Source of the DNA: Paenibacillus kribbensis
GTDB lineage: Bacteria; Bacillota; Bacilli; Paenibacillales; Paenibacillaceae
Direction: 5' to 3'
DNA length: 64,000 nucleotides
Assembly (NCBI RefSeq): GCF_002240415.1
Contig: NZ_CP020028.1
Location: 2,691,501-2,755,500, forward strand
Part shown: in pieces, positions 1-64,000 of the stretch
Layout: each line of letters starts with the position of its first letter
Position numbering within the stretch: position 1 is the first letter of the stretch
The notes under the pieces: generated by a model
Told to the model about the DNA's origin: nothing
Database searches by the model: none
What the model saw: the letters and a program-made list of their open reading frames with translations, nothing else
Translations under genes and position numbers: made by a program

Positions 1-912
1 TATGTGAGGGAGGCCCTTCGGCTGGGAGCAGCTGATTATCTGCATAAACCTACCATGGATGAAGATGAAATTGCGGACACGATGCAAAAGGTCATCTCCC
101 GTTTTAAATTGCCCTCAAATGAGCCGCCGCAGCGTACGGAAGAAGAAAGAAACGAGTTCTGTTTATCGCTGCTGGATCCTTTTACGTTTCCGGCGGAGCC
201 TATGAAGCTCCTGCCCGAGCTCGCGGACGAATCTTATAAGGAAGGTTATGAACTTGCGATTATCCGCAAAAGATGCGACGCGGTTCAGGAGAATGAAGAT
301 TCGGAACAGCTGCGTTTTCTTTCCATTCTGCACCTTATGAGCAAGCTGGTGGCAAAGGACTGGGGAGGGCTGGTCTTTCACCGGAATTTCCGTGAAATGA
401 TTTGGATAGCTCCCGTCCGTTCTCTAACCGGGGATGGCGATATGCCAAGTTATTTGAACGGCTTGCGGCAAAAGGTGCTTGAGCTGTTGAACGTCCGGCT
501 GATCTTTGCTTGCGGCTCTTCTGCCTGCAGGGATATTTCCAGCCTGCCGGGCGCCTATATGTCCGCGCTTTTGCGTTTTCCCCGCAATGAACAGAGCGAC
601 AGCTTTATTGTGCGCCGGGCTAAAGAATATGTGGACCGGCATCTGCTGGACGATGTCACGCTGGCCAAGGTCGGGGAATCCATTCACGTTAGTCCGGGAT
701 ATTTGAGCAGGATTTTTCTTAAGGAAATCGGTGAAAACTTCAGCGATTACATCATACGCAACAAAATGGAAATCGCCCAAAAAATGCTGCGCGAGACCAG
801 CCGCAAGGTGTATGAAATCGCGGCCGATCTCGGATACAGCAACCCCTATTACTTCAGTAAGCTGTTCAAGGACCGTACGGGACTCACCCCTCTTGAATAC
901 CGCAATCAATGA
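1..912 (+). CDS. AraC-type response regulator, 3' part (5' end outside window)
   Basis: The reading frame is open from base 1, so the true start lies upstream. The first residues (REALRLGAADYLHKP) match the end of a receiver domain, where the conserved Lys-Pro pair sits. A divergent middle region follows, then two AraC helix-turn-helix motifs in the last 100 residues, ending with the typical GYSNPYYFSKLFKDRTGLTPLEYR block. This is the YesN-type layout: receiver, linker, AraC DNA-binding domain. Such regulators usually pair with a sensor kinase, presumably encoded upstream, and control the adjacent sugar ABC transporter and hydrolase genes. The receiver phosphorylation site is not in the window. 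The family call is firm; the target genes are inferred from position. Confidence 0.9.
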   Translation, partial: YVREALRLGAADYLHKPTMDEDEIADTMQKVISRFKLPSNEPPQRTEEERNEFCLSLLDPFTFPAEPMKLLPELADESYKEGYELAIIRKRCDAVQENEDSEQLRFLSILHLMSKLVAKDWGGLVFHRNFREMIWIAPVRSLTGDGDMPSYLNGLRQKVLELLNVRLIFACGSSACRDISSLPGAYMSALLRFPRNEQSDSFIVRRAKEYVDRHLLDDVTLAKVGESIHVSPGYLSRIFLKEIGENFSDYIIRNKMEIAQKMLRETSRKVYEIAADLGYSNPYYFSKLFKDRTGLTPLEYRNQ

Positions 913-1127
913 ACCGGAGCCGGCAAGCATACCGAGCGAAAGTTAAAAAAACGTATGATTTTGCAAAAATCATCTATTGCCGGGACCGGAAGCAGCCACA
1001 GGATCTGTGTACACGTCAAAATTGCATATGAAAAAGCCGATTCGCGCGCTACTATCACCAGGAGCTAATCATTAGAATGAATGGTGCAAGAGGTTGAATG
1101 ACCAGTAGAGAAAGGGGCGAAACAAGT

Positions 1128-2615
1128 ATGATGCAGGAACTAGCGAAAGCGCCAGTAATTGAACGCTGGGGGAGATTTGAACTGTTCCTTCCCGGCCCGG
1201 AGGACGGTAATCCCTTTACAGATGTGACGTTTGGAGCACGTTTCCGTCAGGGACGCCGGATCATTGAGGCAGACGGTTTCTATGACGGGGAAGGCTGTTA
1301 CCGTGTGCGTTTTATGCCGGATACTTTGGGGGTATGGGCTTATGAGACGGTTAGCAATGTGCCAGAATTGAATCTTGTTCAAGGCACATTTAAATGTGTT
1401 GACCCTTCAGCGGGAAATCACGGACCCGTTGGAGTGGATCGCGAAGTCCATTTCGCCTATGCCGACGGCAAACCCTTCTTTTCCTTCGGAACTACAAGTT
1501 ATGTATGGAATCACCAGGACGAAGAGCTGCAGGAGATTACCCTTCGCAGTCTGGCCAAAGCGGGTGCTTTTAATAAAATTCGAATGTGCGTTTTTCCAAA
1601 GCACTATGATTACAATTTGAACGAACCGGCATTGTACCCATTTGCAGGGTCTCTGGAAAAGGGCTGGGATTTCACGGCATTCAATCCCGCCTACTGGCGG
1701 CAGCTTGAACGCAGGCTTGAGGATCTGCAAAAGCTTGGCATCGAGGCCGATCTCATCCTTTTTCATCCTTATGACCGGTGGGGATTTGCGGAGATGACTC
1801 CCGAGACTGACGATTTTTATCTGCGTTATGCCGTCGCCCGTCTCTCGGCGTTTCGCAACATCTGGTGGTCGCTGGCTAACGAGTTCGATCTGATGAAGGC
1901 CAAAACGATGCGGGATTGGGATCGGTTCTTCAGAATCATTCAGGAGCGCGATGCTTACGATCATCTCCGGTCCATTCACAACTGGCACCATCCGGGTATC
2001 CATTACCGCAGCAACCTGCATTGGTATGACCATAGCAAGCCGTGGGTTACACATGCGAGCATCCAGCACCATGATCTCCATTTTGTCGGCGAATGGCAGG
2101 AGACCTACCGGAAGCCCATTGTCGTGGACGAATGCCGTTATGAAGGAAATCTAAACCACGGATGGGGGAATATCACGGCGGAACGGATGGTAGAATGCTT
2201 CTGGGAAGGCATGCTGAATGGCGGTTATGTCACGCATGGGGAAACTTTTCTGCATGAAGACAATATCATCTGGTGGTCGCACGGAGGAACACTGCACGGA
2301 GAAAGCCCGTCCAGAATCCAATTTCTCCGCCGTATTATCGAAGCTGGACCGCAGCTCGGCCGCCTGAGCGCTGACTTTCAGTGGGATACTGCGGCGGGCG
2401 GGGTGGATGGTGAATATTATCTCGTGTATTTCGGCTCAAGCCGTCCGGGATTCCGCATGTTGCCGCTGCCGGAGGGCACCACTTTTACCATTGAACTGAT
2501 CGATACATGGAATATGACGATTACTCCGCTGCCTGGAGCATATGAAGGAACATGCCGCGTGGAATTACCAGGCAAGCCTTACCAAGCGCTGCGCATTCAA
2601 GCTACCAACCAATAA
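1128..2615 (+). CDS. DUF5060-type glycoside hydrolase (clan GH-A-like barrel)
   Basis: About 495 residues without a signal peptide, so probably cytoplasmic. Residues 1-85 resemble the beta-sandwich DUF5060 domain (ERWGRFELFLPGPEDGNPFTD), and the rest resembles the DUF5605/DUF4038-type TIM barrel. WWSLANEF and PIVVDECRYEG look like the acid/base and nucleophile glutamate strands of a GH-A barrel. I chose the start at 1128 because an AAAGGGGCG ribosome site lies about 8 bases upstream; an in-frame ATG at 1098 has no clear site. The gene sits directly before a sugar-binding lipoprotein and two permeases, which suggests it cleaves the imported oligosaccharide. The substrate is not evident. Confidence 0.8.
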   Translation: MMQELAKAPVIERWGRFELFLPGPEDGNPFTDVTFGARFRQGRRIIEADGFYDGEGCYRVRFMPDTLGVWAYETVSNVPELNLVQGTFKCVDPSAGNHGPVGVDREVHFAYADGKPFFSFGTTSYVWNHQDEELQEITLRSLAKAGAFNKIRMCVFPKHYDYNLNEPALYPFAGSLEKGWDFTAFNPAYWRQLERRLEDLQKLGIEADLILFHPYDRWGFAEMTPETDDFYLRYAVARLSAFRNIWWSLANEFDLMKAKTMRDWDRFFRIIQERDAYDHLRSIHNWHHPGIHYRSNLHWYDHSKPWVTHASIQHHDLHFVGEWQETYRKPIVVDECRYEGNLNHGWGNITAERMVECFWEGMLNGGYVTHGETFLHEDNIIWWSHGGTLHGESPSRIQFLRRIIEAGPQLGRLSADFQWDTAAGGVDGEYYLVYFGSSRPGFRMLPLPEGTTFTIELIDTWNMTITPLPGAYEGTCRVELPGKPYQALRIQATNQ

Positions 2616-2631
2616 ACGTAGGGGGACATAC

Positions 2632-3915
2632 ATGATGAAAAAATGGGTTGCATTGCTGGCTAGTGTTCTGCTTGTAGTTACGGGCGCAGTTGGGTGTTCA
2701 TCGGATGCGGGGCAACAAAGTCAGGAGGGCTCATCCTCCGGCAGCCCCAAGGTCAGTATTTCCTTGTGGACACTGAATACGGGGTGGGCATGGCTGCAGT
2801 CGGCAGTTAAAGATTTTGAAAGCGCTAACCCGGATATTGATGTGGAGCTTACCCAGTATGAGGTAGACCCATTCAAGGAAAACCTCAAGGTGGCGGCAAG
2901 CTCGAAGACGCTGCCGGATATGTGGTTTACATGGGGCGGATCGCTGGGATCCTTTTACCCGGAAAATGGCATGACCATGGATTTGACTCAGGTGGCTAAA
3001 GACCACAAATGGTCCGAAAAATACAATAAAACCGCTATTGATATGTCCACTTTTAACGGGAAAATTTCCGGGATTCCGATGCACTTGAATGTACTGGGCA
3101 TGTGGTACCCGAAAGAGCTGTATCAGAAGCTGAATTTGAAAGCGCCTTCAAAATTTGCCGACTTTGAGTCCCAACTGAAAACGCTAAAGGATAACGGGGT
3201 TACCCCTCTGGCTTTCGGCAGTAAAGGCGGATGGCATACGATGCGACTAACCGAGCAGTTGCTTGAGCATTTTGCTGGTCCGGAACTGCATGACAAACTG
3301 AACAATCTGGAGGCGTCATGGAACGATCCGGCGGTCGTTAAAACGTTTGAAAAGATTAAAGAATATACGGACAAGGGTTACTTCCCGATGGGTTATTCCT
3401 CATTGGATCCAAGTGAAGCCGAAATGCTGTTTTACCAGCAGTCGGCGGGCATTATTAATGAGGGAACCTGGTTTGACGGCAACATTACTGAAAATGGCTT
3501 TGATCCGGCAAAATTTGATGTATTCAATTTTCCGACAGAACAAACGCCGACACGTGCATCCGTGTTCGCGGAAATGCTGCAGATCAACGGCGCATCAGAC
3601 CCTGCGAAGCAAGAAGCGGCTATCAAACTTGGCGAGTATTTAACAAGTGTTGAGGTGGTCAATAAATATATCAATGATTATGGTTCACCGGCTACACTAG
3701 GCTTCACTGTCTCGGAAAAGACACCACATATTCAGCCGCTGCTTGACAGCGCGAAGAATGGCGGTTTCCTGATTACTGACCAGGCTCTTCCGCAGGAGGT
3801 CGTGCAGAAGCTGTTCGAAGCACAGGATAAAGTGGCGCTGAACGAGTGGACACCGCAGCAGGCCGCCGAAAACATGGAGAACGCCGTGTCTGCGTACAAA
3901 AGCAAACAGAAATGA
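2632..3915 (+). CDS. Sugar ABC transporter substrate-binding lipoprotein (family 1)
   Basis: About 427 residues. The N-terminus has a Lys-rich start, a hydrophobic core and a lipobox ending VVTGAVGC, so the mature protein should be lipid-anchored at the outer face of the membrane. The body is a family 1 solute-binding protein (PKVSISLWTLNTG, later VFAEMLQINGASDP). It should deliver an oligosaccharide to the two permeases encoded next. The start was set at ATG 2632 because of the AGGGGG ribosome site just upstream and because the signal peptide begins there. The gap to the preceding hydrolase is only 16 bases, which indicates one operon. No ATPase gene is in the cluster, so a shared MsmX-type ATPase is likely (inference). 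Confidence 0.92.
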   Translation: MMKKWVALLASVLLVVTGAVGCSSDAGQQSQEGSSSGSPKVSISLWTLNTGWAWLQSAVKDFESANPDIDVELTQYEVDPFKENLKVAASSKTLPDMWFTWGGSLGSFYPENGMTMDLTQVAKDHKWSEKYNKTAIDMSTFNGKISGIPMHLNVLGMWYPKELYQKLNLKAPSKFADFESQLKTLKDNGVTPLAFGSKGGWHTMRLTEQLLEHFAGPELHDKLNNLEASWNDPAVVKTFEKIKEYTDKGYFPMGYSSLDPSEAEMLFYQQSAGIINEGTWFDGNITENGFDPAKFDVFNFPTEQTPTRASVFAEMLQINGASDPAKQEAAIKLGEYLTSVEVVNKYINDYGSPATLGFTVSEKTPHIQPLLDSAKNGGFLITDQALPQEVVQKLFEAQDKVALNEWTPQQAAENMENAVSAYKSKQK

Positions 3916-4005
3916 TGATCAGGGCCTTACCGCCTGGACTGGATCGAGCAAGGCGTCAGCAGGAAATTTCTGCTGACGCGATTTATGTGGAAAGGGGAGA
4001 ATGGC

Positions 4006-4881
4006 ATGACATCAAGAATGCTTAAACCGTGGCTGTTTCTGCTGCCTGCTTTAATTATTTACTTAACGGTTATTTTTGTGCCGGCGGTATACACCTTTTT
4101 TCTCAGTTTTTTCAGCTGGAATGGAGTTGCTCCCCATAAAGAGTTTGTAGGCTTGGGCAACTATGCCGAATTGTTCACGCAGGATACCGTGTTCATGAGA
4201 GCGCTGAAAAACAATCTGTTCTGGATGATCGGTTCTCTAACGCTGATTATGGGGGCAGGTCTGGGATTGGCGCTGCTGCTGAACAAAAAGCTGAAGGGGC
4301 GGATCTTTTTCCGCGGTGTATTCTACTTTCCGTATGTATTGTCAGGTATTGTTGTTGCCACCGGATGGACCTGGCTCTACAATCCAACGCAGGGATTTGT
4401 CAATAAAATGCTGGCTTTGCTGGGGCTAGAAAGCTGGCAGCATGCCTGGCTGGCAGAGCCGGATATCGCACTGTACGCTGTTTTTGCAGCGGCCATGTGG
4501 CAGGGCATCGGACAGCCTATGGTTCTTTTCCTGGCAGGGTTGCAGAGTATTCCGCATGACCCGTATGAAGCGGCTTTGATCGACGGAGCGAAACCGTATC
4601 AGTCCTTTTTCTATATCACGCTGCCGCTGCTGCGCGAAACGTTTGTCATTGTGGTGGCCACGACGCTGATTGCTTCCATGAAAGTTTATGACATTATTTA
4701 CGGCATGACCGGCGGTGGCCCTGCCGAAAGCACCCAGGTGCTCTCGTCATGGATGTACAGTCAGACATTCAAGTTTGCGAATATCGGAATGGGTTCGGCA
4801 ATTGCCTTTATTCTTGTATTGGTTTCCATGACCATCATCATTCCTTATGTTTATTACACGACCAGGAAATCCTATGTATAA
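4006..4881 (+). CDS. Sugar ABC transporter permease (MalF/UgpA type)
   Basis: About 291 residues with six hydrophobic segments. The EAA loop that contacts the ATPase is visible as YEAALIDGAKPYQSFFYITLPLL. The N-terminus (KPWLFLLPALIIYL) is typical of the first permease of carbohydrate uptake 1 transporters. I chose ATG 4006, which has AAAGGGGAG at good spacing, over an earlier in-frame ATG at 3985. It forms the transmembrane pore with the next gene product and takes substrate from the upstream lipoprotein. The 90-base gap after the binding-protein gene holds a GC-rich inverted repeat of the kind that tunes binding-protein excess over permease. Confidence 0.93.
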   Translation: MTSRMLKPWLFLLPALIIYLTVIFVPAVYTFFLSFFSWNGVAPHKEFVGLGNYAELFTQDTVFMRALKNNLFWMIGSLTLIMGAGLGLALLLNKKLKGRIFFRGVFYFPYVLSGIVVATGWTWLYNPTQGFVNKMLALLGLESWQHAWLAEPDIALYAVFAAAMWQGIGQPMVLFLAGLQSIPHDPYEAALIDGAKPYQSFFYITLPLLRETFVIVVATTLIASMKVYDIIYGMTGGGPAESTQVLSSWMYSQTFKFANIGMGSAIAFILVLVSMTIIIPYVYYTTRKSYV

Positions 4882-4905
4882 CGTGCAGAAAGAGAGTGGT
4901 GCAGC

Positions 4906-5742
4906 ATGGAGGAATTGAGAGTCCACCCGGCAGTAAAGGTATTACGGTACGTATTCCTGATTATTTTTGCGGCCATATTTTTAATCCCGGTCCTGTTTAT
5001 CGCCTTCACTGCGCTGAAATCGAGAGCGGATCTGATGACCAGCCCGTTTTACGCGCTGCCTGAAAAATTTCAGTGGGATAACTTTCTGAAAGCGTGGGAC
5101 CAGGGTAAAATGAGCATGTACATGAAAAATACGTTGTTCATCTGTCTCGTCAAGGTACCGCTGGGCATCCTGATCGAAGCGTTCGCGGCATTTGCCTTGA
5201 CTAGGCTGAATTTTAAATGGAGTAATTCGATGTTTGCCTTTTTCCTGATCGGTATGATGATCCCAATGCAGGCCACACTTGTACCCTTGAATATACTTCT
5301 CAACAAAACGCATCTTGTCAGCACGTATCCCGGAATCTTTCTCGTGTATGTCGGATTCGGCATTCCGTTTGGCATTCTGATTTTGCGCGGCTTCTTCCGC
5401 ACCATTCCGAAGGAAATCGATGAGTCTGCCTTGATTGACGGATGCGGAGACATGGGGAAATTTTTTCGGATTATATTACCCTTATCCATGCCGGCCATCG
5501 CCACGCTTGTCATCTTTGACTTTATGGCAACCTGGAATGAGTTTTTGCTGGCGCAGATTTTTATCACCAAGGATACGATGAAGACCATTACAACCGGGCT
5601 GCTTGCCTTTAAAGGCGAGCATTCAACCGATTATACGCTGCTGAACGCCGGTGTGCTGATCTCCATTATTCCGACTCTGTGTGTCTACCTGTTATTTCAG
5701 AAATACTTTGTTTCCGGCCTAGCAGGCTCGGTTAAGGGCTAA
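4906..5742 (+). CDS. Carbohydrate ABC transporter permease (MalG/UgpE type)
   Basis: About 278 residues with six predicted membrane segments. The EAA loop reads DESALIDGCGDMGKFFRIILPLSMPA, and the C-terminus (QKYFVSGLAGSVKG) is the near-invariant tail of this permease family. It is the partner of the permease encoded 24 bases upstream. An intrinsic terminator follows at 5769, so this is the last gene of the transport operon. The substrate is not readable from sequence. Confidence 0.93.
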   Translation: MEELRVHPAVKVLRYVFLIIFAAIFLIPVLFIAFTALKSRADLMTSPFYALPEKFQWDNFLKAWDQGKMSMYMKNTLFICLVKVPLGILIEAFAAFALTRLNFKWSNSMFAFFLIGMMIPMQATLVPLNILLNKTHLVSTYPGIFLVYVGFGIPFGILILRGFFRTIPKEIDESALIDGCGDMGKFFRIILPLSMPAIATLVIFDFMATWNEFLLAQIFITKDTMKTITTGLLAFKGEHSTDYTLLNAGVLISIIPTLCVYLLFQKYFVSGLAGSVKG

Positions 5743-5768
5743 TGTTCATATGTTGTCATATAAGCGAT

Positions 5769-5808
5769 AGAGTTCTCTCCTTCAATGAAAGGAAGAGAAC
5801 TCTTTTTT
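5769..5808 (+). terminator. Intrinsic terminator of the sugar transport operon
   Basis: An inverted repeat pairs GAGTTCTCT with AGAGAACTC across a short loop and is followed by a run of six T. It lies between the + strand permease and the - strand MATE gene and may serve both. Confidence 0.85.
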
Positions 5809-5816
5809 CAAGAAAT

Positions 5817-7163
5817 TCAATTCTTTTGAATATAAATGGGCATGTTGGCTGTGATATGCTGCTTTTTAAATTTAGAAAGCAGCAGGAATGATATTACCAT
5901 CGTGATCACTTCTGTGCAAGGAAAGGTAAGCCATGTCCAGAACAAGCCTTTGTGAGAAAACAGCCACGCAAGCGGAACTAACAATATGACCTGTCGGAGT
6001 ATGGTCACAGAGATGCTCCTAAAGCCACGACTGGTTGCCTGAAAGAAGGTCGGTGTGATCAGTGTAAAAGCTGCCGGGATAAAGCTTGCACCAATAATAC
6101 GAAAAGCTGGAACCCCAATTTCAATAATATCCGGATTGCTCGTGAAGATGCGCAGTAATTGTTCCGGCAGGAAACAGAATATTGCTGTACCGAGGCTCAT
6201 CAAAAGAACGCCTATGCCATTGGCATATTTCAATGTATCCCACATTCTTTTAGGCTTTCCTGCCCCATAATTAAAGCTAATGATTGGTAATATCGCCTGA
6301 TCCAGCCCCATCAGCGGAACAAAGAAAAAGGTTTGGATTTTATAATAAATCCCCAAGACCGTTACCGCGTTTTCCGTGAAACTTGCGAGTATCAAATTCA
6401 ACCCTACAATATATATTGTAAAAAGCGACTGCATGATCATAGATGGAGCACCAGCGGAATAAATGTTACTCATGATACGAAGATTGGCTTTTCTGTTTCT
6501 GAATTTTATTTTTCCTTTTTTGTTGGCGGCAAATATGGTGATGAACATGGCGGTAATTTGTCCGGTAACCGTCGCAATCGCAGCGCCCTCAACACCAAAG
6601 GAGGGGATGAAGCCCCACCCGAAAATAAAAATAGGATCTAAAACACAGTTGATGACAGCGCCGGTTACCTGTGCGATCATCGGGGTTACCATATTGCCTG
6701 AAGCCTGTAAGACTTTGGTGCAATGACTTTCTATGAAAATCCCGAAGGAAAATAAAAGAATCACTTTCCCGAAAGAAAGACCGTAAACGAGAACATCTGG
6801 TGTCGAAGTTGACATTTCAAAATAGGGTCGAAGCAGCAGCAGGCCAGCCAACATGAATAGAATCCAATTTACAACAGCGAGCAGCAAGCCATTGAAGGCG
6901 GTATTTTGTGCGGATTGCTTGTCGTTCGCTCCTAAAAAGCGGGAAATAAGTGCGTTTGTACCTACGCCGGAACCGGTTGCCAAAGCAATCATCAGCAGCT
7001 GGATCGGAAATATGAGGGAGAGTGCCGTCAGGCCATGTTCAGAATAACGGGACACAAACCAGCTATCTACAATGTTATAAAGTGACTGAATTAACAAAGC
7101 CAACATAACTGGCGGCGCCAGCTTTAGAACCGGTTCATCAGCCAGTGAAACTTCTTTTCGCAT
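5817..7163 (-). CDS. MATE family efflux transporter
   Basis: About 448 residues with roughly twelve hydrophobic segments and typical MATE sequence (PPVMLALLIQSLYNIVDSWF near the N-terminus, FNYGAGKPKRM in the middle). MATE proteins export cationic drugs or metabolites across the inner membrane in exchange for H+ or Na+. The start is set at 7163 because AGGAGGAT lies 7 bases before that ATG; an upstream in-frame ATG at 7184 would place the ribosome site inside the gene. Transcription is likely governed by the MerR regulator encoded just upstream, since the only intergenic promoter has MerR architecture. Confidence 0.93.
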   Translation of the reverse strand: MRKEVSLADEPVLKLAPPVMLALLIQSLYNIVDSWFVSRYSEHGLTALSLIFPIQLLMIALATGSGVGTNALISRFLGANDKQSAQNTAFNGLLLAVVNWILFMLAGLLLLRPYFEMSTSTPDVLVYGLSFGKVILLFSFGIFIESHCTKVLQASGNMVTPMIAQVTGAVINCVLDPIFIFGWGFIPSFGVEGAAIATVTGQITAMFITIFAANKKGKIKFRNRKANLRIMSNIYSAGAPSMIMQSLFTIYIVGLNLILASFTENAVTVLGIYYKIQTFFFVPLMGLDQAILPIISFNYGAGKPKRMWDTLKYANGIGVLLMSLGTAIFCFLPEQLLRIFTSNPDIIEIGVPAFRIIGASFIPAAFTLITPTFFQATSRGFRSISVTILRQVILLVPLAWLFSHKGLFWTWLTFPCTEVITMVISFLLLSKFKKQHITANMPIYIQKN

Positions 7164-7191
7164 AAAAAATATCCTCCTTTGCATAGAGGAT

Positions 7192-7222
7192 ATTGTAAAA
7201 GTTGGAGCGACTCCAATGTCAA
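7192..7222 (-). promoter_or_regulatory. MerR-type promoter of the MATE gene (19-bp spacer)
   Basis: On the minus strand there is a -35 TTGACA (7217-7222) and a -10 TACAAT (7192-7197) separated by 19 bases. The spacer carries the perfect dyad TTGGAG-TCG-CTCCAA. An over-long spacer holding an operator dyad is the hallmark of MerR-activated promoters. The MATE start codon lies about 30 bases downstream. Confidence 0.85.
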
Positions 7223-7238
7223 GAAAAAAAGAATCTGA

Positions 7239-8024
7239 TCATTTTTTTAGCAGCATTTTTATTTCACAAGGATACTGCATGTAGGCATAAAGCTGTAATC
7301 CAATTTCATCTGCTATGATAAAATCAGCTTTATAATCATGCTCATTAATCCAGTTAACAAGCGGCGAAAAGTCAGCCGTATCCTTCGATACGTCTGTGAT
7401 AAAACAGGCATATTTGCCGCCCGGAATGGTCAAAATGTCCTTTTCCTCAACATATTGATATTGCCCGGAGCCCACTTCAATATATCCGCCAGTCTTATGG
7501 AATTGATTATTGAAAATATCTTCGGTGTTTAGGAAATAGCCGTAATTCCGTTTTATAGATTCAGTATGGAGTACCTCGTTCCGGTAGGCTTGATGGAGCT
7601 GCAGTTGATAAGCGGACTCGTTTTTTCGATTGATCCCTATCACTTTGCGTTCCGGTAATGTTTTTACGCAAATATTTTGTGCTTGACGGGCTTTTGCAAT
7701 TTGACTATTTTGAGACTCATACCACGAGATATCATCTGCGATACGCATATAGTAATTGCTGAGCCGGATTGCATCGGCACGGTGCTCCAGAAGCAATTCA
7801 ACAATCTTATTATTGTCATGCAGGTCGAGTACGGACTTGATCTTTTCTAAAGAGATACCCAATTTACGGCAACAGAGTATAATGTCAATACGCCAAAACT
7901 GATTGAATGTGTAATAGCGGTAATTATTTTTGGGGTCAACGTAGCCTGGTTTTAAAAGGCCGCTTTTATCATAAAATCTCAGGGTGTCTTTAGAAATGCC
8001 TGTGATTTGGCTTACTTCGCCCAC
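7239..8024 (-). CDS. MerR family regulator (TipA/BmrR-like); start region shifted by one base
   Basis: About 261 residues: a MerR winged-helix domain (VSQITGISKDTLRFYDKSGLLKP), a coiled-coil dimerisation helix around residues 75-110, and a C-terminal GyrI-like effector-binding domain (IEVGSGQYQYVEEKDILTIPGGKYACFITD). It probably senses a small molecule and activates the MATE gene behind it. The coding frame opens at GTG 8024. A likely ancestral start, ATG at 8040, is followed by seven A and is out of frame by one base; with six A it would read MKKYTVGEV, a classic MerR start. Either the GTG is used, or translation needs slippage, or the gene is inactive, or the base is an error. Confidence 0.8.
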   Translation of the reverse strand: MGEVSQITGISKDTLRFYDKSGLLKPGYVDPKNNYRYYTFNQFWRIDIILCCRKLGISLEKIKSVLDLHDNNKIVELLLEHRADAIRLSNYYMRIADDISWYESQNSQIAKARQAQNICVKTLPERKVIGINRKNESAYQLQLHQAYRNEVLHTESIKRNYGYFLNTEDIFNNQFHKTGGYIEVGSGQYQYVEEKDILTIPGGKYACFITDVSKDTADFSPLVNWINEHDYKADFIIADEIGLQLYAYMQYPCEIKMLLKK

Positions 8025-8040
8025 GGTATATTTTTTTCAT

Positions 8041-8354
8041 TCATGGTTTGCACATCCTATTTTACTCATGATTGGAGCACTCAAGTTTCATCCAGAGTCA
8101 ACAAAATTTTAATATTTTATCATTTCATATTTTTATAACTGACACTTATTAGTAATTAAGAATAACACAAAGTTGCCTACTTGGCTGTGGCGTCTTACCA
8201 AGAAGGCATTCACTCTTCGCATGAATCGTGCAGCTTCGTGGTAGAAAAATACACCTTTCCGCTGTCCATTAAGCCCATCTATTGCAGCATATCCGGGAAT
8301 TCGGTACAATTTACTCATACTAGATAAGAGTAAACTGGAAGGGGAGAGCAAAGG
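8041..8354. other. Intergenic region between merR-like and rrf2-like genes
   Basis: No gene is supported here. The right end carries the promoter and a dyad operator of the Rrf2 gene. A minus-strand open frame in 8133-8414 has no ribosome site and no recognisable family. Confidence 0.5.
8305..8334 (+). promoter_or_regulatory. -10 element and dyad operator of the Rrf2 gene
   Basis: A TACAAT box at 8305-8310 overlaps a perfect inverted repeat, TTTACTC at 8310-8316 and GAGTAAA at 8328-8334. The centre-to-centre spacing suits a dimeric Rrf2 regulator acting on its own promoter. Confidence 0.5.
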
Positions 8355-8804
8355 TTGAGGAAGGAATATTGTACGCCGACTCAGCACCCAAAGTGGTTTG
8401 GACTGGCTGTTCAAGCGCTTGTTATATTGTCACAGGAGGACGTGAGCACAGCTTGTCCAAGTATTGAACTCGCCAGAGATCTTCAGTCGGAGCCTTCCCT
8501 GCTGCGCCGAATACTTTCCGTTCTCGCCAAGGAAGGGTTTATCGGGACCCGAGAAGGCCGTGACGGCGGGTACCGCCTTGGGAAACCAGCAGAGTCCATT
8601 CGACTGGTTGATGTGTATGATGTATTTCGTGCAGACAGCAGGCTTTCCTTTGGTATTACCGAGACAGTCGGCACGCATCCGCTTGGTAAATGTATGAAAT
8701 CTGCGCTTGAGGATATCACCCAAGAAATGGATGACAGTATGCGCGGAGTATTAAGCAAATACACAATTGCTGATCTCGCCAAACAACTGGAAGCAAAGCT
8801 TTAG
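8355..8804 (+). CDS. Rrf2 family transcriptional regulator
   Basis: About 149 residues with an N-terminal winged helix (LAVQALVILSQEDVSTACPSI) and the usual Rrf2 wing (EGFIGTREGRDGGYRLGKP), then an LxDVYxxF helix. It has one Cys in the linker (GKCMKS) and lacks the three-Cys cluster of IscR, so an iron-sulfur cluster is unlikely. The start is TTG 8355 with GGGGAG upstream. It precedes a nitroreductase in the same direction and probably controls it in response to redox or electrophile stress (inference from context). Confidence 0.88.
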   Translation: MRKEYCTPTQHPKWFGLAVQALVILSQEDVSTACPSIELARDLQSEPSLLRRILSVLAKEGFIGTREGRDGGYRLGKPAESIRLVDVYDVFRADSRLSFGITETVGTHPLGKCMKSALEDITQEMDDSMRGVLSKYTIADLAKQLEAKL

Positions 8805-8824
8805 ATGAATCTGGAAAAAGACAG

Positions 8825-8853
8825 TTGACAGCGGCTTGCTTAGATTTTATACT
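8825..8853 (+). promoter_or_regulatory. Sigma-A-type promoter of the nitroreductase gene
   Basis: TTGACA (8825-8830) and TATACT (8848-8853) are separated by 17 bases, a near-consensus housekeeping promoter. It lies after the Rrf2 stop codon, leaving a leader of about 185 bases before the nitroreductase. Confidence 0.75.
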
Positions 8854-9043
8854 GTGCAATATAAACAACAGTTTAGAGCGAGCCGCGAATGGTCTGTACG
8901 CTGAAGCAATTTGGTAATCTTACTACCGATTTCATCTACAAACATCTGCTTCGCATTCCAGCATTGAGCTTTAAATTGGATCGTTTAGCCTGAATTTAAC
9001 TGTGCTGAATCATTAACAGTATTTATCCAAGGGAGGATTTATC

Positions 9044-9694
9044 ATGTCAACTACTGGTCAGAGTTCCGCTTTATTCGCCGATGTCATCCACGAGCGCCGC
9101 TCTGTGCGTCATTACGACAAGTCGGTTCGCTTATCTCACGAGGAAATTAAGGATCTGCTGAAGGAAGCGACGCTTGCGCCTTCCTCCAGTAACTCTCAGT
9201 CTTGGCGTTTCTTAGTTATTGAGACAGAGGAACTGAAAGCGAAGCTGCAACCGATTGCCTACAATCAATCTCAGGTTACTGAGGCTGCAGCGGTGATCGC
9301 TGTGCTTGGTGATACGGAAGGATATAAGAGGCTCGATGAAGTTTTCGGTGAATCCGTAAAACGCGGCTATATGGAGGAAGATACCGCTAAAGCGTTCGTG
9401 GAAAGATCGATTAATGCCTATACTTCGATGCCAGAAGAAAGCCTACACAAAGTCATCCATATCGACGGTGGTATTGTATCCCAGCAGCTCATGCTGGTTG
9501 CGCGTGCTCACGGTTACGATACCGTCCCGATGGGCGGCTATGATACGGCTGAGTTTAAGCAAGCGTTCGGTATCAGCGAGCGGTACATTCCGATCATGCT
9601 GATTGCACTTGGCAAAGCGGCACAGCCGGGCCATCAGACAACTCGATTGCCTATAGACGACATTACATTCTTCAACGAAATGCCCGCTAACTAA
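9044..9694 (+). CDS. Nitroreductase family protein
   Basis: About 216 residues. The N-terminus shows the FMN phosphate-binding RRSVRHYD motif and the APSSSNSQSWRFLVI segment of NfsA/NfsB-like enzymes; a second FMN segment is near GGYDTAEFKQAFG. These flavoproteins use NAD(P)H to reduce nitroaromatics, quinones or unsaturated carbonyls in the cytoplasm. GGGAGG lies at good spacing before ATG 9044. The Rrf2 gene upstream is the likely regulator, and an intrinsic terminator follows. Confidence 0.92.
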   Translation: MSTTGQSSALFADVIHERRSVRHYDKSVRLSHEEIKDLLKEATLAPSSSNSQSWRFLVIETEELKAKLQPIAYNQSQVTEAAAVIAVLGDTEGYKRLDEVFGESVKRGYMEEDTAKAFVERSINAYTSMPEESLHKVIHIDGGIVSQQLMLVARAHGYDTVPMGGYDTAEFKQAFGISERYIPIMLIALGKAAQPGHQTTRLPIDDITFFNEMPAN

Positions 9695-9783
9695 TCCTAA
9701 CACCCTTGCATCACATAAAGGAGACAAAGAAGCAGGAGTTACAGGTTGGAGTGTTATTGTGACACGAATCTATATGCTTAGGG

Positions 9784-9808
9784 AGCCGCATTATGCGGCT
9801 TTTTTCTT
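9784..9808 (+). terminator. Intrinsic terminator after the nitroreductase gene
   Basis: AGCCGCA pairs with TGCGGCT across a three-base loop and is followed by six T. Confidence 0.85.
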
Positions 9809-10032
9809 TTTGACCCTATAATCCGATAAGACGGAGGAATTGCTGTGTACAATAAAGTTGCGGTTTGGCCCCCATACGGGCAGAGGCTACTTTGGAACTG
9901 TAAAAGAGGGGCAGGTATCACCCTGAGTTATAACAAAAATCCAACGAATTTAGTTTTATGAATAAACAGAGCCGAGAAATGACAACTTAACGAAGTGGTA
10001 TACATCACAATTTCCAAAGGAGGATATCTGTT

Positions 10033-10137
10033 ATGGCTCACCAGAAGAGAAGGAAAGAAGCTGCCTGGAAGTCACAAAAGCAAGAACAGCATCCCCATGG
10101 TAAAATTAAATCGCTTAAGGAATTGTCGAGCGAATAG
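10033..10137 (+). CDS. Small basic protein, 34 aa (DUF6254-like)
   Basis: A 34-codon frame begins MAHQKRRKEAAWKSQKQEQ and ends GKIKSLKELSSE. It has a near-perfect AAAGGAGGA ribosome site before its ATG. The composition (Lys/Arg/Gln-rich start, HPHGKIKSLKEL core) resembles the short DUF6254 proteins of Bacillus, whose function is unknown. It stands alone, with a hairpin (10165-10200) that could terminate it. The family match is from memory and should be treated as tentative; that it is translated is well supported by the ribosome site. Confidence 0.7.
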   Translation: MAHQKRRKEAAWKSQKQEQHPHGKIKSLKELSSE

Positions 10138-10164
10138 AATTGAGGAGTATACTACTTGGAAGAG

Positions 10165-10200
10165 AAAGACTGTCGACGAAATTTACGGCAGTCTTCTTTG
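10165..10200 (+). terminator. Possible terminator of the 34-aa gene
   Basis: AAAGACTG and CAGTCTTCTTT form a stem around a loop of about 16 bases, with a short T-rich end. It overlaps the tail of the deaminase relic on the other strand. Confidence 0.4.
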
Positions 10201-10448
10201 TTGTAACATATGATTAGCTGCCCAACGGGCCAGAGCAAACTCGGGGTGCTGGGTATGTGATCGCCGCCAGAAACATGATTATAATCTTCCTCAAGAATGT
10301 CACCGTTTGCGGCAACGAGAAGAGAACCAAAGGGTTCGTCCCCATTTTCAAGGGCAACTTGGGTAAGGTCAACACAACGTTGCAAGTACTTCAAATCCAG
10401 ATCAGTAATCCTACTCCATTTAGCCCTTTTCACAAAGGGGTGCCGCAT
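10183..10448 (-). pseudogene. Truncated and frameshifted nucleoside deaminase
   Basis: The first part reads as a COG0590-type deaminase (QVALENGDEPFGSLLV, then NHVSGGDH). After that the frame shifts; the expected continuation TQHPEFALARWAAN, holding the zinc-binding His and catalytic Glu, is in another frame. The PCxxC zinc motif that should follow is absent, since the frame stops at 10183. The protein is therefore inactive. It lies 38 bases after a DMT transporter gene, the same order as the intact deaminase and DMT transporter at 45.9-47.4 kb. Confidence 0.8.
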
Positions 10449-10486
10449 TCATTGATATGCTCTGTTAACGAAGTCAGTGTGTATTG

Positions 10487-11398
10487 TCAAAAAGTCGTGC
10501 TCTTCTGTATATTCAAAGATTGCTGCTCCGAATCCCCACGCCGGATGTTGCTACCAACAATCCCTCCTAATATAATTAGGACTCCAATCCACTGAGGTAA
10601 ACCTACATGTTCTCCTAGCACCAGAGAGGACATTAAAATCGCCATCGGCAGTTCAGAAGCTGTCAGAATGGTACCCATTCCTGATCCAACTTGAGGCATT
10701 CCAATGGAGTACAAGAGAGGTGGAAGAACAACTCCAAATACACCAAGAAGCAATCCATAAGGACTCAAACCTGTTAATACATCAAAGTTAAACAAAAATG
10801 TTGGCGGAAATACGACAAAAACGGTTATGACAGCTCCGGTAGAAAGAAGAGCGCTTTTTAATATAGGTGGAGTACCTTTTTCAACAGAGCCACTCAGAAA
10901 AATGAACATTGCAAAGGATAACGCGGCTAAAAATCCCCAAATGGCTCCTTGCCAAGAAAGAGTTACATTTTCCTGAAACATGACATTTGCGGCTAACATG
11001 GAACCAATCAGAGGTATCCCGATGGATATAAGTTTCTTCTTCGTCAGCCTTCTTTTCTGGAATACCCACTCATATAATGCCCCAATCCAAACAAATTGGA
11101 ATAATAGAACAATGGCCAGAGAAGCATTTAAGGTTTGTAGGGATTGACAATAAAATAAACCTGTCAAACCGGACGGAATTCCCGATAGTATTAGCTTTGA
11201 AGTTTGTTTATAAGTTAATTTTTTCCTTTTCGTAAATAAAACCACAATCCAACTCAGTACTGTACCAAAGAAATATTGCGCACCCGTTACCTCTGCTACT
11301 GTAAAACCTGCCGAGTACGCCAACTTAACAAATGTCGACAATATCCCGTAACAGCAACCTCCTAAGAAAACAATGAATGCATAATGCCACAGTTTCAT
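10487..11398 (-). CDS. EamA/DMT family transporter (copy A)
   Basis: About 303 residues with ten hydrophobic segments in two EamA repeats; GILSTFVKLAY and SLAIVLLFQFVWIG are family landmarks. It is clearly paralogous to the transporter at 46442-47353. These proteins export metabolites such as amino acids or purine derivatives. The start at 11398 has AGGAGG directly upstream. The transcript begins about 124 bases earlier and its leader holds an intrinsic terminator immediately before the ribosome site, so expression is probably controlled by attenuation. A degraded deaminase gene follows. Confidence 0.9.
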   Translation of the reverse strand: MKLWHYAFIVFLGGCCYGILSTFVKLAYSAGFTVAEVTGAQYFFGTVLSWIVVLFTKRKKLTYKQTSKLILSGIPSGLTGLFYCQSLQTLNASLAIVLLFQFVWIGALYEWVFQKRRLTKKKLISIGIPLIGSMLAANVMFQENVTLSWQGAIWGFLAALSFAMFIFLSGSVEKGTPPILKSALLSTGAVITVFVVFPPTFLFNFDVLTGLSPYGLLLGVFGVVLPPLLYSIGMPQVGSGMGTILTASELPMAILMSSLVLGEHVGLPQWIGVLIILGGIVGSNIRRGDSEQQSLNIQKSTTF

Positions 11399-11420
11399 AA
11401 TAATCCTCCTTTGTGAATGT

Positions 11421-11461
11421 AAAAAAAGCCACACAAATGTCCACTAAGGCATTTGTGTGGC
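11421..11461 (-). promoter_or_regulatory. Leader terminator (attenuator) ahead of the DMT transporter gene
   Basis: GCCACACAAATG (11428-11439) pairs perfectly with CATTTGTGTGGC (11450-11461). On the minus strand the hairpin is followed by seven U. It lies between the promoter at 11529-11558 and the AGGAGG site, so it can only act as a 5' attenuator. A TGTGG stretch upstream could pair with the CCACA arm as an antiterminator. The leader does not match a riboswitch class I recognise. Confidence 0.7.
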
Positions 11462-11528
11462 GAAAATAGAGATGACTCTCTAGAAAAATCCACATCCAAA
11501 ACAAGTTTTAGTATTCCGTTTCGCTATC

Positions 11529-11558
11529 AGTATAGAAGCAAACTTTGGCCATTGTCAA
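11529..11558 (-). promoter_or_regulatory. Promoter of the DMT transporter gene (copy A)
   Basis: On the minus strand TTGACA (11553-11558) and TATACT (11529-11534) are separated by 18 bases. The predicted start of transcription is near 11522. Confidence 0.75.
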
Positions 11559-11598
11559 TAACTTGATACCAAAAAGAAAATTCAATTTGCGTTTTCAA

Positions 11599-11964
11599 TT
11601 AAAAGATGAAAGCGTTGCCAAAATCGAGAGTTGAAAAATCTCTGGAGTTATTACGGTCATGCAAAGTGGGGGGCAGGTTTACTTGGAATTGAATAGTAGC
11701 GTATTTGCTATTTGGGCTGATGACGGTCTGCTTTAAGGATGAAGGGATTTGCCCGATTTGCTCCTTGAGCACTTCTTTATCATTGGATACTGAGCCACTT
11801 AACTGCGATATGATTGATAGTAAACTGATTGACTTGATAGGGGTAGTGACAGCATCGCTGAAACCACCCGCAAACATGTGTGAAAATATGTAATTTGAAC
11901 AAAAGAAACCTAAACGGGTGCCATCTCTCTTGGACAACACATCGGTCAACGCAACTTCAGGCAA
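11599..11964 (-). pseudogene. Unrecognised fragment, possibly a relic of a membrane transporter
   Basis: A 121-codon frame with only a TTG start and no ribosome site. The region AVTTPIKSISLLSIISQL followed by GSVSNDKEVLKEQIGQIP faintly resembles a periplasm-side segment of RND/MMPL exporters, but I cannot confirm this. It sits between an AraC gene and the DMT transporter. It may be a decayed gene rather than an active one. Confidence 0.3.
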
Positions 11965-12256
11965 ATGCCCGGAATTACTTGGATTATTGGGGAATAATTC
12001 GAATGTATAAGTGAAAACAATTTAAAAATTAGTACCAACGTCTTGTTAGGACATTTGTTTAGTGTAGACGTAGTATTCTTTCCATCATTAAAATCATCAT
12101 ACAGAAAAGAAATTAGAAAAGCTGTTGATTAGGTATTTAAATCAACGGCTCTTTTTGGTGCATAGCGTGCTTTCTTTGCAGGGTTGATTCCCCATGCCGT
12201 TGCGAATTCCATTTTTATTCCCGGTTAGTCTTTGAGCTTAACTTAATGACATTGAT
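11965..12256. other. Intergenic region with a dispersed repeat
   Basis: No gene seen. It holds copy 1 of the 75-base repeat (12101-12176), which contains a terminator-like hairpin downstream of the minus-strand AraC gene. Confidence 0.5.
12101..12176 (+). repeat. 75-base dispersed repeat, copy 1
   Basis: This block is almost identical, in reverse orientation, to 55361-55436. Both contain AAAAGCTGTTGATTAGG, ATTTAAATCAACGGCTC and GCATAGCGTGC in the same order. GCTGTTGATT and AATCAACGGC form a hairpin followed by CTTTTT. Confidence 0.85.
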
Positions 12257-13144
12257 CTAATCCCTCGCGCTTTCGATTCGTCTTAGTTTCTCAGTATCCC
12301 GAGCTGGAGATGAACCAAAGAAGCGGGAGTACTCTCGATTAAACTGTGAGGGACTCTGATAGCCAACTTGATATGCGGCACTGGCTACTGCATAGCCCTC
12401 AAATGCAATGAGGTTTCTAGCTTCCAAAAGCCTCAACTGCTTTTGAAATTGAATCGGACTTAAACCCGTTGCACGTTTAAACTGACGGTGAAAGGTATTT
12501 ATAGCCATACCAGATTTTGATGCCATCTCACCGATGTCTATTGGCCTCATAAAATTATCGCGAAACCATTTTACAATTTGAGAAATCTTAGAGAAATCAC
12601 TTTCCCGCAGACCCAGTTGCCTCAGATACCATCCTTGTGGTCCCATCAGAACGCGATAAAGGATTTCGCGTTCATAAGCCGGTGCAAGAGCTGGAATATC
12701 TCTTGATGTATTCGTTAATCGCAATAAGCGCAGCCATGCCTCCATAAATTCAATATCTATTTCACAAGCTGCGAACTGCTCAGAAGAAGTTGGTATTAGA
12801 TTTTCAGGCAGATCTCTTAATAAACTCTGAAGAACATTCTGATTCAACGCAAGACCAAGGGACATGTAAGGACGGCCATCACGGTCTGGATGTACACTCG
12901 CCGTTGCGGGAACATGTACCGGCAGCACATAATACGAGGGCCCCTCCAGGGTAGTGCTGCGCTCCCCGATTGAAAGAATCTTTGTTCCTTGAACCGTAAA
13001 ACCGATCATCGGCTCGTAGAGCGCTGCGAGCTGATGTGCGGGAATATCTCCCTTAATCATGCTCAGCCCCGGTACTCCGGTTTCAATCGGTCGAGTACCT
13101 GCACTTTTCATTAAATCAATAATTTCATCTAAAACTTTATTCAT
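12257..13144 (-). CDS. AraC family transcriptional regulator (AraC_N type)
   Basis: About 295 residues. The N-terminal half is the cupin-like AraC_N domain (PMIGFTVQGTKILSIGERS, then YVLPVHVPATASVHP) and the last 90 residues carry the two helix-turn-helix motifs (INTFHRQFKRATGLSPIQFQKQLRLLEAR, YQSPSQFNREYSRFFG). Members of this group often regulate a divergent short-chain dehydrogenase or aldo-keto reductase, and a divergent SDR gene is present at 13362. The ribosome site before ATG 13144 is weak. Confidence 0.9.
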   Translation of the reverse strand: MNKVLDEIIDLMKSAGTRPIETGVPGLSMIKGDIPAHQLAALYEPMIGFTVQGTKILSIGERSTTLEGPSYYVLPVHVPATASVHPDRDGRPYMSLGLALNQNVLQSLLRDLPENLIPTSSEQFAACEIDIEFMEAWLRLLRLTNTSRDIPALAPAYEREILYRVLMGPQGWYLRQLGLRESDFSKISQIVKWFRDNFMRPIDIGEMASKSGMAINTFHRQFKRATGLSPIQFQKQLRLLEARNLIAFEGYAVASAAYQVGYQSPSQFNREYSRFFGSSPARDTEKLRRIESARD

Positions 13145-13361
13145 GCACTTATTTTACCACATGACTCCTTATCCCTCAACACAACTCAGAAATGCACCGG
13201 CATTTTTAGGCTCTTCTTATAATAAAGAGAAGGGATACTCCTGGTTTATCGAAATCATACATGGTGGTTTTAGGCAATTAATAGGCATTATTAAATCTAT
13301 ATTATTTCAGCAGAAACCACTAAAATAAAATCCAGATCGAACACAAGAAAGGAAGGATCTT

Positions 13362-14117
13362 ATGAAAATTGCAATCGTAACAGGTGGAAGCAATGGCATT
13401 GGGAAAGCGACGGCTCTTGAGCTTGGCAAGCGCGGAATTAGCGTCATTCTCACATACAATTCCAATAAGGACCGGGCAGAAGCTGTCGTTAAGGAAGTTG
13501 AGAAGAATAAAGGAGTTCGGGCTGTAGCACTGAAGTTGGATCTGACGCAAATATCAACATTCGAAGGTTTCGTTCTAGAAGTAAAAAAGAGCCTCAAAGA
13601 AATTTGGGACAGAACGACTTTCGATTACTTAGTTAATAATGGCGGTGTTGGCGGACCCATGATGTTCCATGAGATGAGCGAAGAGTACTTCGACAAAATT
13701 CTTAATACGAACTTTAAAGGACCGGTTTTTTTAACACAACACCTCGTCCAATTCATGGATGATGCTGGAGCCATCGTAAATACCACGAGTTCATCCAAGA
13801 ACCAATCGTTTCCAGGATACTCCGCCTACGGCTCGTTAAAAGCAGCATTCTCAACCTGGACTCGCTATATCGCCAAAGAACTTGCACCTCGCAAAATTCG
13901 GGTCAACGCCGTTTCTCCCGGTCCTACGCACAGCAATTTCGGCGATGGAGTATTCGATAAACATCCCGAATTCATCAAGCCGCTGGCTGAGCAATCTGTA
14001 TTTGGCAGAATCGGCCAACCAGAAGATCTTGCGAAGGTCATTGTGAACGTATTGTCCGATGATTTCGGCTGGGTTACAGCCCAAGACATTGAAGTGTCTG
14101 GCGGACATTTGCTTTAA
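13362..14117 (+). CDS. Short-chain dehydrogenase/reductase (SDR)
   Basis: About 251 residues with a classic SDR Rossmann fold: the TGGSNGIG dinucleotide loop near residue 7, NNGGVGG near residue 90, the Ser of the NTTSSSKN segment, and the YSAYGSLKAA catalytic Tyr-Lys pair. The C-terminus ends in the conserved AQDIEVSGGHLL. It should reduce or oxidise a carbonyl/alcohol with NAD(P). It starts at ATG 13362 behind GGAAGGA. It is divergent from the AraC regulator and followed by a strong terminator. Confidence 0.93.
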   Translation: MKIAIVTGGSNGIGKATALELGKRGISVILTYNSNKDRAEAVVKEVEKNKGVRAVALKLDLTQISTFEGFVLEVKKSLKEIWDRTTFDYLVNNGGVGGPMMFHEMSEEYFDKILNTNFKGPVFLTQHLVQFMDDAGAIVNTTSSSKNQSFPGYSAYGSLKAAFSTWTRYIAKELAPRKIRVNAVSPGPTHSNFGDGVFDKHPEFIKPLAEQSVFGRIGQPEDLAKVIVNVLSDDFGWVTAQDIEVSGGHLL

Positions 14118-14257
14118 GAATGTGAGGACGGTAAGAGAGCCGAATCTTGAAGAAACGACGGATACTAAACATTGATAGACATTTAACCAGTTCCCACACA
14201 TTTTAAAATCAGGAAGAAAGAAGATTATATTTCAATCTAAAATGACCAAAGAAAAAG

Positions 14258-14287
14258 ACGTGAGAGCTTTGTAAGCTCTCGCGTTTT
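14258..14287 (+). terminator. Intrinsic terminator after the SDR gene
   Basis: An 11-base-pair stem (one G-T pair), CGTGAGAGCTT with AAGCTCTCGCG, is followed by TTTT. It has A-rich sequence on the other side and could act in both directions. Confidence 0.8.
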
Positions 14288-14667
14288 AATATTTCATCAA
14301 TGTTTATTTTAACTCGATACCTTCTGTTTAGCTTTCTAAAACTAATTTTAAAATTTTGGGGGATCGCAACAGAACTACAACTTCTGTATGCACTGTCCGG
14401 AAAGCCAATAAAGTACTTGGAGCAGCTGGTTTTTTTATGAGAAAAATGGAAGTGAGAAAAACAACGACAAATAATAAGGCACATGATTGTGACACAATCC
14501 ATATAGATTCATAGTCTATAAGGGCTTTAGTCGAGTTACTGACATATGTATAAAATACGAGTTTTGTGAATATGATAAGCAGCAGTAGAATTTAAATTTA
14601 AATGAAATTTCCTTCTCAGGGGGTAAACTTGTTGTCACAATTTAATGACGTTAAACAAATGTTCGAA
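14288..14667. other. Intergenic region, no gene supported
   Basis: AT-rich sequence between the SDR terminator and the recombinase relic. Short frames such as RKANKVLGAAGFFMRKMEVRK on the plus strand look like a protein remnant but have no start or family I can name. Confidence 0.3.
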
Positions 14668-15327
14668 CTATCTATCTTTATCCATATTATTGACTGCAGT
14701 TCTCATTTCTTCATCAGATAAATGTGTATAGATCATAGTAGTTTGTATTGAAGAATGCCCTAATTGGTTCTTTAACTTAGGTACATTATTGTTCTCCAGG
14801 TGATAACGAGTTGCGAATGAATGCCTTAACGAATGTACTGTCAACGCAGGTTTGCCAAATGCTTTCGCATATTTCTCAACAAGTTTTTCAATTGACCTAG
14901 GTGTTAAACGTCTGCTTCTTCCTTTTCGACCAATTGGTGCTGCGATAAACAGATAATTTTCTGACTTTTCTGGTATATATCTAATAGCTCTGATTTTCAA
15001 ATAATCCTTCAGATCCAATAGAGCTTGCTGACTAAAATATACGTACTGTTCTTTATTTCCCTTGCGAATCACGCGTACCAGAGCTTTATTTATATCAATA
15101 TCATCGAGATTAATACCTGCTACTTCTGACAAGCGAAGTCCAGATCCAAGTATCAGGGATACTATGGCTGTATCTCGTTCACGATTAAACTCATGGAAAT
15201 GGATTAATCTTTTATTTGTTCTATTGACCTCACCGAAATCATGGGCCACAAACTGACGAAATTTCTCAAAATCGTCTTCCCGAAGTATTTTTCCTTCTAT
15301 TCGATTAGCAACTGGTCTTGAGTCTCC
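14668..15327 (-). pseudogene. XerS-like tyrosine recombinase, catalytic domain only
   Basis: The frame is coding-like from 15327 to its stop at 14668. It carries a full catalytic set: Arg in GSGLRLSE, Lys in RKGNKEQ, HSLRHSF, the second His in LGHSS, and the nucleophile Tyr in MIYTHL. The sequence resembles the C-terminal two thirds of XerS. The N-terminal SAM-like core-binding domain of about 150 residues is missing, replaced at about 15330 by the tail of an azoreductase relic. The upstream frame closes with a TAA at 15330, so this is a fragment left by a deletion and not a working recombinase. Confidence 0.8.
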
Positions 15328-15348
15328 TTACTGGTATTAAACTCAATC

Positions 15349-15839
15349 TTAGCCATCACAGTCAATGCCCAGCAAATTCATGATAGCATTTACATAACTG
15401 TGGCTGTACTCGACATCTTTAAACTTCCCGTGGGAGAGAACCGTGCCTGAAGCCTGAATGTGCATCACTTTTTTGCCTTGCTGAGTCCCTGTCAAACCGG
15501 ACAACCCCCGCAGCCCATTATCGGATCGCTTAATGGTTTTTCCTATAACCGTAACCGCGTCAATGTACGCTTTCAGAACCGACGGGAAAGAATAATTCCA
15601 TACCGGATTGACAATGACGATTTTATCCGTGGCCATGAATTGATCCACAATCTCGCGTATCCGCACCGCTTTGACCTTCGACTCCTCGCTCAGTTCATCG
15701 AAAGAAGGACCGCTTGGCGATTGCCCCCAGCGTCTTAGAAGATCGGCGTCGATTTGCGGAAGATCCATGCGGTACAGATCCAAATGAATGACTTCATCTC
15801 CTAGGTTGGTCTCCTGGTTACGTACAATACAATTGCCAT
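15349..15839 (-). pseudogene. FMN-dependent NADH-azoreductase, truncated at both ends
   Basis: The middle of an AzoR flavodoxin-fold protein is intact (WNYSFPSVLKAYIDAVTVIGKT, then HIQASGTVLSHG). The start has a good AAAGGAG site and reads MAIVLYVTRRPT then a stop; the frame resumes as NLGDEVIHLDLYR, so about 25 codons of the first helix are deleted. The C-terminus stops at GIDCDG, some 50 residues short. Two intact paralogues exist at 19973 and 55214. Confidence 0.85.
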
Positions 15840-16370
15840 GATAAATCCACTCCTTTGTTATGATTTAAATAATTCAGGATTCAATGCTTGAATGTCGCCG
15901 GCGAATTCACTCCGCTCTTTGCGACCCGAATCGTCTGCTACAAATTTCATAACGATCGTCTTCAATGCCATCGATAGCTATTTCGTCAGAGATAGCCTTG
16001 GGCGTCTTTATGGGCGAAATTCGCTCGAATTTGTAGACCCCTGAATAGACGCAGGCCGCATGACGGTATCCCCGTCTTTGTAATAATCGCTTACTTTGCT
16101 TTATACCTATCCCACTCACTACCTAATTGGGAAATACTTTTTGGGCATCTTCCTCGTATCGGATACAAGTACCTATATATGGAAACCCGAACGCTTCCGT
16201 CCACTCTGCATCCTCAGCTATACATTGAATGCTTGGGCGGTGTTTATAAAACTTCGAGTTAAATTAGACATTGTTCATCTTTTTTTTTGGTTTAAAATCA
16301 GCCTGTGCTACATTCTGTGCACCTCCTCTCACGAATTCCGGGATTTGTCGTTGTAATGATAACATTTACA
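15840..16370 (-). pseudogene. Decayed coding remnant upstream of the azoreductase relic
   Basis: Several short coding-like frames in different phases, including KTPKAISDEIAIDGIEDD and AEFAGDIQALNPELFKS ending just before the azoreductase ribosome site. The first resembles the C-terminal part of some short-chain dehydrogenases (a tentative match). A strong AGAGGAGGTG site near 16335 is followed by ATG TAG, consistent with a dead gene. The gene family is uncertain. Confidence 0.4.
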
Positions 16371-16479
16371 ACAACTTCAAAAAATGATGTCCCCTCTTCC
16401 AATTGATATGCTTTGCAAGCTTGGAAACTAACTCATACACCTAGCCAAGCTCGCTTCCATTGCATTTTAGGTTCGTCTA

Positions 16480-16808
16480 AAGTTCAGCTCCAGAACGGCT
16501 TGAATATTTACGCCGACCAAACACTCGGGATTCGGCTGTTCATGGATATGGAAGAGCTTCCTCCTTCATGACTTCCACTGCCCGATAAACATTCAGCAGT
16601 CGAGCCCTATAAGCAAAAAAGTGTCCCCTATACTGGCTCGTACGCCCGCCAATCCCGCTTTCTTTAGCTGCACGAGTATTTTCCGAATATTAACCGGATT
16701 CGTACCGACGATATCGGTGAACCATTCCGAGGTGCAGTGCACATTCTTGGCGGCAGCTAGCAAGGAATTAATGTGAACCGCCATTGAAAATCTGCTGCTT
16801 ATTTTCAT
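16480..16808 (-). pseudogene. Frameshifted Rrf2 family regulator
   Basis: MKISSRFSMAVHINSLLAAA and the following helix-turn-helix are typical Rrf2. The frame breaks at about residue 65; NVYRAVEV and then HEQPNPECLVGVNIQAVLEL continue in two other frames, matching the middle of the intact Rrf2 gene at 52552-52989. At least two frameshifts make it a pseudogene. Confidence 0.8.
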
Positions 16809-16899
16809 AATTTAGTCGGTTCCATTGATGGTCTCTAATTCGTTTCGTCTTATTATATAAAAAGTTTACCATATTCCCGCCGTGTTGGGTGTCTCACAT

Positions 16900-19428
16900 C
16901 TAGGTTTCTAGCGAATATGCAAGAATTTGGTCTTTCGTTAGACTCTTTCCTTTGTTCCAAATATCACGCATTTCCTGTTCATTTAAAACATGTTGAAGAT
17001 CAAGAAGCGCTACATTATGCTCCACGGGAAAATTCGGAATGGCTGCACCTCCGAAGCTTTCGCGACATTTCTCAGCAGCACTTAGAAGGATGGTCGCTTC
17101 TGGATAAGCCTTCTTTGCCCAAAACGCTATAGCCAGTCCTTCTATTCCACGAGAGAGAATCCATGTCCCTTTGTAGATTTGGCTAATCGTAATACTTTTT
17201 TTGAAGTATTCAATGGATTGATCGATCTGCCCAAGTTTCAAGGCAGCATAACCGAGGCTTTCGTACGGACCGGATACTTCCCATTTATCCTGAACCAATT
17301 CGAAGAAGTACACACTCTCTTTTAGAAGTATAGATGCGTCATGAAACTCTTTTTGTTCCAGCTTTAGCTTTCCGTAAGCATGCAACGAAGCCGCCAAATT
17401 CCACATGTCCTTCGTTTTCCTCGCTATATCAACGCTCTCCTGAACCAGAGGTTCGGCTTCTTCCGAATGTAGCTGGTTGATGTAAAGAAATGCCATGAGA
17501 CGAAGAGAAGAGGCTAATAGTGCAGCATCATTTAGATCACGGGCGAGATCAACGCTGCGTGCAGCTGAGACCATGGCATCTTTAACGTTTCCTTGGACGA
17601 ATTGAATGACGCCCCGCCCATGCAATGCTTTGGCAAAATCTCCACCAGGCAGTTCTTCATGAACAGTACTTTCCAAAAAACGATTAAGCCAAAACAAGCC
17701 CTCCTTTAACCCGCCTTCATGAAGCCAGAACCAGTAAAGGTTCGAAACCATATGAAGCCCAATCGGGTTGGCATGCGCGTTTTCATAAGACCATTGCATG
17801 ACTGAGCGCAGGTTTGCATATTCCCGTCTCACTTCGTCAAGGCAGGCATTACGCTCGCGAGTCCTGAACTTGGCTTCCGCGCGATTCAAAATTTGGCTGT
17901 AATATTGAGCATGACGTTCAAGAAGAACATGTCTGTTACGGTCGTCAGTTTCCTCCCGCATCTTCTCGTCAGCATATTCCTTAATGGTTTCCAGCATGAA
18001 ATAACGGATGTAGTGGTAGTCATCACTGATTTCGATTGAGACGAGTGACTTGTTGGCCAGTCCAGATAACAGATCAAGCATATCTTCCCGGACAAGTTTA
18101 TCATCAACGATGGACGATATGGGTTCGCAACTACAGATCTGCTCCACTGCCTCCAACGTAAACCCTCCTGAAAATACACTGAGCCTCCTCAGGAGCAGTC
18201 GCTCTTTGCCGGTTAATAGATCGTAGCTCCAATCGATTGTAGATTTCAGCGTTTTTTGACGCGGCACAGCATTTCGTTTTCCCGCAGTCAATAATGTCAG
18301 CAGACTCGCCAGACGCTCTTCCATCTGTTCCAGTGTCAACATGCTCATTCTGGAAGCCGCAAGCTCAATGGCTAACGGAATTCCTTCTAATTTTCTGCAA
18401 ATGACACCGACAAGCTTCAAGTTTGGCAGCGTGAGCTGAAACTCAGGGGCCGCCAAACGTGCACGTTCCAAAAACAGTTGCACGGCTTCAAATTCCTTAA
18501 TTTCTTCTTCGGAGAGTTCGCCCAGCGAATACTCCTCCCCTGGAAAGGATAACGGGGGGAGCCGATAGACGTATTCCCCAGAGATGTTCAAGGATTCCCG
18601 GCTCGTGACCAGGATGCTTAGTGCTGACGCAGCCATCAGGAGTGATTCGGCTAAAGCCGCGCATGCATCAATGACGTGTTCGCAATTGTCGAAAATAAAC
18701 ATTATTCTCTTGTTAGACACAACATCCAATATGGTTTGGAGATCCGTTCGATTCACTTGATTTTGCAGTCCCATAGTGGATAAAAGAAACTGGCCCAAAA
18801 AATGATGGTCCTTCACGGCGCCGAATTCAAACATCCAAATACCGTCCGGATACGTTTCTGCAAGCGTTGAAGCGACTCGAACGGCAAGAGACGTTTTTCC
18901 TATTCCCCCGGGACCTACGATTGAAACAAGGGAATGAATCTTCAGCCGTTCTCTCAGGTCGGCCATGGGTTGGCTTCTTCCTACAAAGCGAGAAAGAAGC
19001 TTTGGTAACGGACTTTTGCTTGCATCTGAAACGGCTTGCGTGGCAACCCGACCTTCCTGCGCGGAACCTTCAAACAAAGCTACGGTTTCAAACCAAGTGA
19101 CATCAAAATCCGGAAACTCCCGTTTTGTTGCAGAACGTGCTTCTGAGAAACGTTTTACTGCAAGCCAAAGCTCCTCAGCCTCTTTCTGCTGAGCCCCCTC
19201 CAAGAAGAGCCCTTCTTCCAAAAAGACTTGAATCAAACGTTTAAGGCTCCCAATGCTGGGAAGACGATCTCCGCTCTCCCACTGTTGCACAGTTCGTGGA
19301 TCGACACCAACTTGCCTTGCCAGGTCAACTTGCCGCATTCTTTTGGAAAGGCTATGTCTAGCGGGCCTGGAACGAATTTTTTTAATCCAATCATGGGGCC
19401 AATCTTTTGAAGATTTTTCGTCTTTCAT
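16900..19428 (-). CDS. STAND-type regulator: HTH, NB-ARC ATPase, TPR repeats
   Basis: About 842 residues. Residues 25-75 form a Cro/C1-type helix-turn-helix (QVDLARQVGVDPRTVQQWESG). Around residue 170-420 lies a STAND ATPase with Walker A GPGGIGKTSLA, Walker B IMFIFDNCEH, a sensor TSRE, and GIPLAIELAA. The last 350 residues look like TPR helices. STAND proteins are inactive monomers that oligomerise on sensing a ligand. It is divergent from a tautomerase-azoreductase pair, with only about 125 bases between, so it probably controls them. The start at 19428 has AGGTGA upstream; ATG 19458 is an alternative. Confidence 0.88.
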   Translation of the reverse strand: MKDEKSSKDWPHDWIKKIRSRPARHSLSKRMRQVDLARQVGVDPRTVQQWESGDRLPSIGSLKRLIQVFLEEGLFLEGAQQKEAEELWLAVKRFSEARSATKREFPDFDVTWFETVALFEGSAQEGRVATQAVSDASKSPLPKLLSRFVGRSQPMADLRERLKIHSLVSIVGPGGIGKTSLAVRVASTLAETYPDGIWMFEFGAVKDHHFLGQFLLSTMGLQNQVNRTDLQTILDVVSNKRIMFIFDNCEHVIDACAALAESLLMAASALSILVTSRESLNISGEYVYRLPPLSFPGEEYSLGELSEEEIKEFEAVQLFLERARLAAPEFQLTLPNLKLVGVICRKLEGIPLAIELAASRMSMLTLEQMEERLASLLTLLTAGKRNAVPRQKTLKSTIDWSYDLLTGKERLLLRRLSVFSGGFTLEAVEQICSCEPISSIVDDKLVREDMLDLLSGLANKSLVSIEISDDYHYIRYFMLETIKEYADEKMREETDDRNRHVLLERHAQYYSQILNRAEAKFRTRERNACLDEVRREYANLRSVMQWSYENAHANPIGLHMVSNLYWFWLHEGGLKEGLFWLNRFLESTVHEELPGGDFAKALHGRGVIQFVQGNVKDAMVSAARSVDLARDLNDAALLASSLRLMAFLYINQLHSEEAEPLVQESVDIARKTKDMWNLAASLHAYGKLKLEQKEFHDASILLKESVYFFELVQDKWEVSGPYESLGYAALKLGQIDQSIEYFKKSITISQIYKGTWILSRGIEGLAIAFWAKKAYPEATILLSAAEKCRESFGGAAIPNFPVEHNVALLDLQHVLNEQEMRDIWNKGKSLTKDQILAYSLET

Positions 19429-19552
19429 CTTATCACCTGGCTTCAATAGTTTGAGCATCTCTGACACGTACAAACACGAACTCATGTACATTTGTGTTCA
19501 GGATTTTAACAGATAAAATAAAGCATATCAACAAAAAAAGGAGGTAATCTAC

Positions 19553-19936
19553 ATGCCTTTAACGCGTATCGTCACGTTGGAAGGACGTTCGAGCGAGGCT
19601 AAAGCCCGTATTAAAGAGGTCGTCTCCCAAACGATCGTGGACAAACTGCACGTGCCTGAAAATGATCGTTTTCTGATTATCGAGGAACACAACCAGGAGA
19701 ACTTCAGCTTTGATCCAAACTGTCTGGACATTGAAAGAAGCGATGGATTTCTCATCGTTCAAATCATCCTGAATGCCGGCAGATCGTCCGAAGTAAAAAA
19801 AGAGTTCTATGCGGCATTAGCTGAACAACTGCATCAACAGTGCAACATTAGAACGGAAGATGTTTTCATCAATTTAATTGAAGTCACGAAAGACAACTGG
19901 TCTTATGGCAACGGCATCGCCCCATTTATTGTTTAA
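19553..19936 (+). CDS. Tautomerase family protein
   Basis: About 127 residues starting MPLTRI, with the catalytic Pro exposed after Met removal as in 4-oxalocrotonate tautomerase/MIF relatives. The ENDRFLIIEEH and DWSYG-like C-terminus are shared with the tautomerase at 39938-40330. AAAGGAGG precedes the ATG. It is cotranscribed with the azoreductase 36 bases downstream and divergent from the STAND regulator. A role in handling quinones or unsaturated carbonyls is inferred from the pairing. Confidence 0.88.
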   Translation: MPLTRIVTLEGRSSEAKARIKEVVSQTIVDKLHVPENDRFLIIEEHNQENFSFDPNCLDIERSDGFLIVQIILNAGRSSEVKKEFYAALAEQLHQQCNIRTEDVFINLIEVTKDNWSYGNGIAPFIV

Positions 19937-19972
19937 TTCGTAATTCTTCATAAGAGAGAGGGAATTTTAACT

Positions 19973-20608
19973 ATGTCGACTGTTCTTTATATCACTGCGC
20001 ATCCCGGTAATCCAGAAGCATCTTACAGCCTTTCCGTTGGCGAGCAATTTGTACAAGCCTATCAAGAAAGCCACCCAGAAGATAAGGTTGTGCACGTAGA
20101 CCTGTATCAACGAAACATTCCGCATATCGATGCAGATGTATTGGAGGCATGGGGCAAGCTTCAAACGGGAGCACCGTTTGACCAATTGACTTCTGCGCAG
20201 CAAGAAAAAGTAACTCAATTGAATCATTTGCTAGAAGAGTTCATCGCTGCGGACAAGTACGTGTTCGTTACACCAATGTGGAACTTCTCTTACCCTCCGG
20301 TATTGAAGGCGTACATTGATTCCTTTTGCGTCAGAGCCAAAACGTTTAAATACACGGAGAACGGCCCCGTTGGACTGCTGCATAATAAAAAAGCATTTCA
20401 CATTCAAGCTAGCGGCGGCATCTATTCGGAAGGTCCTGTTGCGGAACGTGAGAATGGAAGCCGTCATTTGAAGACCGTTTTGAACTTTGTCGGCGTAACA
20501 GACTTCGACAGTCTGTTTGTGGAGGGTCTGTCCACGGCGGGAGACCGCGCTCCCCAAATCAAAGCCGATGCAATCGAAAAAGCCCGCAACGCTGCGAAGA
20601 ATTTCTAA
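19973..20608 (+). CDS. azoR: FMN-dependent NADH-azoreductase (quinone reductase)
   Basis: About 211 residues with a flavodoxin-like fold: LYITAHPGNPEASYSLSVG (FMN phosphate loop), [18 protein letters not shown] and HIQASGGIYSEG around the flavin. Full length for AzoR. The enzyme makes two-electron reductions of quinones and azo compounds with NADH in the cytoplasm. It is the second gene of a pair with a tautomerase and is followed by a long terminator. Paralogues lie at 15349-15839 (broken) and 54576-55214. Confidence 0.93.
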   Translation: MSTVLYITAHPGNPEASYSLSVGEQFVQAYQESHPEDKVVHVDLYQRNIPHIDADVLEAWGKLQTGAPFDQLTSAQQEKVTQLNHLLEEFIAADKYVFVTPMWNFSYPPVLKAYIDSFCVRAKTFKYTENGPVGLLHNKKAFHIQASGGIYSEGPVAERENGSRHLKTVLNFVGVTDFDSLFVEGLSTAGDRAPQIKADAIEKARNAAKNF

Positions 20609-20652
20609 GAGTATTTTCCGATAGTGATTCAAGCATGCTTCATTACTTTCAT

Positions 20653-20691
20653 GCAAATAAAACTCTCATAGGGTTATGAGAGTTTATTTGC
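20653..20691 (+). terminator. Intrinsic terminator after azoR
   Basis: A 17-base inverted repeat with one bulge (CAAATAAAACTCTCATA with TATGAGAGTTTATTTG) around a short GGGT loop. The T-rich arms allow function in both directions. Confidence 0.75.
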
Positions 20692-20762
20692 ATCTTCCAT
20701 TGAGCATTTAATGAGCATTAAAAATTGACAACTCATTCGGGATGTCCGAGAGGATGAAAAAT

Positions 20763-22002
20763 ATGACAAATACACGGGCAGGGGTTACGCTGACTCGCAG
20801 AAGACGTGCGACAGTGGCCGTTATTTTGGGCGCCTTGGCGGCGCTCGCTCCCTTTTCCCTGGACATGTATTTGCCCACGCTACCGACATTGGCCAAGGAT
20901 TTACAGGCTGCACCTTCCATTGCCCAACTCAGCCTGACATCCTGCATGCTGGGGCTCGTTCGGGCAATTGGCAGCGGGGCCCCTGAGCGATATTCATGGT
21001 CGCCGAAGGCCGTTGCTTGCGGGGTTGATCCTATACATCATCGTATCCGCGTGGTGTGCTTTAAGTGGATCGATATGGGCATTTATTGCGCTGCGGTTTG
21101 TTCAGGGTCTGGCAGGAAGCTTTGGGATCGTGATTTCCCGAGCGATTACGAGGGACCTCTTTTCAGGGCCGGAATTAACCCGGTTTTTCTCGCTTCTAAT
21201 GCTGGTGAACGGGGCGGGGCCGATCTTTGCACCGATCGCTGGTGGACAGCTTATGCGCATTTCTTCCTGGCAAGGCGTATTCTTTGTGTTAAGTCTGATC
21301 GCCGTAGCTTTATTTTTTGCCGTGTTCTATAGCCTGGAAGAAACGTTGCCTGCCGAAGGAAGAGCTAAGGGCGGATTGAAACAAACGCTTTTCACATTCC
21401 GTACCCTGAGCAAAGACCGGACGTTCATGGGCTATGCATTATCACAAGGCTTTGTCCTTGCTGCGATGTTTGCGTATATATCAGGTTCAACGTTTGTGAT
21501 TCAGGATATATTCGGAGCTTCTCCGCAACTGTTTAGTGTAATATTTGCCCTGAATGGGTTGGGTTTGATTGTAGCGGGGCAAATTACGGGTAGACTATCT
21601 GGTAAGGTTAGTGAGCATAAGCTATTCGTTAGCGGAATTTCCCTGGCTACGCTTAGTGGTGTGACATTGTTAGTAGTATTATTATGCGGCGGTGGACTAT
21701 ACGCTGTGCTGGTTCCATTATTTATCGTGGTATCCAGTGTCGGGATCGTAACGACAACGGGATTTTCCCTAGCTATGCAAAAGTACGGCATTGCTGCAGG
21801 AAGCGCTTCTGCCCTGCTTGGCTTGATTTCGTTCATATTAGGGGGGCTCGCAGCGCCCGTAACCGGTATTGGTGGAGGGCAATCTGCAATTCCCATGGGG
21901 CTGGTTATTGCCTTTTCTAATATCGCGGCAGTGGTTTGTTACGTCACGTTAATCCGAATACACCCGGCATCGCCAATTCAACCAAAGGGGGAAGAAAAAT
22001 GA
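20763..22002 (+). pseudogene. Bcr/CflA family MFS drug transporter with one frameshift
   Basis: The first 60 residues (ILGALAALAPFSLDMYLPTLP) and the rest (AAGPLSDIHGRRRPLLAGLIL onward, to about 400 residues in all) are typical Bcr/CflA. The two parts are in different frames; the break is near 20960, where LGL should run into AFGQLAAGP. One or two bases appear lost. Apart from that the gene is complete, so a recent mutation or a sequencing error is likely. It overlaps the next gene by an ATGA. Confidence 0.85.
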
Positions 22003-22688
22003 AAATATCTTATCATGGACATTCGGTTGTAAAAATCGAAACCAACGGCACAACCATTCTTATTGATCCTTTTATTACAGGCAACTCCAACACCGATTTG
22101 GAAGCAGTCAATGTGCAGGCTGATGTAATCCTTCTGACCCATGGTCACGGGGATCATGTTGGAGATACTGTGGAAATTGCGAAACGAAATAACGCGCTGG
22201 TCATTGCATCGGCCGAGCTAGCGGATATTCTCAGTTGGGAAGGTGTACGAACCCATGCCATGAGCATTGGGGGAGCCTACCAATTCGAATTTGGAAAAGT
22301 GAAATTAACCCAAGCTTTTCATAGCTCAAGCCAAGTTAATCCGGAGACCAAAACAATCATCTATACGGGAATGCCTACAGGGATTCTGTTCACGGCAGAG
22401 AGCAAAACGATTTACCACGCAGGAGACACAGGTTTGTTCTACGATATGAAGGTGATTGGAGAACTCAACAACATCGATTTGGCATTTCTCCCGATCGGAG
22501 ACAACCATACTATGGGACCAGAGGATGCTGCACTGGCAACTGAATGGCTTCAAGCGAAACAAGTTGTGCCGATCCATTTCAATACGTTCCCTTCTATTAA
22601 ACAAGACCCTCACTACTTCGCTTCGCTTCTAAAGGAGGGGGTAGGGAAAGTGTTGAAACCGGGAGAAAGGCTGGAGTTGATTCCTTGA
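21999..22688 (+). CDS. UPF0173 metal-dependent hydrolase (beta-lactamase fold)
   Basis: About 229 residues. The metallo-beta-lactamase metal motif [10 protein letters not shown] is at residues 46-55, the second-site [11 protein letters not shown] and the C-terminal PIHFNTFP complete the two-metal centre. The length matches UPF0173/YtkL. The start ATG overlaps the transporter stop (ATGA), with an AAAGGGGGAAG site, so it is translationally coupled. The substrate is unknown. Confidence 0.92.
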
Positions 22689-22975
22689 ATTCATTCATAA
22701 GGATCAACTTATATAAGTATAAGTCGCTATTTTAATAGCTTTTGCATCCCACCCACTAAACAACTTCATGACTTATGGTCGGTCAAACTGAAAGTTAAGT
22801 TATTTCTATTTAGTGGGCGCTCTCCCCTGTTGGACAGCGCCCGCTTTTGATTTTTTGGATTTTCTCTGAACAAATGTAAATTCGTTATTGTTGAGCATAC
22901 TTTGCCATGAAGTTTGTTCATTCAATTATGCATAACGTGAAAATAAGTTTACAGTTTCCAAGGACGATTGTTATG
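22689..22975. other. Intergenic region
   Basis: Holds the terminator at 22813 and otherwise AT-rich sequence with no supported gene. Confidence 0.4.
22813..22858 (+). terminator. Intrinsic terminator after the hydrolase gene
   Basis: GGGCGCT (22815-22821) pairs with AGCGCCC (22836-22842), followed by a T-rich run. Confidence 0.75.
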
Positions 22976-23173
22976 TAAAAGTAAGGCTTCCTTAATGGAT
23001 GGGCAACATCGCCTTGGAGGAATCAAACGGTATACCGAAGGACAAATTCTGAATTAAACATTCCCTTTATGACGTACGACTACCTGGATAATGATGAAGA
23101 AATCAATTTGATTAATACAATAAATACTAAGGCCAAAGGCATAACTTCTTCATTAAGCAAATTTACTGGCTAA
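22976..23173 (+). pseudogene. Relic of a DGQHR-domain protein
   Basis: One frame reads KASLMDGQHRLGGIKRYTEG and stops; a second frame then reads NIPFMTYDYLDNDEEINLIN and ends INTKAKGITSSLSKFTG. DGQHR is the signature of the DGQHR/DndB-like family linked to DNA phosphorothioation islands and other mobile loci, and the later INT segment fits the conserved C-terminal side of that motif. Most of the gene is missing and the two parts are out of frame. Confidence 0.6.
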
Positions 23174-23180
23174 CCTGATC

Positions 23181-23221
23181 ATACGAAAGAGCCACTCTAC
23201 ACGTGGGTGACTCTTTCGTAT
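23181..23221. terminator. Hairpin between convergent genes
   Basis: ATACGAAAGAG and CTCTTTCGTAT form a long stem with an inner CCAC/GTGG extension. It lies just after the stop codon of the aldo-keto reductase gene. Confidence 0.6.
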
Positions 23222-23237
23222 TGCTTATTTGAAATCA

Positions 23238-24278
23238 TTAATGAGCAGACGGGGCGGAGACAGATTTCATCAAAGCATTTTGTTTCGCATAAAACGTAAG
23301 ATTGGTAAGATTGTCCGGATGAGGAACGTATGCCTCTTCCAGTTTCTCGATTTCTTTGTCAGTCAATCGAACGTCCAGTGCCGCTACTGCGTCGGTTAAA
23401 TGCTGCTCTTTCGTAGCTCCTACGATTGGAGCTGTAACAGCATCTTTTTGCAGCACCCATGCCAAAGCGACCTGAGCACGGGGAATTCCACGCGCTTCCG
23501 CTACCTCATTCACCGATTCGATGACTTTTCGATCTGATTCTGCTGTTGCCTGGTATAGAACTTTGCCAAACATATCGTTGTCCGCACGAAAACTTGTTTC
23601 ATCCCAGTTCCGGGTCAATCTGCCTCTGGCCAACGGACTCCATGGAATCACACCGATTTTTTCCTCTTTGCAAAACGGCAGCTTTTCCCGTTCTTCCTCT
23701 CGGTACAATAAGTTCAGATGATTTTGCATACTGACGAACCGGGTCCACCCATGGCGCTCGGCAGTATAAAGCGCTTTTTGAAATTGCCAGGTATACATGT
23801 TGGAAGCTCCAATATAACGTGCCTTGCCAGCTTTTACAACGTCATGCAGCGCTTCCATCGTCTCTTCAATGGGCGTATTGTAATCCCAGTTATGGACTTG
23901 ATAAAGATCAATGTAGTCTGTACCCAGTCGTCTAAGGCTGTGATCAATCTCCGTCATGATGGCCTTTCGGGAGAGACCTACCGCATTTTGTCCTTCTCTC
24001 ATTCCAGCAAACACTTTGGTTGCGATGACCACTTCATCTCGGTTGGCAAAGTCCTTTAGAGCCCTGCCAACAATTTCTTCGCTGCTGCCTTTCTGATATT
24101 CATTTGCCGTATCAAAAAAATTGATACCCAGATCAAGAGCCTTCTTAATCATGGGACGACTTTCTTCTTCATTTAAGGTCCATTGATGTCTTCCACGTTC
24201 AGGGTCGCCATAACTCATGCAACCGAGAGCTATACTGGAGACATCTAGGCCAGTATTGCCTAACTTCACATATTCCAT
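23238..24278 (-). CDS. Aldo/keto reductase
   Basis: About 346 residues starting MEYVKLGNTGLDVSSIALG. The AKR active site is visible: FFDTANEYQKG (Asp and Tyr), ATKV (Lys) and YQVHNWD (His). The NADPH-binding end reads AWVLQKDAVTAPIVGATK. It should reduce aldehydes or ketones with NADPH in the cytoplasm. A GGGAGAA site precedes ATG 24278. The remnants of an SDR and a TetR gene lie immediately upstream in the same direction, and may once have been its operon and regulator. Confidence 0.93.
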   Translation of the reverse strand: MEYVKLGNTGLDVSSIALGCMSYGDPERGRHQWTLNEEESRPMIKKALDLGINFFDTANEYQKGSSEEIVGRALKDFANRDEVVIATKVFAGMREGQNAVGLSRKAIMTEIDHSLRRLGTDYIDLYQVHNWDYNTPIEETMEALHDVVKAGKARYIGASNMYTWQFQKALYTAERHGWTRFVSMQNHLNLLYREEEREKLPFCKEEKIGVIPWSPLARGRLTRNWDETSFRADNDMFGKVLYQATAESDRKVIESVNEVAEARGIPRAQVALAWVLQKDAVTAPIVGATKEQHLTDAVAALDVRLTDKEIEKLEEAYVPHPDNLTNLTFYAKQNALMKSVSAPSAH

Positions 24279-24308
24279 TAGTATTTTCTTCTCCCTTTCT
24301 ATTAAAAA

Positions 24309-24490
24309 TTATTCAGCTTTCGTCTCAAAATCGGTTGAATACGCCGTGTCCTTTTGTCCTTCAAGCGCCGCCAAGCGAGAGCTTAGACTTGTATGAATCG
24401 CATCGTATGCATCGCTTCCCAACGTTAATCGAAGCGGCGCGTTTTCCTCATCTGCTACGTCGATCATCGCTTTAACCATTCGATCAGCTC
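24309..24490 (-). pseudogene. C-terminal relic of a short-chain dehydrogenase
   Basis: About 60 codons in frame to a stop at 24309, reading RMVKAMIDVADEENAPLRLT and then GSDAYDAIHTSLSSRLAALE. That is the usual tail of the classical SDRs with a PLRLxLGSDA motif. The Rossmann part is missing; the relic is joined directly to the TetR fragment by a deletion near 24480. Confidence 0.7.
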
Positions 24491-24781
24491 GGTCATAATT
24501 AGGCGTTTGAAATCGTTGAAGTTGTGAATAGGTTGTTCGATTATTAGTTCAGTTAGCCGAATTAGCCTTATCTCGTACTCTCTACACAGTAGATTGAAAA
24601 ATAAAGCTTCTTTAGTTTTAAAATAAACGAAAAGAATACCCTTTGACATTTGCATTTCTTTAGCGATGTCCGACATTTTAATGTGATTGTATTCGGATTC
24701 TTCAAACATGCGAGCGGCCTGATCTAGAATGGCTTGCGCCTTTAACGCCTTCGCTTCATCTGTCATTGCACGTTTTGCCAT
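24464..24781 (-). pseudogene. TetR family regulator, truncated after the DNA-binding domain
   Basis: The first 60 residues are a normal TetR helix-turn-helix (AILDQAARMFEESEYNHIKMSDIAKEM). The ligand domain breaks off at about residue 95, where the sequence runs into the SDR relic in another frame and stops. The product of 105 residues would bind DNA but could not sense a ligand or dimerise normally. GGGGGG upstream is its ribosome site. Confidence 0.75.
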
Positions 24782-25061
24782 AAAACTGCCCCCCAATTTT
24801 ATAAATGTATCACCTTATAGAAATGGAATCAAAACGTTCTATAACACGTTACTTTATGTATTTCAATTTAATGATCCTCTTAGACAATAAATGATGCAAA
24901 AGAACCTTCAAAACCACTATGTAAGTGGAAATGAAGGTTCTTTTGTTAAATGAAATCATTTACAATTTGGGGGCCGAAATTTCCCAAATCGACTTTTGGG
25001 ACAGTCCCTTGTTCATATGGAGCCTCCTTAATTAACGATTTAAAAGAGCATCAAAAACAGT
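24782..25061. other. Intergenic region with a long hairpin
   Basis: Contains the hairpin at 24898-24944 and no supported gene. Confidence 0.4.
24898..24944. terminator. Long hairpin, terminator-like
   Basis: AAAGAACCTTCA and TGAAGGTTCTTT flank a second inner stem (CCACT/AGTGG). The outer arms have A and T runs on each side. Confidence 0.6.
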
Positions 25062-25235
25062 CAATTTGTTCGAAGCGCATTTAGGTGATTTTACTTATTT
25101 ATTAAGTTGTTCATGCCCAAACGATAGCAAGTTGGCTCGGCCATGTAGAATCCGAACAACCATGAATATATATGGTCATCCCTTGAAGTGCAGCAATGAG
25201 TTGTGCAACCACCGTGGATCTCAGCCTCCAATCCT
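25062..25235 (+). pseudogene. C-terminal relic of a tyrosine integrase
   Basis: Consecutive fragments in different frames match the end of a phage-type integrase: HLGDFTYLL for the HxLRH...LL region, then TIASWLGH, then TMNIYGHPL with the nucleophile Tyr. At least two frameshifts separate them. No start or N-terminus remains. Confidence 0.6.
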
Positions 25236-25348
25236 TTTTTAAACCGAACTCAGCACGTTGCAACAATCATCTTTGGAAATATCCAATTTGTAACTAAGTA
25301 AAACGTAAAACAGGTTTCTTGGATAACTAAGCCTTTAGCCTTAACGAC

Positions 25349-27295
25349 CTACTGGGATGAAATATGAATACTCTTTAAATTCGGTCCTTCTGTGCCGGTC
25401 GTTACCACTTTTAATGTATTGATTCCGCTACTCATGGGTATCTGAATTGTTTTTTCTTCCCATATTCCCCAACTCCCAGTTGCATCAAAAGCTGCATCGC
25501 TAATTACCTTCGTTCCGTTCACATACACATCGAGATTCCTTATACCTCTCTCCAAAGCATATTTGAATTTAACATTTTTTGTGCCTGCTAAGGCACAGTT
25601 AATGCTGTTCCACTGAATGGATGCCTCGGACATGGCAGTAAAGTCGACATATTGTATGGGTTTATTGTCCAAATAAGTGCTCCGTACTACGGAGTTGACC
25701 AATGTGGTATCCTTATCCGCTTCATAAGTGGTACCTCCAGCAGCCACCGCAGTGGCATTATTTTTTGTAAACTGCCAGTAATCGAAATTGAACAAGCTGT
25801 CTGTAGCGTTTCCGGTAAATACAAAGAAGACGTTGTGAATACCGGTTGCACCGCTTACAGTAGTTTCTAGTTCTCTCCAGGTTTGCTCTCCACCTGTTGA
25901 AGGTACGTTAAGCGTTCCTGCCAGCTTGCCTGTTACACTATCAAGACGGACTTCAATTTTACCACCTGTGATGGAGGCAACATTAGCTTTAAAGGTCTTG
26001 GCTCCTATGGAACCGAAGTCAGCGTTACCTACCGCAATCCAGTCTCCATTGTGAATACCAGTTACGTGCTGGTTGTTGACCGGACCGCCTATCGCTGAAG
26101 ATTTCTCAGTTAAAATTCCCCGGTTCCAACCAAATGTTTCTGCCTCTACTCGTTGATAGGGATCAAGATTGTCCAGTTGGGCTACGCCTGCATAATTGGC
26201 AGCAACCTCTTGAATGCTTCCATCTGCACGATGCACAAGCTTGTTGATATGGGGAGAACGGTATCCCTTACCTTCACCAAATAACGCTAAACTAACCGTT
26301 TGAGCATGGTAGGCTACATACCATTCCCCTTTAAAGTTGAAAACAGCATGATGGTTGTTCCCACCGGCCTTAAAAAAGGATGCTGGATTTTTCAGGAAAT
26401 GTCCTGCGTACGTAAACGGCCCCATCGGACTTGTGCTGGTCATATACCCTATTTGCCCCCCTGGTATATTGGCAGGGTGTACGCCTCCGAAGTTAATGCA
26501 ATAGGAATAGTAATAGATTCCGTTATATTTATGAATTCCTGAGTCTTCCAGGATAAATGGAGCATCAATCATAGATGCACTTCCAACAACGCTGGTCATG
26601 TCGGCTCCCAGCTTCAACACTCTGGCTGTTTTGGGATTGGCCCGTTGCTCTTGGGTTGGTGTAGAACCACCAGGAATGCCACCACCAGTGTAGAGGTAGC
26701 CTGTGCCGTCGTCATCCACCAATACGGCTGGGTCGAAAAGCCATACAACATCAGACATGCCTGGTGTTTTAGTAGTAACCAGCGCTTTTCCCAACGGATC
26801 TGTCCATGGCCCAATGGGGCTATCTGCCGTGAGAACACCGATACCTCCGGTACCATTTGCAAAATAAAGGAAGAATTTGTCCTTGCCATTGATCTTTTTA
26901 ACTGCGGCTGTCGGCGCCCAAGAAGCACCGGCCCATTTCGCAATGCCCTTGCCGCCGTTGGCGCCATTGGCCCCTGCTACTGGAATGGCTCCGTGGTCGG
27001 TCCAGTTCACCATATCTGCGGAAGATATGACAAATACACTCTTCAAATTAGCAAATGAATTGTCTTTAATCGTTCCGTCGCTATTGTATTCATAGTTATC
27101 ACTGGACATATAGATGTAGACTCTTCCGTTATAGGTCAACGCAAAGGGATCTGCTCCTAAATGATGGTCTATCAGTGGGTTGGAATTTCCAATATGCTTG
27201 GCAATTGTAGAGCTGGCTGCAGACGCAGGCACTTCAGAAGTGCAACTCCAGACAAGTGCTAGAACGAATAAAAACAAACTACATTTCTTCCACAT
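25349..27295 (-). CDS. xynD: GH43 arabinoxylan hydrolase with CBM6-type modules
   Basis: About 648 residues. Signal peptide (FLFVLALVWSC, possibly a lipobox) and a GH43 five-blade propeller at residues 40-370: catalytic Asp49 in HHLGADPFAL, Asp in VVWLFDPAVL, Glu in FILEDSGIHKY. A CBM6-type module follows (YQRVEAETFGWNRG to FNFDYWQF), then a second module of 125 residues (TTYEADKDTTLVNSVV onward) almost the same as that in the GH30 enzyme upstream. This resembles B. subtilis XynD, which removes arabinose from arabinoxylan. The start is ATG 27295 with AGGAGGAT. It forms an operon with the GH30 gene. Confidence 0.88.
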   Translation of the reverse strand: MWKKCSLFLFVLALVWSCTSEVPASAASSTIAKHIGNSNPLIDHHLGADPFALTYNGRVYIYMSSDNYEYNSDGTIKDNSFANLKSVFVISSADMVNWTDHGAIPVAGANGANGGKGIAKWAGASWAPTAAVKKINGKDKFFLYFANGTGGIGVLTADSPIGPWTDPLGKALVTTKTPGMSDVVWLFDPAVLVDDDGTGYLYTGGGIPGGSTPTQEQRANPKTARVLKLGADMTSVVGSASMIDAPFILEDSGIHKYNGIYYYSYCINFGGVHPANIPGGQIGYMTSTSPMGPFTYAGHFLKNPASFFKAGGNNHHAVFNFKGEWYVAYHAQTVSLALFGEGKGYRSPHINKLVHRADGSIQEVAANYAGVAQLDNLDPYQRVEAETFGWNRGILTEKSSAIGGPVNNQHVTGIHNGDWIAVGNADFGSIGAKTFKANVASITGGKIEVRLDSVTGKLAGTLNVPSTGGEQTWRELETTVSGATGIHNVFFVFTGNATDSLFNFDYWQFTKNNATAVAAGGTTYEADKDTTLVNSVVRSTYLDNKPIQYVDFTAMSEASIQWNSINCALAGTKNVKFKYALERGIRNLDVYVNGTKVISDAAFDATGSWGIWEEKTIQIPMSSGINTLKVVTTGTEGPNLKSIHISSQ

Positions 27296-27324
27296 CGTTT
27301 TATCCTCCTTAAACCAATGAAAGT

Positions 27325-27374
27325 ACCCTGCCAAGTAGACATAGTTTCTTCGTCGTGTCTGACTAACAGGGTAC
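27325..27374 (-). other. Intercistronic stem-loop between the GH30 and GH43 genes
   Basis: GTACCCTG and CAGGGTAC enclose an inner AGACAT/GTGTCT stem. There is no clear T run, so it may act in mRNA processing or stability rather than full termination. Confidence 0.5.
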
Positions 27375-27407
27375 AATTCATTCTTTATAGCTTTTGCTTA
27401 TATTAGG

Positions 27408-29498
27408 TTATTGGGGTGATACAGTGATTTTATCAATATTGGGGCCTTCTGTACCCGTAGTTACTACTTTTAAGGTATTTACTTCACTCTTGAATGGTAG
27501 CTGGACTGTAGTTTCACCCCAGGTTCCCCAACTACCAGTGGCTTCGAAAGGCGCGTCGCTCATTACTTTTGCTCCATTCACATACACATCCAGGTATCGT
27601 GTACCTTTATCCAGCGCATATCTGAATTTCACATTTTTGGAGCCTGCAAAAGCACAGTTAATGCTGTTCCACTGAATGGATGCATCGGATATGGTGTTAA
27701 AATTAACAAATTGAATATTGTTATTTTCCGAGTAAGTGCTCTCTACTACGGAGTTAACCAAGGTGGTATCCTTCTCAGCTTCGTAAGTGGTACCGACATT
27801 GGTATTGACGATGTTGTTATTTTTGCCTAATTCAGCTACAAAAGTAGTTACACTTTGCGCAGGAAGCTGAGCCGTAAAGGAACTGCCTGCCACATTTATT
27901 TTTGGTCCGGCTGCCAGATTTCTGGTTCGATCTGTTACCCAGGAGGAGACTGTGGATGCTGTTCCGTTTTTCAGTGTAAAGTTTTGGCTTACTGGGGAAG
28001 CACTTTTGTTGATTGCCACAATGACGACCTTGTTGTCACCTTTATAGGCAGAAGTGTAAATGTTGGCAGCAGGGTTCTTTGTTGCATCTACTCTTACATA
28101 TCCAGGACGAACAAATTTCGAGAAGTGAGCCATATTATAACCGCGTTTGCTGATTGTACCGTCTTCATTCATTGGGCTGTATTGTCTGCGGATGTACCAC
28201 CATACGTATGCCTGGAAGTCTCCCTCTACCATCGCATTGTGAATGTGATAGGAGACATCCAGTGCCTCAGGCCAGCGATCTGCCGAGTTGGCTTCACTGT
28301 TCGGATAGTAGACTTCTGTCATCCAGAGCTCTTTGCCAGCTCCTTTTTGCTTGAACAGCGGATAAGAGAAATCGCTGAATCTCGTACCATAAGTATGTGC
28401 TCCCAGAATATCCATATTTGCAAGGGCCTGTGGATCATTCAAAATCTTGTCTGACATTGCTTTGACATAAGAAAATGATTCAGGTGCCATGACTCGGTTG
28501 TTGATGGAACCGGCATTTTCTTTCATAAAGCGAAGAATTTCATCGGCAGACCACCATGTCCAGTCATGGGCATAATCCGGCTCGTTTTGAACAGAAATAG
28601 CATATAGATTTACACCATTGCTTTTCATAAAGGAGTCGAATTCATTCAAATACTTGGCATAAGCATCATACTTATCGTATCTGAGGCGTTTTGCCGTTTG
28701 GGACTCAACATAAGCAGTAATATTGATGTTATCAATAATCGGGGCTTCTGTCCCTGTCGTGACCAGTTTCAATGTGCTGGTTCCATTAGCCATCGATACC
28801 TGGATTGATTTTTCGCCCCAAGTGCTCCAACTGCCAGTGGCTTCAAAAGGAACGTTGCTCTGTGTTTTCGCCCCATTCACATAGACGTCCAGCTTGCTTG
28901 TTCCATTTGGCAGGGCATAGCGAATTTTCACATTTTTCGTTCCTGTACTGCCGATGGGGATTGTATTGAATTGGACAGCAGAATTGGTTGTATTTTGAAA
29001 CTTGACATACCCGGTACCGGTGTAGCCCGAATTCGTACGCTCCTCTTTTGCATTGGTGAGTGTGGTACCTGTTTCCGCTTCATATGTAGTGCCTGTACCT
29101 GAGTTTGTTCCGAGCGTGAAGGTCTCAACCATGTCGCTTGGAGGATTCCAAGGCGTAGCAAAAACGATTGCGCCGTTTTCGATCGCCTTTTTTGCTGTTG
29201 CTACTTCCCTTTTCCAATTATTTTTATTTTCGTCAATAGGAATTCTTAGTACAGTAAGCCCCAACTGATTATTGCCATTGCCAAAAGCGGTTTCTCTTTG
29301 AGCTGGTGTCAAATCTCCAGCCCAACCGGAATGGTTCATGCCTCCAAAACCGCGAATGACTTGCTTTTCGGCTGATAAATCAACGGTTACATCGCTTGCC
29401 GCTGACACCTGAACGGGCGCTGGCACTGTTAACATGATCGGCAACGCAGTTGCCAATGCTAACAATGAGCAGATTGACTTTTTTACATGGGATTTCAT
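27408..29498 (-). CDS. xynC: GH30 glucuronoxylanase with a CBM inserted in the catalytic barrel
   Basis: About 697 residues with a signal peptide (VPAPVQVSA). The GH30 core resembles XynC (QVIRGFGGMNHSGWAGDL, YVWWYIRRQYS with the Arg pair that binds glucuronate). Acid/base Glu306 is in SVQNEPDY and nucleophile Glu395 in LWMTEVYY. Between ATPWNPPSDM (residue 123) and YDKYDAYAKYLNEF (residue 274), where XynC has a short loop, lies a complete CBM of about 125 residues. A second CBM of the same type forms the C-terminus. ATG 29498 is preferred over 29504 for its ribosome-site spacing. Confidence 0.88.
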   Translation of the reverse strand: MKSHVKKSICSLLALATALPIMLTVPAPVQVSAASDVTVDLSAEKQVIRGFGGMNHSGWAGDLTPAQRETAFGNGNNQLGLTVLRIPIDENKNNWKREVATAKKAIENGAIVFATPWNPPSDMVETFTLGTNSGTGTTYEAETGTTLTNAKEERTNSGYTGTGYVKFQNTTNSAVQFNTIPIGSTGTKNVKIRYALPNGTSKLDVYVNGAKTQSNVPFEATGSWSTWGEKSIQVSMANGTSTLKLVTTGTEAPIIDNINITAYVESQTAKRLRYDKYDAYAKYLNEFDSFMKSNGVNLYAISVQNEPDYAHDWTWWSADEILRFMKENAGSINNRVMAPESFSYVKAMSDKILNDPQALANMDILGAHTYGTRFSDFSYPLFKQKGAGKELWMTEVYYPNSEANSADRWPEALDVSYHIHNAMVEGDFQAYVWWYIRRQYSPMNEDGTISKRGYNMAHFSKFVRPGYVRVDATKNPAANIYTSAYKGDNKVVIVAINKSASPVSQNFTLKNGTASTVSSWVTDRTRNLAAGPKINVAGSSFTAQLPAQSVTTFVAELGKNNNIVNTNVGTTYEAEKDTTLVNSVVESTYSENNNIQFVNFNTISDASIQWNSINCAFAGSKNVKFRYALDKGTRYLDVYVNGAKVMSDAPFEATGSWGTWGETTVQLPFKSEVNTLKVVTTGTEGPNIDKITVSPQ

Positions 29499-29943
29499 TT
29501 CCATCTCTCCTCAACAAAATAATAACTTTCCATACATTTGTAATTCAAATGTGGTTTTCACTTGTTGTTATATCGGTAATTTGTCCAGATCACTCTCTTT
29601 CGCATTTCAAATTTTAGATTTATAATACAACACAACAAATTATTTACTGTCGATAATTGTAATGTACTTCCTAAATACCAGAATAGGGTCAATAGAACTG
29701 TTTGTTTCTTTCGCAATCTCCTCATTATTTTGTGTATATGTGAAAAATTTACCGAAGTAAGTTTTCGTTCCCTAATATTTGATGTGACTTCCAGCATATA
29801 GCAGGCACAGACGGATCGCCTGTGCCTATCGTCAGTTTATGTCCGGAAGAAAAAGACCACCGTTCAGAATGTGAGTACCATTGTCGGCATCACTGTAATT
29901 GAGCATGATCTCCAGACTATCTCAGTGGAATGCTTCTTCCGGT
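29499..29943. other. Upstream region of the xylanase operon
   Basis: AT-rich, with no supported gene. A hairpin (AGGCACAG with CTGTGCCT, 29803-29827) lies downstream of the minus-strand amylase and may terminate it, though it lacks a T run. No convincing cre site was found. Confidence 0.4.
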
Positions 29944-31965
29944 TTATCGATCGTAACTGTCGGTTATCCCATGGGGATCTTGCGAAGTAATCCGTCCCTC
30001 CTTGATCCATTTCTCGCCACTTACATCATATCCAGGCATTTGCGATCCGGGCACCTGATTTCCGTTTGAGTTGAATATGACCTTCGCCTGCGTCCAGCCT
30101 GGGGCCCTATATACATACCAGCCGTTACCTTCGTCCTGCATGGCCACGCCCGGCCAAGCTGAGCCTTCCTTGAGCGGAGTCACAGAATCGTCGTAGTAGT
30201 AGATGTTCGGTGCTCCCCAGCCAGAAGGCTTGTAGAAATGAACGGTTATGCCCGAGCTCGGTTCCTCCTTCGTATACCTAAAAGTCTTCTCTGTTTGACC
30301 GGACAAATTCGCGGCGACAATCTTCAGAACAAACGTTGATCCGATTGGAGTCCCAGCGCCAATGCTGACCATATCCCCTGATTTGAACGGAGTTGCTGGC
30401 CCCCCGTTCAAAGTGTAGATTGCCGAATTTGCATTGGAATAGTTCATTCTCACGGTAACTGAATCTGTAAAGAAAGCGCCTTCCTCAGGATCGACGGATA
30501 CTGTCGGAGTTTGCTGCGCCGCATTATACAGTACGGCGATCCTGCCTCCGTCCAGATGACCGGTAATTCTGCCGTTCGATACCGTAAATGATCCACCGCC
30601 GCTGGCCTTGTTCTGGTAAACGCCGTCCTCCAGTCTGGTAGGGGTGTTGATTTGAGCATTGCCTCCAAGATTTACAATCGTCATACCTTTGGTTCCGCGT
30701 TCAACCTGCATAATTTGATTCCCTTGCGTCCTAAGGTATTCGTCTTGACCTACCATGGCATTGTGGAACTTGTTAACGGCAACGATGTCCGGGTCCTTCC
30801 AGAGCGTATTCCCCGCGTCGCCGAGTCGGTTCGCAAATTTTCCATTTCCTGCCGGTCTGTTGAAGAACAGAGAGGTCGTCTCCGCCCGGGAGGCGATAAT
30901 TGCCCAGCCCATTTTGATCTGCCAATCGTTCAACCCCGTTGATTCGCTGTTGTCGTTTGCATAAGTGTCATGCGATTCCACCCAGGTAACTAATTTGGAA
31001 GGGCTTACATTATTAGCGTTAAAAGATTTGGCTGCATCAATATTGATACTACCGTGATAACCAACAGCACTTCTGACACTGTTCCCGTAGCTGGATGCGC
31101 TCAAACTGAGGTAATTGGCATAGCCGGCAAAGTTGTCAGCCCCGCCTTGAAGCACTTCCCCGTAATTAAACAGTCTGTCTTTATTGTTCAACGAGCCCAG
31201 TACCCGGGGCCAGAAGTTGGAGCCCCCCGGATCGTTAGGCAGCTCAATATGCTTAGCGGCGTCGAATCTGAAGCCATCCGCGCCTAAGGAAATGGCGTCA
31301 TTCAGGAAGCCGATAATAATATCTTGCAATTCCTGATTAGACGTGTTGAGGTCGGGCAGACCAATTCCCCACTGCGTGACTTGCCAACGGTCATTCCAGT
31401 TTTCCACGCCTCTGGCCTCATGCCAGAAATAGCGGTTATTCTTGATCACCGGATCAACATTATGCGCTGGCTGATACTGCTGATTTCCACCGCCCGCATT
31501 CCCCGTATGATTGGCGACAACATCAACGATAACACTTATGCCGTATTTATGCGCTTCCTGGCAAAGCTGTCTGAAATCCTCCCTGCTTCCCAATTGAGAG
31601 TTACCGATATTAAAGTTGATGGGCTGGTACAAAATCCACCACTTGCTGCCTTCTGTCAACCCTTCCTTGTTAGCTTGGATTGGTGAAGTTTGCACCGCTT
31701 TAAATCCCGCCTGAGCCAGTTCAGGAAGGTTCCTGGTGATGTTGTCAAAAGACCAGTTCCATGCATGAAAAATAAGACCATCCTTCGTCCTTTCCGGAAG
31801 TTCGTAGTTTGTGGCAGTTGTTAGCTTCGCGTCTGAACCGCCTAACTGCTGAACATCAGCATTCGCCTGTGCTTCGGGAGTAAACCCAATCGTTTGTAAC
31901 AACAATACGACAAAAAGAACAATACTCCAGGTACGTCTCAAAACGGGGCTTGTCTTCCTCCTCAT
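29944..31965 (-). CDS. Alpha-amylase, GH13 AmyE-like, with C-terminal CBM26
   Basis: About 673 residues. A signal peptide ends near TPEAQANA. The GH13 barrel spans residues 60-440: DVVANHT, nucleophile Asp235 in DGFRFDAAKH, acid/base Glu270 in FNYGEVLQG and Asp333 in WVESHDTY, as in B. subtilis AmyE. A chitobiase-like Ig domain follows (VSVDPEEGAFFTDSVTVRM), then a CBM26 starch-binding domain (ITVHFYKPSGWGAPNIYYYD). It hydrolyses starch outside the cell. Start ATG 31965 has AAAGGAG. It is divergent from a second amylase, with CcpA/LacI-type operators between. Confidence 0.92.
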   Translation of the reverse strand: MRRKTSPVLRRTWSIVLFVVLLLQTIGFTPEAQANADVQQLGGSDAKLTTATNYELPERTKDGLIFHAWNWSFDNITRNLPELAQAGFKAVQTSPIQANKEGLTEGSKWWILYQPINFNIGNSQLGSREDFRQLCQEAHKYGISVIVDVVANHTGNAGGGNQQYQPAHNVDPVIKNNRYFWHEARGVENWNDRWQVTQWGIGLPDLNTSNQELQDIIIGFLNDAISLGADGFRFDAAKHIELPNDPGGSNFWPRVLGSLNNKDRLFNYGEVLQGGADNFAGYANYLSLSASSYGNSVRSAVGYHGSINIDAAKSFNANNVSPSKLVTWVESHDTYANDNSESTGLNDWQIKMGWAIIASRAETTSLFFNRPAGNGKFANRLGDAGNTLWKDPDIVAVNKFHNAMVGQDEYLRTQGNQIMQVERGTKGMTIVNLGGNAQINTPTRLEDGVYQNKASGGGSFTVSNGRITGHLDGGRIAVLYNAAQQTPTVSVDPEEGAFFTDSVTVRMNYSNANSAIYTLNGGPATPFKSGDMVSIGAGTPIGSTFVLKIVAANLSGQTEKTFRYTKEEPSSGITVHFYKPSGWGAPNIYYYDDSVTPLKEGSAWPGVAMQDEGNGWYVYRAPGWTQAKVIFNSNGNQVPGSQMPGYDVSGEKWIKEGRITSQDPHGITDSYDR

Positions 31966-32045
31966 GCTAAACACTCCTTTTAATATTATTTTACAACCAA
32001 CCTCTCATAAGAGATTAGGAGTAAATAAAAGAGGGCAAAACAAAC

Positions 32046-32078
32046 TGTATACGCTTTCAAAATAGGCAATCGTTTGCA
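32046..32078. promoter_or_regulatory. cre-like operator pair upstream of the minus-strand amylase
   Basis: TGTATACGCTTTCA (32046-32059) has one mismatch to the CcpA cre consensus. TGCAAACGATTGCC lies on the minus strand at 32065-32078, close to the start of the amylase transcript. Both suit a LacI-family repressor, CcpA or a MalR-type protein. Confidence 0.6.
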
Positions 32079-32399
32079 CTCAATGACATGATTTCATTTA
32101 TTTAACAACTTGTCAACACTTATATTAAAGATAAATTTATAAGCTTTTCGGACATTGGCTTCAATTATGAACAGGCTATCTTAGGGTTTGAAATATGTCC
32201 CCAGCAATACATTGACCAGTAAAAGTATGGTTGATATAATCATAAAAGGAAAAATCATTGGTATAGAGCCTGTGTGAATGGGCTGTTCTCATAGTTTATT
32301 TTGTAAGCGTGTACAATGATTATTTTCCAAATATACAACGGAGGAGGCGATCAATGAATCCATTTCATCAAAATAAATGCCTTTCTTTTTTTACTTTCA

Positions 32400-32415
32400 A
32401 TGCAACCGATTGCAT
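32400..32415. promoter_or_regulatory. Palindromic LacI/CcpA-type operator upstream of the plus-strand amylase
   Basis: ATGCAACCGATTGCAT is a near-perfect palindrome that fits the cre core, 37 bases before the TTG start. It shares TGCAAnCGATTGC with the site at 32065-32078. Confidence 0.65.
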
Positions 32416-32451
32416 GATCTAACCCACTAAAATTATCAGGAGGTTGTTAAC

Positions 32452-35301
32452 TTGCTAAGAAAAAAAACGGGGAGTTTTATTTCTTGGTTGATGATTGTAT
32501 CGCTTTGCTTCAGCTTCTTCGGTTTACCCGGCGTAGCTTCGAGCAACAACAATTATACAGCCACCTACACGAATTCCACAGCGACTGCTCTTCCATCGAC
32601 CACCGCTTCGATCACGTCTACCGTTACCGCAACGTATGCATCTACCACAACACTTAATTCAACTCAAACTGGGTTAACGGTTCACTTTAAGAAACCTTCA
32701 AGCTGGAATTCAGCGATTCGAATCCATTACTGGAATCTGAAACCGGCAACTGTTCCAATTAGCGGGGCGTGGCCGGGAATTCTGATGACGTCGGATGGAA
32801 ACGACTGGTACAGTTACACCATTACCGGGGCTATGGGCTCAAGTCTCATCTTTAATGACGGCAGCGGCAAACAGACGGCCGACTTGTCCCGCAGTGTGAA
32901 AGAGGGCTGGTATTACACAGATAACACATGGTATGATGCCAACCCGGAAATGCCTAAAATTCCAGCGATTTCTGCCTCTCCTGTACCCAAAACATACGAT
33001 TCGTCCCAAACGGTGACGCTGTCCAGCACCAACAGTGACGATAAGATTTACTATACGCTAGACGGTTCGACACCTACGACATCCTCGACCTTGTATACCT
33101 CTCCAATTCAAGTTGCGTCCTCTTTGACCATTAAGGCTTTAGGTGTCAACTCAATTGGTCAAACTGGAAATGCATCCTCTTTCGCTTATGTGATTGACCT
33201 GAATGCAGATCTACAAGCTCCCACAATCACAGCGAATTTACCTGCCGGGCATTCCGATTCCTCGGTGACTGTATCCTTCACTATCAAAGATAACAAGGCG
33301 GCAACGACCAAGGCATACTATACGGAAGATGGTACGGAACCAACCATAAGTTCAAAAGTCTATGTCCTTGGCAATGCTCTGGCCGGATTGACCGGTCCGT
33401 CCATCCTTATCTCCAAGACCACGACATTAAAATTTCTCGTTATAGACAGCGCTGGCAATCAAACCAAACAGAGCTTTGTTTATAATATTGGAAATAAAGG
33501 TGACTTTCGGGAAGACACTATTTACTTCGTGATTACTTCCCGGTTCTATGACGGTGATCCGAGCAACAACATGCACGCATGGGATGATGCCAAGGCGCGT
33601 AATCCGGATTCAGACCCGGCTTGGAGAGGGGACTTTAAGGGGCTGATTCAAAAGCTCGACTATATCAAAGCCCTCGGGTTCAGCGCCATCTGGATTACAC
33701 CTGTTGTGCAAAATGCCAGCGGTTATGATTATCATGGTTACCATGCAATAAATTTTTCCAAAGTAGACCCTAGATATGAGTCGGCGGGAGCTTCTTATCA
33801 GGATTTGATCAATGCGGCCCATGCCAAAGGGCTGAAGGTTATTCAGGACATCGTCGTCAATCATACCGGTAATTTTGGTGAAGAGAACCTGTACCCCATG
33901 TTTAAGAAAGATCCGGCTAAACCGGATACTGCTAACAACTTGGTGAAAACTACAGATAAGCTGCCGTCAAACTATGATACTTTGACGCCTGATCAGCAAT
34001 ATCAGGCAAGGCTCGATTTAATGAAGAACGAGGGAACGAATAATAACATTTACCATACAGAGAAAAGTCTTTCCTGGGAATCCTATACGGTTCAAACCGG
34101 ACAGATAGCGGGAGATTGTGTGGACCTGAACACAGAAAATCCTGCAGTTAACAAATATTTAATTGATACCTACAATCACTATATTGACATGGGTGTTGAT
34201 GCTTTTCGTGTCGATACGGTGAAGCATGTGAGCCGGTATATTTTCAATAAATACTATATTCCTGCCTGGAAGACAAGAGGCGGCTCGGATTTCTATATTT
34301 TTGGAGAAGTAGCTACTCGTTACAGAGATGTCTGGAACAGTGGAATTCCAGCGATCTCGACGCCATTCTATACTTGGAAAAGCTCAAAATCGTATCCGGG
34401 CGATGGAAAAAATGACTATGCCTCCAATAAAATGTCGGTTGAACAAGAGTGGGCGGACAACTCTTCTACTACAGCAGGACAGCCAACCTCGAACAATGCT
34501 TTCTTAAACGGAAATACCTATCATAAGCCTGACTATTCGATGAAATCTGGTATGGATGTGATTGATTTCCCAATGCATTGGGCATTCAAGACCGCGCATG
34601 AAGCATTCAATATGAGAAGTGGCGACCAATACTATAATGATGCTACGTGGAATGTAACCTATGTCGACTCACATGACTATGCGCCTGACCAGGCTCCAGA
34701 AAATCAAAGATTCGCGGGTACACAGGATACTTGGGCTGAGAATCTCGATCTGATGTTCACCTTCCGCGGAATACCCGCTATCTTCTATGGTTCCGAAATC
34801 GAATTTCAAAAGGGGGCTGTCATTGATCCGGGTCCAAATGCACCGCTAAGCAAAACGGGACGGGCTTACTACGGCGATCACATAGAAGGCAATGTTACGG
34901 TACAAGATTACGGTAAATACACAAATGCTACCGGAACACTTGCGGAATCGCTCAACCATCCTCTGGCGAAACATATCAGACAGCTTAATTTAATCAGAAG
35001 AGCTGTTCCCGCCTTGCAAAAAGGTCAGTATTCCACAGAGAATGTGTCGGGCGATCTGGCGTTTAAGAGAAGATATACCGACAGCGCCAAAGGCATTGAC
35101 AGCTTTGCATTGGTCACGATTTCGGGAAACGCCACGTTTACCGGCATTCCGAACGGAACCTATGTGGATGCGGTGACTGGTGATTCCAAAACCGTTACGG
35201 ATGGCAAGATTACCCTGACATGCTCCGGCAAAGGAAATGCAAGGGTTTATGTATTGAATGGCAGAGGTGGAATTGGAGAAACGGGAACCTATCTGAAGTA
35301 A
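32452..35301 (+). CDS. Alpha-amylase, GH13, with N-terminal CBM26 and two Ig-like domains
   Basis: About 949 residues. Signal peptide, then a Thr/Ser-rich linker (residues 35-72), CBM26 (LTVHFKKPSSWNSAIRIHYW, residues 75-165), two chitobiase-like Ig domains (172-245 and 256-345), then a GH13 barrel from residue 352 (FREDTIYFVITSRFYDGDP). Catalytic Asp588 is in GVDAFRVDTVKHV and Glu619 in IFGEVAT; the third Asp is in YVDSHDY. Start is TTG 32452 with AGGAGG 8 bases upstream. It is secreted and acts on starch. A 17-base-pair terminator follows. Confidence 0.92.
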   Translation: MLRKKTGSFISWLMIVSLCFSFFGLPGVASSNNNYTATYTNSTATALPSTTASITSTVTATYASTTTLNSTQTGLTVHFKKPSSWNSAIRIHYWNLKPATVPISGAWPGILMTSDGNDWYSYTITGAMGSSLIFNDGSGKQTADLSRSVKEGWYYTDNTWYDANPEMPKIPAISASPVPKTYDSSQTVTLSSTNSDDKIYYTLDGSTPTTSSTLYTSPIQVASSLTIKALGVNSIGQTGNASSFAYVIDLNADLQAPTITANLPAGHSDSSVTVSFTIKDNKAATTKAYYTEDGTEPTISSKVYVLGNALAGLTGPSILISKTTTLKFLVIDSAGNQTKQSFVYNIGNKGDFREDTIYFVITSRFYDGDPSNNMHAWDDAKARNPDSDPAWRGDFKGLIQKLDYIKALGFSAIWITPVVQNASGYDYHGYHAINFSKVDPRYESAGASYQDLINAAHAKGLKVIQDIVVNHTGNFGEENLYPMFKKDPAKPDTANNLVKTTDKLPSNYDTLTPDQQYQARLDLMKNEGTNNNIYHTEKSLSWESYTVQTGQIAGDCVDLNTENPAVNKYLIDTYNHYIDMGVDAFRVDTVKHVSRYIFNKYYIPAWKTRGGSDFYIFGEVATRYRDVWNSGIPAISTPFYTWKSSKSYPGDGKNDYASNKMSVEQEWADNSSTTAGQPTSNNAFLNGNTYHKPDYSMKSGMDVIDFPMHWAFKTAHEAFNMRSGDQYYNDATWNVTYVDSHDYAPDQAPENQRFAGTQDTWAENLDLMFTFRGIPAIFYGSEIEFQKGAVIDPGPNAPLSKTGRAYYGDHIEGNVTVQDYGKYTNATGTLAESLNHPLAKHIRQLNLIRRAVPALQKGQYSTENVSGDLAFKRRYTDSAKGIDSFALVTISGNATFTGIPNGTYVDAVTGDSKTVTDGKITLTCSGKGNARVYVLNGRGGIGETGTYLK

Positions 35302-35318
35302 ACGGCAGTATGTCATAG

Positions 35319-35378
35319 TTAACTGGAATCAACCTCAGTTCGGTATTGCACCGCGCTAAGGTTGATTCCAGTTAAAAA
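35319..35378 (+). terminator. Intrinsic terminator after the plus-strand amylase
   Basis: TTAACTGGAATCAACCT (35319-35335) pairs perfectly with AGGTTGATTCCAGTTAA (35359-35375). Confidence 0.85.
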
Positions 35379-35472
35379 GTAGATTCAAGAGAGAATCCAG
35401 ATATTGCTCTGAACTAAAATCAAGTATTAACGGGTTATCGCTTCTTGCAATAAAGCAACTGTATATTTTAGA

Positions 35473-35500
35473 AAAGAGCCGAAGAAAACTTCGGCTCTTT
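35473..35500. terminator. Second terminator in the region
   Basis: AAGAGCCGAAG pairs with CTTCGGCTCTT around an AAAA loop, followed by T. Confidence 0.75.
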
Positions 35501-35987
35501 ACGTAATGCAGTAAACTTGCTAATTGTAGTCGGTATTTTTGCAGTCATTATTTTGCTTATCAAATTGTTTTGACTATAGGTTAAGCGTGAGCACGGTTAC
35601 CCTGCTCTCTTGTCCATTCCGTTGCGTGTTCATCACCCCTACATTGCTCACCGATCCGGAACCAGTTTCTTTCTACCAGATTGAGGCTGTTTTAAACCAT
35701 CCCTAGTTTGAACAGGGAACAAAAAAAGGACGCTCCCAGCTCATTCCGGAAACGCCCTTCTTGTATTCGATCTTTATATCTAGTTGTTGGCCGTACTCCC
35801 AACTAGACAAAATTCCTTGCTTAATGCCGTCACCTCACGAAACGGAAAAAATCGTACGCTAAGCAATGCGTTGCATGAAAAAACAGGACCCTTAAAGAGA
35901 ATCCGGTTCTCGTAATAGCAAGCGAAGTTGAACTAACGTCCCCGTTAGCTCAAAATTGTATCCCGTTTTTGCTAATCAAGCGGAAAC

Positions 35988-37028
35988 TTAATGAAGTGTT
36001 TTCAATGCCTCAGCTGTAATAGGGATCAATTCGTCTGTTCGGCCGTCTCGGATTTTCTTTGCCCAAGCAGGATCAGCCAATAATGCCCGGCCTACGGCTA
36101 CCAGATCGAATTCTTCACGTTCCAGCCTCTCGATTAGCCCGTCGATCTTGGTATTACCCGCTCCCTTTCCTTCGGTTAAAAGACTCATAAATTCGCCATC
36201 GAGACCTACCGATCCAACTGTAATCGTCGGTTTCCCTGTCAGCTTTTTCGTCCATCCGGCAAGATTCAGATCGGATCCTTCAAATTCGGGCTCCCAGAAA
36301 CGGCGAGTGGAGCAATGGAACATATCGACGCCCGCATCGACCAATGGCCCCAAGAACTGCTCTAGCAGTACCGGTGTCTCAGCCAATTTCGCCGTATAGT
36401 CATCCCCCTTCCATTGCGAGAAACGCAATACAATTGGGAAATCCCGTCCGACGGCACGGCGACAAGCTTCGATGACCTCTACTGCAAAGCGGGTACGCGC
36501 AACCATGTCGCCGCCAAAGCGATCGGTACGCGGGTTGGTTTTCTCCCAGAAGAATTGGTCGATCAAATAACCATGCGCACCGTGGAGCTCGATGCCGTCA
36601 AAGCCAAGCCGCTTGGCTTCAACTGCTGCCTGTGCAAAGGCTTGGATGATTGCGACGATTTCCGATTCCGAATAATCGCCGACATTGCCTCGTGTCCCCA
36701 TATGCCAAATCTGCGGTATGATCCGTCCGCCTGCCTCGTGTACCGCAGCCACTATGTTTGCCCAACCCTCTAAAGCAGCCTCACCATAGATGTGTGGTAC
36801 GTTGTCTTGACTTGACGAATCCGGGTGATTGATGACTGTACCCTCAGTGACTATAAGACCAACACCGTTCTCAGCTCTGCGACGATAATAGGAAGCCATG
36901 TCTAAACTCGGTACCCCATCTGGGGAAAATTGTCGGGTCATCGGCGCCATCACGATACGATTAGATAGAGTCATATTCCCGATTGCGAATGGTTTGAACA
37001 GGGCCTGAACAGATCGAGTATTATTCAT
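35988..37028 (-). CDS. NADH:flavin oxidoreductase (Old Yellow Enzyme family)
   Basis: About 346 residues. FMN barrel with KPFAIGNMTLSNRIVMAPMTR at the start, FDGIELHGAHGYLIDQFFW in the middle and VAVGRALLADPAW at the end. It should reduce the C=C bond of unsaturated carbonyls using FMN. The stretch IWHMGTRGNVGDYSESEI is about 25-30 residues shorter than the usual loop after the H-x-G motif, and may be an in-frame deletion affecting the active-site lid. Start ATG 37028 has GGAGG. A TetR gene lies upstream in the same direction and is its likely regulator. Confidence 0.9.
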   Translation of the reverse strand: MNNTRSVQALFKPFAIGNMTLSNRIVMAPMTRQFSPDGVPSLDMASYYRRRAENGVGLIVTEGTVINHPDSSSQDNVPHIYGEAALEGWANIVAAVHEAGGRIIPQIWHMGTRGNVGDYSESEIVAIIQAFAQAAVEAKRLGFDGIELHGAHGYLIDQFFWEKTNPRTDRFGGDMVARTRFAVEVIEACRRAVGRDFPIVLRFSQWKGDDYTAKLAETPVLLEQFLGPLVDAGVDMFHCSTRRFWEPEFEGSDLNLAGWTKKLTGKPTITVGSVGLDGEFMSLLTEGKGAGNTKIDGLIERLEREEFDLVAVGRALLADPAWAKKIRDGRTDELIPITAEALKTLH

Positions 37029-37248
37029 AACGACCTCCAAATTAATTTATTTAAAATATCTGGATATTTTTGTGCAACAGACTAGCGGTTGCGTTAAAAG
37101 TGTTACAATCAGCATCTTAAATTCGTATTTTTACTCAACACATAATTATATAATCCCAAAGAACCACCTCCTTTCATTTTTATCATCAATTCTTTACCTT
37201 GTAGATCTTTTATTGACCACATAGTCAAAAATTTCGTAAAAAAAAGGA

Positions 37249-37833
37249 TTAGGGCACGATCATCGCAAAAGACGTATATAAGACCATATCGATCCGCTCC
37301 CAGGATGCACCAGACTTCTCCATCATTTTCGCGCCTTGAAGAGCATTGTTTAGATAAGCAGCAAGCTCTTTGCTGGTATAGCGGGTCGTAATCAACTGCT
37401 GCTCCTGACCGCTACGGATTATCTTCTCAAGTAATTGTTCGACTTCGGCAAACATCATCTCTACTTCGCGTTTTACCTCCTTGTCGTCGGTACCGAATTC
37501 CAGTGCTGAATTCACCATGAGGCATCCTCTGCGAATTGTTTCGTGGCATTGACCTAGCGCAATACCTCGTATAGCGTCTAGCTTCTTTATGGGAGACATG
37601 TCGTCCTGGGAGACCAATTCTTCCAGCACTGCTACACTCTGTTTGCGATACAACACCAACGCCTTCAAAAACAATGATCGCTTGTCATCAAAAACGCCGT
37701 ACAAACTTTGTTTCTTGACCCGCGTCGTTTGGGTCAAATCCTCAAAGGAGGTCGACTTAAAGCCTTTCGTCCAGAACACTTCCATGGATTGGTGTAGTGC
37801 ACGATCGACATCAAATTCTCTTGGTCTGCTCAT
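37249..37833 (-). CDS. TetR/AcrR family transcriptional regulator
   Basis: About 194 residues with an N-terminal TetR helix-turn-helix (ALHQSMEVFWTKGFKSTSFEDLTQTT, then KQSLYGVFDDKRSLFLKAL) and an AcrR-type ligand domain (GCLMVNSALEFG). This sub-group often represses an adjacent reductase gene and responds to electrophiles through a Cys in the GCLM motif. The start at 37833 has AGGTGAT. The Old Yellow Enzyme gene is 220 bases downstream. Confidence 0.9.
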   Translation of the reverse strand: MSRPREFDVDRALHQSMEVFWTKGFKSTSFEDLTQTTRVKKQSLYGVFDDKRSLFLKALVLYRKQSVAVLEELVSQDDMSPIKKLDAIRGIALGQCHETIRRGCLMVNSALEFGTDDKEVKREVEMMFAEVEQLLEKIIRSGQEQQLITTRYTSKELAAYLNNALQGAKMMEKSGASWERIDMVLYTSFAMIVP

Positions 37834-37997
37834 GAAATCACCTCGTGGGATCATCATATCCAATCTTGACCACGAAGTCAATAATCAAGCACCTTCGCAG
37901 CAAAGCTGCCCGTCCCGCCAATCTTAGCGTTAGCCATTATCTGAGTGAGCATAGTTCGAACGTTGTTCACACACGCTCTACTGCAGGGTCAACGCAT

Positions 37998-38425
37998 TGG
38001 TTATGTCTGGGTAAAGCATCGAGTAGAATCCAGAACGACAATTGGAACAAGTTCAGATAGATCGGATATTGACAGACAAAGCATCTAGTAAAGATACGCA
38101 AAGACCGCAATTAGAAGTGTTACTCGCGTTTGTTCGCGAAGGAGATCTAGTGGTGATACATAGTATGGATCGTCTCGCCCGCAACTTGGATGACTTCGGA
38201 AAATCGTCCAAGACCTGATCAAACGGAACGTTCAGATCGAGTTTGTTAAAGAGAATTTAACCTTTACTGGTGAAGATTCACCTATGGCCAACCTTATGCT
38301 TTCGGTGATGGGGGCTTTTGCAGAGTTCAAGCGGTGCCTTGATTCGCGAACGTCAGCGAGAGGGAATTGCATTGGCCAAGCAGCGTGGCGTGTACTGAGG
38401 ACGAAAGAAGTCATTTCTAAATGTT
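37998..38425 (+). pseudogene. Degraded Tn3-type serine resolvase
   Basis: Pieces in several frames match a resolvase in order: IGYV at 37998, then TDKASSKDTQRPQLEVLLA, VIHSMDRLARNLDD, VQIEFVKENLTFTGEDSP and MANLMLSVMGAFAEFKR. Three or more frameshifts and an in-frame stop are present. The N-terminal catalytic Ser region is lost. Confidence 0.75.
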
Positions 38426-38865
38426 ACAAACTCCTCAAAAGAGTGAAACTTTGTGTCATTCACCTTGAAAGAGAGAAACTTTGTGTCTACCTGCCTGCAC
38501 TGAACATGATACAAAAAGCGGTTCTGAAAAAATGCCTCCCTTTCCTGTTTCAATTGACACAAGCGGACATTACGAATATTGCAATTACAGAAGATATCGA
38601 TCCGTTACGGGAAGAAATCCGGGGGTGCTAAAATATATTTTATAATGCCCAAAACACTCATATAACTTTAGTAAAATTACGTCTGCCTTGATTTCAAGGT
38701 TCCGGGAAGCGGATAGCAATCGACTGGAATGAATGAAATAACTGCAAACCAAATGTGTAGGCGCTGCACCCATAAACAATTCAATAATTGTCATTTAAAA
38801 TGGTTTCAATTATGATGTATGCTGAGGTATAAGTTTTTTAGCTCATTTTATATAGGAGGATAACA
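38426..38865. other. Intergenic region after the resolvase relic
   Basis: Two near copies of GAAACTTTGTGTC occur at about 38446 and 38474. No supported gene. A plausible ribosome site (AGGAGGATAACA) for the acetyltransferase is at the right end. Confidence 0.35.
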
Positions 38866-39417
38866 ATGATTTATAGAAATGCTACTGTTGATGATATATC
38901 TGCTATAGTGAAATTACAAAAAAAATATCACATTACAACTATTAGTGAAAAAGACAAACCCGATGGCTTCGTTACAACCTTATTTACAGAAGAACAGTTT
39001 AAGGAATTAATTGAAAAGGAAAATGGAATTACAATTGCATGTCATGGCAAGAAGATTGTTGCTTATGTAATGGCTGCCTCGTGGAAGTATTGGGCTAAAT
39101 GGCCTCTTTTTCAATATATGATTGACGATTTGAAAGATACAGAATATAAGGGAATTACGCTTTCTACAGAAAACACTTATCAGTATGGGCCAATTTGCAT
39201 TGATATGGATTACAGGGGTACGGAAGTACTCCGAAAGGTTTTTGATTTTTCCAGAATGCAAATGAGTAAAAAATATCCGTTATTGATAACTTTTATAAAC
39301 CACATCAATCACAGATCATACGCTGCCCATACCAAAAAGCTTGGTCTTGACGTGATTAAAAGCTTTGATTTCAACAATAATACTTACTATGAATTGGGCT
39401 GTTACACATCAGAATGA
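38866..39417 (+). CDS. GNAT family N-acetyltransferase
   Basis: About 183 residues. IYRNATVDDISAIVKLQKKY at the start, an acetyl-CoA-binding beta4/alpha3 region around DYRGTEVLRKVFDFSRMQM, and HRSYAAHTKKLGLDVI near the end fit GNAT enzymes. The R/Q-x-x-G-x-G/A loop is degenerate (YRGTEV). AGGAGGATAACA precedes the ATG. The substrate is unknown. Low GC relative to the neighbours suggests acquisition. Confidence 0.75.
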   Translation: MIYRNATVDDISAIVKLQKKYHITTISEKDKPDGFVTTLFTEEQFKELIEKENGITIACHGKKIVAYVMAASWKYWAKWPLFQYMIDDLKDTEYKGITLSTENTYQYGPICIDMDYRGTEVLRKVFDFSRMQMSKKYPLLITFINHINHRSYAAHTKKLGLDVIKSFDFNNNTYYELGCYTSE

Positions 39418-39937
39418 TTGGATAAACATATTGTTTGCTTGCCCTGCCCGTTAAACCATTGGCGGTGCACCGTTAGCTCTACTGAATAACACGATAGATT
39501 TCCAATTTGCAGTTATAAATGAAAATTGAGCACAAAGGGATTTGCCATATGCAAAAAAACACCTCCGATGGTTAGAGACCAGATAATTCAGATCTCTACT
39601 ATCGGAAGAATTATGATTTATGATTATAGCCTTTTGTCCCCAAAATTTAAGATAGTTTTGCCTATACTCGGTCAATGAGGAAGAGATGCTGTAAGCCGCA
39701 ACAAGATACCTTATTTTTTAGGCTCAATTGGTAACTATGCTTATCTTACTCAGAATGAACGTCTTTTTCGCGTTCTCCATCTAGCCGTAGTTGTAATTTT
39801 TGAACATCCATAAGCCTATTTTATCATCTCAATACCAAGACTCATGGAAATCGCCCTTCAACTAGCCTACCAGGCCAATTTAAGGGCGATTAATATTGGT
39901 TATATTACCGATTGAGATCGAAACGGCTAGCGTTGAA
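39418..39937. other. Intergenic region with hairpins
   Basis: Holds a hairpin at about 39569-39605 (CCGAT...ATCGG with an inner TAGAGA/TCTCTA) and the terminator at 39849. No supported gene. Confidence 0.4.
39849..39893. terminator. Terminator between convergent genes
   Basis: AATCGCCCTT (39849-39858) pairs with AAGGGCGATT (39882-39891). Confidence 0.65.
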
Positions 39938-40330
39938 TCAGCTTAACTTACCGGTCAAAAATTGTGCCTCCCCCAGTCCAAAACTCCAATCATCATCATT
40001 ATTTTCAACAATAGATACCATTAAATCGGTTGGTGCGATGCCGCATTCAGCTTCTAACCTTTCAGCCAGTAAGGAATAGAGCTTTTGTTTCTTCTCTTTT
40101 GGCCGGGCTTTGCTTATTATGGAGAGAATAACTAGACTATCGGTACGGTTAAATCCTAGCCCAGTATCCTCAATAATCATATGGTTCGCCGAGTGTTCGT
40201 GAACGATTTGATAACGATCTCGCTCAGGAACGTCAAAAGCTTCCACAACGACTTGGTGGGCAACATCCAAAAGTTTTTTCAGGCTTGCTTTATCTCGTCC
40301 TTTAATAAGATCAAAACGAAGTAATGGCAT
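39938..40330 (-). CDS. Tautomerase family protein
   Basis: About 130 residues starting [20 protein letters not shown] with the presumed catalytic Pro after Met. The [11 protein letters not shown] and DDWSFG segments match the paralogue at 19553-19936. It is the last gene of a five-gene minus-strand run (hydrolase, MFS, small frameshifted gene, nitronate monooxygenase, tautomerase), 35 bases after the monooxygenase. The reaction is unknown, perhaps keto-enol conversion of a product of that pathway. Confidence 0.88.
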
Positions 40331-40365
40331 TTTAACTTCCTCCTTTTAATAAAAATTATTTTTCC

Positions 40366-41457
40366 CTATTTATTATCAACCATTCTAATAAAAGAAAATT
40401 TCCGGACAAGAACACTAGCTTGATCAATGGTTTGTTTTACAATTGAAGCGGCAGGTTGGTCGCCTGCTAACCGAAGACCCTGGCCCGCCCAAAGTGACAT
40501 ATACTCGGGTTTGTTCGCTTTTGCAGCCGCCTGACGAATGTCCCGGGTCATCGCGTTTTGAATGGGGTAAGCCGGAATTGTTCCTGGGTACTGATGCATG
40601 TCAATCATAAATTTTGTTTGAATGCCTCTTGAAGCTTTTCCGGAGTATGCACGTGTAATTTCAGTGGAGTCCTCATTTGTCGAGAGGATTTTCTGTTTGT
40701 ACGTTTCGTGGGCGCCGCTCTCGGGGCAGGCTAGAAACGCAGTACCCATCTGTACTGCAGCGGCTCCTAATGCAAAGCTTGCTGCAAGTCCCCGCCCATC
40801 CATGATTCCCCCCGCTGCGATGACCGGGATCGACACATGGTCAACGATCTGCGGAACAATAGCCATGGTGCCTATCAAAGCATGGGAAGGGTCTTTCATG
40901 AAGGTCCCCCTATGCCCGCCTGCTTCGCTCCCCTGAGCCACAATTGCATCTGCACCAGTTGCTTCCAATTGCTTGGCTTCATCAACAGTTGTTGCAGTTC
41001 CAATGATGAATATTCCATGCTGTTTCATGGTTTGGATCACGTCTTGAGATGGTATGCCGAAAGTGAAACTAAATACGGGGACACGCTCCTCCAACAGTAC
41101 CTGTACCTGCTCCTCAAATGATTCTGAAAACTTCATAATCGCTGGATTTTGAGCAGTACCAAGTTTGATGCGGTATTTATTCAGATAATCTGCCATCCGG
41201 TAAATTGCTTCTTCCGAATCTTCTGATTGCTCAGGCACAAACAAGTTTACTCCAAAAGGCTGGTCCGTTCGTTGCTTGATCTTTTGGATCTCGCTACGGA
41301 GTTGCTCCGGAGTTAAGTATCCGCCCCCCAAGTTGCCTAGCCCACCGGCATTTGAAACAGCCGCTACTAATTCGGGCGTCGAAACGCCACCAGCCATCGG
41401 CGCTTGAAAAATCGGGTATCGAATTTTAAGAGCACGCGTCAGATCAGTCTCAAACAC
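40366..41457 (-). CDS. Nitronate monooxygenase
   Basis: About 363 residues. FMN-barrel signature of 2-nitropropane dioxygenases: IRYPIFQAPMAGGVSTPELVAAVS, GADAIVAQGSEAGGHRG and AAGGIMDGRGLAASFALGA. It oxidises alkyl nitronates with O2 in the cytoplasm. I chose GTG 41457 because AGGAGG lies 9 bases before it; the longer frame to 41499 overlaps the ribosome site. It is 16 bases downstream of a small frameshifted gene and belongs to the LysR-linked operon. Confidence 0.9.
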   Translation of the reverse strand: MFETDLTRALKIRYPIFQAPMAGGVSTPELVAAVSNAGGLGNLGGGYLTPEQLRSEIQKIKQRTDQPFGVNLFVPEQSEDSEEAIYRMADYLNKYRIKLGTAQNPAIMKFSESFEEQVQVLLEERVPVFSFTFGIPSQDVIQTMKQHGIFIIGTATTVDEAKQLEATGADAIVAQGSEAGGHRGTFMKDPSHALIGTMAIVPQIVDHVSIPVIAAGGIMDGRGLAASFALGAAAVQMGTAFLACPESGAHETYKQKILSTNEDSTEITRAYSGKASRGIQTKFMIDMHQYPGTIPAYPIQNAMTRDIRQAAAKANKPEYMSLWAGQGLRLAGDQPAASIVKQTIDQASVLVRKFSFIRMVDNK

Positions 41458-41473
41458 CTTTAAAAACCTCCTT

Positions 41474-41715
41474 TTATTGTAAAATCTCAGACTTTTCACA
41501 TTCGTTAATAGCGTCCAATCTTTTGAACAGGTTATTAAAATCTTTTAATTTAGCCTTATCCTCGACTTTGACTCCTGAACAAAAGAAAGAAATATTGCCG
41601 TTGCCTTCATTTAAAGAATTCATTTCTTCCAATACTTTTTTTAAATTTTTTGCAGTTCCATTATTTCCATCAGTTATATTAACATCCGATGAAAATAGTT
41701 TTCAAAATTTTGCAT
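41474..41715 (-). pseudogene. Small gene with a single-base frameshift, unrecognised
   Basis: GGAGG and ATG 41715 begin MQNFE; the frame then stops after 13 codons. With one more A in the run after GAA it would continue KLFSSDVNITDGNNGTAKNL and on to a TAA at 41474, about 80 residues in total, rich in Asn, Lys and Glu. The tail NNLFKRLDAINECEKSEIL is amphipathic. I do not recognise the family. It is placed between the MFS and nitronate monooxygenase genes. Confidence 0.55.
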
Positions 41716-41781
41716 TTTTTATTCCTCCAATAAAGGAATCAATTCACCAATTCCATTTGTCCAATGCAAATTGCCCAGGAT

Positions 41782-43023
41782 CTAACTAAGCTCTTGATCA
41801 GGATGAATACGAGCATGGTCCAAATTTCCTATCGCTCTTTTTTTACTTGAATTAACTGCACCGGATAGCAATATAATAGCAGCAGCAACAAGCACCAAAG
41901 TGGCCAGAAGTAATGATAGTTTGTAGCTATGCGCCATTTCCAACACGATTCCGGCTCCGATTGGACCGAGTATTTGACCTATACCATAAAATCCTGTCAT
42001 CAAAGCAATTGCTCTATTACCACTGGATGGTCTAGACATACGAGCTGCGGCGAGAGCAAGCATGGAAATGCCCATAAACGTGCCTCCAAAAAGGACAGAT
42101 CCTAACGTCACGCCGAATATATTGGGAAGCCATACAGGCAGTATGATTCCAACAGCTTGCAGGATAAGCGCAATAATCAATGGTTTGATGTAACCGACTT
42201 TACTCGCCCACCAGGACCAGATCACTGTTGATGGTACCGCCGCTATCCCAACGATAATCCAGCTAAAGTCAGCAAAAATTGACATATGAGGCATTTGCTT
42301 AACCATCGCCACAAGAAACGTCGCGCTTACTATATAACCTAACCCCTCAAGTCCATAAGCAACAAGTAGCCAGCCGAAGATAGATGGATTTTCCGCTGAT
42401 GAACTCAGGGATTCAGCATTTTGAGTTATAGGTTTCGGCTCTTTATCACGGATAAATGACCACACAGGTATGATGAGGATGATACTGATGATCAAAAGCC
42501 CGATCCAAGTTCCCCTCCAAGTGAAAATGCTAAGAACAGGCGTAAGTAACCCAGCTAAAACAATGCCTATACCAACCCCGCCGTAAAATATACCTACCCA
42601 TTTTTCACGTTTATCTGAAAACAGCGCATCCAACACTAAACTTGATGATAGAACGAAAATAAGTCCGCTGCTAACTCCAGCCAGAAAGCGCAAAATCATC
42701 CACCATAAAAATGATGAAGTGATTCCCATAAGTCCTGTTAAAATAATGCAGAGTACCAATTGCATCCGGAGATGATAGGCTCTTCGGGACCCCCATGTTA
42801 TGAAACCTGCACCAAAGGCAGCGATAAGGTAACCCAAGTTATTACTCCCTGCCAAATATCCGGATTCCGTAGCGGATAGATGAGCTTGTGATTGCATCAA
42901 TGGAAGTATGGAAGTATATGAAAAACGTCCGATCCCCATTGAAATGATGAGCATAACTAATCCACCGATCATGGTCTTTGTGGAATTAAACAATTTCGCA
43001 TTTTTAGCTCCTGAATTCTCCAT
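41782..43023 (-). CDS. MFS transporter (YbfB/YjiJ family)
   Basis: About 413 residues with twelve hydrophobic segments. SMGIGRFSYTSILPLMQ and GYLAGSNNLGYLIAAFGAGF in the first helices are typical of YbfB/YjiJ. The transporter may import or export the substrate of the neighbouring enzymes. It is 37 bases downstream of the alpha/beta hydrolase in the same operon. Confidence 0.9.
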   Translation of the reverse strand: MENSGAKNAKLFNSTKTMIGGLVMLIISMGIGRFSYTSILPLMQSQAHLSATESGYLAGSNNLGYLIAAFGAGFITWGSRRAYHLRMQLVLCIILTGLMGITSSFLWWMILRFLAGVSSGLIFVLSSSLVLDALFSDKREKWVGIFYGGVGIGIVLAGLLTPVLSIFTWRGTWIGLLIISIILIIPVWSFIRDKEPKPITQNAESLSSSAENPSIFGWLLVAYGLEGLGYIVSATFLVAMVKQMPHMSIFADFSWIIVGIAAVPSTVIWSWWASKVGYIKPLIIALILQAVGIILPVWLPNIFGVTLGSVLFGGTFMGISMLALAAARMSRPSSGNRAIALMTGFYGIGQILGPIGAGIVLEMAHSYKLSLLLATLVLVAAAIILLSGAVNSSKKRAIGNLDHARIHPDQELS

Positions 43024-43060
43024 GAGACTGACTTGTCACCCTTCTAAATTCAAATTATCC

Positions 43061-43921
43061 CTATTCCACCCTTTTATTGTTTTTCAAAAAATCCAACATT
43101 TGCTTTCCGATTTCATATGCATGTGTTTCCAATGCAAAGTGCCCAGTATCTAATAAATGAATCTCGGCTTTAGGTAAATCCTTTTTAAAAGCTTCAGCAC
43201 CAGCTGGAATAAATGAAACATCATTTTTACCCCACGTTGCTAATAAGGGCGGCTGATATTCGCGAAGATACTGCTGAAACTCCGGATACATTTTTACATT
43301 ATTTTGGTAATCGAAAATTAAATCCAATTGTTTCTCATCATTTCCCAGCCGGGACATATAAGCAATATCAAGAGTATAGCCATCTGGGGAAACTTGGCTT
43401 TCCTTTGTTCCATCAACATATTGGCCCTTGATCGTGTTAGGCGCAAATGCTGCCCTATAACTTTCTCTTTTTTCTTGTGTGGGATAACGCCAATAATCTT
43501 CTCGTGCCGCCCATTTTTCCCCTAGTCCTTCACGATAAATGTTGCCATTTTGGCTTATTATTGCTGTTACACGTTCTGGATGGTGCATAGCTATACGAAA
43601 GCCAATAGGGGCTCCGTAGTCAAAGACATATAACGCATATTTAGCAAGCCCTAGTTTATCGATGAAGGTTTCGATAATTTCAGTAATATGGTCAAATGTA
43701 TACTGGAAATCTTCTCTGTCAGGTGATGAGGTATTCCCGAACCCCGGATAATCAGGAGCAATTAAATAGTAGTCTTTTTCTAAAATAGGTATTAGCTCTC
43801 TAAACATATGACTTGCGGACGGAAAGCCATGAAGCAATAAAATGACTGGATTATTCGGATTACCAGCCTCACGATAAAATACGTTTAATCCTTCTACTTC
43901 TAATGAATGATAAGTCGTCAT
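43061..43921 (-). CDS. Alpha/beta hydrolase (haloalkane dehalogenase/epoxide hydrolase-like)
   Basis: About 286 residues. Oxyanion LLHGFPSASHMFREL, nucleophile elbow YVFDYGAPIGF with Asp (not Ser), acid in WGKNDVSFIPAG, and base in DTGHFALETHA. An Asp nucleophile points to a dehalogenase or epoxide hydrolase rather than an esterase. The start at 43921 has AGGAGG 7 bases upstream. First gene of the operon divergent from the LysR gene. The natural substrate is not known. Confidence 0.88.
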   Translation of the reverse strand: MTTYHSLEVEGLNVFYREAGNPNNPVILLLHGFPSASHMFRELIPILEKDYYLIAPDYPGFGNTSSPDREDFQYTFDHITEIIETFIDKLGLAKYALYVFDYGAPIGFRIAMHHPERVTAIISQNGNIYREGLGEKWAAREDYWRYPTQEKRESYRAAFAPNTIKGQYVDGTKESQVSPDGYTLDIAYMSRLGNDEKQLDLIFDYQNNVKMYPEFQQYLREYQPPLLATWGKNDVSFIPAGAEAFKKDLPKAEIHLLDTGHFALETHAYEIGKQMLDFLKNNKRVE

Positions 43922-44054
43922 ATTGTAACCTCCTGTTTTCTTCATAAGACCCGCCTCTTTCTAAACTAATTGTAACTTTTCAAAGATATCGTGTAAAATG
44001 AATTTAATCGATTTGTAATATTAAAATTATCAATAATTAGATGGGGGAATGACG

Positions 44055-44930
44055 GTGGACATCCGGGACTTGCAGATTTTTCTGGCAGTTGCAAACGAAG
44101 GAAGCATTACCAAAGCAGCCGAAAAAATGGAATATGTTCAGTCGAGTATAAGTATCCGTATCCAGCAGCTTGAAAAAGAACTGAAAACAGCGCTATTTCG
44201 TCGTGGACGCCAAGGGGTTCGGCTCACAACATCCGGAGAGACACTCAAGTCCTATGCTGAGAAAATTGTCTTTCTTACTCAAGAGGCGGAACGAGTCGTG
44301 GCAGATAACACAATCCCAAGAGGGCCGCTTCGGATCGGATCGCCCGAAACCACAGCTGCGATTCGGCTACCGTCTATTCTCACCGATTACCATAAATCTT
44401 ATCCAGAGGTTGATTTGGCATTAAAAACTGGAACGACGGAAGAACTTATCCATTTAGTGTTGAAATACGAGTTGGACGGTGCTTTCGTAGCTGCACCAGT
44501 CCAGCACCCAGAGCTCGATATTATAGAGGTTGGGGTTGAGGAACTTGCACTCATATCAGGAGGACAATTCCCCTCAATCGATCAACCGGAACAATTAGGA
44601 AATTTGACTTTACTGGTTTTTCGTGCTGGTTGTTCTTATCGTCAAAAACTCGAGGACTGGTTACGTCTGAAAGGAATTATACCCGCAAAGATCATGGAAT
44701 TCGGAACATTGGAGGGAATCCTCGGATGTATTCACGCTGGCCTCGGTATCTCTCTTTTACCTCGCTCGGTAATTGAGAGAGCCATGGTTCAATATAATTT
44801 ACGCTCTCATAAGATATCGGATAAATCCTATATAACACCGATTCTATTCATACGTCGTAAAGATACTTATGAAACTGCAGCTACGTCCGAATTTATCCGG
44901 ATTTCAAAACAGAGGTTCCACCTTACTTAA
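44055..44930 (+). CDS. LysR family transcriptional regulator
   Basis: About 291 residues with an N-terminal winged helix (LQIFLAVANEGSITKAAEKMEYVQSSISIRI) and a periplasmic-binding-like effector domain (GPLRIGSPETTAAIRLP). GTG 44055 has GGGGG at better spacing than ATG 44049. Divergent from the hydrolase-MFS-monooxygenase-tautomerase operon with 133 bases between, so it is the likely activator. Confidence 0.9.
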   Translation: MDIRDLQIFLAVANEGSITKAAEKMEYVQSSISIRIQQLEKELKTALFRRGRQGVRLTTSGETLKSYAEKIVFLTQEAERVVADNTIPRGPLRIGSPETTAAIRLPSILTDYHKSYPEVDLALKTGTTEELIHLVLKYELDGAFVAAPVQHPELDIIEVGVEELALISGGQFPSIDQPEQLGNLTLLVFRAGCSYRQKLEDWLRLKGIIPAKIMEFGTLEGILGCIHAGLGISLLPRSVIERAMVQYNLRSHKISDKSYITPILFIRRKDTYETAATSEFIRISKQRFHLT

Positions 44931-45026
44931 CCTGCCATCGAAGGTTATCGACAATATCCTGCATTTTGGAGCAGCGTCAACATCTCCCTCAAAATAACAA
45001 CCAAAAGTAAAGCAGTCAGCAGAATG

Positions 45027-45480
45027 AACTGCACCCCAATTATTAGACACTATATAATAATTGGAGGTGCAGTTTTTCTGTGGCTAAATATACAAATGAT
45101 CAAAAAGTGGATGCAGTTATTAGATATCAAAGTCAATTGGAAAGTATAAGGGAAATTGCTCGTGCAATAGGGGCGAACCACGAAGTTGTACGGATGTGGA
45201 CTAAACAAGCTGAGTATCACGGATTAGCCGCCTTTGAGAAGTCCTATACATCCTACACCATACAGTTTAAAATGGACGTACTTAACTATATGAACGAAAT
45301 GGGGATATCTCCTAACGAAGCGGCGGTCATCTTTAACATTTCCTCTCCAGCATTAATTCGAAAATGGAGGATGCAGCTAAATACGGTTGGGTCAGATGCG
45401 CTCATTTCAAAGAAGAAGGAGCGTCCATCTATGAACAAAAAATGCAATAAACAATCAAAACAAGCACTAGCTAAGGATCA
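45027..45480 (+). mobile_element. IS3/IS150-like element, left end and truncated first gene
   Basis: The left terminal repeat begins TGAACTGCACCCCAATTATT and forms a hairpin with AATAATTGGAGGTGCAG at 45055-45074. The first transposase gene follows. The second gene and right end are absent; the match ends near 45480. Confidence 0.75.
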
Positions 45481-45565
45481 TCCCCCTTTCATGCAACAGT
45501 TGAATCATTCCTCAATTTCTCGCGGGATCACTTTAATAATATTCAAAATCATTTCTTCTTTATAA
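45080..45565 (+). pseudogene. IS3 family transposase OrfA, truncated
   Basis: GTG start. The two helix-turn-helix motifs of IS150-type OrfA are clear (QKVDAVIRYQSQLESIREIA and NYMNEMGISPNEAAVIFNIS), ending KKKERPSMNKK. From about residue 130 the sequence no longer fits a transposase, since it runs into flanking DNA. OrfB with the DDE domain is missing, so it cannot transpose by itself. Confidence 0.75.
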
Positions 45566-45600
45566 GGTAATAATTCTACAATAGGCAGCATCGTTATTGA
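45505..45600 (-). pseudogene. Short C-terminal coding fragment, unrecognised
   Basis: A minus-strand frame reads MLPIVELLPYKEEMILNI and continues to a stop at 45505. It looks like the tail of a protein cut by the IS end and by the Mrr fragment. I cannot name the family. Confidence 0.3.
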
Positions 45601-45601
45601 A

Positions 45602-45907
45602 TTAAGCACTTGTCTTCTTAGAGAACAACATTTTTTCTTTCATTTGTAGCAGCATCTCTACCAATTCATCCCGGCTGATTAGCCTGACACTATTCGATTT
45701 AGCCAACTCATAGGCCTGAGATGTAAAGTTGCTATTAGTTACAACCCATGCAGCATTTGCTCTGTTGTGTGCACGTGCGCCCTGCACTTCCTGAACAGCT
45801 TTTAAGCCGACATTCTTGCTGTAGCGCTTTGCTTGTACCACAATTCGTCTCTCACCTTTAGAAAGGATCAAATCAGCCCATCCAGCAAAGTTGTCCAATG
45901 AATTCAT
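45602..45907 (-). pseudogene. Mrr-type restriction endonuclease fragment
   Basis: About 100 residues matching the Mrr_cat domain: FAGWADLILSKGERRIVVQA, with the Asp and QxK of the PD-(D/E)xK nuclease, then VQEVQGARAHNRANAAWVVT. The upstream part of the catalytic domain and any specificity domain are missing. There is no ribosome site. It is probably a relic next to the IS3 remnant. Confidence 0.7.
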
Positions 45908-45933
45908 AAATTCTTGTTTTATTAAAAAGTTAT

Positions 45934-46395
45934 TTAATGAGAAAATTTGTATCCATCAAATACTTTTAAACCTTCTTCGTTGAGTACTTGTTCTACCAGT
46001 TCAGGTCTTTGAGGGCTTTTCTCAAACACTTCATTGCAAGCGATCATAATGTTGCTCCCAGCGATTTCAGCTAACTGATCATGTGATACGCTATATACAA
46101 TTTTACCCAGGTTAGACCACACCATGGCACCCGAACACATTACGCAAGGTTCACAACTTGTATACAAAGTGTATTCGTTCAAATCAAATATATTGTTTTC
46201 AGAACAAAATTTCCGGATTAAACCGATTTCTGCATGATGCGTTGGATCACAAAATGTATTAATTTTATTTTCCCCAACCATTACGACTTCCTCCCCTTTT
46301 ACCAAAATTGCTCCAAAGGGCTCATTCCCTTCTTTTCGGGCTTGTAGGGCAACCTTAATTGCCTTTTTCATAAAGATTTCATCTTTGTTTATCAT
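45934..46395 (-). CDS. Nucleoside/guanine deaminase (cytidine deaminase-like fold)
   Basis: About 153 residues with the zinc site intact: HHAEIGLIR (His and proton-shuttle Glu) and SCEPCVMCSGA (the two Cys). The C-terminal FEKSPQRPELVEQVLNEEG resembles guanine deaminases. The gene ends a run of purine nucleoside phosphorylase, DMT transporter and deaminase, all on the minus strand, so a role in purine salvage is likely. A degraded relative with its own DMT transporter lies at 10183. Confidence 0.88.
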   Translation of the reverse strand: MINKDEIFMKKAIKVALQARKEGNEPFGAILVKGEEVVMVGENKINTFCDPTHHAEIGLIRKFCSENNIFDLNEYTLYTSCEPCVMCSGAMVWSNLGKIVYSVSHDQLAEIAGSNIMIACNEVFEKSPQRPELVEQVLNEEGLKVFDGYKFSH

Positions 46396-46441
46396 TCCAA
46401 ATTCCTCCCTAATCTATGATTATTATCTAGCTAAGGACGTT

Positions 46442-47353
46442 TTAAACGCTTAAGATGTCCTTTTTATTTTTCTTCAGTAATCCAGGTAATGATATTCCAA
46501 TTAGGATCAGGACGATCCCTACATATTGCGGAACACCAATGTGCTCATTCAGGACGAAGACAGACATTAGTAAGGCTGTTGGAAGCTCCATAGCCCCCAA
46601 TATTGATGCTATTCCAGATCCCACTAACGGAACACCTTTCGAGAAGAGCAGTGTGGAAAGGAAGGGACCGACAAAAGCTAAAACAAACCCATATTGCACA
46701 GCCAGTTGTAATAACAGTTTTCCGTCTGTTAAAAACGTTGGAGGTAAAATGATCGAACAAACGATTAGACCTCCGGTAGTCATGAAAGCTGTCTTCATAA
46801 TCGGGTTTGCTTGAACCGCGACCCTACCACTAACAAACATAAAAATGGAATAAGATAGTGCTGCAAGAAGACCAAACAAAAAGCCAAGCCAATGAACGGC
46901 AGAAATTCCAGTCGAATAAATATTGGTTGCGCTTATTGTTCCGATAAGTAAAGGAATGATGGATAGTAGCTTTCCTTTTTCAGGAATTCTTCTATTGAAA
47001 ATTGCCTCTAGCAACACACCGATCCATGTAAACTGGAAAAGGAGTACAATCGCCAAAGAAGCTGAAATATATTGAAGTGAGAGATAATAAAACATCCCTG
47101 TAAGTCCCGTTGTAGACCCTACAGTCATTAATAAAAGTAGTTCCCTTTTACCTGGCGTTACAAACTTCTTCTCTTTTGTACTCTTCGTGCCCTTAGTAAT
47201 AAGCACTCCGCCCCATAACAATATCGATCCTAAGAAGAGCTGTATTCCAACAACATCATTAACGATAAAACCATCTTTATAGGCTAATTTCACAAAAGTC
47301 GATAATAAACCATAACAAATCGCACCTAATATAACATATATATACCCTTTCAT
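46442..47353 (-). CDS. EamA/DMT family transporter (copy B)
   Basis: About 303 residues, ten hydrophobic segments. YGLLSTFVKLAYKDGF, SASLAIVLLFQFTWIGVLLE and VGSGIASILGAMELPTALLM align with copy A at 10487. It lies 37 bases downstream of the purine nucleoside phosphorylase gene, suggesting it moves a purine or related metabolite (inference). Confidence 0.9.
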   Translation of the reverse strand: MKGYIYVILGAICYGLLSTFVKLAYKDGFIVNDVVGIQLFLGSILLWGGVLITKGTKSTKEKKFVTPGKRELLLLMTVGSTTGLTGMFYYLSLQYISASLAIVLLFQFTWIGVLLEAIFNRRIPEKGKLLSIIPLLIGTISATNIYSTGISAVHWLGFLFGLLAALSYSIFMFVSGRVAVQANPIMKTAFMTTGGLIVCSIILPPTFLTDGKLLLQLAVQYGFVLAFVGPFLSTLLFSKGVPLVGSGIASILGAMELPTALLMSVFVLNEHIGVPQYVGIVLILIGISLPGLLKKNKKDILSV

Positions 47354-47390
47354 AACTTCGCCTTTTCCTTCATCGGATTTTACCTAATTA

Positions 47391-48209
47391 CTAAACCTTC
47401 TCTACAATTCCCTTAACTAAAGCAATGAAATTCTCTCTTACCAAGGCAGCTACCTCAATTACTTCATCATGACTTAGAGGCTGATCTAGAATTCCACAAG
47501 CCATGTTGGTTAAACAGGAGATTCCAAGTACCTTCATGTTCGCGTGGACAGCTACGATGGCTTCCGGTACGGTTGACATACCAACAGCATCTGCCCCTAA
47601 TGTACGAATCATGCGAATTTCAGCTGGTGTTTCATAAGCCGGACCACTCCACCAGGAGTATACGCCTTCGCGTAAAGTTGTATTTTGCGCTTTTGCAACT
47701 TCCATAGCAATTTGTCGCAATTCAGCATTGTACACTTGGGAAAGATCAGGAAAACGAGTACCTAGATCGTTATTATTCGGCCCAATCAATGGATTCGTAC
47801 CGACCAAATTGAGGTGATCCGTAATCAACATTAACTCACCCGGTTTAAATTCTTTATTGACGGCACCACACGCATTAGTGATGAGCAGGTTTTCAACTCC
47901 TAGAGCCTTCATTACACGAACAGGGAAAGTTACTTCATCAAGAGTAAAACCTTCATAATAATGAAAGCGTCCTTTCATCGCAACCACAGTTTTTCCCTTT
48001 AGCTCCCCAATAACTAATTCGTTCGCATGTCCTACTGCTTCTGATTTTGCAAAATAAGGGATTTCACTATAGGGAATTGTGAAAGGGTTTGCAATTTCAT
48101 CAGCTAATGTACCCAGTCCCGATCCCAAAATCATCCCAATTGTTGGACGATACGAGGTCTTACTTATGATAAAGTCTCTGGCTTCCTGAATATCTTGCAT
48201 TTTTTGCAT
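47391..48209 (-). CDS. Purine nucleoside phosphorylase (trimeric type)
   Basis: About 272 residues. GMILGSGLGTLAD binds phosphate, RFHYYEGF is the conserved loop, and SGPAYETPAEIRM with MSTVPEAIVAVH form the purine and ribose site of trimeric PNP. The enzyme splits guanosine/inosine by phosphate. AGGAGG precedes ATG 48209. It is the first gene of the purine group and divergent from a ROK regulator. Confidence 0.94.
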   Translation of the reverse strand: MQKMQDIQEARDFIISKTSYRPTIGMILGSGLGTLADEIANPFTIPYSEIPYFAKSEAVGHANELVIGELKGKTVVAMKGRFHYYEGFTLDEVTFPVRVMKALGVENLLITNACGAVNKEFKPGELMLITDHLNLVGTNPLIGPNNNDLGTRFPDLSQVYNAELRQIAMEVAKAQNTTLREGVYSWWSGPAYETPAEIRMIRTLGADAVGMSTVPEAIVAVHANMKVLGISCLTNMACGILDQPLSHDEVIEVAALVRENFIALVKGIVEKV

Positions 48210-48572
48210 GTTGCATTCCTCCTAAATATATTGTGCTATGAAACGTTTAACGAACATTTCAAGATTCTTACTACGGCACTTTCTATAGTTAAGTCTAATG
48301 GCTTATTCTGTTTTTGTAAATAACTATTTATCATTTATATAAAAAGCACAGTGTTTTCAAGTGTATTTATCTCCTTTCAATCATTTTCAGTTAAACTTTA
48401 ATTAAAAAAGTACTCAATACGATATATACTATGTAAATCAGTTTTATTTAAAGTTCGTAATTTAGTAGAATAAAAATTAAATGGAGTGGAACTATTATAA
48501 AAAAAGTTGGATAATAAACTATATCCGTTTTGATTTGGTTTCCTATAGAATCACATATCAAGGAGAAAAAAA
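48210..48572. other. Divergent region between PNP and ROK genes
   Basis: No gene. A sequence AAACGTTTAACGAACATTT near 48242 is partly palindromic and could be an operator, but it does not fit the PurR box well. Confidence 0.4.
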
Positions 48573-49787
48573 ATGCTAAATAAATTTGAGGACTTATCCT
48601 CACCTAAAGCAAAAAATTTGAAGCTGTTATATAGCTTAGTACGTAAATTGGGTCCTGTAACCATTAACACATTAACTGAACATACTGGATTTAAACATGT
48701 AACTTGTGGTCGTTTACTAGAAGAGCTCGTTGAGGAAGGTCTTATCTATGATAGTGGGATTGGAAAATCAAGTGGTGGACGTAAACCTTTAGCCTATGTT
48801 ATTAAGCCAGATTCATATTATTTAGTTGGTGTAGAGCTAACAAGTCTATATACTACGATCTTACTCCTTGATTTAAAGCTAAATATCATAAGCGTTGAAA
48901 AATTAAAAATGACCTCTGAATGCACTGGAGAATTTACATTAAACTATATTGCAGCATGCGTTGATAACTTATTAGATCAGAATCACATTCCTAAAGAGAA
49001 TTTGCTGGGTATCGGTATTGGGGTTCTGGATTCGTTCAACCCTGACATGGGGGCTATTTCACACCCGCAGCACTTTCCTGCAGACGGATGGGATCTGAAT
49101 ATTGTCGACTACTTAAAAAACAAAACGGATATCCCTGTATTCTTAGAAAACGGAACCAATTTAGCTGCTCTTGCTGAATATCGTATGAACTATTGGAAAG
49201 AGACGGACAACTTGGTTTTTGTATCCAGTGATATTGGGATTAGGTGTGGTACGATCTCACAAGGGAGATTAGTCAGTAGTAAACGTGAGACGGAGGATAC
49301 CTTTGGACATATCATTATTGATATCCACGGTAGGCGTTGCTCATGTGGTTCATACGGGTGTCTTCAAGCTTACAGTAGTTTGCCAGCTATTCGTGAGGAA
49401 TTGATTCGACTTATAAAACGTGGTAAACCTTCCATGCTGTCATGTGAAGTTAATGATGTTGAAGATATTGATTTATTTCATATTTTACATGCTTTAGAAC
49501 AAAACGATGAACTCTGTTTAGCTGTGGTAGAAGATGCAGCCTATTATTTTGGGATTGGCCTTAGTAATTTGATTTTTTTATTGCGTCCAGAAATTGTGGT
49601 TTTTGGAGGTACACTAGTGCCGAAACCGCGTTTTTTTGATGTCGCAGCTAAAACTGCACAGGATCGTGTAAGTTTTCATCCAAACAGTAATGTCGAAATA
49701 ATTAAGTCCACTGCAGCCTACAATATTGTGGCTCAGGGGGCTGGTTGTATGGTATTGGATTATTTCACTGAAGAAATACCTGTTTAA
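48573..49787 (+). CDS. ROK family transcriptional regulator
   Basis: About 404 residues. N-terminal winged helix (GPVTINTLTEHTGFKHVTCGRLLEEL) and a ROK domain with the zinc motif RRCSCGSYGCLQAY. The glycine-rich ATP loop is degraded (VGVELTSLYTTILLL lacks the DxGxT motif), as usual for ROK repressors. It is divergent from the purine group. Whether the ligand is a sugar or a nucleoside is not evident. Confidence 0.9.
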   Translation: MLNKFEDLSSPKAKNLKLLYSLVRKLGPVTINTLTEHTGFKHVTCGRLLEELVEEGLIYDSGIGKSSGGRKPLAYVIKPDSYYLVGVELTSLYTTILLLDLKLNIISVEKLKMTSECTGEFTLNYIAACVDNLLDQNHIPKENLLGIGIGVLDSFNPDMGAISHPQHFPADGWDLNIVDYLKNKTDIPVFLENGTNLAALAEYRMNYWKETDNLVFVSSDIGIRCGTISQGRLVSSKRETEDTFGHIIIDIHGRRCSCGSYGCLQAYSSLPAIREELIRLIKRGKPSMLSCEVNDVEDIDLFHILHALEQNDELCLAVVEDAAYYFGIGLSNLIFLLRPEIVVFGGTLVPKPRFFDVAAKTAQDRVSFHPNSNVEIIKSTAAYNIVAQGAGCMVLDYFTEEIPV

Positions 49788-49789
49788 AT

Positions 49790-49840
49790 AAGGATTCAAG
49801 TTCCGATCTACGCTAGTGATAGGAACTTGAATCCTTTAAC
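49790..49840. terminator. Bidirectional terminator
   Basis: AAGGATTCAAGTTCC (49790-49804) pairs perfectly with GGAACTTGAATCCTT (49822-49836). Confidence 0.85.
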
Positions 49841-49863
49841 ATTTTCAGTTCAACAAGTAATCG

Positions 49864-50847
49864 TTATATTGATTCATTAATTTTAAGTACAATCTTCCCT
49901 ATTCCATTACCCGTTTTCAATTCAATTAGGGCAGTCGGTGCTTGGGCTAGGGGGTATACTTTGTCAACAATCGGGCGAACAGCACCAGCTGCAACTGCTG
50001 CCTCAATTTCGTTCGTTGCGGGATAGCTGTCTGGACCAAATGTAAGTATTGCACGAACACCTTTTGCTTTAGCCTCGTTCTGATCAGGTGTCCTGAGCAG
50101 TGATACATACATCCCACCTGGCTTCAGTATCGAGTAGGACTTACTTGCCGGCTCTGCACAAATGGTGTCTACTACTCCGTCTACGCGATCGATGACTTCT
50201 TCCTCAAAACGCTGATGTGTGTAATCAATGAACTGATCGGCACCGAGATCACGTAAAAGGTTTTCGTGCTTCGGAGCAGCCACCGCAATTACATGAGCAC
50301 CACGCCACTTGGCAAGTTGCAGTGCTAAGCTTCCAATTCCGCCACCTGCTCCGTGGATTAATACGGATTGCCCAGGTTGTAAATCCATACCCGTTTTAGT
50401 CGAGAACAGAGCATTCCAAGCTGCGTAGAGCGTGTTTGGCAAAGCAGAAGCTTCAGCAAAGGATAAAGATTCAGGTTTGCGCATTAAGCGATCTGCACGA
50501 AAAACTGCATATTCAGCAAAGGTCCCGTCCTCCGCTGGATCTGCTTGGCCATAAACAGCCTCACCGACTTTGAATTCAGTCACCCCCTCACCAAGCTCTT
50601 CCACGATTCCTGCTCCATCGCGTCCAAATGTGATTGGCAAATTGATTTCCCATTTAGCGATCATTCCCTCTGCCATGTACCAATCAAATGGGTTGGTAGC
50701 TGCTGCAAGTAACCGTACCAAGACCTCGCCCTTTTTTGGGGTAGGGCAAGAGATTTCTTCAAGGCGCATAGCACCTATACCGCCGTAGTCGTGCAGTCTC
50801 CAGGCGTTCATATGAACTATTGATTTTGATCGTATTTTATTTTCCAT
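49864..50847 (-). CDS. NADP-dependent quinone-type oxidoreductase (MDR superfamily)
   Basis: About 327 residues. GroES-like domain first (GEVLVRLLAAATNPFDWYMA, GRDGAGIVEELGEGV), then a Rossmann domain with LIHGAGGGIGSLALQLAK. The zinc ligands of alcohol dehydrogenases are missing, so it is a zinc-free quinone/enone reductase. Start ATG 50847 with AGGAGA. An HxlR regulator gene lies upstream in the same direction. Confidence 0.9.
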   Translation of the reverse strand: MENKIRSKSIVHMNAWRLHDYGGIGAMRLEEISCPTPKKGEVLVRLLAAATNPFDWYMAEGMIAKWEINLPITFGRDGAGIVEELGEGVTEFKVGEAVYGQADPAEDGTFAEYAVFRADRLMRKPESLSFAEASALPNTLYAAWNALFSTKTGMDLQPGQSVLIHGAGGGIGSLALQLAKWRGAHVIAVAAPKHENLLRDLGADQFIDYTHQRFEEEVIDRVDGVVDTICAEPASKSYSILKPGGMYVSLLRTPDQNEAKAKGVRAILTFGPDSYPATNEIEAAVAAGAVRPIVDKVYPLAQAPTALIELKTGNGIGKIVLKINESI

Positions 50848-51228
50848 CACGTATTCTCCTTTATGAATTAGAAATCACAATTTTTGAAAGTTGATCTAGT
50901 CACTTTCAAGTCCCTTAGCAAGGCTTATTATATCAAGTTAATATATTTTATAAAGTACTCAAAATAAATGATGTTAGTATACTTTATACACCTACTTATC
51001 ACGTATGTATTTTTTTATTATTTGCTGTGATTATTGAATAATTTCTTTTATCAGTGTGAGAAAAATTTTAATATTTTTAATCAAAAATGTCGCTAATAGC
51101 GACATTTTTGTAGGACTATCTTGTTAATAAGTTTGATTCTTTTGCTCTCTCCTCTGATATAGAGAAACGTTATGTTTGGTGAAAAAGACGTGATAATTCG
51201 TTAGAAATAATATTTACGTTTTATTCCG
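50848..51228. other. Intergenic region upstream of the oxidoreductase
   Basis: AT-rich with a terminator at 51082-51110 that ends the HxlR transcript. The oxidoreductase promoter is probably here. No gene seen. Confidence 0.45.
51082..51110 (-). terminator. Terminator downstream of the HxlR gene
   Basis: AAAAATGTCGC pairs with GCGACATTTTT across a five-base loop. Confidence 0.8.
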
Positions 51229-51582
51229 CTATTTTGAATAATCTATGTCGTTCTTGATCCATCTAATTCCCCAGTCATTAATAGCCAAGAAAATTTCTCC
51301 GAAATCACTCCCCTTTTCAGTTAAAGAATATTCTACTGTAATAGGAATTGTAGGGTAAACTGTGCGAGTAACTATACCGTTAGACTCCAGACTTTTCAAA
51401 GCATCAGATAGCGATGTGGTTCTTATCCCTAATTCTTTACTAAGTTCATTGAAACGTTTTGCTCCTGCATGCAGAGCTCCTATGATAATGATTGCCCATT
51501 TCCCACTAAAGATGTCCATCGTTTCCTTAATGGTTTTAATACAAACCATCTCTTCTGTAGATTTCATGACAGCTAAAATCAT
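51229..51582 (-). CDS. HxlR family transcriptional regulator
   Basis: About 112-117 residues. Winged helix typical of HxlR: FSGKWAIIIIGALHAGAKRFNEL, then LKSLESNGIVTRTVYPTIP and VEYSLTEKGSDFGEI. A Cys near residue 14 (MVCIKTI) is in the place of the redox- or aldehyde-sensing Cys of HypR/HxlR. It is divergent from a broken flavin monooxygenase gene and may have regulated it. The start may be ATG 51567 or 51582. Confidence 0.9.
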   Translation of the reverse strand: MILAVMKSTEEMVCIKTIKETMDIFSGKWAIIIIGALHAGAKRFNELSKELGIRTTSLSDALKSLESNGIVTRTVYPTIPITVEYSLTEKGSDFGEIFLAINDWGIRWIKNDIDYSK

Positions 51583-51652
51583 CCCCTATACTTTGTCTTG
51601 TGTCACAGTTGTTAACCAGTATGACATTTCTTTTTTCGGAGGAGTAAAAAAT

Positions 51653-52400
51653 ATGTCTATTCATCCAAAAAAGCAAGAACTTAAGTTATCTATCCTCAAT
51701 ATTGCAACGATTATGAATGGTGATAGCACTGACTGCTTACGCACTACGTCGTTCACAAGAAGTGGTTAATTTTCCTGAGCAGTTGAATGAGTTACTCTCG
51801 TTTTTCTCAAGGAATTTTGCTTCAGATCATCCATTCAGAAATATTGAAGTTATTTCAGGGGAACCAGCGATTCCTGAGCTATATATGTTGGGCTCCAGTG
51901 ATGGTGGATTGAATTTTGCTGTCAAAGAAGGGCTTGGGTTAGCCTTCGCGTCCTATTTATCACCGCAAATGACTGTGCCAGTACTACGTGCTTACAAAGA
52001 ACGGTTCAAACCATCTGTATTTATGTCAGTACCACGAAGTATTATTTCAGCCATTGTAATCACCGCAGAAACGGATGATGAAGCCAAGTATTTGGCAGCT
52101 CCTCTTGAATTACTATGGGCTAGGATGTACGCGGGTACCCTAATGCAAGGACAGCCATTTCCTAGTTTGGAAGAAGCGCATTCACATGTTTATTCTTCAG
52201 CAGAAAAAGAAGCACGTAAAGAAAACAGGAATCGGTTCATTATCGGAGGGATTAAAACAGTTTCTGATCAATTAAGAAATCTGGCATCAGAGACCATGGT
52301 CGATGAAGTAATGTTATGGGAAGCATATACAGACAAAGTTGCGCGTCATAAAGCGTACAAACTGTTAGCCGATGAATTCAAGCTTTCTTCAACACATTAA
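51653..52400 (+). pseudogene. LLM-class flavin-dependent oxidoreductase with an internal deletion
   Basis: GGAGGAG and ATG 51653 begin MSIHPKKQELKLSILNIATI, the first strand of a luciferase-like barrel. After MNGDS the sequence jumps, out of frame, to ALRRSQEVVNFPEQLNELL, which normally lies about 90 residues further on. The remainder (to DEFKLSSTH) is intact. The core strands that bind FMN are lost, so the protein is not active. An internal ATG at 51717 lacks a ribosome site. Confidence 0.8.
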
Positions 52401-52484
52401 ATTTAGAGAACTTTGACTTAGCCAAACTGTGTTTTCATAACTGTACTCTTGGTGAATAGTAAATAGAAAACACCTTGTACATTT

Positions 52485-52525
52485 AAGCAGCCAGTCACCG
52501 AAGTTTAATCAGCAACTGGCTGCTT
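52485..52525. terminator. Terminator between convergent genes
   Basis: AAGCAGCCAGT pairs with ACTGGCTGCTT. Confidence 0.8.
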
Positions 52526-52551
52526 GGTATTGACTAAAATTCAAAAATAAG

Positions 52552-52989
52552 CTAATCAAGTGAATCCGAATCCCTATCTAGATCAGCCACTATATCTTGT
52601 AAAGTTACTTGTTCAAGTACTTTTTCCAATGCTCTTTGTGCCAATGAAAAAATAGGTTCAATCGTCACTTGGAGGTTTTTACCAACCGGACAATCTGGGT
52701 TTGGTTTCTCTTGAATATTAAATAAAGTATTGTCATTCACTGCATTCACTGCTTTGTAAACATCGAATAATGTTATTTCACTTAGATTTCGTGCGAGTTT
52801 AGCCCCTGCTTTTCCATGGGTTACATTCACCAATCCTGATTTTTTTAACATCCCCATAATTTTACGGATCATTACAGGGTGTGTATTTACGCTGTCTGCA
52901 ATCATTTCAGATGAGTTATTTCCTTCTTTATTAATCTCCAACAACGACAAAATGTGTATACCTATATAAAACCGAGAACTTACGGACAT
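52552..52989 (-). CDS. Rrf2 family transcriptional regulator
   Basis: About 145 residues. SSRFYIGIHILSLLEINKEG, MIRKIMGMLKKSGLVNVTHG and LFDVYKAVN are Rrf2 landmarks, and NIQEKPNPDCPVGKNLQ is the linker. One Cys only, so no IscR-type cluster. GGGGTG precedes ATG 52989. The pseudogene at 16480 is a close relative. DsbA, NAD(P)H-binding and azoreductase genes follow upstream on the same strand and are plausible targets. Confidence 0.9.
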   Translation of the reverse strand: MSVSSRFYIGIHILSLLEINKEGNNSSEMIADSVNTHPVMIRKIMGMLKKSGLVNVTHGKAGAKLARNLSEITLFDVYKAVNAVNDNTLFNIQEKPNPDCPVGKNLQVTIEPIFSLAQRALEKVLEQVTLQDIVADLDRDSDSLD

Positions 52990-53163
52990 TTTTTCACCCC
53001 AGTGGTACAAGAATAATTTGAGTTACTTATAAAATATTTAACCTGGATATTCCAAGGATGCGGTAATAACATTCTAACATGTATTTAGAATGTTACAATG
53101 AGAGTTGTAATATTTCAGGGAGCACACCTGTGTTTAACCATTGGAGTCTATCCAATATAAAAA

Positions 53164-53198
53164 CTGGACCAAGCAGGGAATAAATTCGCTTGATCCAG
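53164..53198 (-). terminator. Terminator after the DsbA gene
   Basis: CTGGACCAAGC pairs with GCTTGATCCAG around a 13-base loop, downstream of the minus-strand azoreductase-DsbA group. Confidence 0.65.
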
Positions 53199-53259
53199 AT
53201 TAACGTAGAAAATGAAAGGTACCTTTTTCTTAGAGAAATTCTCTTCATGTAACTTTAAA

Positions 53260-53889
53260 TTAGATTAATTCAGCAAATTTTTCTTCTAACTTCTCAGCTA
53301 TCATAGCGCCACCGCCGAGATTATACAATCCATCCTCTTTTTTCAAGAACAGTGTTGGATAACTTCTTGCTCCAAGGTTGGCGGCAATTAAAAATTCTTG
53401 TTTGACTTCATCCAATGTCTCTGGAGTTTTAATCCGTTCAATCAGTCTCTGTTCATCCAGATCAAATTGTTTTGCTATTTCTTGGTATGTTTCTAAATCA
53501 CTAAGACTTTTGCCCTCGTAATAAAATGCTCGCTGCATTGCAGCCGCTAGGTACACTACTTGTTCTGGGGCCAAAGAGCGTAAAGCGGAAAATCCGATAG
53601 CTGCTGTCTCACTATCCATAATAAATGTACCTTCATTTAAAAGTTTATCATAGGAAGAACCAAACACTGCACCGGTAAGCTGTCCAATCCGTTTATTTGC
53701 TTCGGGAATATGCGGATATGCTGCTATTGATTGACTCTGATCACCTACAAAAAGACCAGCAGACAACACTTGGATCGGTAATTCTAAGTGGTTTTGATGA
53801 AATGTCCGTAGGCTTTTCGAGAATCCATAACACCAGCCACAATAAGCATCCCACACATAAATTAGAGAAAGCTCGTTATTTTTCATCAT
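53260..53889 (-). CDS. DsbA family oxidoreductase (FrnE/YwbO-like)
   Basis: About 209 residues with no signal peptide. The thioredoxin-fold active site is YCGWCYGFS near residue 17, and the cis-Pro loop is ARSYPTLFL near residue 175. Cytoplasmic DsbA-like proteins of this type handle thiols or polyketide-like substrates. AGGAG lies before the ATG. Third gene of a minus-strand run after azoreductase and the NAD(P)H-binding gene. Confidence 0.9.
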   Translation of the reverse strand: MMKNNELSLIYVWDAYCGWCYGFSKSLRTFHQNHLELPIQVLSAGLFVGDQSQSIAAYPHIPEANKRIGQLTGAVFGSSYDKLLNEGTFIMDSETAAIGFSALRSLAPEQVVYLAAAMQRAFYYEGKSLSDLETYQEIAKQFDLDEQRLIERIKTPETLDEVKQEFLIAANLGARSYPTLFLKKEDGLYNLGGGAMIAEKLEEKFAELI

Positions 53890-53909
53890 TCACAACTCCT
53901 TTAACTAAC

Positions 53910-54548
53910 TTAACGCTCTCCAACAACTGAATATCGCATGTTTTCATGTTCCGGGTGTTCGATTTCGTCAAGCAAAGCGATGGCATAGTCTGCATAGCTA
54001 ATGTAACTTTCCCCTTGAATGTTCAAGGTTACTCGATCTCCGCCTTTTTGGTATGACCCTGTTTTCCGACCCTCAGGATCAAAAATTCCTGCTGGACTAA
54101 GATACGTCCATTGAATACCAGTAGATCGCTGAAGATCATTAAGATTTTTGGCCATATTAACAGCCGTTGGTAAATATACTTCCGGAAAACCAGGTGCCTC
54201 AAATTTACGAGTTGTTTGAGCTTCATCTACAAACAGACTTCCTGCACCACCCACAACAATTAGTCTCGTTTGTATAGTTCCTTGAAGAGCCTTTATAAGA
54301 ACTGTTCCAGCTTCTACATGCTGATGTTCCTGACCTTCGATAGCTTTAAATGCATTTACGACAACATCAAAGTCTTTAATATCTTCTGTATTAAGGTCGA
54401 ATACACTTTTTTCGAGAATTTGAACGTCGTTTTTCTTAATCTTGCTTGCATTTCTAACAATTGCAGTTACTTGATGACCACGTTCTATAGATTCCTCTAG
54501 TATTACATTCCCCGCTTTTCCGCTAGCTCCAATAATCGCAATCTTCAT
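53910..54548 (-). CDS. NAD(P)H-binding oxidoreductase (atypical SDR, YwnB-like)
   Basis: About 212 residues. IAIIGASGKAGNVILEESIERG binds the dinucleotide; VVVNAFKA and RLIVVGGAGSL follow; TYLSPAGIFDPEGRKTG is common in this group. It lacks the classical Tyr-Lys pair, like biliverdin reductase B and YwnB. It lies between azoreductase (27 bases upstream) and DsbA (20 bases downstream) in one operon. Confidence 0.9.
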   Translation of the reverse strand: MKIAIIGASGKAGNVILEESIERGHQVTAIVRNASKIKKNDVQILEKSVFDLNTEDIKDFDVVVNAFKAIEGQEHQHVEAGTVLIKALQGTIQTRLIVVGGAGSLFVDEAQTTRKFEAPGFPEVYLPTAVNMAKNLNDLQRSTGIQWTYLSPAGIFDPEGRKTGSYQKGGDRVTLNIQGESYISYADYAIALLDEIEHPEHENMRYSVVGER

Positions 54549-54575
54549 ATTTGTTTCACCTTTCTATCCTATATT

Positions 54576-55214
54576 TTAGAATGTTTTGGCAAGATCTTTA
54601 GCTCTCGCAATGGCATTTTCTTTGATCTCTTGTGCCTTGTCCTTAGCTTTATTATGCCCTTCAACAAACAGAGCTTCGAATGAAGGTACACCGAAGAAAT
54701 TCATAATTACTTGAAGGTGACGATGCCCCATTTCAAGTTCATTCGCAGGACTCTCGGAGTAAAAACCACCCCGTGCCTGAATATGAATTGCTTTTTTATC
54801 AGTCAGTAATCCAATGGGTTGACCCTGTTCTGAGTAACGGAAAGATTTACCCGCCACAGAAACAGCATCAATATAAGCTTTCATCACTGGAGGATATGAA
54901 AAATTCCAGAAAGGAGTAACGAACACATATTTGTCCGCTTCAATAAATTGGTCAGACAGTTCTGCGAGACGTTTTACTTTCTCTTGCTCATCGCTTGAGA
55001 GTTGATTAAATTCACTTCCGGAGCGGAGTTTTCCCCAGCCACTAAAAACATGCGCATCAATGTGAGGAACATATTCTTTATACAAATCAATGTTCACAAT
55101 ATCATCTTCCGGATTAGCTTCCTTGTAAGATTCGATAAATGCTTTACCCACAGCCAGGCTATAAGATGTGGACTCCTCTAGAGGGTGTGCTGTAATAAAA
55201 AGTACTTTTGTCAT
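54576..55214 (-). CDS. azoR: FMN-dependent NADH-azoreductase (quinone reductase)
   Basis: About 212 residues, full length. [39 protein letters not shown] and [12 protein letters not shown] are the FMN-binding segments. Paralogue of the gene at 19973 (same length and motifs). Start ATG 55214 with AGGAA. First gene of the azoR, NAD(P)H-binding protein, dsbA operon. Confidence 0.93.
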
Positions 55215-55360
55215 CTTTATCATTCCTTTTGTTTTATTTTGCTATGATGTAATAATTTTAGTTACATCTTGTACATGTAATAATATAAGTTACAACTATG
55301 TTTATTGTCAACGTTTATTTGTAATTCATAATTAATTAACGTTCAATCAAAAATCCAATC

Positions 55361-55436
55361 AAAAAAAGCACGCTATGCAACAAAAAGAGCCGTTGATTTA
55401 AATACCTAATCAACAGCTTTTCTAATTCTTTTCTGA
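55361..55436 (-). repeat. 75-base dispersed repeat, copy 2 (inverted)
   Basis: The reverse complement of this block is almost identical to 12101-12176, including the hairpin and the GCATAGCGTGCTTT end. It lies downstream of the acetyltransferase gene and ahead of azoR. Confidence 0.85.
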
Positions 55437-55505
55437 TTGATCCCCATTTCTACTCTAATTGCAATTTAAGCGAGTTAAACAAACATGTCCTATCATGGGA
55501 AAGTA

Positions 55506-56051
55506 TTAGAATTTTGAATAAAAGAAAATTGCATTTTCATCTTTATAATTTGAGTTTGAATACAATATAGTGTCCGCAGCGCCAATTTCAAACTCATTCT
55601 TCAAATAAAACCGGCAAGCGAGCAAATTAACATCCTGCGTCTCAAGCGTGAATCCTTTCATTCCTTTTTGTAATGCCCATTCCTTTGCCTTATTGAGCAA
55701 GGCGGTTCCTATTCCTTTTCCTCTGCTGCTTTCTAATACAATAAGTCTGTCAATGGAAGCAAATTTAATTTCGTCACTTGCGCTTAATCTTATATGTCCC
55801 AAGCATTTTCCTTGGGAATAGTATAAGAAAGCAATGCTGTCATCGCTATTAATATATTCATCAAGATCCTCGTGTTCCGGGTATTTTGATTCATAAGGTT
55901 GTTCATAAAGTTCTTCTTGATAACTCCATATGCCATTTTCTAATTTAGGTATAAGTCTCCCTATAACCGTGAAAGGATGTTCTTTGCGTTCGTAATCATT
56001 CTTGTTTTCAAGTGTCATTTCAATAATGTTAATTCCTCTGAATTTCTCCAC
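55506..56051 (-). CDS. Streptothricin N-acetyltransferase-like GNAT (SatA/Sat4 type)
   Basis: About 181 residues. HPFTVIGRLIPKLENGIWSY near the start, YEQPYESKY, then the GNAT A-motif ESSRGKGIGTALLNKAKEWA and the B-motif LETQDVNLLACRFYLKNEFE follow the order and spacing of Sat4/SatA, which acetylate the beta-lysine of streptothricin. The Sat4-like match is from memory of the family. It could give nourseothricin resistance, but that is inferred. It stands alone. Confidence 0.85.
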   Translation of the reverse strand: MEKFRGINIIEMTLENKNDYERKEHPFTVIGRLIPKLENGIWSYQEELYEQPYESKYPEHEDLDEYINSDDSIAFLYYSQGKCLGHIRLSASDEIKFASIDRLIVLESSRGKGIGTALLNKAKEWALQKGMKGFTLETQDVNLLACRFYLKNEFEIGAADTILYSNSNYKDENAIFFYSKF

Positions 56052-56153
56052 AATATCTCTCCTCTGTCATGTTATAAAAGGTGTTTTTCTTCAGTTCAAG
56101 TTATCTTCTCATACTCACAAGCACGGAAAAGATTTAATAAGTTTACTCACTTT

Positions 56154-57038
56154 TTATTCAGGATGATCTGTTTCAATTTTTTCGGCTACACGTCCACCGA
56201 TATCATATACACGCGAAACATTGTCTACTATGACTGGGATGTCATTCACCGCATCTTTTAACATCCATATATAAGATATTATGGCATATATTGTCCCGAC
56301 AGTTATTCCATACAAATGCGTTAGCCTTAGTAGTGTTGCAACTGTTAAGATAATAACCATAATATCTACAATACCCCAAGTTATAGCTTCAGTGTTTGAA
56401 ATCGATATGCGCCAGAATTGCATCCGATTGAAGTGACGTCGAACAAATGAAAGAGGCTGATGCATGATTATGTCCGATTGTACCTCTAATCGGTTGTTAA
56501 GTCCGTTATTCAGACGATAAGCACGTCGGGCAAACCATCGGTTAATTAATACAATTGGAATCATTATAAATAACCCGAAAAATCCAATAAATGGGTCATA
56601 AATAAAAAGCATAGTGATTGCACCAATAAAATAAATCGCAGCTGTGGCTATTGCAGGCAATTCTGTTTCAAAGAAAAACACAATTTCTCGAGACAATGAA
56701 ACTCGTCCTGCAATCTTATTTCCTTCAATTCCACTAGCACGCTGGCGCTCAACCATATCAAAAGCCATACGAGAATAAATATCACCGAAGATTTTGGTGT
56801 CGTAGACATGTCTATATAGCCCGACAGACAAGTGAATAATCCATAAAGCGAAAATTGGTAAAAAGTTGGAAAGGTTCCCTTTCAATAATCCATCAATTGC
56901 AAGACCAATTGCTGCAGCTTGAAGAAGATTACAAATATTTTCAATAATAATTAATAAATAAGTAATACTGATCCCCTTATAATTTTGGAACCAGATTTGG
57001 CGAAACAACTGAACCGTTGGAGAATTTATCTTTTTCAC
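56154..57038 (-). CDS. ABC transporter six-transmembrane domain protein, no ATPase domain
   Basis: About 294 residues. Six hydrophobic segments with ABC exporter features (ERQRASGIEGNKIAGRVSLS in the first intracellular loop), but no Walker A, signature or Walker B motif follows. It would need a partner ATPase or has a non-transport role. The promoter has the MerR architecture and the adjacent divergent gene encodes a MerR regulator, so expression is probably ligand-induced. Confidence 0.85.
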   Translation of the reverse strand: MKKINSPTVQLFRQIWFQNYKGISITYLLIIIENICNLLQAAAIGLAIDGLLKGNLSNFLPIFALWIIHLSVGLYRHVYDTKIFGDIYSRMAFDMVERQRASGIEGNKIAGRVSLSREIVFFFETELPAIATAAIYFIGAITMLFIYDPFIGFFGLFIMIPIVLINRWFARRAYRLNNGLNNRLEVQSDIIMHQPLSFVRRHFNRMQFWRISISNTEAITWGIVDIMVIILTVATLLRLTHLYGITVGTIYAIISYIWMLKDAVNDIPVIVDNVSRVYDIGGRVAEKIETDHPE

Positions 57039-57125
57039 TTCATCAACTCTCTATATATTAATCTTGAAATTTTTTTGCTAAAGTCCGTACATTCCCCCCA
57101 ATATAATGCAGCCTGCCTATTTATC

Positions 57126-57154
57126 TTGTCCTCCTCCCTCTCATTAAGTACAAT
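57126..57154 (+). promoter_or_regulatory. Promoter of the MerR gene
   Basis: TTGTCC (57126-57131) and TACAAT (57149-57154) are separated by 17 bases; AGGAGG follows before ATG 57203. Confidence 0.5.
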
Positions 57155-57158
57155 GAGA

Positions 57159-57189
57159 ATCATAAAGTATATGGTTACCGGATAGTCAA
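57159..57189 (-). promoter_or_regulatory. MerR-type promoter of the ABC membrane protein gene (19-bp spacer)
   Basis: On the minus strand TTGACT (57184-57189) and TATGAT (57159-57164) are separated by 19 bases; the spacer has a partial dyad (GTAAC...TATAC). The layout matches the MATE promoter at 7192-7222. Confidence 0.7.
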
Positions 57190-57202
57190 GAGGAGGTTTA
57201 TT

Positions 57203-58030
57203 ATGGATAAACAATTTTATGGGTATTTTACAACTGGTGAATTTGCAAATCTTTTCCGTATAAAAAAGCAAACTCTGTTTCACTATGACGAAATTGGCTT
57301 GTTCTCTCCCGAAGTAAGAAAAGAAAATGGGTATAGATATTATTCCCATACTCAATTTGAACTTTTTCAAGTAATCAGTTTATTTAAAGAGGTTGGCGTT
57401 CCTTTAAAAGAGATAAAGTTCCTCTTAAATGATAAGACCTCAGACAATATAATCACCCTTTTTAAGGGAAAGTCCATTGAAATAGGGGAGAAAATTAAAA
57501 AACTCGAACATTTAAAAACAATCATGGAGACAAAAGTGAAACTTGCTGAACAAGCAATAGAAGCGGACCTTTCTTCCGTTTCTATTCAGTATTTAGAAGA
57601 AGAGAGAATCATGATTACTCCAAATTTATTAGGCTTATCTGAATGGCCATACATTACTGTTATCTCAGATCTTATTCATTATGTTCAATCACATGAATTG
57701 AATCTGGGGCACCCTGTAAGCGGTATGTTGGCGAAAGAACAAATACTGGAAAAAGACTTCTATAATTATCAACATTTATTTTTCAAGATACCAAATAATG
57801 TTGAGAATTTAGATTATCATGTGAAACCAAAAGGGTTGTATGCTGTCGGTTACCAAAAAGGAAATGAAGTTGAAGCAGCTTATGATAGGATTATTCAATT
57901 TATTGAAAAAAGTGGATTAAAAATCGGGGAATATGCATACGAGGAGTATATTCTAGATGAAGTGATGGTGGACGGGATGGCAAACCAAATTACAAAGATC
58001 CAACTTCAAGTTCTACGTGAGTTGGACTGA
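57203..58030 (+). CDS. MerR family transcriptional regulator with effector domain
   Basis: About 275 residues. Winged helix FTTGEFANLFRIKKQTLFHYDEIGLFSPEV, a long coiled coil (residues 85-120) and a C-terminal GyrI-like region (GLYAVGYQKGNEVEAAYDRI). AGGAGG lies before ATG 57203. It probably binds a small toxic compound and activates the divergent ABC membrane protein gene. The DNA-binding recognition helix differs from the other MerR in this window. Confidence 0.9.
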   Translation: MDKQFYGYFTTGEFANLFRIKKQTLFHYDEIGLFSPEVRKENGYRYYSHTQFELFQVISLFKEVGVPLKEIKFLLNDKTSDNIITLFKGKSIEIGEKIKKLEHLKTIMETKVKLAEQAIEADLSSVSIQYLEEERIMITPNLLGLSEWPYITVISDLIHYVQSHELNLGHPVSGMLAKEQILEKDFYNYQHLFFKIPNNVENLDYHVKPKGLYAVGYQKGNEVEAAYDRIIQFIEKSGLKIGEYAYEEYILDEVMVDGMANQITKIQLQVLRELD

Positions 58031-58049
58031 GAAGACACCCGTAAGATAA

Positions 58050-58800
58050 AATGTGGATTGTCAACAGTAAATCAAACAACTTTTTTAAGGGCTACATGGC
58101 GATATTGAATAGGCGTCATATATCCTAATGTTCCATGAATGCGATGTTGGTTAAACCAATTGACGTAATCGTATAATTCCAGTTCCCAATGACGAAGGCT
58201 CTGGAAGCTCATTTGGTTCACGAACTCCGTTTTCATGATTTTATAGGTGGCTTCAGCCACGGCGTTGTCATACCGACAGCCTTTTATACTCACTGATCGG
58301 CCGATTTCAAACATCTTTAGAAGTCCATCTATCATTTGATTTTTAAACTCGCTGCCCCGGTCGGTATGAAACCACCGAATCTAGCGCAAATCCCCCTGCA
58401 CCGTGGCAAAAGCACGGGAAATCAGAGCAGCGTCCTTCTTCGGGCCCGCACTATAGCCAATGATCTCTCGATTAAATAAATCAACCAGCACGCAGATGTA
58501 ATGCCAACGATTTTGGACTTTTACGTAAGTCAGATCGCTGACGACGAATCGCTTGGCTTCGGTTTGGTCAAAATTACGATTTAGGACATTAGCCGTGGCG
58601 GCCTCGTTACAAGCGGTTTTATGCGGCTTATACTGCGCCACCGTGTACGTGGAGACCACCCCCTGCTCCTTCATAATCCGACTAATTCGGTGCCTGGACA
58701 CGACTTCCACTGCTTACGGGCTTCCAGTCCCAAGCCATGCTTTGGCTGAACATAAATATGGTCCATACGCCCATGGCCAGTTATATTTTTCCACATAACT
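58050..58800 (-). mobile_element. IS3-type element remnant
   Basis: Covers the broken OrfB and upstream remnants (HGLGLEARKQ). No intact OrfA and no clear second terminal repeat, so the element is inactive. Confidence 0.6.
58072..58710 (-). pseudogene. IS3 family transposase OrfB, broken
   Basis: Two in-frame pieces. The first (58710-58381) has HRISRIMKEQGVVS and the first Asp in VVSDLTYVKVQNRWHYICVL; the second (58335-58072) has DNAVAEATYKIMKTEFVNQM with the last Glu and the YVNWFNQHRIHGTLGYMTP end. An in-frame TAG at about 58382 interrupts them, between R and WFHTDRGSEF where the second Asp lies. The N-terminus is missing. It belongs to the IS150 subgroup. Confidence 0.85.
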
Positions 58801-59013
58801 TGGAACATTTCATATATGTAGAAGGGCTTCAAAACTGATCGTTCTTTCGTTGTGAATTGGAAGGACGCTGAGTCGTATGACGAAAAATGGAATCAACTAA
58901 CCTTTAAAAGATCAAATAAAATCGCCTTTGGCATACAAAAATCGCCGTTTTTCCCCTTGCACCGCGCTGGCGCCGCGTTTTACGCCCCTTTTTGCCTCCG
59001 AGGAAAAATCGCC
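58711..59013. other. Region between the IS remnant and the matrix locus
   Basis: Decayed IS sequence and GC-rich, T-rich DNA. No gene supported; several open frames on the plus strand have no ribosome site. Confidence 0.35.
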
Positions 59014-59050
59014 GAAAAAAAGAATCGTCCCACTTCCGCTCAAGACGATT
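59014..59050 (-). terminator. Intrinsic terminator of the sinI-like gene
   Basis: AATCGTC (59023-59029) pairs with GACGATT (59044-59050); on the minus strand it is followed by a T run. Confidence 0.75.
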
Positions 59051-59069
59051 CTCCAGCTACCTTTTCCAG

Positions 59070-59246
59070 CTATTTATTATGTAAATGCCATTCTGCATAA
59101 TTTGATGATCGTTCCCCCGACAAAAAGCGCCGAACCTCCTCGATGGATATCCCCGCCTCCTTGGCCATAGCGAGCAGAACCACCCATTCAGGATCGATTT
59201 CCCCAGGGGACCGATCACGAACAATAACCTGGGCGGACTTTTCCAA
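59070..59246 (-). CDS. sinI: SinI-family anti-repressor
   Basis: About 58 residues. The SinI dimerisation segment DPEWVVLLAMAKEAGISIEE followed by VRRFL is clear and matches the C-terminal segment of the SinR encoded at 62389 (DPEWWELMQEAMASGVSKKE). Such proteins bind SinR and block its DNA binding. The start is TTG 59246, with AGGAGGGG 9 bases upstream; an ATG at 59300 would lie inside the riboswitch region. The gene is divergent from the matrix operon and ends in a good terminator. The leader holds a candidate c-di-GMP aptamer. A SinR-type half site overlaps its -10. Confidence 0.85.
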   Translation of the reverse strand: MEKSAQVIVRDRSPGEIDPEWVVLLAMAKEAGISIEEVRRFLSGERSSNYAEWHLHNK

Positions 59247-59284
59247 CAGCAATCCCCTCCTAAGATCATTATTTGGGCTTGTCC

Positions 59285-59375
59285 CGGGTAGACCAGCCAT
59301 CCTAGTATCTCTACCTTAGATCTGGGACTTTGTGCCCCTGCTTTCCGGGCAGGTTTACCCTTTGCTGGTGCTATA
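59285..59375 (-). ncRNA. Candidate c-di-GMP-I (GEMM-I) riboswitch in the sinI leader
   Basis: On the minus strand the leader reads, in order, ACCAGC (P1), AGGGTAAACC, a CCTGC/GCAGG hairpin with a CCGGAAA loop, GGCACAAAGTCCC, CTAAGGTA, TACTAGGATG and GCTGGT (P1 partner), then CTACC. Every conserved block of c-di-GMP-I aptamers is present in the right order and spacing (GGCAAACC, GNRA-type hairpin, ACGCAAAGCC, CTAAGG, TACTATGATGGC). GGG with UCCC replaces the usual GGC with GCC, which looks like covariation. It ends about 20 bases before the AGGAGGGG site. The core differs from consensus at GCACAAAG (normally ACGCAAAG). Confidence 0.75.
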
Positions 59376-59418
59376 GTTTGCCAATGGATAACGGGCTTTC
59401 AGCCAGAAAGCTTCCTTG

Positions 59419-59432
59419 GTTCTTATTATAAT
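59419..59432 (-). promoter_or_regulatory. sinI -10 region overlapped by a SinR-like half site
   Basis: The minus-strand TATAAT (59423-59428) overlaps GTTCTTATTATAAT (59419-59432), which resembles the palindromes ahead of the tapA-like gene. No good -35 is visible. Confidence 0.45.
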
Positions 59433-59572
59433 GTCCCCGATATGAAAAGTATGTCGCTCTGCGTAGACTAAACAAGCGGATTTCGTGGGAAAAGTTAGCG
59501 TATTTTGTTTATGGATCACATCCCTTGTCAATTACAGTAAAAAAAATGATGCAAGTCACAAAACAAGATTTT

Positions 59573-59588
59573 GTTCTTAAAAAAGAAC
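59573..59588. promoter_or_regulatory. SinR-type box 1
   Basis: GTTCTTAAAAAAGAAC is a perfect inverted repeat built from two GTTCTT half sites, the known SinR recognition unit. Confidence 0.75.
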
Positions 59589-59645
59589 GAAAATCATGGT
59601 AAATAAACGTAAACGGCCAAAATATCAAGGAAACTCAAGATTCCC

Positions 59646-59661
59646 GTTCTTTATTAAGAAT
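59646..59661. promoter_or_regulatory. SinR-type box 2
   Basis: GTTCTTTATTAAGAAT has the same 16-base layout with one mismatch in the second half. Confidence 0.7.
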
Positions 59662-59725
59662 TTTTCAATGATTTTCCGGTTTCCCTTTCTTCTAGGATTT
59701 CGTGTATATTCAAGTCGTGGAATTC

Positions 59726-59741
59726 GTTCTTAATAACGAAC
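59726..59741. promoter_or_regulatory. SinR-type box 3
   Basis: GTTCTTAATAACGAAC, about 17 bases downstream of a TATATT that may be the -10 of the matrix operon. The three boxes are 73 and 80 bases apart. Confidence 0.7.
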
Positions 59742-59787
59742 ATATCAACGAACAGATGAAATCCTGCTTAGAAAGGAGGAACCTTTT

Positions 59788-60957
59788 CTGCGAAGATCCC
59801 GAACTGACGTGATCCGCAAACTGCGCAAAAAACGAAAGAAACAAACTATGGTTAAATTGCTACAATCCGGATTGATCCTTTCTACCTTGCTATTGTGGAC
59901 CTCCCAGCAAGTCGGCACCACTTTCGGAGGATTCACCAGCGGACACGAGGATAATTTGGAAATTAAGGCTTGCCGGGTATTCCCCAGCCAAATCGAAAGC
60001 CAACTTTCGCTGTTGGCCGAACACCTCGAACGGGCCGCTTCTTTAAAAGGAAGATTGATGGGCGCAAGCGGATTCGAGGTCAGCAGCCGGTTGGAGGAGG
60101 CCGCGGCCGACCTGTCGGTGCGAATCGGTGAATTGAACGCCATGATTCAGCAGTTGGAACAGCAAAAGGCCTTGAATCAGTCCATTTGGCAGGAACTGCT
60201 TCAGGAACTAGCCTCCTCCTCCGCGCTGATTCATGAACTGCTAACCTCGCTGAACGAGCTGGAGCCGAATTGCGCCAATCTGTCGCAAACGACGCTGCTG
60301 GACCGCATCACCGACCTTTTGAAGCGGCACGGAATGCTTTCTGATCCGTTAAGCGGGACGCTGCAAGAGATCCTGAACTACTTGCGTTCCGTCCATCAAT
60401 TAGGATTGATGACGTCCAACAGCATTGAGGCCGATAGCTATGCAGCCTTTGCCTTCGCCCAACCTTTCGATGGCCGGATCGCTGTCGATGGAGACCCAGT
60501 CGGAGGAGAGCTGCTCGTTTACTTTGAAAGCGTGCAGGCCTCCCTGCAGTCGGCCATAGCAGGTCTGACCGCCGACATCTCCAGTCTGGAGGCGCAGAGA
60601 GCGCAGCTGTTGACGAAGGCGGAAGCGCAGCGGCTGGCGAAAATCGAACGGCTGAAGAAGCATCATAAAGAGCAAGCCAAACAAGAAGAGCAAGCCGGAG
60701 AGGATGAAACGGCAGCTCCGGACGAGACCGAGAACCCGAACGACGGCAAAACGCCTCCGCCGGGAGACGAACAACCGGCAAAGGGTGAAACGCCTGCCGA
60801 TGGGGAGAACCCGACGGTTGGCGAGACGGGCGGCGGGGATGTACGGACTTCTGCGGATGGCGACGACGACGCGGGCGAAAATTCCTCCTCCGCTGGAGAT
60901 TCCGCCGATGCCGATACCGCCCCTTCTTCTGCCAATGATCCGAAAGGCGGTGAATAA
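59788..60957 (+). CDS. TapA-like matrix protein, coiled coil with acidic tail
   Basis: About 389 residues. N-terminal basic stretch and a hydrophobic segment (LLQSGLILSTLLLWTSQ), then VGTTFGGFTSGHEDNLEI, typical of the DUF4047/TapA-like proteins next to sipW. Residues 60-290 are helical and coiled-coil; the last 100 are very acidic, Pro/Gly-rich and probably disordered. It probably anchors or nucleates TasA fibres. The AAAGGAGGA site is 7 bases before an in-frame CTG (59788), the most likely start; a GTG at 59809 is too far. First gene of the matrix operon. Confidence 0.75.
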   Translation: MRRSRTDVIRKLRKKRKKQTMVKLLQSGLILSTLLLWTSQQVGTTFGGFTSGHEDNLEIKACRVFPSQIESQLSLLAEHLERAASLKGRLMGASGFEVSSRLEEAAADLSVRIGELNAMIQQLEQQKALNQSIWQELLQELASSSALIHELLTSLNELEPNCANLSQTTLLDRITDLLKRHGMLSDPLSGTLQEILNYLRSVHQLGLMTSNSIEADSYAAFAFAQPFDGRIAVDGDPVGGELLVYFESVQASLQSAIAGLTADISSLEAQRAQLLTKAEAQRLAKIERLKKHHKEQAKQEEQAGEDETAAPDETENPNDGKTPPPGDEQPAKGETPADGENPTVGETGGGDVRTSADGDDDAGENSSSAGDSADADTAPSSANDPKGGE

Positions 60958-60960
60958 GTT

Positions 60961-61545
60961 ATGCGGATTCGAAAATGGTTGAGAAATGCGCTGACGTTTC
61001 TGATGGCGGCTGCCTTTATTACCGTGGCCGGCTCCGTCGTCATGTCGAAAATGTCCGGCAGCGAACCAAATTTCTACGGTTATCAGTTGAGAACGGTGTT
61101 GTCCGGCTCGATGGAGCCTTCCATACTTACCGGTTCCATCGTGGCCATTAAGCCCGGAGGCGATATGACCCGATTTACCGCTGGCGATGTCATCACCTTC
61201 CGGGCGGACGAAAAGAAGCTGATTACCCACCGCATCGTCGAAGTAACCCGCAATAAGCTAACCGGTCAGCTCCTTTACCGGACCAAGGGAGACAACAACG
61301 ATGCCGCCGACCTGGAGCCGGTTGATCCGGCCAATGTCACCGGTGTTTACACCGGCTTTACCGTCCCTTACGTAGGATACGTTCTCAACTTCGCCGGAAC
61401 GAAATTGGGGAACGTCACACTGTTGATCATCCCGGGGGTCCTTTTGTTCCTGTATGCCTTAGCGTCCTTATGGAAAGCCATTTCGGCGCTGGAAGACAAG
61501 AAGTCAGACCCGAACGTATCCCAACCGGACACCAAAACTCCATAA
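60961..61545 (+). CDS. sipW: ER-type signal peptidase I (SipW)
   Basis: About 194 residues. One N-terminal and one C-terminal membrane segment. Ser in VLSGSMEPSILTGS and His in ITHRIVEV form the Ser-His dyad of the archaeal/eukaryotic S26B type, unlike the Ser-Lys dyad of other bacterial type I peptidases. It processes TapA and TasA. Three bases separate it from the tapA-like gene, so they are cotranscribed. Confidence 0.92.
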   Translation: MRIRKWLRNALTFLMAAAFITVAGSVVMSKMSGSEPNFYGYQLRTVLSGSMEPSILTGSIVAIKPGGDMTRFTAGDVITFRADEKKLITHRIVEVTRNKLTGQLLYRTKGDNNDAADLEPVDPANVTGVYTGFTVPYVGYVLNFAGTKLGNVTLLIIPGVLLFLYALASLWKAISALEDKKSDPNVSQPDTKTP

Positions 61546-61581
61546 CGCACTAAAACGCTTGCTTCTAACTTTCGGTTGTTC

Positions 61582-61601
61582 TCCTTATGACTTCATAAGG
61601 A
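61582..61601 (+). other. Intercistronic stem-loop before tasA
   Basis: TCCTTATGA pairs perfectly with TCATAAGGA across two bases. It has no adjacent T run, so it may set the ratio of tasA to sipW by mRNA processing or partial termination. Confidence 0.5.
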
Positions 61602-61644
61602 TGCAATATAAAAAAAATCATTTAAAATTAGGGAGGTATTTTGT

Positions 61645-62238
61645 ATGGGGATCAAAAAGACTTTGGGTATTGGGGTAGCCGCCGCAGCGCTTGGATTGTC
61701 TTTGATCGGCGGAGGCACGTTCGCTTACTTTAGCGATTCCGTGGAAACGACCGGCACGTTCGCCGCAGGCACCTTGGATCTCAACGCCGATCCGACGGCG
61801 ATCATTGACGTGGGCACCCTCAAACCGGGGGATTTCGCAATCCGCACGTTCAAACTGAAAAACGAAGGTACGCTCGACATCTCCAAGGTATTGCTGAAAA
61901 CGACCTATACGGTTACGAATAAGCCGGGCGCCCCTGAAAACGTGGATGACTTCGGCAAACATGTCATCGTTAGATTTTTGAAGAACATCGACAAACAGGA
62001 AACCGTCATTTACCAAACCTCGCTATATGATCTGCAAAATCTAGCCCCTGACGCCGTGGAGAACAAATGGGTGGCCTGGTTCGAAGAGCACGGGGGCCTG
62101 AAAGCCGGCGATACCGACGACCTGGTCGTCAAGTTCGAATTCAAGGATAACGGTCAGGATCAAAACGAGTTCCAAGGTGACGCTTTGAATCTGAAATGGA
62201 CATTCGAAGCGAAGCAAGGCGCAGGAGAAGCCAAATAA
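61645..62238 (+). CDS. tasA: TasA family amyloid-like matrix protein
   Basis: About 197 residues. Signal peptide GVAAAALGLSLIGGGTFA with the SipW cleavage at the Ala, then YFSDSVETTGTFAAGTLDLN, the camelysin/TasA N-terminus. NEGTLDISKVLLKTTY, and DDLVVKFEFKDN with ALNLKWTFEAKQ near the end, are family features. It is the main fibre protein of the biofilm matrix. GGGAGG precedes ATG 61645. Shorter than B. subtilis TasA (261), within the TasA/CalY range. Confidence 0.92.
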   Translation: MGIKKTLGIGVAAAALGLSLIGGGTFAYFSDSVETTGTFAAGTLDLNADPTAIIDVGTLKPGDFAIRTFKLKNEGTLDISKVLLKTTYTVTNKPGAPENVDDFGKHVIVRFLKNIDKQETVIYQTSLYDLQNLAPDAVENKWVAWFEEHGGLKAGDTDDLVVKFEFKDNGQDQNEFQGDALNLKWTFEAKQGAGEAK

Positions 62239-62259
62239 TTCAGCCGTCAAATCGAAGCA

Positions 62260-62297
62260 GAACACCTTACCCTGGTCCTGGGTTAAGGTGTTCTTTA
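62260..62297 (+). terminator. Terminator after tasA
   Basis: AACACCTTA and TAAGGTGTT with an inner CCC/GGG stem, followed by TTT. Confidence 0.75.
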
Positions 62298-62388
62298 CTT
62301 AACGAAATTCCGACTTTACGCCTTTGTCCTATCACGTATATTTTGATATAATGACATCAAATTATTCTGATAGAAGGGCGATCGCTAC

Positions 62389-62724
62389 ATGGCAGAACGT
62401 ATTGGCGACCGCATCCAAAAAATCCGCCAGGATCGGGGGTATTCCTTGTCCGAGCTTGCGGATAAAGCGGATGTGGCAAAATCCTACCTGAGCAATGTCG
62501 AACGAAATATTCAATCGAATCCTTCCATTTCCTTTATCGAGAAAATTGCCGATGCTTTAACCGTTTCGATCCACCTGCTCTTGTACGGCGACCGCCCTGC
62601 GGTGGACCTGCTTGACCCGGAATGGTGGGAGCTGATGCAGGAAGCAATGGCTTCGGGCGTCAGCAAAAAAGAGTTCAAGGACTTCCTCGAATACCAGAAG
62701 TGGAAAATGGGACAAAAGGAATAA
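62389..62724 (+). CDS. sinR: SinR, biofilm master repressor
   Basis: About 111 residues, as in B. subtilis. HTH domain (IGDRIQKIRQDRGYSLSELA, VAKSYLSNVERN) followed by a SinI-type dimerisation domain (DPEWWELMQEAMASGVSKKE, then FKDFLEYQKW). TATAAT (near 62345) and AAGGGCG precede it. The promoter is separate from tasA, behind the tasA terminator. It should bind the GTTCTT boxes upstream of the tapA-like gene and be titrated by SinI. Confidence 0.9.
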   Translation: MAERIGDRIQKIRQDRGYSLSELADKADVAKSYLSNVERNIQSNPSISFIEKIADALTVSIHLLLYGDRPAVDLLDPEWWELMQEAMASGVSKKEFKDFLEYQKWKMGQKE

Positions 62725-62735
62725 CGGCCAGCGCA

Positions 62736-62785
62736 AAAAGGCGCGAGCCGCCAGGGATATCTTCCCTGTCGGCTCGCGCCTTTTG
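62736..62785 (+). terminator. Strong terminator after sinR
   Basis: AAAAGGCGCGAGCCG pairs with CGGCTCGCGCCTTTT, with an inner CAGGGA/TCCCTG stem. Confidence 0.9.
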
Positions 62786-62961
62786 GTCTGGTAGGGTTCT
62801 GGCTGTACGGCAAGGGCGTGTCCTGATCAAGGATTCCCCAGCATTGCTTGCTTTTAGAATGGAGCTGCAATAGCATAATGACTCCAGTAGTACCTTGGTC
62901 CCAACTATGAGAATGCGCACGGAAGGAAACTGAGTGATCAGTCGAAACAGATACTCTACAA
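62786..62961. other. Intergenic region after sinR
   Basis: No gene supported. Frames here (for example QFPSVRILIVGTKVLLES on the minus strand) look random or are relics. Confidence 0.3.
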
Positions 62962-62992
62962 GAGGACTCATCCAAGGAGAGTCCTCAGTTTG
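62962..62992 (-). terminator. Terminator after the binding-protein gene
   Basis: GAGGACTC (62962-62969) pairs with GAGTCCTC (62979-62986), downstream of the minus-strand gene. Confidence 0.6.
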
Positions 62993-63003
62993 TATTCTTA
63001 CGC

Positions 63004-64000
63004 TTACTGCAGCTTCTTCACATTAGCCGCGATTTGATTATTTCTCTCTTCCACCAATTTATCATAGCCATTATCCTTGCGGTATTGAATAAATTCATTC
63101 ATCGCCTGATCGACTTCGCTATCCGATTTGGCATCCAAGATCTTGGCGATCGTCTGCGCCCAGTTCTGATCGATCTTCTCCTTATTTCTGGAAGATTCTT
63201 TAGATAAATATACATCCAGACTCGCTAATTCGAATTGTGGCGCCACGTAATCTTGAGTCCATTTTTTTGGTTGCTGCAAAGCCTTCGGGAACTGAGAAAT
63301 CCCCATTTGCCGGGAGAGCAGAGCGCTATCCTGCAGCCATAGATGAGTGGTCAAGCCAACCTTCTTCTCGAAGCCGGCAGGATCGGTCTGTTTGAATTCC
63401 AGCAGATCTGGATTCAAGACAGGCTTTCCGTCCTTGATGGTGTAGGTTTCGCCCTCACGACCAAAGTTCATGACGTTGTTGCCGTACTCGCTGACTAAAT
63501 AAGTCACCAATTCCATCGCCTTTTGTGGATTCTTGGCATTCTTGGTAATAAAGGTTTGGGTCCAGCCTTCAATGGAAGTGCCCGGCAATACGGTTTTATT
63601 TCCTATCGTAGAAGCTGGCCCGTTAACGGCAATGTACTCTTTGTCTGGGTGCTCCTTCCCCCACACGGACAACGGATCCGGCTCACCGTTCAGGTCCGAA
63701 GCGAAATAGGCAAAGTAGCTGCCATTCGTTAGCCGGGCATCCTTGTCGTCTTTGGTCATCGTAATCATGTCCCGGTCTGCCAGCCCCTTCTGCCGGGCAT
63801 CAACGAACACTTTAAGCCATTTCTGAAAATCTGCATCCGTATAACGGTCGTAGTATTTGCCGTCTTTCGTCAACATCGGGACTCCGATAAAATCGGCCAG
63901 CGTACGATTGAATACTCCGTTCTTCTCAGGGTTTTCTTCTGTGAAAGGGGACACCCCGATCGGAATGACCGTTTTTCCCAGTTCATCCTTCGTGCCCAGC
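63004..64000 (-). CDS. ABC transporter substrate-binding protein, 3' part (runs off the window)
   Basis: The frame is open to base 64000, so the start and signal peptide are outside. The visible part contains GKYYDRYTDADFQKWLKVFV, SIEGWTQTFITKNAKNPQKA and a C-terminal INQAMNEFIQYRKDNGYDKL-type end, characteristic of the large LplA/YtcQ-like lipoprotein binding proteins of Paenibacillus. These carry complex oligosaccharides to a permease pair. The rest of the operon is not in the window. Confidence 0.88.
   Translation of the reverse strand, partial: LGTKDELGKTVIPIGVSPFTEENPEKNGVFNRTLADFIGVPMLTKDGKYYDRYTDADFQKWLKVFVDARQKGLADRDMITMTKDDKDARLTNGSYFAYFASDLNGEPDPLSVWGKEHPDKEYIAVNGPASTIGNKTVLPGTSIEGWTQTFITKNAKNPQKAMELVTYLVSEYGNNVMNFGREGETYTIKDGKPVLNPDLLEFKQTDPAGFEKKVGLTTHLWLQDSALLSRQMGISQFPKALQQPKKWTQDYVAPQFELASLDVYLSKESSRNKEKIDQNWAQTIAKILDAKSDSEVDQAMNEFIQYRKDNGYDKLVEERNNQIAANVKKLQ

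Follow-up and report, generated by a model that had tools for sequence, protein, structure and literature searches.

The sinI-like gene at 59070..59246 (minus strand) of the window, i.e., of the whole 64 kb stretch of DNA analysed here, raises the question whether its leader holds a c-di-GMP riboswitch and, if so, what such an RNA would do to the SinI-SinR matrix switch. Our preferred answer, to which we assign a probability of roughly three in four, is that a class I c-di-GMP riboswitch in the sinI leader controls the translation of SinI and in this way lifts SinR off the matrix operon.

A cmscan run over the whole window places a c-di-GMP-I (GEMM-I, RF01051) riboswitch aptamer in the sinI leader at 59284..59369 on the minus strand. 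The match, read from 59369 to 59284, covers the model completely (1-87) with 53.0 bits at a gathering cut-off of 35 (E-value 1.6e-07). It is the sole Rfam match at the gathering threshold within the 64 kb, and the same scan gave no match of RF01786 (c-di-GMP-II) within the window. A sequence-only reading of the stretch had proposed such a riboswitch and named a covariance-model search as a check; RF01051 was indeed returned above its gathering cut-off, with a gene of the SinI family PF08671 downstream. Our class I model R1 scores the aptamer with 88.3 bits, the window sequence being one of the 15 training rows of R1. From the aptamer end to the ribosome binding site AGGAGGGG of sinI (59254..59261, minus strand, placed by sequence reading; AGGAGG is common in class I relatives) we count 22 nt, close to the 20 or so bases that had been read off beforehand.

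Covariation was assessed on an alignment of 63 class I leaders (58 distinct) to the model, out of a total of 86; those set aside include L098, near-duplicates and leaders that contain long inserts. For the 58 distinct aptamers, two-sided changes are found in 12 of the 20 helix pairs, which is equalled by none of 500 shuffles. The number of cells with two-sided change is 83 compared to 26.3 in shuffles (0/500 as high), while further pair types number 25 compared to 21.7 (9/500 as high). Overall, 93.1% of the helix cells are paired, within an alignment that was fitted to the model and where one pair of the 20 fails to form in 53 of 58 rows. The signal is gone when the partner strand is slid along. 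That is, both the 5' and the 3' hairpin of c-di-GMP-I are backed by covariation among homologues. The columns that we equate with the Vc2 ligand contacts G20, A47 and C92 are G, A and C in 58/58 distinct aligned aptamers including the window copy. The 5' hairpin loop reads CCGGAAA in the window and holds a GAAA tetraloop in many relatives; a GNRA tetraloop on this hairpin is typical of c-di-GMP-I but not strictly required.

With regard to the closing helix P1, the earlier assignment had to be replaced. The pairing of ACCAGC with GCTGGT, which it had suggested, obtains a score of 0.080 that is reached by 318/500 shuffles of the 58 distinct sinI aptamers, i.e., no covariation above shuffles, and the Rfam structure assigns GCTGGT to the 3' hairpin. 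P1 is rather formed by CCAG with CUGG or CUAA around the conserved CC; here, 94% of the cells are paired and the score of 0.159 is reached by none of 500 shuffles, with two P1 pairs showing two-sided change (a number reached by 117/500 shuffles). In some Lederbergia-type leaders CCAG/CUGG becomes UUAG/CUAA. Within the window, the 5' strand of P1 (CCAG) is located at 59365..59368 and covaries in the 58 distinct aptamers with the 3' strand at 59284..59287 (both minus strand), which is CCGG here and CUGG in most relatives according to the P1 covariation and sequence reading. The window P1 thus has four pairs, one of which is an A.C mismatch.

The gene downstream of the aptamer codes for a 58-aa protein with a TTG start that matches PF08671 with 38.6 bits (cut-off 31.4) and shows no DNA-binding domain above cut-off. 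TTG is the start codon in 68/68 distinct class I sinI genes of the Paenibacillaceae, and we infer from the start together with the short length that sinI may be overlooked in annotation. The protein misses the cut-off of the Bacillus SinI equivalog NF046031 of NCBIfam (33.8 vs 80 bits), such that we file it as a SinI-domain protein and not as a Bacillus equivalog. This miss, as well as a Pfam match that spans residues 17-42 only, could speak for a protein directed against some other partner than the SinR next to it. We consider this quite improbable: 5tmx_A and 1b0n_B, both SinI chains of Bacillus, are hit by the SinI profile A3, and wherever SinI occurs in the genus (three genomes), a SinR with the matching C-terminal domain is present as well. 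In the window, this SinR (62389..62724, plus strand) combines an HTH_3 domain (PF01381) with the SinI-type C-terminal domain (PF08671), and its residues 5-111 align over nearly the full length with the SinR chain 1b0n_A (E-value 4e-36). The best named match of the window SinR locus is from Paenibacillus farraposensis with 96% identity.

Between sinI and sinR, and divergent from the former, lies a matrix operon on the plus strand. Its first gene (59809..60957) sits at the tapA position and has no convincing family match, followed by a sipW signal peptidase gene (60961..61545; NF046067 with 237.6 bits, cut-off 190) and a gene for a TasA/camelysin-like matrix protein (61645..62238; PF12389 with 272.6 bits), which misses the TasA equivalog cut-off (96.7 vs 450). 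The region between sinI and this operon contains three GTTCTTNNNNAAGAAC-like palindromes, i.e., the perfect palindrome GTTCTTAAAAAAGAAC at 59573..59588 and two further ones with one mismatch each at 59646..59661 and 59726..59741. We take all three for candidate SinR operators based on the SinR consensus. As a count, such sites carry no evidence and were rejected as such: the window contains 6 sites when up to two mismatches are allowed, compared to 3.99 expected, a value reached by 22 of 100 shuffles and thus at chance level, and the perfect palindrome is the sole exact match in the 5.78 Mb genome compared to 2 for the reversed control pattern. The sole suggestive part is the clustering, i.e., of the 23 genomic sites that deviate from the pattern in no more than one letter (15 in total for the reversed control), 3 fall within 170 bp at this place.

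On the other side, sinI is adjoined by transposase integrase-core fragments (rve matches at 58072-58710, minus strand). Palindromes of the type GTTCTT-NNNN-AAGAAC were also seen in sinI leaders that lack an aptamer. Six such loci (L079, L083, L086, L138, L189 and L192) belong to one genus group, and at least L079, L083, L086 and L138 carry the palindromes, as if SinR governed its own antagonist.

To what extent is the leader kept in relatives? A SinI and a SinR that both exceed their Pfam cut-offs are combined in 3 of 75 genomes of the genus, i.e., the module is rare in the genus, which along with the rve fragments gives a hint of module mobility. In all three, RF01051 is found directly upstream of sinI, with 53.0 bits in the window, 56.4 bits in the close relative G061 and 37.8 bits in G008. 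One further genome (G052) with a PF08671 match of 22.6 bits, below cut-off and in a 553-aa frame, was left uncounted. A search started from the window SinI protein itself yields these 3/75 genomes of the genus only, and the route via SinR is needed for more.

For the family, PF08671 matches are present in 144 of 394 Paenibacillaceae genomes. Via SinR we obtained, among the matches listed for these 144 genomes, a set of 133 sinI genes from 132 genomes; L080, which is a SinR, was dropped from this count, and 16 loci with SinR but without a nearby SinI are uncounted. In G105 and G180 no sinI is found in the stretch examined, despite a PF08671 match. A c-di-GMP aptamer is located directly upstream of 116 of the 133 sinI genes among the matches listed, the kind of leader conservation that the sequence-only reading had named as support. 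We observe class I in 73 cases (including L098 with 32.3 bits, which lacks the 5' half) and class II in 43, while 17/133 of these listed genes have neither class and none has both. Conversely, 43 of the 86 c-di-GMP-II matches in the family lie at most 800 bp from one of the SinR genes listed.

The aptamer classes are distributed by genus group. Class I is found in genus codes g8 (56/56), g1 (3/3) and g3 (14, plus 7 without aptamer); class II in g16 (33, plus 2 without), g9 (4/4), g15 (4, plus 4 without) and g2 (2, plus 1 without); and no aptamer in g4 (1 gene) and g18 (2 genes). An aptamer upstream of sinI thus occurs in seven of the nine Paenibacillaceae genus groups counted. It lies in sense orientation at a narrow distance to the SinI domain codons, namely 73-93 nt for class I and 44-52 nt for class II. 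These counts derive from covariance models that we built (R1 for class I, R2 for class II) and are not independent of the training sets, because 11 of the 15 aptamers used for R1 and all 12 sequences used for R2 are sinI leaders. The Rfam scans are independent: they confirm class I in 14/14 loci and report RF01786 upstream of sinI in 12 of 20 loci scanned (69.4-78.2 bits, gathering cut-off 53.5), with matches in 2/15 loci of a set chosen to be mostly doubtful or negative. In three loci with second c-di-GMP-II aptamers (L045, L047, L054), these stand before genes for long proteins whose starts look, by eye, like signal peptides, which would be a further c-di-GMP output.

Beyond the family, we inspected 80 named SinR loci, many of which stem from the same genomes as those in the family set. 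Class I is present in 44 and class II in one of them. All 44 class I matches share the strand with sinI and 42 are located 50-94 nt before the domain codons; the other two, L254 and L282, have distances of 174 and 327 nt. In these two loci, the match before sinI (L254:4398-4580, L282:4347-4494) is distant from the gene or stretched. In L282, recorded as Bacillus subtilis DE0224, a match of the Bacillaceae-1 RNA (RF01690) starts 18 nt after the aptamer match, and the SinR of this locus is placed with Lederbergia in the tree. Class I is also found before sinI in members of Lederbergia and Thalassobacillus as well as in Virgibacillus ndiopensis and Evansella tamaricis. All 12 loci of the B. subtilis/licheniformis/pumilus group (L263-L272, L276, L279) have a sinI, and none shows a class I or II match at an E-value of 0.01; four of them scanned with Rfam are likewise without a c-di-GMP riboswitch match. 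Together with the 17/133 genes of the family, these 12/12 loci imply that SinI does not require the aptamer.

In a SinR tree with 139 rows, class II has to change state twice, each time enforced by starred branches, and two separate gains are the simplest explanation. Class I is found in both main clades. Most simply, sinI has therefore been given unrelated c-di-GMP sensors more than once, although few alignment columns leave many forks of the tree open. Among the rows labelled 'none', L216 is mislabelled, since it has a class I match of 102.7 bits, and L242 is a locus in which no sinI is found; the class II label is affected by neither. The window module is placed beside rows of another genus group, including P. 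macerans; a horizontal transfer of the module may have occurred.

The observed arrangements also bear on whether sinI is the target at all. For Paenibacillus sp. FSL P4-0081, PMC9943018 proposes that a c-di-GMP-I riboswitch acts in antisense on a SinR-like gene, and 'sinI' does not occur in the main text of that paper. In the same sense, the aptamer of our leader could act on sinR, or on another gene of the opposite strand, with sinI being incidental, and many loci do have convergent sinR and sinI genes, such that the aptamer strand runs towards sinR. Against this, a sinI frame follows directly downstream in sense orientation at the narrow spacing given above for both classes. Furthermore, the window sinR is located 3 kb from the leader, on the opposite strand and upstream of it behind the matrix operon, whereas aptamer, sinI and sinR follow each other in this order on one strand in the loci from Lederbergia, Thalassobacillus and Virgibacillus. 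Close to the switch, sinI is constrained in its synonymous codons (see below), and PMC4342826 places the element of B. methanolicus, according to its table, in the sinI 5'-UTR. We thus regard an antisense action as very improbable. FSL P4-0081 probably has the arrangement found here, seen from the sinR side, as far as the description in that paper goes; it is read there as antisense to SinR, while our data point to sinI in sense.

How would the aptamer control translation? In class II leaders, CCCCAAU or a variant of it forms the P1 3' strand and is complementary to the ribosome-site strand (AUUGGGGG and variants). When this P1 strand is removed, the ribosome site is predicted to be more open on average (0.64 compared to 0.37), and 35 of 41 leaders show an increase (L085 and L108 were left out since the motif was not recognised). 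Shuffling the letters of the strand results in an openness of 0.43, i.e., C-richness accounts for part of the effect. A corresponding pairing is seen for Lederbergia-type class I leaders, where CCUAAAUAC pairs with GUAUUUUAGG beside the ribosome site.

In Paenibacillus class I leaders, CCUGGGGAC pairs with GUCCNNCCAGG within sinI codons 3-7 and thereby encloses both the ribosome site and the TTG start. Here, the predicted openness barely depends on the P1 3' strand (0.54 to 0.60 over 61 class I segments). The measure is uninformative for these leaders because the ribosome site is part of a hairpin loop in many of them, and we therefore used codon constraint instead. In predicted folding of the window segment, the long hairpin is not the minimum-energy fold, and the stability of the whole window leader does not exceed that of shuffles (z of 0.18), which is uninformative as well.

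For the codon statistics, two of the 73 class I genes were excluded (start pattern TTG/ATG unmatched) and identical genes merged, which leaves 68 distinct genes of the Paenibacillaceae. In the window, the sequence with which the P1 3' strand is proposed to pair instead is GTCCGCCCAGG (59228..59238, minus strand). Within this segment, GTCC is kept in 64/68 and CCAGG in 66/68 genes. Synonymous codons are frozen here: Ser4 is TCC in 66/68, Asn5 is AAC in 52/52 and Gln6 is CAG in 66/66 cases. The mean share of the top codon is 0.91 for the N-terminal codons compared to 0.61 for the SinI domain, where the counts are not independent events, given that the leaders are related and mostly from one genus group.

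All three leader designs predict that c-di-GMP locks P1 and switches SinI ON, i.e., the direction is what the complementarities point to. This fits the usual role of c-di-GMP in promoting matrix. An OFF switch, where c-di-GMP lowers SinI and SinR stays active, we deem unlikely: in class II leaders and those of the Lederbergia type, the strand used by P1 can otherwise pair with the ribosome site, which predicts ON, even if both signs do exist among c-di-GMP riboswitches, i.e., a table in PMC7793685 has an 'off' case before a chemotaxis gene and an 'on' case before cbpA of B. thuringiensis.

For the window itself, the P1 3' strand reads CCCGG, which weakens the pairing with the sinI codons. The altered tetraloop and the P1 mismatch raise the possibility that the aptamer of this strain is a decaying relic and that sinI is under promoter control alone. 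Several copies from the SinR clade of the window are damaged: L077 and L098 are without the aptamer's 5' half, the bases before the conserved CC are missing in L185, core letters are changed in L073 (39.9 bits), and G008 is down to the 37.8 bits reported above. In the window, by contrast, the contact positions are intact and the score of 53 bits is near the 56.4 bits of the close relative G061. We consider a relic doubtful, yet the best of the alternatives. The window copy may be weakened, and the general rule of a riboswitch at sinI is safer than the activity of this particular copy.

Upstream of the aptamer, the sequence reads as a promoter. TATAAT at 59425..59430 is the likely -10 element of sinI (sequence reading; the spacing to CGACA in relatives is similar by eye), and CGACA at 59452..59456 (both minus strand) is a partial Spo0A-box-like motif, where the longer TTCGACA is not found in the window. 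TTCGACA/CGACA corresponds to the reverse complement of the Spo0A box (0A box). CGACA is present upstream of 50/61 non-redundant class I leaders (7.7 expected) and the full TTCGACA in only 10/61 (1.3 expected). For class II, TTCGACAAA is found upstream of 36/40 non-redundant leaders at 0.05 expected. As Spo0A-box-like sequences are still upstream, c-di-GMP looks like a second input, i.e., from the sequence, the Spo0A input was probably kept and c-di-GMP added. The suggestion that matrix derepression is wired directly to c-di-GMP is right about the aptamer at sinI, while Spo0A control is probably retained and not replaced.

Taken step by step, a Spo0A-type promoter would produce the leader RNA. 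If c-di-GMP is absent, class II leaders and class I leaders of the Lederbergia type would have the P1 3' strand bound to the ribosome site, while in Paenibacillus class I leaders this strand would, together with codons 3-7, enclose the ribosome site and the TTG start. Bound c-di-GMP would lock P1 such that the start region is freed and SinI translated. SinI would then bind SinR via their common dimerisation domain and derepress the matrix operon with sipW and the tasA-like gene, which runs divergently and carries the SinR-box-like palindromes in its promoter region. Of this chain, the sequences document the aptamer with its conservation and covariation, the target gene, the neighbouring matrix module and the occurrence of both aptamer classes at one gene, whereas ligand binding, the ON direction, the contact of SinI with SinR and the sites for SinR and Spo0A are inferred.

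The genome contains ten GGDEF matches and five c-di-GMP-I aptamers in total. Besides the sinI leader, c-di-GMP-I is found with 71.3 bits in locus L001 (1501-1590, genome position 2540531-2540620) before a gene that begins with an NRPS condensation domain, suggesting, by its position, c-di-GMP control of a peptide synthetase; its position mapped to contact G20 is a C. Two tandem aptamers (L002/L003, 5161929-5162127) precede a gene for a transglutaminase-like protein, and similar closely spaced pairs occur in several genomes of the genus. A further one (L004, 4308061-4308141) is located before a gene for a glycosyl hydrolase family 26/PA14 protein.

Compared to known systems, the window aptamer resembles c-di-GMP-I (RF01051; subfamily RF03167) in sequence, helices, contact positions and score. 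It differs from c-di-GMP-I otherwise in its target, i.e., sinI codes for a protein antagonist of a DNA-binding repressor, such that the RNA signal would be relayed to a transcription circuit, and in that the Paenibacillus sinI coding sequence itself looks like a part of the switch. The c-di-GMP-II aptamer (RF01786), which is found at the same place before sinI in other genera, has a fold unrelated to that of the window. The locus shares with the sinI-sinR/tapA-sipW-tasA system of B. subtilis a SinR with SinI-type domain, a SinI, a SipW, a TasA-like protein and Spo0A-box-like sequences. In contrast to B. subtilis, the window sinI is divergent from the operon, apart from sinR and equipped with an aptamer (0/12 in the B. 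subtilis-type loci).

The sequence-only reading knew of no described riboswitch-SinI circuit. One such case exists: Table 4 of PMC4342826 (BMC Genomics 2015, RNA-seq) lists a putative c-di-GMP riboswitch mapped to the sinI 5'-UTR of Bacillus methanolicus MGA3, i.e., the same kind of wiring. The case consists of a table entry and one sentence, with the class not given and neither a test nor relatives nor a second class. We found no account of the breadth, of class II at sinI or of the switch design in the accessible parts of the open-access literature, including PMC7423583, PMC3971182, PMC12452182 and PMC11720072. Thus, the riboswitch classes are known and the wiring is listed once for one species, while it is widespread here, with two unrelated sensors. 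It is not special to the window; class II takes the same place in other genera.

We think it fairly probable, if less so than the reading of the window locus, that a c-di-GMP output throughout the Bacillales is SinI translation. Two aptamer classes would have been recruited repeatedly, with the P1 3' strand doing the switching (in Paenibacillus class I against the first sinI codons). Spo0A-dependent promoter and RNA would form an AND gate, with B. subtilis being the exception without RNA input.

In B. subtilis, c-di-GMP is not known to be strongly tied to the SinI-SinR matrix switch. A riboswitch at sinI would establish such a link directly, and two unrelated aptamer classes at one gene are strong natural evidence of a selected c-di-GMP input. 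The single table entry for B. methanolicus would turn into a general rule, the published 'antisense' riboswitch near sinR would obtain a simpler reading, and the constrained sinI codons present a directly testable switch. SinI would thus become the meeting point of Spo0A and c-di-GMP in seven of nine Paenibacillaceae genus groups as well as in several genera of the Bacillaceae.
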